A stretch of 21,608 nt of DNA. Source: a virus. Shown one piece after another: positions 1 through 21,608 of this stretch. Under the pieces are notes generated by a model. That model was not told where the DNA came from and searched no databases. It saw nothing but the letters and a program-made list of their open reading frames with translations. The first letter of the stretch is position 1. The number at the start of each line of letters is the position of its first letter. The position numbers and the translations under genes were made by a program. Location: positions 1 through 21,608 of IMG/VR virus record IMGVR_UViG_3300043468_001441; one strand, 5' to 3'.

Positions 1-614
1 TGTGTGCGGAGGCTCGTCGCCAGCGGAACCGCCACTCCCGAGTAGCTGGTCGAGGCGAAAGTCGCCACGGCGCGGGTGTAGCGGGTGCCGTCCTCGGCGA
101 TGTTGTAGAAATGCACCTCGGCATCCTCTTTCAACCAATCTGGGGCTTGAATCAGGAACTCCACCGTAGCGATCTCGCTGAAGAAGCCTGCTCCACGAGT
201 CCAGTGAACTTGACCGCCCGCTTCACGAACCTCGGCGGCGCTGTTGAGTAGGCGAGCCGGAGTCGATTCGCGCTCGTCGTATGGGATATTTTCCTGATAC
301 TGCTTCATCATCTGAATCGCGATCACCCGCATCGGCTCGCCCTTCTTTTTGTCTTTGGGGTCGAGTTGGCTGATCTGATGCTCCTTGTTGATGACCCAGC
401 AGCCCGGTGTGAAGTCGTTTCCGAGCACGCCGGTTTTGTTAACCAGATTGATGCGGGGGAGTTTGGTGTCACTCGCGCTCCAGTCTCCGACCAAGCCTTT
501 CTCGGCAAGGGCTGTGGTGGTCGTGATGTTTGCAAGGGCGTTGGCCTGTGGCTGCGTCGATGCTAATTGATTGGATTCTGTGGTTGTCGCTTCGTCGAAT
601 GATATAGTTGCCAT
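1..614 (-). CDS. Unrecognised early phage protein, N-terminal 204 residues (runs off left edge)
   Basis: An open frame without stops runs from the ATG at 614 to the left edge, so the C-terminus is missing. The first 35 or so residues are rich in Thr, Ala, Gln and Asn and are probably disordered. A folded-looking part follows, with phrases such as LPRINLVNKTG and PGCWVINKEHQIS, and later an aromatic beta-rich stretch. I do not recognise the family with confidence. It lies directly downstream of a helicase-nuclease gene, and in many phages the gene next to a DUF2800-type nuclease encodes an ssDNA-binding or replication accessory protein. That role is inferred from position only. The leader (615-645 read on the minus strand) is A/C-rich with no Shine-Dalgarno sequence. 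The start is chosen because it is the first ATG after that leader and gives a plausible MATISFDEA N-terminus. Confidence 0.75.
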   Translation of the reverse strand, partial: MATISFDEATTTESNQLASTQPQANALANITTTTALAEKGLVGDWSASDTKLPRINLVNKTGVLGNDFTPGCWVINKEHQISQLDPKDKKKGEPMRVIAIQMMKQYQENIPYDERESTPARLLNSAAEVREAGGQVHWTRGAGFFSEIATVEFLIQAPDWLKEDAEVHFYNIAEDGTRYTRAVATFASTSYSGVAVPLATSLRT

Positions 615-651
615 TATTTGTGGTTTTGTGGTTGTGGTTTTGTCTGGGGCG

Positions 652-681
652 CGGGGTTAGACTTATTAGGTTATTACCCCG
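652..681 (-). promoter_or_regulatory. Intercistronic inverted repeat holding one copy of the TAATAACC motif
   Basis: CGGGGT (652-657) and ACCCCG (676-681) form a perfect 6-base inverted repeat with an 18-base loop. The loop and right arm hold GGGGTAATAACCT on the minus strand (668-680). It lies just after the helicase-nuclease stop and about 55 bases before the next start. No T-run follows on the minus strand, so a regulator site or a processing hairpin fits better than a terminator. The motif is shared with several other gene starts in the window. Confidence 0.4.
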
Positions 682-682
682 T

Positions 683-3055
683 TCAATTATTTTTCGATTT
701 TTTTAAGAATACTATGGTGCCTTCGACTTTGGCCGCATTCGCGTCGATGAGTGAATCGCGCAAAGCTGCTTTAGCCTTAGCCATTTGCCCACGCTCGGCG
801 GTGCGGGAAACGGCCTTTTCAAGCTCGCCGATTTTTAACTTGGCGCAAGCAGCAAATGCTTCGGGAGTGATTTTATTTTTCACAACCTCCCATGCGGCTT
901 GCGGGTCAGTGATCTCAAAGCTGCTTGCTCGCTCGGCGAGTTCGTAGCCTGGGATTTCCACTCCCGAGAGCCGGAGTTCCAAAGCGCGGGCATCTACTTT
1001 TTCGGCCCATCCTTTGAGGATCGGAGCGAGACGCTTCGCCAGCGCGATCTTCTCGGGGTTGCTGATGAGTTCGGGATCGAACTCCGGCGGGAGAGCCAGT
1101 TCGTCGGGCTGGTATTTTTTCGCGATGGTCAGCGCCACTTCGTTGAGCTTGTGGCATTCGGCACGGTGGTTGCACCACGCGCAATGTTCCCCTGTCTGGT
1201 AGGAGGCTGGATCGTTGCGGCGAGCCGCTGCGACAATGGCGGCGACTTGCGCGGAGAGCCGCTCGTAGTCTGCCTCGCGAGTCCACTCCACCACATCAAT
1301 GATGCCTTGGAACGGGAGCAGAACATGAACCTTGAGCGTCTTGACCTCGGGATGCGCGTCGAAGATTCCAACGCCATAGGCCCAGAATTGAGGCGAATCC
1401 GCCTCGTATTTACCCCACGCGAATTTGTAGTCCACCAACTCGGCACTCGTGCCGTGGAGCATCACATGGTCGATGTGTCCAAACTGATCCTGCACGATGT
1501 AGCGGCGCTCGCGGATGTCGGTGATCTTTTCCGAAATTCCTTCGCGGAGTTTAGTGAGATACGCGAGACACAGCCCCGCACATTTGCGGAGAAACTCGTC
1601 ATCGGGCGGGATGAGATCGAGGTTTTGTTTCTCGACAGCCTCGTGTCCCAGTGTGCCTCTGTCGGCGGCGGTGGTGTCTCGGGTGTTATCGTTGCGGAAG
1701 CCTGGGCATTTCGCTTTCTCTTTGAGCGAGCTTGGCGAGTGTTCCGCATGGGCTCTCTCGGTATGGAGCGACACCTCGGCGATGTCGCGGGGTTGTTCTT
1801 CTGGTTTCATAATTCCGTCGTTTAGGATTTTTGTGTTTTCGCGTTTGTGTTCTGTCAGGGAGAGAGCGGCGACCTCGATGGTGCCCGGAACGAAGAGGCG
1901 GAGCGCGAGAGCACGGTTCTTTGCTCCCACGCGCCGAATGCGCCCGATGGCTTGTTCCTCGGCGACGCCTGAAAATTGAGGGCAGAGTAGCGCCGTGCGT
2001 GGCGCATCGCCACGAGTGTCGTGGAGGTCGATGGACTGCCCGCCCGCGCCGATTTGGACGATCAGACAGCGGAGGACATTGGCTTGAAATTTGTCGCGAC
2101 TCGCCTGCCGGTGTTCGGTCTTTTCGCGCCCGTCGATCACTTCTGCCATGTCCCCAAGAAGCGATTTGGCGCTGTCGATTGAGGCGTGGAAGTTGAGAAA
2201 TAAAACAACGCTCCCGCCCTCGGCAACGATCTCTTTGGCCCGCTCCACGATCGAGGGCGTCTTGATGAGTTCGATCGCTTGGCGTTGACGCAAGTTCTTG
2301 ACCGCGCCGATGTCCTCTTGGTCGGTCATTTCTTCGTAGAGCTTTTTGATTTCGGCCCGTTCTTCCGAGGACAGATGAATCGGTTCGTCCGCGAGCGTCA
2401 GGTCGGGAAGCTCCTCGCGAAGCACCTCGGCGGGCGTCCGGTTCCCACGGCATCCGAAAATGGATTCGTGGAGGCGTTGCATCCGCAGTTTGTTTTCGAG
2501 AGATTTCGGGTTCCAATCCAGCCCGCCCCAGCGCCCGTCTTCCGCCCCCATCTGCTTTGCCCAAGACCAAAACGCCCTAGGGTGGAACAGATCGAGCTTC
2601 GCTCCGATTGCTTTCATCTTGAGCGGGGATTCCGCCGCCGAGGCAGACAGCATCAGCGTCCGGTAGGGAGCGCACTCCAGCATTTTCCCGTTTTGGCTTT
2701 TAAGCCCGCTGAACATGTGAACTTCATCGACGATGAGGAGAAGGGTCTCGGGAACCCACTTGAACGCCTTTCCCGCTTTCTTCACCCAGGGCGTGTTGCC
2801 TGCCCGCAGCTTCTCGGGGTTCTCTACAAAAATCGGCTCGATGCCGAACTCCGCAATCGTCGCCCGCCATTTCTCTTTCACGCTCTTTGGACAGATGACT
2901 CCCACCGGCAGCGCCATTCTGCGAGCCACTTCGCAGGCGATGATTGTTTTTCCCCCGCCGCATTCGGTTGCCTCCAAAGAAGCCCCCACACGGTCGAGTG
3001 CGGTCATGTTGACCAGCACCGCCGATTGTTGAAACGGATAGAGCGAGTATTTCAC
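683..3055 (-). CDS. SF2/SNF2-like helicase fused to a Cas4/AddB-like Fe-S RecB-family nuclease (790 aa)
   Basis: The N-terminal half (about 1-410) is a superfamily 2 helicase. It has an N-terminal YPFQQSAV element, Walker A ECGGGKT (31-37, Lys36), DEVH (110-113), an SAS motif III (137-139), motif V QIGAGGQSIDL (334-344) and motif VI QAIGRIRRVG (368-377). The C-terminal part (about 435-680) is a PD-(D/E)XK nuclease of the RecB/Cas4/DUF2800 type. It has His471, Asp529 in GHIDHV, the VDYK pair Asp542/Lys544, a QxxxY motif (Gln556, Tyr560) and four cysteines (450, 625, 628, 634) placed as in AddB/Cas4 [4Fe-4S] nucleases. It probably resects or unwinds DNA during phage replication or recombination. 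The start is GTG at 3055, overlapping the upstream stop as GTGA. In phages these two activities are usually separate genes; here they are one frame. The family assignment is firm, the exact role is inferred. Confidence 0.9.
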   Translation of the reverse strand: MKYSLYPFQQSAVLVNMTALDRVGASLEATECGGGKTIIACEVARRMALPVGVICPKSVKEKWRATIAEFGIEPIFVENPEKLRAGNTPWVKKAGKAFKWVPETLLLIVDEVHMFSGLKSQNGKMLECAPYRTLMLSASAAESPLKMKAIGAKLDLFHPRAFWSWAKQMGAEDGRWGGLDWNPKSLENKLRMQRLHESIFGCRGNRTPAEVLREELPDLTLADEPIHLSSEERAEIKKLYEEMTDQEDIGAVKNLRQRQAIELIKTPSIVERAKEIVAEGGSVVLFLNFHASIDSAKSLLGDMAEVIDGREKTEHRQASRDKFQANVLRCLIVQIGAGGQSIDLHDTRGDAPRTALLCPQFSGVAEEQAIGRIRRVGAKNRALALRLFVPGTIEVAALSLTEHKRENTKILNDGIMKPEEQPRDIAEVSLHTERAHAEHSPSSLKEKAKCPGFRNDNTRDTTAADRGTLGHEAVEKQNLDLIPPDDEFLRKCAGLCLAYLTKLREGISEKITDIRERRYIVQDQFGHIDHVMLHGTSAELVDYKFAWGKYEADSPQFWAYGVGIFDAHPEVKTLKVHVLLPFQGIIDVVEWTREADYERLSAQVAAIVAAARRNDPASYQTGEHCAWCNHRAECHKLNEVALTIAKKYQPDELALPPEFDPELISNPEKIALAKRLAPILKGWAEKVDARALELRLSGVEIPGYELAERASSFEITDPQAAWEVVKNKITPEAFAACAKLKIGELEKAVSRTAERGQMAKAKAALRDSLIDANAAKVEGTIVFLKKSKNN

Positions 3056-3336
3056 TCCGTCTCGAAGCCCGCGATTTGGGCCGAGCAGCGGGCATAGCCC
3101 GCAATATCAACATAGGAATCCCGAGTCGGGGTGTAAACGGCTCGGGCAATCTTGAGGAGAATCATCAGGTGCGCGACATCTAGCGCCGTGAGTTCCGCAT
3201 TCGGGTCTTTGCGCGATTGAATATAGGCGTTCCAGATGCGAGCAATCCGCTCGTGGTTGGGAGTCGCCTTGTCATAGTCGCGGCGGCGGTCTCCGGTCGT
3301 CACCGCGAGCGCCGTGTCGAGAATCGAGTCGCTCAT
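3052..3336 (-). CDS. DUF6378-type phage protein (94 aa)
   Basis: The protein has the hallmark order of this small phage family: a GDRRRDYDKATPNHERIARIWN stretch near residue 15-36, then LTALDVAHLMILLKIAR, then RDSYVDIAGYA near residue 73-83. The fold is all-helical and resembles MazG-like pyrophosphohydrolase relatives, but no biochemical role is established to my knowledge and I do not assign one. It is translationally coupled on both sides: its ATG overlaps the stop of the PD-(D/E)XK gene (ATGA) and its stop overlaps the helicase GTG. This position suggests it belongs to the replication/nucleotide group of the leftward operon. Confidence 0.8.
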   Translation of the reverse strand: MSDSILDTALAVTTGDRRRDYDKATPNHERIARIWNAYIQSRKDPNAELTALDVAHLMILLKIARAVYTPTRDSYVDIAGYARCSAQIAGFETE

Positions 3337-3671
3337 TTGACTAGAGACGATTCACGAACGATTCCGACGAAATCCTCGGCACGGATCACGACGATCCATT
3401 CGTGGTCGTTGCGTTTGTGGAATACGGTGGGGATTTTCCCCTCCTTTGCGTCCCGCACGGCTTGTTCGAGCCACACATAGGGGTTCCCCGCCTCGACCCG
3501 TTTGCACTCGATGTGGAGCGGCAATGAATCGCATACCACATCGGATTCCGTTAGGCCGAATTTCCCTTGCGAGAACTGAACCCCCCGTTTGGCGGGGAAC
3601 CCCTGGTCCGTCAGAAATTTGGCAAGCTCGCGCTCGCCCCGTGCGCCCTTGGCGCGTGAGTTGATTTTCAT
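3333..3671 (-). CDS. PD-(D/E)XK endonuclease, Hjc-like (112 aa)
   Basis: A small nuclease of the Holliday-junction-resolvase-like PD-(D/E)XK group found in many phages. KGARGERELAKFL (8-20) supplies the conserved early Glu. GLTESDVVCDSLPLHIECKRVE (about 40-61) supplies the metal-binding Asp and the E-x-K pair. WLEQAVRDAKEGKIPTVFHKRN follows and matches the conserved Q and basic elements downstream. Length (112 aa) is typical. It probably cleaves branched or recombination DNA. It could equally act as a replication-associated nuclease, as specificity cannot be read from the sequence. The start overlaps the upstream stop (ATGA at 3668-3671), supporting coupling in the leftward operon. Confidence 0.85.
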   Translation of the reverse strand: MKINSRAKGARGERELAKFLTDQGFPAKRGVQFSQGKFGLTESDVVCDSLPLHIECKRVEAGNPYVWLEQAVRDAKEGKIPTVFHKRNDHEWIVVIRAEDFVGIVRESSLVK

Positions 3672-3967
3672 AAATCGAGTAGCGTCCTCCCAGTGGCCCA
3701 GCGGGTGAGTTCCCCCTCGAAGTAAACGAATTTTTTCGGGCCGAGTTTTTTGTGGGGCAGGTTCATATTTTCACGCCAGTAGGCCAGATTGTTGCGTCCC
3801 ACCTCGCGCCCGAGGATTTCGGAGAGTCGTTTGGTGGCGGCTTTGGCTTCGTAGGCTTGCTTGGGGTCACGGTTGCTGGAGACGGCTTCCCGCACCTCCA
3901 GCCGGATTTTTCCCTCACCCAACGCAGTCGCCGTGTAGGCACTGCACTCAAGGATCATTGTCGTCAT
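3668..3967 (-). CDS. Small winged-HTH protein, AlpA/excisionase-like (99 aa)
   Basis: The C-terminal half carries a helix-turn-helix pattern seen in MerR/AlpA/Xis-type proteins: a helical stretch KRLSEILGREVGRNNLAYW, then MNLPHKKLGPKKFVYFEGELTRWA, where a Pro-containing turn, a Gly-basic hairpin and a final E-L-x-x-W recall the wing and last helix of excisionases. The N-terminal half is short and unplaced. It could be the excisionase partner of the integrase or an early regulator; the sequence cannot separate these. The start at 3967 is chosen because it follows a GGTGTAATAACCTAAT element by a few bases. It is separated from the RHH gene stop by only 9 bases and overlaps the next gene by 4. 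Confidence 0.6.
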   Translation of the reverse strand: MTTMILECSAYTATALGEGKIRLEVREAVSSNRDPKQAYEAKAATKRLSEILGREVGRNNLAYWRENMNLPHKKLGPKKFVYFEGELTRWATGRTLLDL

Positions 3968-3970
3968 ATT

Positions 3971-3985
3971 AGGTTATTACACCCC
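3971..3985 (-). promoter_or_regulatory. GGTGTAATAACCT motif just before the HTH gene
   Basis: Read on the minus strand this is GGGGTGTAATAACCT, followed by AAT and the ATG at 3967. It contains the TAA stop of the upstream RHH gene (3977-3979). The same core, TGTAATAA followed by ACC, precedes other genes on both strands. No canonical -35 sits at the right distance. A protein-binding or translation-related role is as likely as a promoter. Confidence 0.45.
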
Positions 3986-4126
3986 AAGAAACTTTCGGAG
4001 GGCTTCACGAATAATTTCAGAGATGGATTTGCCCGTCCTTTCCCTCTCCTTAGCCAAACCTTTTTCAAGGTCTGGCGAGGAGGGGAATGAACGAATCAGC
4101 TTAGGATTCGAGTTTTTCGGCATCAT
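3977..4126 (-). CDS. Ribbon-helix-helix regulator, about 49 aa
   Basis: From the ATGATG at 4126/4123 the protein reads as one RHH domain. A beta strand (KLIRSFPSS) is followed by two helices, DLEKGLAKERERTG and SISEIIREALRKFLGV, with the S-I-S-E helix cap typical of CopG/Arc-type proteins. Longer in-frame starts exist upstream, but those residues lie inside the neighbouring gene and look unnatural. This start therefore gives a 26-base overlap with the preceding RHH-like gene in another frame, implying coupled translation. It probably binds DNA as a dimer. Natural operator candidates are the AATAACC or TTGTCC sites in this window, but no link is shown by sequence. Confidence 0.7.
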   Translation of the reverse strand: MMPKNSNPKLIRSFPSSPDLEKGLAKERERTGKSISEIIREALRKFLGV

Positions 4127-4277
4127 CAATTCCGAGCAACTCAGGGTCCTCGACGGCACTTTTGACAGCGTCGCGTAGCAGTTTCAGCGCCACTTCTTCT
4201 GGCGAATCGCTACTTATTGCGGCAAGCACATTGAGCGTTGCGGCAAGGGTTGGTTCGAGGGTTATGGTGAGTTGCAT
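4101..4277 (-). CDS. Short RHH/VapB-like protein (58 aa)
   Basis: A 58-codon frame starts at ATG 4277 and ends at TAA 4101. The N-terminus MQLTITLEPTL is a single beta strand. It is followed by a helix AATLNVLAAISS, a turn SPEEV, a second helix ALKLLRDAVKSAVED and an acidic tail GIDDAEKLES. This strand-helix-helix pattern matches small RHH antitoxin/regulator proteins. The ATG follows an element with GTAGTAATAACC (4301-4312) and GATAACTCC, the same kind of site seen before other phage genes. Its 3' end overlaps the next RHH gene by 26 bases out of frame. No toxin gene is adjacent, so a regulator role is more likely than an antitoxin. Confidence 0.65.
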   Translation of the reverse strand: MQLTITLEPTLAATLNVLAAISSDSPEEVALKLLRDAVKSAVEDPELLGIDDAEKLES

Positions 4278-4300
4278 ATTACGGAGTTATCTTTTTTGTT

Positions 4301-4312
4301 GGTTATTACTAC
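4301..4312 (-). promoter_or_regulatory. GTAGTAATAACC motif upstream of the 58-aa RHH gene
   Basis: On the minus strand GTAGTAATAACC is followed 10 bases later by GATAACTCC and then the ATG at 4277. This two-part layout (TAATAACC, short spacer, ATAACxCC) repeats the arrangement at 5954-5986 and resembles 7932-7952. The 74 bases between the two RHH genes hold nothing else I can identify. Confidence 0.4.
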
Positions 4313-4351
4313 GGGGTTTTATTTTTGTTCTGGGGAGAACGGGTTAGTGAG

Positions 4352-4642
4352 CTATCGGGCGAATCGCTTCTGGAGGTTTTTGGCGAGTTCCAGAATCTCG
4401 GGGTCTAGTGTCTCCTTGGCCCGCTGCTTCGGCGTATCGGATTGCTTTTCGCGGGATTTTTTGGCTTGGGAGAGGAAAACTCCAGATGGGTCTTCTTTTT
4501 TCAGGAGGTCTTCAGTGGCGACGCGCATGAGGGCGCTGATCGAAACACCTTTATAGACTGCCATTATTTTAAGAGCCTTGTGGACATCGCTGCTTTCGAC
4601 ATACGACACCCGTTCGGTTCCTTCTTTGAGTTGATTCGGCAT
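4352..4642 (-). CDS. Ribbon-helix-helix DNA-binding protein with basic C-terminal tail (96 aa)
   Basis: Residues about 8-45 form an RHH domain. A strand RVSYVESS is followed by helix DVHKALKIMAVYKG, turn VSISAL and helix MRVATEDLLKKED. The remaining 50 residues are charged (SREKQSDTPKQRAKE, ILELAKNLQKRF) and may form a helix for oligomerisation. A longer frame begins at 4687, but those extra residues would translate the A/C-rich leader, so the ATG at 4642 is preferred. It is the first gene downstream of the integrase in the leftward direction, and a perfect AATAACCT/AGGTTATT inverted repeat lies 60 bases upstream. This suggests autoregulation, but that is inference. Confidence 0.75.
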   Translation of the reverse strand: MPNQLKEGTERVSYVESSDVHKALKIMAVYKGVSISALMRVATEDLLKKEDPSGVFLSQAKKSREKQSDTPKQRAKETLDPEILELAKNLQKRFAR

Positions 4643-4691
4643 ATATTTATTTTGGTTTCTTTTGTTGCTGGTGAGGCAACCGCCCAAATTT

Positions 4692-5894
4692 TCACCAAGT
4701 TAATAACCTGTCAAGGTTATTTTTCTTAGCGAACTCTCGGACGGCCTCCGGGGTTATGGAAAACCACAACTCGGCGGCAGAGCGTGAGACAAGGGCTTTG
4801 TAATTTTCGTTCAAAATTTTTGGAGAATTTCCTGCGATGTCCGCCGTCATGGCCGAATTTCGATGGAGCGCGAGGTGGTAGCTGCAAAACGAATGGCGCA
4901 GGGCGTTGTTCTTGAGCGTGAGCCCGAGTTGTTTCAACACATCTTCACTCGGAGCGTTGGTGCGACTCATCGGAAAGATCGGCCCTTCCTTGTAGAACTC
5001 TTTCAGCCATGCCATCAGCGCATCGCCGATCTCCAGTGTCCGCCCCGCCCCCGTCTTGGTGATCTCGGGTCCGAGACGGATCATGCGCTCGTCGAAGAGA
5101 ATTTCATTCTCGGTTAATTTTCGGTTGGAAGCCTCCGAGCGCCGTGAGCCCCCAAAAGCCATGACTGCGAGATATGGCAGGTAGCGGCGATCGTGAGCGA
5201 TGAAGAGCTTCATCAATTCCTCTGGTGTGTAGATTTCCGGCGTGGTGTGGCGGACCTTCCCAAACTCCGCCTCCACTTCGCTGTTGCTCTCCGAGATAAA
5301 GCGGCGCTTGCGGGCGAAGCGCAGAATGGCGGAAAGCGTGCCGAAAAGATTTTTGCGCGTGCGGTCTTCGTATTTCGAGTTCGTCAGGTAATCGAGATAT
5401 TCCTCTGGCGGGATCGTGTTGATGAACCGCGACCCGAAGCGGCCTACCCAAAAATTTTTGTGGTGGCGAAGCGTCTCGTAATACCGGCGCGAGAGCTTCC
5501 GCTGAACCGCCCGTTCGTAGAACATGTCATAGACCTCGATAAATGTTTTCGGGTTGAGGTCGGTGAACTCGTGATATTTCAGGTAGAAGTCCACCGCTGT
5601 ATGGAGCGGCACCGACCCCATTCGGCGTTGGCACTCGGTCAGGTAGGTGAGGTCGGCCCCCGCCACTCTAGTCGCCGCCCCGTCCGCGTTGACGAGGTTT
5701 TTCAAAATCCGATCTGCCTCCAGCATGGCGGCAGTCTCGTCGTTGAACGCGCGGTTGAATCCTTTCCTTCCGACCTTCCACGAAATCCGATGTGTCGTGT
5801 ATTTCCCGCGTTGAAGTTTTGCGATCCTCACGCGGACATGACCGCAGCGAAGGTAGCTCGTCTTATCGTCAATTTTTTCAGTTTTAGGCTTCAT
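4692..5894 (-). CDS. int: Tyrosine recombinase / phage integrase (400 aa)
   Basis: Phage-type tyrosine integrase of normal length. An N-terminal arm-binding-like region spans about 1-90 and a core-binding SAM-like domain about 95-200 (VDFYLKYHEF to RFARKRRFI). The catalytic domain is about 215-385. Visible catalytic elements are Arg251 in GGSRRSE, Lys280 in ITKTG, Arg333 in NALRHSFCSYH and Tyr365 in LNENYKAL. Two positions usually His are Asn: Asn330 (HxxR box) and Asn356 (AGNSP box). I recall this variant from integrases of Verrucomicrobia and relatives, so it need not mean inactivity. The gene faces left from the control region that contains the candidate attP. The leader between ATG and the first TTGTCC palindrome is A/C-rich without a Shine-Dalgarno. 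Confidence 0.93.
   Translation of the reverse strand: MKPKTEKIDDKTSYLRCGHVRVRIAKLQRGKYTTHRISWKVGRKGFNRAFNDETAAMLEADRILKNLVNADGAATRVAGADLTYLTECQRRMGSVPLHTAVDFYLKYHEFTDLNPKTFIEVYDMFYERAVQRKLSRRYYETLRHHKNFWVGRFGSRFINTIPPEEYLDYLTNSKYEDRTRKNLFGTLSAILRFARKRRFISESNSEVEAEFGKVRHTTPEIYTPEELMKLFIAHDRRYLPYLAVMAFGGSRRSEASNRKLTENEILFDERMIRLGPEITKTGAGRTLEIGDALMAWLKEFYKEGPIFPMSRTNAPSEDVLKQLGLTLKNNALRHSFCSYHLALHRNSAMTADIAGNSPKILNENYKALVSRSAAELWFSITPEAVREFAKKNNLDRLLTW
4702..4721. repeat. Perfect 8-bp inverted repeat of the AATAACCT motif inside the integrase 3' end
   Basis: AATAACCT (4702-4709), a GTCA loop and AGGTTATT (4714-4721) form a perfect palindrome. It encodes the last residues of the integrase (NLDRLL region) and lies 60 bases upstream of the next RHH gene. 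Five Ts follow on the plus strand, but no plus-strand gene ends here. I therefore favour a dimer-binding operator over a terminator. Confidence 0.5.
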
Positions 5895-5918
5895 GGTTTT
5901 GTTTGGTTCGGTGTTGGT

Positions 5919-5944
5919 TTTTGTCCTGAAAAGTTAGGACAAAA
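5919..5944. promoter_or_regulatory. Candidate operator A, TTTTGTCCT-N8-AGGACAAAA
   Basis: A perfect 9-base inverted repeat with an 8-base spacer, located 25-50 bases upstream of the integrase ATG. It would place a bound dimer over the start of the leftward transcript. The half-site TTGTCC recurs twice more in the same intergenic region and makes a repressor or activator site likely. Confidence 0.55.
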
Positions 5945-5953
5945 TGGTGACAA

Positions 5954-5986
5954 AGGTGTAATAACCTTGCAAGAAGATAATAACCC
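5954..5986 (+). promoter_or_regulatory. Double TAATAACC motif in the divergent region
   Basis: AGGTGTAATAACCT (5954-5967) is followed by GATAATAACCC (5976-5986) with an 8-base spacer that contains TTGCAAG. It is the most complete copy of the motif found before genes at 3967, 4277, 7954 and 9817. It sits between operators A and B, so it may serve the leftward early promoter or act as a second regulator site. Confidence 0.45.
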
Positions 5987-6029
5987 GACGGCGAAAAACC
6001 CGTAGGTTTGCGTAGAGAGAGGGGGTTCA

Positions 6030-6052
6030 TTGTCCGCAGAAATTTTGGACAA
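6030..6052. promoter_or_regulatory. Candidate operator B, TTGTCC-N11-GGACAA
   Basis: An inverted repeat of the same half-site as operator A, with an 11-base spacer (A has 10 bases between the six-base half-sites). The right half, GGACAAAAAGG, closely resembles GGACAAAATGG in operator A. It abuts the tRNA-like attP candidate. Confidence 0.45.
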
Positions 6053-6055
6053 AAA

Positions 6056-6080
6056 GGGGCAGCGCCTACGGGATTCGAAT
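6056..6080 (-). other. Candidate attP: tRNA 3'-end-like sequence (T-loop to acceptor stem)
   Basis: Read on the minus strand the stretch gives a T-loop TTCGAAT, a 3' T-stem strand CCCGT, an acceptor 3' strand AGGCGCT, a G at the discriminator position and then CC. This is the layout of the last 25 bases of a tRNA gene. The 5' T-stem strand that should precede it only partly matches (ACGCA where ACGGG would pair), and no D-arm, anticodon arm or 5' acceptor strand is present, so it is a fragment. Phage integrases commonly use tRNA 3' ends, and this lies 160 bases upstream of the integrase start. Comparison with a host tRNA would settle it. Confidence 0.6.
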
Positions 6081-6093
6081 GCGTTACGGATTT

Positions 6094-6112
6094 TGTAATA
6101 ACTTGTATAAAT
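6094..6112 (+). promoter_or_regulatory. TGTAATAAC/TATAAAT element upstream of terminase
   Basis: TGTAATAAC (6094-6102) is followed three bases later by TATAAAT, a layout like the TGTAATAA/TATAACC elements before the genes at 7954 and 9817. It lies about 60 bases upstream of the terminase ATG. TATAAA is a fair -10 hexamer. The upstream TTACGG at 16 bases is a poor -35. Confidence 0.35.
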
Positions 6113-6141
6113 CAAGAGTTTATGAAAAATTGAATTTGCCC

Positions 6142-6159
6142 TTGTCCTAAGTTGGACAT
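6142..6159. promoter_or_regulatory. Candidate operator C, TTGTCC-N6-GGACAT
   Basis: A third inverted repeat with the TGTCC/GGACA half-site, here with a shorter 6-base spacer, ending 13 bases before the terminase ATG. A protein bound here would block or regulate rightward late transcription. The different spacing makes common recognition with operators A and B less certain. Confidence 0.4.
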
Positions 6160-6172
6160 ACCTTGTCACGAA

Positions 6173-7933
6173 ATGGTTCAAAAAAATGTCGGAGTTCTTG
6201 TCGATGACGGCAAAACTCCGGTCCCGAAAGGGAGCATTGTTCGCTACGGATACATCTATCCCCCGAAGACGGCTGACTGGACGATTGAGCTTCACGCTTT
6301 TCGTTCCATAGCCAAAGACGGAACCCCTCGCGAGGAGAATTTCAAGCGGGCGGCCCAGATGTTTTTTCTCAATAATTTTGTTTGGCACCCGTGGGCCGAG
6401 GACATGCTGCGTGAGTGTTGCTACTCGAAGTTCGTGGGATTTGCGGGGTGCGGTTCGAGTGGCAAGTCGGACTTCATGGCGGTTTGGATTTTGCTGAACT
6501 GGATGGCGGCTCCTTTTTCCACGCTGGGATTGTTGACCTCGACTTCGATCCGTGACTCCAAGAAGCGCGTGTGGGGTGCGGTGCAGAGGTATTGGCCCGC
6601 GCTCGCGCCGATTGCGCCTGCAAAATTAACCGACACCCCCACCCCAGCGATCTATGTCGTCAAGGACAAGGTTCGCATGGAGCAGGCGGGAATTTATTTG
6701 ATCCCGGCGGAGGCGAAAAAATCCAACGAAGTCACGGGCAAGATGCGAGGCATGAAAGCGCCGCGAGTCTTTCTGGCAGCGGACGAGTTGAGCGAGTTGT
6801 CGCACGCGCTGATGGACACGGCGATGTCGAACCTTGCGAACAATGCGGTTCTCCACATTTGCGCGGCGGCGAACCCTGTCAGCTACTACGACCCTTTCGG
6901 AAAATTCGTGGAGCCGAAGGACGGGTGGAACTCGATCACGGTGAATGACGATCGCTGGGAAACCAAGCTGGGAGGGGTTGCGCTTCATTTCGACGCGATG
7001 CGAAACCCGAACTACATCGCTCGAAAAAATGTTTGGCCGATTCAAAAATGGGAAAAAATCGAGGAGGCAGTCGAGCGGCTTGGCGAGGATTCGCCGATGT
7101 TCTGGCGAGACTACCGGGGATTCTGGCCCCCAGGTGGCGTTTCCAAGGCAGTGTATTCCGAGCAAGAAATTATCAAAGGTGGCGCGGACAAGGCTCCGGT
7201 GTGGCAGGGCTCGAAGATGCGAGTGGCAGGGGTTGACCCTTCGTTTGTCTCGGGCGGCGACCGCTGCGTGTTGTATCTCGGGAGCTATGGCCTGAATCGT
7301 GACGGCGTGGATCAGGTATCATTTGATACCTTTCATTTCATCGAGGACGACGCTTCCAGCAAGGAGCCGCGCACTTTTCAGGTTGCTCAAAAGATCGCGA
7401 CGGTCCTGCGTCAGGAGGGCGTGGACGCTCGATCTTTTGGCGTGGATGTGACCGGCGGCGGCGTTCCCTTTTGCGATGCGCTTTCCCGCGTGCTGGGGAC
7501 GAATGATTTTTTGCGTGTGCATTTCGGCGGGTCGCCGAGCGATCGCCCCTTGTCGCCGTATGACCCGACTCCTGCTAATGAGAAATACACCAACCGCGTC
7601 ACGGAACTTTGGTTCGGCGCGAAGGAGTGGCTCCAGAACGGGCAGCTTCGTGGAATCGGCCCTGACCTTGCCCAGGAGATGACGGCGCGAAATTTTGAGA
7701 CCCGCAAAAGTGGCGGCATGAAACTCTGCGTCGAGCCGAAGTCCGACATGAAATCCCGTATGGGGCGTTCACCTGATATTGCCGACGCCGCCTTCGTGTT
7801 GTTGGAGACGGTTCGGGAGCGGTTTGGTTTGAGGCCGCCTCAAGAAGTCGGCCCAAGAGGTCGGAGTTCGTGGCGTTCCGCCATGAGACGCTTCGATGTC
7901 AAGTCAAATTCAACTTGCCTTTTGGAGGTATAG
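6173..7933 (+). CDS. terL: Terminase large subunit (586 aa)
   Basis: DNA-packaging motor ATPase plus headful or site-specific nuclease. The ATPase has a Walker A-like GCGSSGKS (92-99, Lys98) and a Walker B VFLAADE with Asp204 and Glu205, followed by a coupling-type AANP motif. The C-terminal RNase H-like nuclease has Asp355 (GVDPSF), Asp425 (GVDVTGGG) and Asp535/Asp538 (SPDIADAA). ATG 6173 is chosen over an in-frame TTG at 6152, which would overlap operator C. The last codons run into the duplicated 43-base regulatory element. No small terminase gene is recognisable beside it, and the portal gene is 13.4 kb away, which is unusual. The rightward late genes follow directly. Confidence 0.93.
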   Translation: MVQKNVGVLVDDGKTPVPKGSIVRYGYIYPPKTADWTIELHAFRSIAKDGTPREENFKRAAQMFFLNNFVWHPWAEDMLRECCYSKFVGFAGCGSSGKSDFMAVWILLNWMAAPFSTLGLLTSTSIRDSKKRVWGAVQRYWPALAPIAPAKLTDTPTPAIYVVKDKVRMEQAGIYLIPAEAKKSNEVTGKMRGMKAPRVFLAADELSELSHALMDTAMSNLANNAVLHICAAANPVSYYDPFGKFVEPKDGWNSITVNDDRWETKLGGVALHFDAMRNPNYIARKNVWPIQKWEKIEEAVERLGEDSPMFWRDYRGFWPPGGVSKAVYSEQEIIKGGADKAPVWQGSKMRVAGVDPSFVSGGDRCVLYLGSYGLNRDGVDQVSFDTFHFIEDDASSKEPRTFQVAQKIATVLRQEGVDARSFGVDVTGGGVPFCDALSRVLGTNDFLRVHFGGSPSDRPLSPYDPTPANEKYTNRVTELWFGAKEWLQNGQLRGIGPDLAQEMTARNFETRKSGGMKLCVEPKSDMKSRMGRSPDIADAAFVLLETVRERFGLRPPQEVGPRGRSSWRSAMRRFDVKSNSTCLLEV

Positions 7934-7952
7934 GTGTAATAAAAGTATAACC
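7909..7952 (+). promoter_or_regulatory. 43-base element, copy 1 (TTGC ... AGGTGTAATAA ... TATAACC)
   Basis: This stretch matches 9767-9809 at 35 of 43 aligned positions with a single one-base gap. The shared core is AGGTGTAATAAAA, one variable base, then TATAACC. A TTGCCT with a 17-base spacer to AATAAA and a preceding TG could be read as an extended -10 promoter. It overlaps the terminase stop and ends one base before the ATG at 7954, so it is either a promoter with a near-leaderless transcript or a translational/regulator site. Confidence 0.5.
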
Positions 7953-7953
7953 T

Positions 7954-8295
7954 ATGGAAGCCGTTGAATACCCGTTGACGATTGAGCAGGGCTCCACTTT
8001 CCAAAAGCAATTTCGCTGGAAGGTGGACGGGCAGGTTATGAACCTGACGGGTTATACTGCGAAGATGCAACTGAAGAAAAATTACGGCGGCGCGGTGGCT
8101 TTTGAACTCAGCACGACCAATAGCCGGATTTTGCTGGGCGGCGCTGGAGGGACTGTCTCCCTAGAGCTTGCTCCAGAAGAGACAGCAGGCTTGCCCGCAG
8201 GAAATTATGTTTACGATTTGGAACTGACCAACGGCGGCGTGGTGAGGAAACTCATTCGCGGGACCGTGGTGGTCGTGCCGGAGGCAACGATCTAA
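7954..8295 (+). CDS. Small beta-rich virion protein, BppU N-terminal-like (113 aa)
   Basis: The sequence pattern IEQGSTFQKQFRWKVDGQVMNLTGYTAKMQLKKNYGG, an internal ILLGGAGGTVSLELAPEETAGLPAGNYVYDLELTNGG and a final RKLIRGTVVVVP is that of a short immunoglobulin-like beta sandwich. It occurs at the N-terminus of baseplate upper proteins and in stand-alone phage fibre-associated proteins. It probably docks or caps the fibres encoded next. It is the first gene of the fibre cassette, one base from the adjacent collagen gene. Identification with BppU is by pattern only. Confidence 0.6.
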   Translation: MEAVEYPLTIEQGSTFQKQFRWKVDGQVMNLTGYTAKMQLKKNYGGAVAFELSTTNSRILLGGAGGTVSLELAPEETAGLPAGNYVYDLELTNGGVVRKLIRGTVVVVPEATI

Positions 8296-8296
8296 T

Positions 8297-8830
8297 ATGG
8301 CTGAGATTATCGAAATTATTGGTTCAGGGTTGACCGGCCCACAGGGACCTCGCGGTTTGCCGGGATTGAACGGTGCCCCAGGGGCGGCGGGAGCGATTGG
8401 GCCGCAAGGAATCGAAGGCCCTGTCGGGCCTGTCGGCCCGAAAGGCGATAAGGGCGATCAAGGCGATCGCGGGTTGCAGGGGCTTAAAGGAGATAGCATT
8501 GTCGGCCCCCAGGGCGAACCCGGTCCTCGCGGCTTGAAGGGCGATCCAGGGACTCCAGGCCCGCAGGGCATTAAAGGCGATCGCGGGCCTGACGGCCCGG
8601 CTGGCCCGGCTGGCCCTATGGGCGCTCGCGGATTTCAAGGACTTCGCGGCGACCCCGGACCACAGGGCATTGAGGGCACTCGCGGGTTGCAGGGACCGGC
8701 TGGAGAACAGGGGCCGGTTGGGCCACAAGGAATTATGGGGTTGCGCGGCTACACAGGTCCGCAGGGTCCGCAAGGCGAAGTTTCCAAAGGCTCGGTTATG
8801 GCGTTTTCTATCGCCCTAGGGGGAGTTTAA
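8297..8830 (+). CDS. Collagen-like tail fibre stalk protein (177 aa)
   Basis: After a short N-terminus ([10 protein letters not shown]) the protein is almost wholly Gly-X-Y: about 18 triplets (11-64), one break GDSIV (65-69), then 31 triplets (70-162), ending with a 15-residue non-collagen tail. The X-Y composition (PQ, PK, DK, ER-like charge pairs) is suited to bacterial and phage triple helices that fold without hydroxyproline. It probably forms a trimeric rod in a fibre. The tail is too short for a knob, so the next gene product may supply the distal part. Stop and the next start are adjacent (TAA GTG). Confidence 0.85.
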
Positions 8831-9766
8831 GTGAAGCAGCAGTTCACCGGCAGCTACACGCTAGATGTCGCGAGCCGGACCATCGTTTTGTCGGGCATTG
8901 AAATCCCGCCCGAGCGGCTGGCGGTGGTTATCAACTCCACGGTGGGGTTTGTTTACCACAACATCGAGCATGAGCCTGTCGCTCAGGTCAGCATTGCGCC
9001 TAGTTCTACCGGCGGGCTTTTGTCTGCTGTAAACTACGACGCGATCGGCGGGTTCGACGGCGACTACACACTATATCAAGATGGTTTAGACAAGGGCGGA
9101 GTCATCAATATCGTTGGCGGCGTAATAACGGGCGTCGTTAATCCTGGCGACGGATATTCGGCGGGGTTTGCCAACACGGTCGGCGGGACGCGGTTTGTTG
9201 TAACCATCGACCCTTCTTACAACAATACAGTCATCGTTTTCCCGCAGTATAAAGACTGCGAGGCCCACCAAAACTCTGACGCACTTTCAATTTTTTACGA
9301 TGACGGGATTGATCTCGGGCAGTTGATAAAAGACGAGAGCGACGAAACGCAAGGGATTCTTTCAGATATTCATAGCGAGTTGGAGGAAGCCAACGCTACG
9401 CTGACGGCTTTTAAGGCCGAAGCGAAATCCGAGTCAGATGAGACTCAAGGGCTTCTTTCTGACATCGAGACTGAGATAGCTGACGCGAACGCTACATTGG
9501 CGGCTTTTAAGACTGAAGCAAAGTCCGAGTCAGATGAGTTGCAGCTACTCCTTGGTGAAAAACTCGCAACTTTAGTCAATGGCGTGGTGCCGATCGAATT
9601 TTTAGGTATGCTTGAGCCGTCCAACGGTGTTGATGTGAGCTATGTGGCGGGCGGTTACGGCCCATCACAGATTATTTTTTCCAGGGGTAGCGTAACTTTG
9701 AAGACTCTGAATCTGACCTACGGAACCTCCGGCGACTCCCTCGGAAAGGTTATTTCCATTACATAA
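8831..9766 (+). CDS. Coiled-coil fibre/adaptor protein, long paralogue (311 aa)
   Basis: The GTG start at 8831 aligns with the ATG of the paralogue at 9817 (MKQQFTGSYT versus MKQQYKGTHT), which supports it. Residues 1-53 and 126-168 form a beta-rich head shared with the paralogue, including TVIVFPQYKDC and SIFYDDGIDLG. About 73 extra residues (roughly 54-128, Gly-rich with VVNPGDGYS) are inserted between them. Residues 169-232 are two 32-residue heptad-like repeats (ESDETQ ... TLTAFKAEAKS), followed by a C-terminal beta part ending LKTLNLTYGTSGD. It is likely a trimeric structural element linking fibre segments. Function is inferred from context. Confidence 0.75.
   Translation: MKQQFTGSYTLDVASRTIVLSGIEIPPERLAVVINSTVGFVYHNIEHEPVAQVSIAPSSTGGLLSAVNYDAIGGFDGDYTLYQDGLDKGGVINIVGGVITGVVNPGDGYSAGFANTVGGTRFVVTIDPSYNNTVIVFPQYKDCEAHQNSDALSIFYDDGIDLGQLIKDESDETQGILSDIHSELEEANATLTAFKAEAKSESDETQGLLSDIETEIADANATLAAFKTEAKSESDELQLLLGEKLATLVNGVVPIEFLGMLEPSNGVDVSYVAGGYGPSQIIFSRGSVTLKTLNLTYGTSGDSLGKVISIT
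9335..9526 (+). repeat. Two 96-base (32-residue) coiled-coil repeat units
   Basis: Units at 9335-9430 and 9431-9526 each encode ESDETQG-LLSDI-type sequence with periodic Leu/Ile and Ala and end in KS. A third partial unit begins at 9527. The same two-unit array is found in the paralogue at 10102-10293, so the internal duplication is older than the gene duplication. Confidence 0.75.
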
Positions 9767-9809
9767 TTCACTTGCTTTTTGAGTTGACAGGTGTAATAAA
9801 AATATAACC
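9767..9809 (+). promoter_or_regulatory. 43-base element, copy 2 (TTGC ... AGGTGTAATAA ... TATAACC)
   Basis: Second copy of the element at 7909-7952, here wholly intergenic and 7 bases before the ATG at 9817. It also contains TTGACA (9784-9789), but only 13 bases separate that from TATAAC, too short for a standard promoter. The TTGCTT / 17-base / AATAAA reading is shared with copy 1 and is preferred. Confidence 0.5.
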
Positions 9810-9816
9810 GCGTAAA

Positions 9817-10527
9817 ATGAAGCAACAATACAAGGGCACACATACTTTTGATGTTGCGAGCAGGACTATTACCCTGCTCGGCATTGAGATTCTGCCTGAG
9901 CGATTGCTGCTGGTGGTGAACTCTACGGTCGGATTTGTTTACCACAATTTCGCCGCTGATCCGAATGCCGACATTACCATTTCCGGTGGCAATACGGTCA
10001 TTGTGTTCCCGCAGTATAAGGACTGTGACACGCACCGAGCGACGGACGCTCTCTCGATTTTCTACGATGATGGCGTTGACCTTGGGAAGCTCATTAAGGA
10101 CGAGAGCGATCAAACTCAAGTCATTCTGACTGATATTCAGGCCGAACTTGAGGACGCTAACTCCACGCTGACGGCTTTTAAGGCAGAGGTCAAATCTGAG
10201 TCAGACGACACTCAAGTCATCCTTTCGGAGATTAAGACCGAACTCGACACCGCGAGCGCGACGCTGTCGGATTTCAAGACGGAGGTTAAGACAGAGTCGG
10301 ACGAAACGCAGGCGCTCCTCGGAACCAAGCTCCCCAACCCGGTAAATGGACGAATCCCTGTGGAGACTCTAGGGAAATACGAGCCGACGAATGATGTCGC
10401 TGTGAATATGTCTTATGGCTCGTTTGGCATGAGCCAAGTGGTTTTTTCCAAGGCGGGCACGACCCTTAAAACCCTCAACATGAATTACGATTCCCAAGGA
10501 AATTTGGTGGCTGTCATCCCAACATGA
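9817..10527 (+). CDS. Coiled-coil fibre/adaptor protein, short paralogue (236 aa)
   Basis: A clear paralogue of the preceding gene. It has the same N-terminal DVASRTITL-GIEI-PERL-NSTVGFVYHN head, the NTVIVFPQYKDC junction, two 32-residue coiled-coil repeats (96-159) and a C-terminus with LKTLNMNYDSQG. It lacks the 73-residue Gly-rich insertion. The gene has its own copy of the 43-base upstream element, unlike the longer paralogue, so the two could be expressed at different levels. The stop overlaps the next start (ATGA at 10524-10527). Probably a trimeric fibre segment; no enzymatic motifs are seen. Confidence 0.75.
   Translation: MKQQYKGTHTFDVASRTITLLGIEILPERLLLVVNSTVGFVYHNFAADPNADITISGGNTVIVFPQYKDCDTHRATDALSIFYDDGVDLGKLIKDESDQTQVILTDIQAELEDANSTLTAFKAEVKSESDDTQVILSEIKTELDTASATLSDFKTEVKTESDETQALLGTKLPNPVNGRIPVETLGKYEPTNDVAVNMSYGSFGMSQVVFSKAGTTLKTLNMNYDSQGNLVAVIPT
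10102..10293 (+). repeat. Two 96-base coiled-coil repeat units in the short paralogue
   Basis: Units 10102-10197 and 10198-10293 correspond in phase and length to those at 9335-9526. Predicted heptads have Leu/Ile core positions. A third partial unit starts at 10294. Confidence 0.7.
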
Positions 10528-12347
10528 GGTTTTTCTTCAACCCCGTCTCTGGTCAGTTGAACGCGGGTCCTCCCCGCGAAATTGTTTATGCCGACACCGC
10601 GCCGCTGTATCCGTTGGAGGGGTCGCGCTGGTTCGACACGATCAATCTTCGCGAATATGTCTATGACGGCACCGCCTGGGTGGAAACGGGCGTCGGCCCC
10701 GCTGGCGTCAAGGGAGACACCGGAGACAAAGGGGATAAGGGCGACATCGGAAATGTTGGCCCTGTTGGGCCGCAGGGTCCGGCTGCGACGGTTGCGGTAG
10801 GCACGGTGACGACGGGGGTCGCTGGAACCAACGCCTCGGTTTCTAACTCCGGCACGAGCGGAGCGGCGGTTTTGGATTTTACGATTCCCCAGGGAGCCAA
10901 AGGCGATATAGGAAACATCGGGCCGCAGGGGCCACAGGGGATTCAGGGTGTGAAGGGCGACGATGGCGCGAGCATCAGCCTTAAAGGCGCTGTGACGAGC
11001 CCTGCCGACCTGACTTCTATCGCGGTCAAAGTTGAGGGCGATCTGTATGTCGCCCAAAGCGACGGTAACGGTTATGTGTGGGATGGCTCTACTTGGGTCA
11101 ATGTGGGTCAGATTCGCGGGCCGAAAGGCGACACGGGCGCTCAAGGCCCCGCAGGTCCGGCTCCGTCGGGCACAGGCGCAGTGGTGGTGAGCAATGGCGT
11201 CGCGGGAACCCCGGTGGGGTATGGCACGACCAACATTGCCAGCACGCTTGTTCAGCGCGATGCCTCTGGCAATTTTTCAGCAGGCGTCATCACGGGTAAT
11301 TTAAGTGGCAATGTGACGGGAGGCGTCACGGGCAATGTGACAGGTAATGCCAGCACAGCTTCCAAATTAGCCACCGCGCAGACGATCAATGTTTCCGGTG
11401 ATGTCACCGGCACGGCTCAAAGTTTTGACGGTAGCGCAGCCATCTCGATTCCAACCGCGATTTCTGCGGGCGTGATTGTCAATGCGGACATTAACGACAA
11501 CGCTCAAATTGCTGACACTAAACTTGCCACGATCTCTACCGCCAATAAAGTTTCCAATTCCGCCACGACAGCGACTTCGGCGAATACTGCCAGCGCGATC
11601 GTCGCCCGCGACACGAACGGCAATTTCTCGGCTGGCACAATTACAGCAAGTTTGTTCTCCGGCAACGCCAGCACAGCAAGCTCCGCCGCAAAGCTCACGA
11701 CGGCTAGGAATATCAACGGGGCCCCCTTCGATGGTTCTGCGGATATTACAGTCCCCGCTATATTGCCAGCTAGGCTTGGAGTATCTGGTCAGACAGTCAC
11801 GGATTGGGACGCTGCTTTAGAGAATGGTTGGTATATGGCGTATAACGCTACTAACCAGCCTGGAGGAATCGTAGATTGGTGGCTTGGAAGTGTTGAAGTT
11901 CATAACGCCAACTGGGTAACTCAGACAGTCCATCGTTTTACGGCGGACAGCTTAAGTAATACTGAAGTCTGGCGGCGAAGCTCTTGGGACAATGGAGGCG
12001 GTCGCTCATGGCAGTCTTGGTATAAATTGCAGTTATCCCAAGAGGAGCAAGACGCTCGTTACGGACGATCTTGGTCCACAAAGACCGCCGCTTACACCGC
12101 TGTCGCGGGCGACCGAATTGTAGCGAACACCACGGCGGCGGCTTTTACAATCACGCTCCCCGCGTCTCCCGCTAACTACGCGGAAATCGTTTTTGCAGAC
12201 CACTACAACCAATGGGCGACGCTCAACCTCACCATCGCCCGCAACGGGCAGAACATTGAGGGTCTCGCCGAAGACCTCGTGTGCAATGTCGCAGGGCAGC
12301 AATTCACCATGAGATATGAAGGAACAACCTGGAGAGTTTATTTATGA
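10524..12347 (+). CDS. Tail fibre with collagen segments and a pyocin-knob-like domain (607 aa)
   Basis: A mosaic fibre. The N-terminus (1-54) has a YADTAPLYPLEGSRWFDT ... YVYDGTAWVE pattern common at fibre starts. Three short Gly-X-Y blocks lie near 55-85, 124-150 and 199-212. Residues about 210-410 carry phage fibre repeats (RDASGNFSAG, GNASTASKLATAQTI, ADINDNAQIADTKLATI). Residues about 420-510 (WDAALENGWYMAYN ... NTEVWRRSSWDNG ... WQSWYKLQL) match the pyocin-knob/receptor-binding pattern. The final 90 residues are a beta-rich tip. It is probably a trimeric receptor-binding fibre. ATGA overlap upstream; its TGA overlaps the ATG of the collar gene. The knob region has more AT-rich codons than the rest. 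Confidence 0.85.
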   Translation: MRFFFNPVSGQLNAGPPREIVYADTAPLYPLEGSRWFDTINLREYVYDGTAWVETGVGPAGVKGDTGDKGDKGDIGNVGPVGPQGPAATVAVGTVTTGVAGTNASVSNSGTSGAAVLDFTIPQGAKGDIGNIGPQGPQGIQGVKGDDGASISLKGAVTSPADLTSIAVKVEGDLYVAQSDGNGYVWDGSTWVNVGQIRGPKGDTGAQGPAGPAPSGTGAVVVSNGVAGTPVGYGTTNIASTLVQRDASGNFSAGVITGNLSGNVTGGVTGNVTGNASTASKLATAQTINVSGDVTGTAQSFDGSAAISIPTAISAGVIVNADINDNAQIADTKLATISTANKVSNSATTATSANTASAIVARDTNGNFSAGTITASLFSGNASTASSAAKLTTARNINGAPFDGSADITVPAILPARLGVSGQTVTDWDAALENGWYMAYNATNQPGGIVDWWLGSVEVHNANWVTQTVHRFTADSLSNTEVWRRSSWDNGGGRSWQSWYKLQLSQEEQDARYGRSWSTKTAAYTAVAGDRIVANTTAAAFTITLPASPANYAEIVFADHYNQWATLNLTIARNGQNIEGLAEDLVCNVAGQQFTMRYEGTTWRVYL

Positions 12348-13183
12348 ACCTAAGTAGCATTACACAAATAACCACTGCCAAAATCGTTGATTTGGCGGTA
12401 ACAACTGCTAAACTAGCTGACTCAGGGGTAACAACTGCTAAAATTGCAGATGCAAGTGTAACTGCTGCTAAACTTGCAGCAGGAGCTATTCCTAGTTCTA
12501 TTCCAACAGGAGCTATTTTACCATTTGCAATGGACTCCGCCCCGACAGGGTGGCTTATTGCGAATGGAGCTTCTATTTCTCGAACGACTTACTCTTCTCT
12601 TTTTAATTCCATTGGGGCTACTTATGGATCTGCGGATGGAACGACTTTTAACCTCCCCGACCTTCGCGGTATCTTCATTCGTGGTAGCGGGTCTCAAACT
12701 ATTAACCCTAGAAAGACGGTCACGATTACTCGTGCAGCCCCAGCGGTCGTTACTTGGGTTAATCACGCGCTCCCCGCGAATACCCCCATTCAATTTTCCA
12801 CGACTGGAACCTTGCCAACAGGAATCACTGCGGGGACGACTTACTATGTAAGGGTGACGGGTTTGACTACGGATACCTTTCAAATATCCGCTACAATCGG
12901 CGGAGCCGCCATTGCTACGACAAGTGACGGTTCGGGAGTGCATACTGGGAGGTCTAATACTGGTTTTTCTTATTCGGGCGTCTTTAGTAGCGTAGAGCAA
13001 GATAAGTTTAAGAGCCACATGCACTCCACAAACACAGGTGTTGGAAGTTGGGCAAGTCCGTCCGGTGGGGGTTATACAACTGGCGCCTCGACGCTAATAG
13101 AAAATAGCACGGCGCCACCAGCTCCAACTGCTACCGAAACTCGTCCAGCAAACATCGCCATGCTTTACTGCATTAAATTCTAA
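12344..13183 (+). CDS. Phage tail-collar-domain fibre tip protein (279 aa)
   Basis: The N-terminus (about 8-50) is a TTAKLADSGVTTAKIADASVT repeat array. The collar domain (about 52-115) shows PTGAILPFAMDSAPTGWLIANGASISR and FNLPDLRGIFIRGSG. An inserted beta domain (about 128-200, ITAGTTYYVRVTGLTTDTFQIS) follows, then a C-terminal part with H225-M-H227 (an HxH motif like the metal-binding sites in T4 gp37-type tips) and the usual ending ETRPANIAMLYCIKF. It is likely the receptor-contacting tip. The gene is visibly AT-richer than its neighbours (24 of 60 G+C in 12361-12420), suggesting recent acquisition. The next gene is a matching chaperone. Confidence 0.85.
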   Translation: MNLSSITQITTAKIVDLAVTTAKLADSGVTTAKIADASVTAAKLAAGAIPSSIPTGAILPFAMDSAPTGWLIANGASISRTTYSSLFNSIGATYGSADGTTFNLPDLRGIFIRGSGSQTINPRKTVTITRAAPAVVTWVNHALPANTPIQFSTTGTLPTGITAGTTYYVRVTGLTTDTFQISATIGGAAIATTSDGSGVHTGRSNTGFSYSGVFSSVEQDKFKSHMHSTNTGVGSWASPSGGGYTTGASTLIENSTAPPAPTATETRPANIAMLYCIKF

Positions 13184-13593
13184 TGAAAAACGCATACTCA
13201 TTCCATCCTGAAACCGGAGTTTTTATTGGTGTTGATTTCGCGCAGGAATCGCCTCTGGAGCCTGGAGTTTTTCTACTCCCGCGCTCAAGCACTTTTGATG
13301 AGCCGCCGAAAGTTGCCAATGGCAAACAGGCGGTTTGGAATGGTGAAATTTGGGAGGTTCAAGATACCCCGCCACCTCCAGAGCCCCCTGCTCCTGAGCC
13401 CGAGCCTTTGACTTGGGACACAATTCGTGCCCAACGCAATTTCCTCCTCGCCCAAAGCGACTGGACTCAACTCGCCGACGCTCCTTTGACCGCAGAACAA
13501 AAGAACGCTTGGACCGTGTATCGGCAGGCGCTTCGCGATGTGCCTTCGAGTTTCTCTACTCCTGAAGAGGTCGTTTGGCCCGCAATTCCGTAA
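13183..13593 (+). CDS. Tail fibre assembly chaperone-like protein (136 aa)
   Basis: The N-terminal half ([24 protein letters not shown] ... [10 protein letters not shown]) resembles Caudo_TAP/Gp38-type fibre assembly proteins. A Pro/Glu linker (about 59-76) leads to a C-terminal domain [22 protein letters not shown] ... [15 protein letters not shown] ... VVWPAIP, the signature of the phage tail assembly chaperone family placed next to fibre tip genes. It would help trimerisation of the collar-domain tip. Start and the previous stop overlap (TAATG). It is a non-virion helper in known systems; whether some of it stays in the virion is unknown. Confidence 0.85.
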
Positions 13594-13595
13594 CC

Positions 13596-13940
13596 ATGCT
13601 TTCCTTTCCATCCAGCCCTAACATCGGCGACATCTACACCTACGGCGTTCGGTCGTGGGTGTGGAGTGGCGCGGTGTGGTCGGCGGCTCCTTCCTCCGGG
13701 CCTCCGGGCGTGGAGGGGCCCCCAGGGCCGCAGGGACCCGAAGGACCGGTCGGCCCCCAGGGACCCGCTGGAAGCCAGGGCGATACGGGACCCGCAGGGC
13801 CTCCGGGGCCTGCCGGACCCGCTGGCGCGAAGGGAGATCAGGGCATCCCTGGCCCCGCCCCCTCTGGCACAGGCTTTGTCTTTGTGGAAAGCGGCGCTCT
13901 TGTGACGCCCTTCCTCGATCTTGACGCCGGACGATTTTAA
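13596..13940 (+). CDS. Short collagen-like fibre protein, possibly truncated (114 aa)
   Basis: ATG 13596 lies 2 bases after the chaperone stop. An in-frame TTG at 13575 would overlap that gene and is not used. Residues 1-36 ([21 protein letters not shown]) resemble fibre N-terminal docking sequences. About 37-93 is Gly-X-Y. The end is [29 protein letters not shown]. The APSGTG linker also occurs in the 607-residue fibre (near residue 213), where a long distal domain follows. Here the chain stops about 20 residues later, so it may be a fibre that lost its tip, or a stalk completed by the next gene product. Confidence 0.7.
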
Positions 13941-13987
13941 CTTTCCCCAGAATAACCACACAACCCAACCCATAGAAAACACACACC

Positions 13988-15046
13988 ATGGCTAGTCCAA
14001 AATTCAAAGTCTTGCGCCGCTTGAGCGGTGCAGCAGGCGCTCCGGCAGGAATGACCGAGGGCGAAATCGCAGCAAACTTTGTCGATGACAAAGTTTACAT
14101 CCACAACGGAACTTCCGCGATCCCGGTCGCTGGCAAAGGCGAGTTCGTTGACCTCGGCTCCACGCAGTCGGTCACAGGAACCAAAACCTTCACTGCCGCC
14201 AAAGTCACTACCGCCCCTTCGGCCACCACCGATGTCGTTCGCAAGACCGATCTCGACACCGAGGTTACGGCAATCAACGCCGCTCTGACCACAGAGACGA
14301 ATGCCCGCATCGCCGGGGATGACGCCCTAGGGCTCCGTATCGACGCTCTCGGCTCGGCCTTCAACTATGTCGGCACCATCAATGGTGGAGCCAGCGCCGG
14401 AGCTGCCACAAACCTCGCCTCTCTCACTGAGAAAGACGCAGGCGATTACTACAAAGTAGCCGCTGCCGGTTACTTCGTTCTGGCCCCCGCCGCCGCGTTC
14501 TTCGCAAATGCGAATGACGGCATTGTCTTCAACCTCGCCGCTGGCGTGGACTTGATCGACAACACCAACGCTTCGGTCTCTGGCACTTCCAATGAGATTT
14601 CCGTGACCGGCTCCTTGGACACGGGCTACACCGTGGCCCTCGACGCCGTTTTCTCGGGTCGCATGACCACTGCCGAGAGCGACATCGACGCCCTCGAAGG
14701 CCGCGCTACTACCGCCGAGGCCGACATCGACGCCCTCGAAGGCCGCATGACCACCGCTGAGAGTGACATCGACGCCCTCGAAGGTCGCATGACCACAGCC
14801 GAGAGCGACATCGACGCCCTCGAAGGTCGCATGACCACAGCCGAGAGCGACATCGACGCCCTCGAAGGCCGAGCCGATGATCTGGAGTCCAAGACCCAGA
14901 ACATCGACCTCGCTGGCACTGTCGCTGGAACCACGGTGCTTAATGGCGCTTTGGAGATCAGCGGCGCGGTGGAAGTCACCGGCAACCTTGTCGGCACTGG
15001 CACCAACCAGATCACCGACTTCGTTATTGACGCGGGGACATTCTAA
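13988..15046 (+). CDS. Coiled-coil tail fibre with tandem 14-residue repeats (352 aa)
   Basis: The N-terminus LRRLSGAAGAPAGMTEGEIAANFVDDKVYIHNG is a fibre docking pattern also seen in the gene at 15052. A middle beta region (TGTKTFTAAKVTTAPSATTDVVRK, then FNYVGTINGG ... DYYKVAAAGYF) is followed by five copies of RMTTAESDIDALEG (225-294) forming a heptad coiled coil. A short C-terminus (VAGTTVLNGALEISGAVEV) ends the protein. It is probably a trimeric fibre. The upstream 47 bases are an A/C-rich leader with an AATAACC but no Shine-Dalgarno. Tandem repeats can change fibre length by slippage. GC content is high (39 of 60 in 14281-14340). Confidence 0.75.
   Translation: MASPKFKVLRRLSGAAGAPAGMTEGEIAANFVDDKVYIHNGTSAIPVAGKGEFVDLGSTQSVTGTKTFTAAKVTTAPSATTDVVRKTDLDTEVTAINAALTTETNARIAGDDALGLRIDALGSAFNYVGTINGGASAGAATNLASLTEKDAGDYYKVAAAGYFVLAPAAAFFANANDGIVFNLAAGVDLIDNTNASVSGTSNEISVTGSLDTGYTVALDAVFSGRMTTAESDIDALEGRATTAEADIDALEGRMTTAESDIDALEGRMTTAESDIDALEGRMTTAESDIDALEGRADDLESKTQNIDLAGTVAGTTVLNGALEISGAVEVTGNLVGTGTNQITDFVIDAGTF
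14660..14869 (+). repeat. Five tandem 42-base repeats (14-residue heptad pairs)
   Basis: Units start at 14660, 14702, 14744, 14786 and 14828. Each encodes a variant of RMTTAESDIDALEG. Units 4 and 5 differ by a single base and unit 2 is the most diverged (RATTAEADIDALEG), pointing to recent expansion at the 3' end. Unit length is exactly two heptads, so copy-number changes keep frame and coiled-coil register. Confidence 0.9.
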
Positions 15047-15051
15047 GCCAA

Positions 15052-15561
15052 ATGGCTTCAAGAATATCCATCTTGAAAAGTGAGGCTGTGGGGGCACTCC
15101 CCACGGCCTCCGCCATGGCGTCGGGGGAGCTTGCCGTAAACTACGCGGACAAAAAAATCTACGGCAAGCACCCCGGCAGTGGCGCGGTAGTGCAAGTCGC
15201 GGCTTCGCCTATTCATACGCACCAAATTGCCGACATCAACGGCCTGCAAGCTGCCTTGGATTCGGCCAGCGGCGGAGTCAGCACCATCAATGACCTTGAT
15301 GAGATGTTTAACTCTGCCAGAGCCACCTACTACCACGAGGTCGGCTATACGGCGGGCGGGGACGCCTCGGCCATCGAGGTGTATGCCACTAGCGCGAAGG
15401 CCACGCACCTTTACTCACGCGCATTCACTTACGACGCCTCGGGAAATATCACCCAGGTCCTTACCACCGATCGCCAAAATTCCGGCGTCTCTCTTACTAA
15501 AACAATTTCTTACAATGGGTCAGGCGACATCGCCACCGTGACTCGCTCTTACTCGCTTTAA
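15052..15561 (+). CDS. Small fibre-associated protein with docking module (169 aa)
   Basis: The first 50 residues (LKSEAVGALPTASAMASGELAVNYADKKIYGKHPGSGAVVQV) match the docking pattern of the preceding fibre. ASPIHTHQIADINGLQAALDSASG is a common fibre linker with a short helix. The C-terminal 70 residues (YHEVGYTAGGDASAIEVYATSAKATHLYSRAFTYDASGNITQVLTT) are beta-rich and resemble small C-terminal fibre domains in which YDASGNITQV recurs. It is likely a short fibre or an accessory plug. It follows the previous stop by 5 bases and precedes the giant protein by 3. Confidence 0.65.
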   Translation: MASRISILKSEAVGALPTASAMASGELAVNYADKKIYGKHPGSGAVVQVAASPIHTHQIADINGLQAALDSASGGVSTINDLDEMFNSARATYYHEVGYTAGGDASAIEVYATSAKATHLYSRAFTYDASGNITQVLTTDRQNSGVSLTKTISYNGSGDIATVTRSYSL

Positions 15562-15564
15562 TTT

Positions 15565-18500
15565 ATGGCTAATATCTCAGTTACAACGGATACTAATTAC
15601 AGCACGCTTACGATCGCCAATGGCGACACAATTAGCGTGGACTCGCTCGCCACTCTCACGATCGACACAAACACCGTTAATATCGCAGGTATTAGTTTCA
15701 CTGGAACGGGCGGTAAGGTTGTAGTCAATAACCCCTCCACCACCACTCCGATTTTCGTGAATGTCACAGGCTCGATCCCTGTGAGTGTAGACGGCGAGCT
15801 TCGCGCTTTTGGCGCACCTATCCAGATCGGCACGGGGGATGGCAGCACGACCACCTTTGCGCTGCCCACGGGCGCGGGCGGCTCGAAATACGATAACATC
15901 AGCGTGTGCTGGGTTGCTCGCGGCGACACTTTCCGCGACGGCACATCCTACCTCCGCACCTACGCCGAGGTCGATTCCTTCACAAACTTGGTCACGGCCT
16001 ACCAAGACCATTTCACGCACGACACGGTGGCGAACACGATCACCTTCCGCAGCGCGCCGCCAGCCGGGGCCGCGATCACGATTCCGAATATCCAAATCCG
16101 CGATGCAGGCGGCTCCACAGGGATGACTTTCTCTGGCCCCACGGAGTTCAACTACACCTCGATCGCTCGGTTCGATAGCATGTCGAACAACAGCAACACG
16201 CAGGAACTTACGCTCCGCAACTGCGGGGTGCGCCACGGCGGCGGAAGCGGCACACTGAATTGGCGGCGCGCACCCGGCACCATCACCATGACAGGCACCG
16301 CATTCTTGTGCGAGAACGCTTCGCTCGATTGCTTCGCGTGCGTCAATATCGTTTTCAAAAACTGCATCTTCACAGGCAAAAATACCTCCAGCGTTTTTTC
16401 AGCCCAGCCAGCCGGGGTGATGAATGTAGAGAAAGTCCTCTTCGCCTGTGCGCTGACCAACGCCACCACGGGCCAAGGCGGGAGCGGTTTCGGGGGCAGC
16501 GGCAGCACGATCAACGATGTGCGCTATGCCGCACCCGTCTCTGTCTCGATGTCGGTCTCCAATAGCTCCTTCGACACGCTGCAAATTTCGCCGAAGTTTT
16601 ACACTACGCAGGTCAACAACAGCACGGGCTACGCCATGTCGCTCCAGCCCGGTTACGGCGGCAACCTCTTCCAGAGAATCTCCAATCTCAATGACCTCTC
16701 CGTGCTCGGTGGATACAGCGTCCTCCTCGGGGGTGAGTCCGCAGCATACGGCAACACATTCAATGACTGCACATGGTATGTCGGCGAGGGGCCGACTTTC
16801 CCGATCACCGATGGCCTTCGTGCCAGCCATGTTTATACCATTAAATCTCTCGGCACCACGACGACCGCGCAGTGGCAGGCGATCGGCTACTCGGGCAATC
16901 CTGTGGTCGGCGGCACCTTCACGGCAAATTCCACTGCGCCCACTGGCACCGGAACCGTAGCGCTTGCGGCGACTTCTACTGTAGTTTTGGATCGCGGCCC
17001 CGGTAGCCGCTTCAACAAATTCCAAATCTTCGGAGCGCAGCGCGGCGGCTTGATTTTTCCAGACCCCGACTCTTCAAATTGCGTCTTCTCGAACTGGACT
17101 CACGATGCGCTTACCTCGTTCACCGGAGGCTCGGGGAACGGCTACAACGGGGCCTCGAATGTCATCATCGACCGCGTCCTCATCCAGCACGCCACGCCTG
17201 AGACGGCTTTTGGCCTCTCGCTGAGCACAGGCGTCGATACCCCCTCCATGCTGGTTTATCGCAATGTCGCCAAGACCGCAGGCCGCGTGCAGATCGCTCC
17301 GTTTTACGCGAAAAACAGCACGGCATTCGCGCTCGGCAGCGGTAATGTCGGCCCAGCTTTTACAAAAAGCAGCCTGCGCCTTTTCCTTCGCAACTCTGGC
17401 GACTCCGCCACCTACGAGGCCCGCAGCTACGGCGGAGTCACGGGCATCACAAATCTCCACTTCCGCGATGCGGGAAACAGCTCGCTCCCGGCGACCACCT
17501 TCGATGCCGCTTACTCCCTCGGTGTCTCCATGCGCCGCCCCGCTGGCACTTACACCGCCACCCGCAGGATGTTTGGCGTGCGGCTCACAGGCTCCAACCA
17601 GACCGCGAATTACTCCGTGGGCCACACCGTCACGCAGGCCCGCACCATCAGCGGCCAAACCGTCACGCTCACGGGCATCGTGGATTCCATTGGCTCCAAC
17701 GAAATCCGCATCCGCGACATCACCACCTCCAACGGCACCCTCTGGCCTGTCTTCGCCTCCTCTTCCGTGAGCGCCGCCCCGCTCATCAACGCCACCACCG
17801 GATTCACCCCCGCCTCGAATGTCTGGAGCGGACAGGATGAATACATCCCATCCGCCGCCCTCACGAGCCTCTCCAGCGACTTGTCGAGCCTACCCGCCGA
17901 TTCGCAGAACCGCGTGCAGTTCCGCCTCACCGTCGTCCGCGCCGAGCGTTCCGGGGCCACCGATACACTCACTGCCGCGTTCCAAGGCGCGGCTCTCGAT
18001 GTCACGCTCGATCCCGCCTACGAAGCCGAGTTTTTCATCAAGCCCGCCACTATCTCCGCACCCAGCCTCATCGCAGGAACCCGAGTCCGCCTTTACAACG
18101 AGACAAAAAACCTCGAACTCGCCAACGAAACCCTCGCCAGCGGAGGATTTTCAAAGACCTTCGACCTCCTCGGCGCACTCGTCTCCGTGGGCGATACCAT
18201 CAGCCTCCGCGCCGCCTACCAAAGCGGCCTCACGGCAAAAACTCCCATCGAATCGCTCGGCATTCTCACCGCCGGGGGGCTTACCTTTGCCACCGAGCAG
18301 GAAAACGACGCGACCTATATTGCAAACAATATCGACGGCTCTGCCGTTACAGGCATCTCGCTTTCGCCTGATTATACGAATGTTGAGATTGATTTGAGTG
18401 ACGCCTCGGCACCGTATGAAGTTACCGCGCAGGCGATCTACAATTACTACATCCATCTCCTGACGACTTCGCAAGGCATCGCCAATTTCTTTGGTGCCAT

Positions 18501-18801
18501 CACACCGATCGACCGGATGAACTACCAGATCAATGCCGCAGTCGCTCCGCTCCGGTTCCAGAACACAGGAACTTCCCATGTGGTCATCAACGGGGGGCGC
18601 ATTTTCCGCGATGACAATGTGAGCATCATCAACACTTCAAGCAACACGGGTTCTATTGTCCACGACACGGGCTTCCTCGTTCAGTTCTTGCAGCCTCAAG
18701 TTGAGGCGGCCTTTGCGGGGTATGGAGTCGCAAGCTCCTCCGGTATGGACGCCATGGAATCCCGCTTGAAGAAGAAAATCACCCAAGTCGCGTTACTATG
18801 A
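15565..18801 (+). CDS. Large beta-rich virion/tail protein, likely beta-helix (1078 aa)
   Basis: The N-terminus (MANISVTTDTNYSTLTIANGDTISV) and the region about 20-400 show short repeated Thr/Val/Asn-rich strands typical of right-handed beta-helices. A small module YTIKSLGTTTTAQWQAIGYSG ... GTFTANSTAPTGTGTV (about 421-470) matches a widespread phage structural insert. About 745-900 has beta-sandwich character. The C-terminal region (AIYNYYIHLLTTSQGIANFFGAITPIDRMNYQ, then VVINGGRIFRDDNVSIINTSS) resembles the C-terminal part of other long phage tail proteins. It is probably a large tailspike or needle component; no polysaccharide-lyase catalytic residues can be named. ATGA overlap with the next gene. 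Confidence 0.7.
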   Translation: MANISVTTDTNYSTLTIANGDTISVDSLATLTIDTNTVNIAGISFTGTGGKVVVNNPSTTTPIFVNVTGSIPVSVDGELRAFGAPIQIGTGDGSTTTFALPTGAGGSKYDNISVCWVARGDTFRDGTSYLRTYAEVDSFTNLVTAYQDHFTHDTVANTITFRSAPPAGAAITIPNIQIRDAGGSTGMTFSGPTEFNYTSIARFDSMSNNSNTQELTLRNCGVRHGGGSGTLNWRRAPGTITMTGTAFLCENASLDCFACVNIVFKNCIFTGKNTSSVFSAQPAGVMNVEKVLFACALTNATTGQGGSGFGGSGSTINDVRYAAPVSVSMSVSNSSFDTLQISPKFYTTQVNNSTGYAMSLQPGYGGNLFQRISNLNDLSVLGGYSVLLGGESAAYGNTFNDCTWYVGEGPTFPITDGLRASHVYTIKSLGTTTTAQWQAIGYSGNPVVGGTFTANSTAPTGTGTVALAATSTVVLDRGPGSRFNKFQIFGAQRGGLIFPDPDSSNCVFSNWTHDALTSFTGGSGNGYNGASNVIIDRVLIQHATPETAFGLSLSTGVDTPSMLVYRNVAKTAGRVQIAPFYAKNSTAFALGSGNVGPAFTKSSLRLFLRNSGDSATYEARSYGGVTGITNLHFRDAGNSSLPATTFDAAYSLGVSMRRPAGTYTATRRMFGVRLTGSNQTANYSVGHTVTQARTISGQTVTLTGIVDSIGSNEIRIRDITTSNGTLWPVFASSSVSAAPLINATTGFTPASNVWSGQDEYIPSAALTSLSSDLSSLPADSQNRVQFRLTVVRAERSGATDTLTAAFQGAALDVTLDPAYEAEFFIKPATISAPSLIAGTRVRLYNETKNLELANETLASGGFSKTFDLLGALVSVGDTISLRAAYQSGLTAKTPIESLGILTAGGLTFATEQENDATYIANNIDGSAVTGISLSPDYTNVEIDLSDASAPYEVTAQAIYNYYIHLLTTSQGIANFFGAITPIDRMNYQINAAVAPLRFQNTGTSHVVINGGRIFRDDNVSIINTSSNTGSIVHDTGFLVQFLQPQVEAAFAGYGVASSSGMDAMESRLKKKITQVALL

Positions 18802-19046
18802 GCCAAGACCAAATTTCTCGTTATTTCGATACCGCCTTAAAAATCGCGACGACAGGGGCACTCATCATCGTGGCACTCCTCGGAACAAAGTTTGTTACCA
18901 AGGAGGAATTTACGGCGGCTAACTCACGCATTGAAAAGATCGAGCAGGTTTTAATACGCATGGAACAGAATGCAATTACAGACACCCGCCATGATGCCTT
19001 GCTTGCCGATCACGAGCAACGCCTTCGGCGGCTGGAAATAAAATGA
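18798..19046 (+). CDS. Small membrane protein with coiled coil, i-spanin-like (82 aa)
   Basis: One predicted membrane segment (about 13-33, ALKIATTGALIIVALLGTKFV) is followed by a charged coiled-coil-like region (SRIEKIEQVLIRMEQNA, HDALLADHEQRLRRLEIK). This topology (N-terminal anchor, C-terminal coil) resembles inner-membrane spanins, and the next gene encodes a lipoprotein, as expected for a two-component spanin pair. A simple holin-like or accessory role is the alternative. It is coupled by ATGA overlaps at both ends to the fibre gene and the lipoprotein gene. Confidence 0.6.
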   Translation: MSQDQISRYFDTALKIATTGALIIVALLGTKFVTKEEFTAANSRIEKIEQVLIRMEQNAITDTRHDALLADHEQRLRRLEIK

Positions 19047-19264
19047 AAGCTCTCCTACTCATTCCGTTGTTACTGATTGCAGGGTGCGTGTCCGTGCCAA
19101 TTCCCCCCTTTGGCGATCGCGTCGGCGACCTTGGCACGCTGAAACTGAGCGTGAAAGTCGATTATCTCCCCAAATCCTCCCCGGAACGCGAGCCCGATGA
19201 TTCCGTGCATTACGCTTGGAAGCAGTTCGGACTCGCTCAACCCAAACTGCTAAAAGACAAATGA
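19043..19264 (+). CDS. Small lipoprotein, o-spanin-like (73 aa)
   Basis: A short signal sequence MKALLLIPLLLIAGC ends in a lipobox (I-A-G-Cys15). The mature part is about 59 residues. Length and position next to a coiled-coil membrane protein and a holin-like gene fit an outer-membrane spanin. Proline content is modest (VSVPIPPF near the start) and no known spanin sequence match can be claimed. Coupled through ATGA at both ends. Inference that the host is Gram-negative follows from this. Confidence 0.65.
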   Translation: MKALLLIPLLLIAGCVSVPIPPFGDRVGDLGTLKLSVKVDYLPKSSPEREPDDSVHYAWKQFGLAQPKLLKDK

Positions 19265-19434
19265 AAATCCTAAACATTGCCGTTGAACGGCTTTCTGAAA
19301 ATAGCACATGGCGCGGTATCATCCTAGTGGTGACTGCTTTAGGCTTGAAGCTGGAGCCAGAGCTTCAGAATCAAATCGTTGCCGCCGGACTCTCTCTGGT
19401 CGGCCTCATCAACATTATCCGCAAGGGTAAATGA
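19261..19434 (+). CDS. Holin-like small membrane protein (57 aa)
   Basis: Two hydrophobic segments, about 16-29 (TWRGIILVVTALGL) and 38-54 (QIVAAGLSLVGLINIIR), flank a short acidic loop LEPEL. It is closely packed in the lysis cassette between the lipoprotein and the endolysin. This pattern (a STWRG start and a GLINIIRK end) is typical of small phage holins or antiholins. A start further upstream at 19216 would run inside the lipoprotein gene; the ATGA at 19261 is preferred. Its stop overlaps the endolysin ATG. Confidence 0.7.
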   Translation: MKILNIAVERLSENSTWRGIILVVTALGLKLEPELQNQIVAAGLSLVGLINIIRKGK

Positions 19435-20009
19435 CGACCGAGCAAATCCAACGAATGCAACGCCGAATCGGCGTTACGCCCGATGGATTCTGGGGGCCGA
19501 AGAGCCAAGCGCGTTGCCGCGAGCATCTTCGGTCCCTCATGCCGACGCCGAACCCTTGGCCTGCCTCCACACAGGAGGCGCTACGGGAGTTCTATGGTGC
19601 CCCTGGGGACGAGTCGAACTTGGTTACGATCGAGTTCCCATTCCCCATGTTTTATGACGGAAAACGAGTCACGAAATCCCGTTGCCACCTTCGAGTCGCC
19701 GCCTCGCTCAAGCGTGTCCTGACGGAGATTGGAAGCCTCGGGGAGCGCGAGATTTTGGAGGAGGCCGAGGACTACGGAGGCATTTTCAATTTCCGCCCTA
19801 AACGCGGCGGCACGAGCTACTCGGTTCACTCCTGGGGCGCGGCCATCGACCTCGATGCTGATGACAATACCTTCCGCGACACTTGGCCGATCAAAGCGGA
19901 TATGCCGCTGGAGATCATGGAAGCCTTTGCCCGCGAGGGCTGGCAGAGCGCCGGAGCCTTCTGGGGCTACGACGCCATGCACTTCGAGGCGACCAAAGCA
20001 CGAATTTAA
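19431..20009 (+). CDS. Endolysin, peptidoglycan-binding plus M15-type peptidase (192 aa)
   Basis: The N-terminus (about 4-35) has MQRRIGVTPDGFWGPKSQ, a short peptidoglycan-binding repeat. The catalytic part is an M15-type (VanY/L-Ala-D-Glu peptidase) metallopeptidase with the zinc ligands His133 and Asp140 in SVHSWGAAIDLD and His184 in YDAMHFEA; Asp181 lies next to the last ligand. Length fits phage M15 endolysins. No signal peptide, so export depends on the holin. It cleaves cross-link or stem peptides; exact specificity is not readable. The stop overlaps the HNH start (TAATG). Confidence 0.9.
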   Translation: MTTEQIQRMQRRIGVTPDGFWGPKSQARCREHLRSLMPTPNPWPASTQEALREFYGAPGDESNLVTIEFPFPMFYDGKRVTKSRCHLRVAASLKRVLTEIGSLGEREILEEAEDYGGIFNFRPKRGGTSYSVHSWGAAIDLDADDNTFRDTWPIKADMPLEIMEAFAREGWQSAGAFWGYDAMHFEATKARI

Positions 20010-20278
20010 TGGCCGAGCAAAAAAATAAAACACGGGCAAAAGTTCTTCAGTTCCTCCGCAAATATAAACAGCGTGCAGGCTGTCGATTGTGTGGTGAAAA
20101 TAGCTCCGCCGATGTTCTTGATTTTCATCATATACATCCGGGGGCTAAGAAGATGAGCGTCACCGAAATGACCCGTTCTACGGGTTTGTTCAATATACTG
20201 GAGGAAGTTGAAAAGTGCGTTGTGCTGTGTAGCAACTGCCACCGCAAAATGCACGCGGAGTCGGCTAGAAAAAAATGA
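20009..20278 (+). CDS. HNH endonuclease (89 aa)
   Basis: A compact HNH nuclease. A zinc finger is formed by C25-x2-C28 (CRLCG) and C74-x2-C77 (CSNC), with the active site in DFHHIHP (His40/His41) and a final HRKMH (His82). Short phage HNH proteins near packaging genes can assist terminase in cutting, but this one sits in the lysis/portal interval. A homing-type or packaging role are both open. Start overlaps the endolysin stop; its stop overlaps the next gene (ATGA). Confidence 0.85.
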   Translation: MAEQKNKTRAKVLQFLRKYKQRAGCRLCGENSSADVLDFHHIHPGAKKMSVTEMTRSTGLFNILEEVEKCVVLCSNCHRKMHAESARKK

Positions 20279-20559
20279 GGAGTGCAAGGGTTCGCATCCG
20301 TGGGCGCTGGTGGAAATTAGTCATCAAGCGACTGGCCCCGATAAAAAGAGACGGGTCTTGGCGCTGTCTGCACGGCCTTTGCAACTACGACGAGCGGACG
20401 ATCTATTTGAATCCGCAGTTTGATATGAAAGCCACACTGCGCCATGAGATTACCCACGCCTGTCAACCCGACCTCGATGAGCCCACGGTGGAGCAAATCG
20501 AGGACGCCCACATCAACGCTGACAAAGTTTTTGAAAAATTGGTTGCGAAGAATTATTAA
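20275..20559 (+). CDS. Small zincin-like protein with HExxH (94 aa)
   Basis: The motif RHEITHACQ places His57, Glu58 and His61 as in zinc metallopeptidases; an acidic residue at Asp65-Glu69 could be the third ligand. The N-terminal half is basic with several Trp (RGRWWKLVIKRL), then IYLNPQFD just before the helix, as in compact SprT/ImmA-like zincins. The target is unknown. It might process a virion protein or a host regulator. It is translated in coupling with the HNH gene and precedes a TATTAACC element. Confidence 0.65.
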   Translation: MRSARVRIRGRWWKLVIKRLAPIKRDGSWRCLHGLCNYDERTIYLNPQFDMKATLRHEITHACQPDLDEPTVEQIEDAHINADKVFEKLVAKNY

Positions 20560-20577
20560 CCTTGTATTTTATTAACC
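20553..20577 (+). promoter_or_regulatory. TATTAACC double element before the glycosyltransferase-like gene
   Basis: TTATTAACC (20553-20561) and, a few bases on, TATTTTATTAACC (20565-20577) end one base before the ATG at 20579. The layout recalls the TAATAACC/ATAACC pairs elsewhere, though with one substituted base in each core. It begins a new translational unit after the ATGA-coupled run of lysis genes. Confidence 0.35.
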
Positions 20578-20578
20578 C

Positions 20579-21340
20579 ATGTTGCTTGTTATCCCTTTTT
20601 CTGATAAAGCCACCGCGCTTTACCGGCACATCTTTACCCTGGGGGGTGTCGCCTCGCACGATGTCCTCCTCGTCGGGCCGCACCAGAAAGTAGAGGAGAT
20701 CGAAAAGGCGCTCGATATTCTGAAAGGAGCTTTTGCAAACGCCGACCTTTTTACGGGAGACCACAACTATACTTCTCGAAATAAGCTCTTCCACGACACG
20801 GCCCGCTACCTCGACAGCGTAGGTTGCACCGATCCGTGGCTGTGGCTCGATGAGCACGCCACGCCGACCCGCACGGGCTGGCTCACGGAAATCGCGAAAG
20901 AGTATTTCTATAAAAAAACTCCCTTCCTCGGGGCGACTGAAAAATCGGTGGCCCTGAACCCCGCGACAAAAAAATACGAGGAAGAGCCTGACCGGCTTGC
21001 GGCCTGCTCGGTGTATCCTGTGGATTTCTACGCCGAGTCCATTCTGATCCGGCAACTCGGCTACGGGCCGAACGAAACCCCATGGCATGTCACGCTGCGT
21101 TTTGAGATGCGCCGCAACGGCTCGGCCAGCGATTTGATCCAGCACCAGCCTGGCACTTTTGGCTATCGGCCCCAGGGCGAGAAATTGGTTTTCACTGAGA
21201 AGGCTGGCGTGGAGGCCGCTCCGATCCGCCCTGAAACCGTTTTGGTTACTGGCGTGCCTGACGGCTCGGTGATCGACGCATTGAACCCCAAGAAACGCAA
21301 GAAAGACATTTACGATGAACCTGAATCAGTCACCGCTTGA
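20579..21340 (+). CDS. Glycosyltransferase-like (GT-A fold) phage protein (253 aa)
   Basis: The protein begins MLLVIPFSDKATALYRHIF and continues with SHDVLLVGP, typical of the first strands of a nucleotide-sugar-binding fold. The phrase DPWLWLDEHATPTRTGWLTEIAKEY (about 85-109) matches the pattern of phage GT-A-like proteins, where a W-x-D/E-x-D-like acidic motif is followed by P-x-x-x-G-W; here it is D91-E92-H93. A true DxD is absent, so activity is uncertain. The C-terminal 70 residues are unplaced. It sits immediately upstream of the portal gene and overlaps it by 26 bases, so it is probably translated with the head genes. Confidence 0.55.
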   Translation: MLLVIPFSDKATALYRHIFTLGGVASHDVLLVGPHQKVEEIEKALDILKGAFANADLFTGDHNYTSRNKLFHDTARYLDSVGCTDPWLWLDEHATPTRTGWLTEIAKEYFYKKTPFLGATEKSVALNPATKKYEEEPDRLAACSVYPVDFYAESILIRQLGYGPNETPWHVTLRFEMRRNGSASDLIQHQPGTFGYRPQGEKLVFTEKAGVEAAPIRPETVLVTGVPDGSVIDALNPKKRKKDIYDEPESVTA

Positions 21341-21608
21341 ACTGAAGGGGCTTGACCCCGTGACCGGCGAAGCCCCCTGCGCTCGCGTGGGCGATGTGGA
21401 CGCCGCCCGCTCGATCTACCTCGCGCTCAAAAAAGCCGATGAGGGCTCTAGCCGCAACCGTGCTTTGATCGACGGGATGTTCAACGGCTCGCCCCCTTTC
21501 AATGCGAATGATCTGAAAGAAATGGGGCAGGGCGACCGCACGAATCTCGACTTCGGCGAGGCGGCGGCGCTCAAGGAACAAGCCCTCGCGGGTTACTATG
21601 ACCTGACG
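21315..21608 (+). CDS. Portal protein, N-terminal 98 residues (runs off right edge)
   Basis: The frame from ATG 21315 is open to the window end. After a short variable N-terminus, residues about 27-98 (AARSIYLALKKADEGSSRNRALIDGMFNGSPPFN ... DRTNLDFGEAAALKEQ) follow the pattern of podovirus-like and related phage portal N-termini: a first helix, an R-x-x-I-D-G-M-F/Y-x-G-x-P-P turn, then an R-x-N-x-x-F-x-E segment. The overlap with the glycosyltransferase-like gene (26 bases, other frame) suggests coupling. Confirmation needs the rest of the gene. Confidence 0.7.
   Translation, partial: MNLNQSPLELKGLDPVTGEAPCARVGDVDAARSIYLALKKADEGSSRNRALIDGMFNGSPPFNANDLKEMGQGDRTNLDFGEAAALKEQALAGYYDLT

Follow-up and report, generated by a model that had tools for sequence, protein, structure and literature searches.

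Does the short tRNA-like stretch between the integrase and terminase genes of an uncultured virus serve as the site through which its phage integrates, and if so, into which gene of which host? The window analysed here is a whole virus record of 21,608 nt (IMG/VR IMGVR_UViG_3300043468_001441, positions 1–21,608), in which an initial annotation had proposed 6056–6080 as a copy of a tRNA 3′ end. The minus strand reads attcgaatcccgtaggcgctgcccc from 6080 to 6056, and the proposal stands for 22 of these bases: the tRNA-matching part is 6058–6079 only (TTCGAATCCCGTAGGCGCTGCC), while 6056–6057 and 6080 lie outside the match. From 6079 to 6058 the minus strand runs, as had been read, through T-loop (TTCGAAT), T-stem (CCCGT), acceptor (AGGCGCT), discriminator (G) and CC. 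We consider it nearly certain, from the sequence comparisons described below, that 6058–6079 serves a temperate tailed phage of Verrucomicrobiota as its attP, where the tyrosine integrase encoded alongside would recombine the 22 bp with their exact counterpart at the 3′ end of the host's tRNA-Glu(CTC) gene.

Because T-loop motifs are brief and widespread, and because on the minus strand the core is followed by a run of T, the resemblance might be an accident or reflect another role, such as that of a terminator or an RNA decoy. Such readings are extremely improbable given that the core, at up to three mismatches, occurs only once in the 21.6-kb window and in none of 100 dinucleotide-preserving shuffles, that it matches 22 of 22 bases at the exact 3′ end of a gene, and that four different RNA-gene ends occupy the same place in relatives. 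Judged from its surroundings, the core is an attP and not an integrated junction, because the window contains no tRNA gene (ARAGORN, whole window) and phage genes flank the core on both sides, with the integrase on one and the terminase on the other. The same integrase-core-terminase order recurs in independent contigs, and the earlier claim that the record represents an excised or virion form agrees with all of this. Head-to-tail prophages in a tandem array would also put a core between integrase and terminase, and integration leaves tRNA fragments in genomes (PMC4383910), from which the stretch might be a junction or a relic of an old integration and not a working attP. However, in the independent contigs the flanks drift while the core stays intact, and a dead piece would itself drift and would not come to match other host RNA genes exactly at their ends; we therefore regard this explanation as very improbable.

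Table 1. Positions of the putative attP core and of the features around it in the window.
Feature	Position	Strand	Evidence
Two small ribbon-helix-helix proteins, downstream of the integrase	3977-4159, 4352-4687	-	Pfam RHH_1, Antitox_RHH
Tyrosine-recombinase integrase, 400 aa	4692..5894	-	PHROG 1 integrase, E 8e-23
Candidate arm-type/accessory site	5918..5944		inverted pair TTTTGTCCT / AGGACAAAA; similar sequence in relatives
Candidate arm-type/accessory site adjoining the core	6040..6057		GGACAAAA motif
attP core (putative)	6058..6079	-	identical to 3′ end of host tRNA-Glu(CTC), TTCGAATCCCGTAGGCGCTGCC
Candidate arm-type site	6142..6153		TTGTCCTAAGTT, 11/12 complementary to 5931-5942 across the core
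Terminase large subunit, opposite side of the core	6152..7933	+	PHROG 2, E 1e-12

The integrase, whose start is separated from the core by 163 bp (Table 1), is recognised as a tyrosine recombinase through PHROG 1; against Pfam PF00589 it scores 20.4 bits, under the cut-off of 27.1. Residues R251, K280, R333 and Y365 are invariant among 14 relatives and are assigned as catalytic by their alignment position, while at the His-x-x-Arg position the usual His is replaced by Asn (N330) in the window integrase and in all 14 relatives aligned. The two ribbon-helix-helix proteins, for one of which the Antitox_RHH match is below its Pfam cut-off, are possible excisionases or regulators. Translation of the terminase is likelier to start at the ATG at 6173 than at 6152, and relatives with the same gene order carry a terminase 70–82% identical to it.

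Several further features of these genomes were observed. In two close relatives (L003 and L004) the terminase P-loop is interrupted at GSSGK^SDF (window 6463–6465; L004 about 6765–7793) by about 1.03 kb of inserted sequence, which in L004 is an in-frame intein with Hint and homing-endonuclease domains (Pfam PF05203 and PF05204); in the window terminase this site is empty. A 790-aa protein at 683–3055 combines a helicase-like N-terminal half (PHROG 62) with an exonuclease/DUF2800-like C-terminal half (PHROG 69), and collagen-like Gly-X-Y runs, tail-fibre-like in character, are found near the tail collar protein in the proteins at 8297–8830 (profile-supported), 10524–12347 and 13575–13940. The 527-aa integrase frame of L035 (4927–6510) has an N-terminal stretch that appears duplicated in the alignment.

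Searching the core against bacterial tRNA genes gave a match reaching far beyond the T-loop. Its first 20 bases equal the 3′ end of tRNA-Glu(CTC) in eight Verrucomicrobiota genomes (20/20, in register, each gene called by ARAGORN), and the identity rises to 22/22 where the gene encodes CCA. The base after the 22-base stretch is A, giving CCA, in most real tRNA-Glu(CTC) genes, whereas in the window CC follows it. Among 388 genomes of the phylum, reached via a Chthoniobacterales MAG, one (G137) holds the exact 20 bases, at the end of tRNA-Glu(CTC), and within the order of that genome (147 genomes sampled) the exact bases occur in eight. Five of these eight belong to the family of G137, which comprises 26 genomes and also includes G009 and G010 (the latter a MAG titled Chthoniobacterales bacterium VE2); the other three belong to the same order, outside the family. 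G137 itself carries exact targets of three kinds, namely tRNA-Glu, tRNA-Asp-type and tmRNA. Comparison of the window DNA with 210 genomes of the order gave short or weak matches only (some 30–40 bases) and no prophage, and no prophage of close relatives was found at tRNA-Glu(CTC), a search with the terminase profile over the 210 genomes being empty at E 1e-30.

The site was then followed through viral relatives. The exact 20-base core is present in seven IMG/VR contigs. L003 and L004 are 97–99% identical to the window across the att region, while in the more divergent L002 (integrase identity 47%), L007/L008 (41%) and L006 (26%) the core is preserved and the bases on either side differ. L005 is the end of an isolate prophage, where a complete tRNA-Glu(CTC) with the same 20-base 3′ end adjoins an integrase of another type. 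Since the window integrase alone retrieved two near-copies only, an alignment of four integrases was used as the query, which returned 80 viral loci. A tRNA or tmRNA 3′ end lies 154–258 bp upstream of the integrase start in 38 of the 41 rows aligned, and these 38 comprise 29 different integrases. As in an attP for a tRNA gene, the core is next to the integrase and has phage genes on both sides in the unintegrated form.

The targets identified across these relatives are tRNA-Glu(CTC), tRNA-Asp(GTC), tmRNA and tRNA-Glu(TTC). Cores ending GTAGGCGCTG, GTATGCGCTG, GTACGCGCTG and GTGCGCGCTG reproduce the tRNA-Glu(CTC) ends of various genomes from the order, as do the variant cores ATGCGCTG, ACGCGCTG and GCGCGCTG for other genomes in it. 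tRNA-Asp(GTC) ends account for cores ending GTAGGCTCCG or GTAGACTCCG, and the GGCTCCG and GACTCCG cores are likewise tRNA-Asp ends. A core ending TTCGACTCCCGTCGCCTCCA and the CGCCTCCA cores are tmRNA ends, and one ending GTTAGGGTCG is the tRNA-Glu(TTC) end; the core of L039 is left out of these target classes. We rejected the idea that the differing cores represent one tRNA varying between hosts, which is true for tRNA-Glu(CTC), but tRNA-Asp and tmRNA are separate targets. A loose tRNA-end pattern (GCC at fixed spacing) was also dropped, as it matched a coding site and missed the core. In a separate integrase clade (L051, L054–L065) a TTCGAACCC-type motif lies in the opposite orientation about 150 bp from the integrase, with variable sequence after it.

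Relatives are also found integrated beside tRNA genes, as had been anticipated: L196 at tRNA-Asp, L200 at tRNA-Glu(CTC), and L120 and L078 at tRNA-Glu(TTC). In L196, L200 and L078, which are relatives and not the window's own phage, a complete tRNA is followed by the core and then by the integrase. The closest integrated relative is L196, a contig of G437 from the same 26-genome family as five exact tRNA-Glu(CTC) targets, and it reads in order host genes, complete tRNA-Asp, core, a flank aligning with the phage attP, and the integrase, which is 54% identical to that of the window over 98 residues, has one in-frame stop and runs off the contig. In L197 the tRNA-Asp and a second core copy are 11.1 kb apart, with an integrase 27.8% identical beside the copy, and in L200 a distant integrase of the wider family lies directly 3′ of tRNA-Glu(CTC). 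L162 had resembled an integration junction, the GTCTTTTTTG after its tRNA-Asp also being seen in some phage cores, and was rejected because host genes lie on its flanks.

Other loci in the host genomes show related arrangements. At G424:C2:1641421–1642703 (L205) two tRNA-Glu(CTC) cores with the same downstream sequence are 1.26 kb apart, and the tRNA body is present only at the first; no integrase of the family was found inside, and the locus is a putative very small element or remnant. At G472:C153 (L224) and G472:C130 (L221) a tmRNA 3′ end without the tmRNA body is followed by the sequence that follows tmRNA in other genomes, and each resembles the distal boundary of an element inserted at tmRNA.

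These relatives bear on whether the natural host lies outside the 26-genome verrucomicrobial family, with the attP real and the tRNA-Glu end common to other bacteria. The isolate prophage L005, with its unrelated integrase, has the identical 20 bases in its tRNA-Glu(CTC), and three of the eight exact genomes fall in the order yet outside the family. On the other side, the species-genome collection yielded 12 integrase relatives, 11 of them bearing Verrucomicrobiota titles and one, L120, called simply “bacterium” in its title, and L196 comes from the very family that holds five of the exact targets, so we find a host elsewhere unlikely. The earlier expectation that the matching tRNA gene would name the host holds down to the family and not finer, the exact core being present in 5 of its 26 genomes, elsewhere in the order and in the unrelated isolate prophage L005. 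The core alone is insufficient to name a host because close relatives often use a different target.

Direct support for the attP reading comes from the exact tRNA-Glu(CTC) identity, the near-constant position beside the integrase, the lack of a tRNA body and the relatives integrated by tRNA genes. The integrase, which we infer acts on the 6058–6079 core, would exchange it with its exact match at the end of the host tRNA-Glu(CTC) gene; the phage core would then rebuild the 3′ part of the tRNA, and the displaced host copy would mark the far end of the prophage. Weighing against this reading are the empty search for integrated close relatives at tRNA-Glu(CTC) in the 210 genomes, the tRNA-Asp location of L196 with the in-frame stop in its truncated integrase, and the missing A of CCA in the window core, for which the rebuilt tRNA would rely on CCA addition. 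Strand exchange is likely to occur in the T-loop, because the identity block starts there, at TTCGA, in attP and displaced copies alike. A T-loop sublocation of strand exchange, with the crossover within the T-loop, was reportedly described by Williams in 2002. The GGACAAAA motif occurs in four copies in the window, three of them at 5919–6054, with counterparts in relatives, and the motifs around the core may be arm-type sites; the TTGTCCTAAGTT site is one among several short repeats and could be due to chance.

The target changes can be followed between nearly identical phages. L027 and L024 are 92.4% identical over 9,292 bp spanning the att site, yet their cores differ. For the fine comparison L024 was represented by L023, whose integrase and core are identical to it, and between L023 and L027 the left flank is 93% and the right flank 96% identical, the integrase protein 91%, and the core 14 of 22. 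The L023/L024 core equals tRNA-Glu(CTC) except at one T-loop base (L025 and L026 match in full), while that of L027 equals tmRNA, and the target changes are confined to the core. Mapped onto the integrase tree, the five target classes require 6 changes, compared with 15.9 in shuffles, and well-supported branches force changes numbering 3 for tRNA-Glu(CTC), 3 for tRNA-Asp and 2 for tmRNA. A whole core may be replaced through recombination between phages or when excision from a new site goes wrong. We tentatively propose, at somewhat less than even confidence, that the attP core could be an exchangeable cassette: integrases that share about 91% identity, and whose sites have conserved flanking arms, would use 22-bp cores of tRNA-Glu, tRNA-Asp and tmRNA, the target being set mainly by identity between core and host and not by integrase-core contacts.

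tRNA-targeting integrases are the established knowledge behind the proposed exchange and gene restoration (PMC4383910; PMC10111431). In tyrosine-integrase phages and islands, the attP, about 250 bp long, includes the piece of the target gene by which that gene is restored, tRNA and tmRNA genes both serve as targets, and integrases switch targets frequently (PMC4383910). The present site shares with these Islander-type integrations the attP size, the target-gene fragment and the choice of tRNA and tmRNA genes, and differs from them in belonging to an uncultured verrucomicrobial phage family whose swaps can be read in nearly identical backgrounds. The core of mycobacteriophage Ms6 likewise occupies the T-loop and 3′ terminus of a tRNA gene, the 7-base T-loop is a possible place of strand exchange, and a changed attP core was shown by experiment to redirect integration to another tRNA gene (PMC1762012); that shift was engineered between tRNA-Ala genes, whereas here natural cores extend across Glu, Asp and tmRNA genes. 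The integrase of Akkermansia phage Chantilly (ON453895), also a verrucomicrobial phage, figures among just three matches obtained from the phage collection and is distant from that of the window (23.5% identity over 63% of the protein). No verrucomicrobial example of such a site was found in the literature at the level of titles and abstracts, where coverage was partial. The type of site and the switching of integrase targets are already known; what is new is the phage family, the host family assigned to it, and core swaps with such sharp boundaries. From sequence alone, uncultured phages are given a host at family level, and the phylum concerned is one for which the searched collection contains few phages. 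If the cassette reading is true, a new target would need a changed core only. The natural series of att core changes between nearly identical phages offers material for testing how an integrase changes its target.
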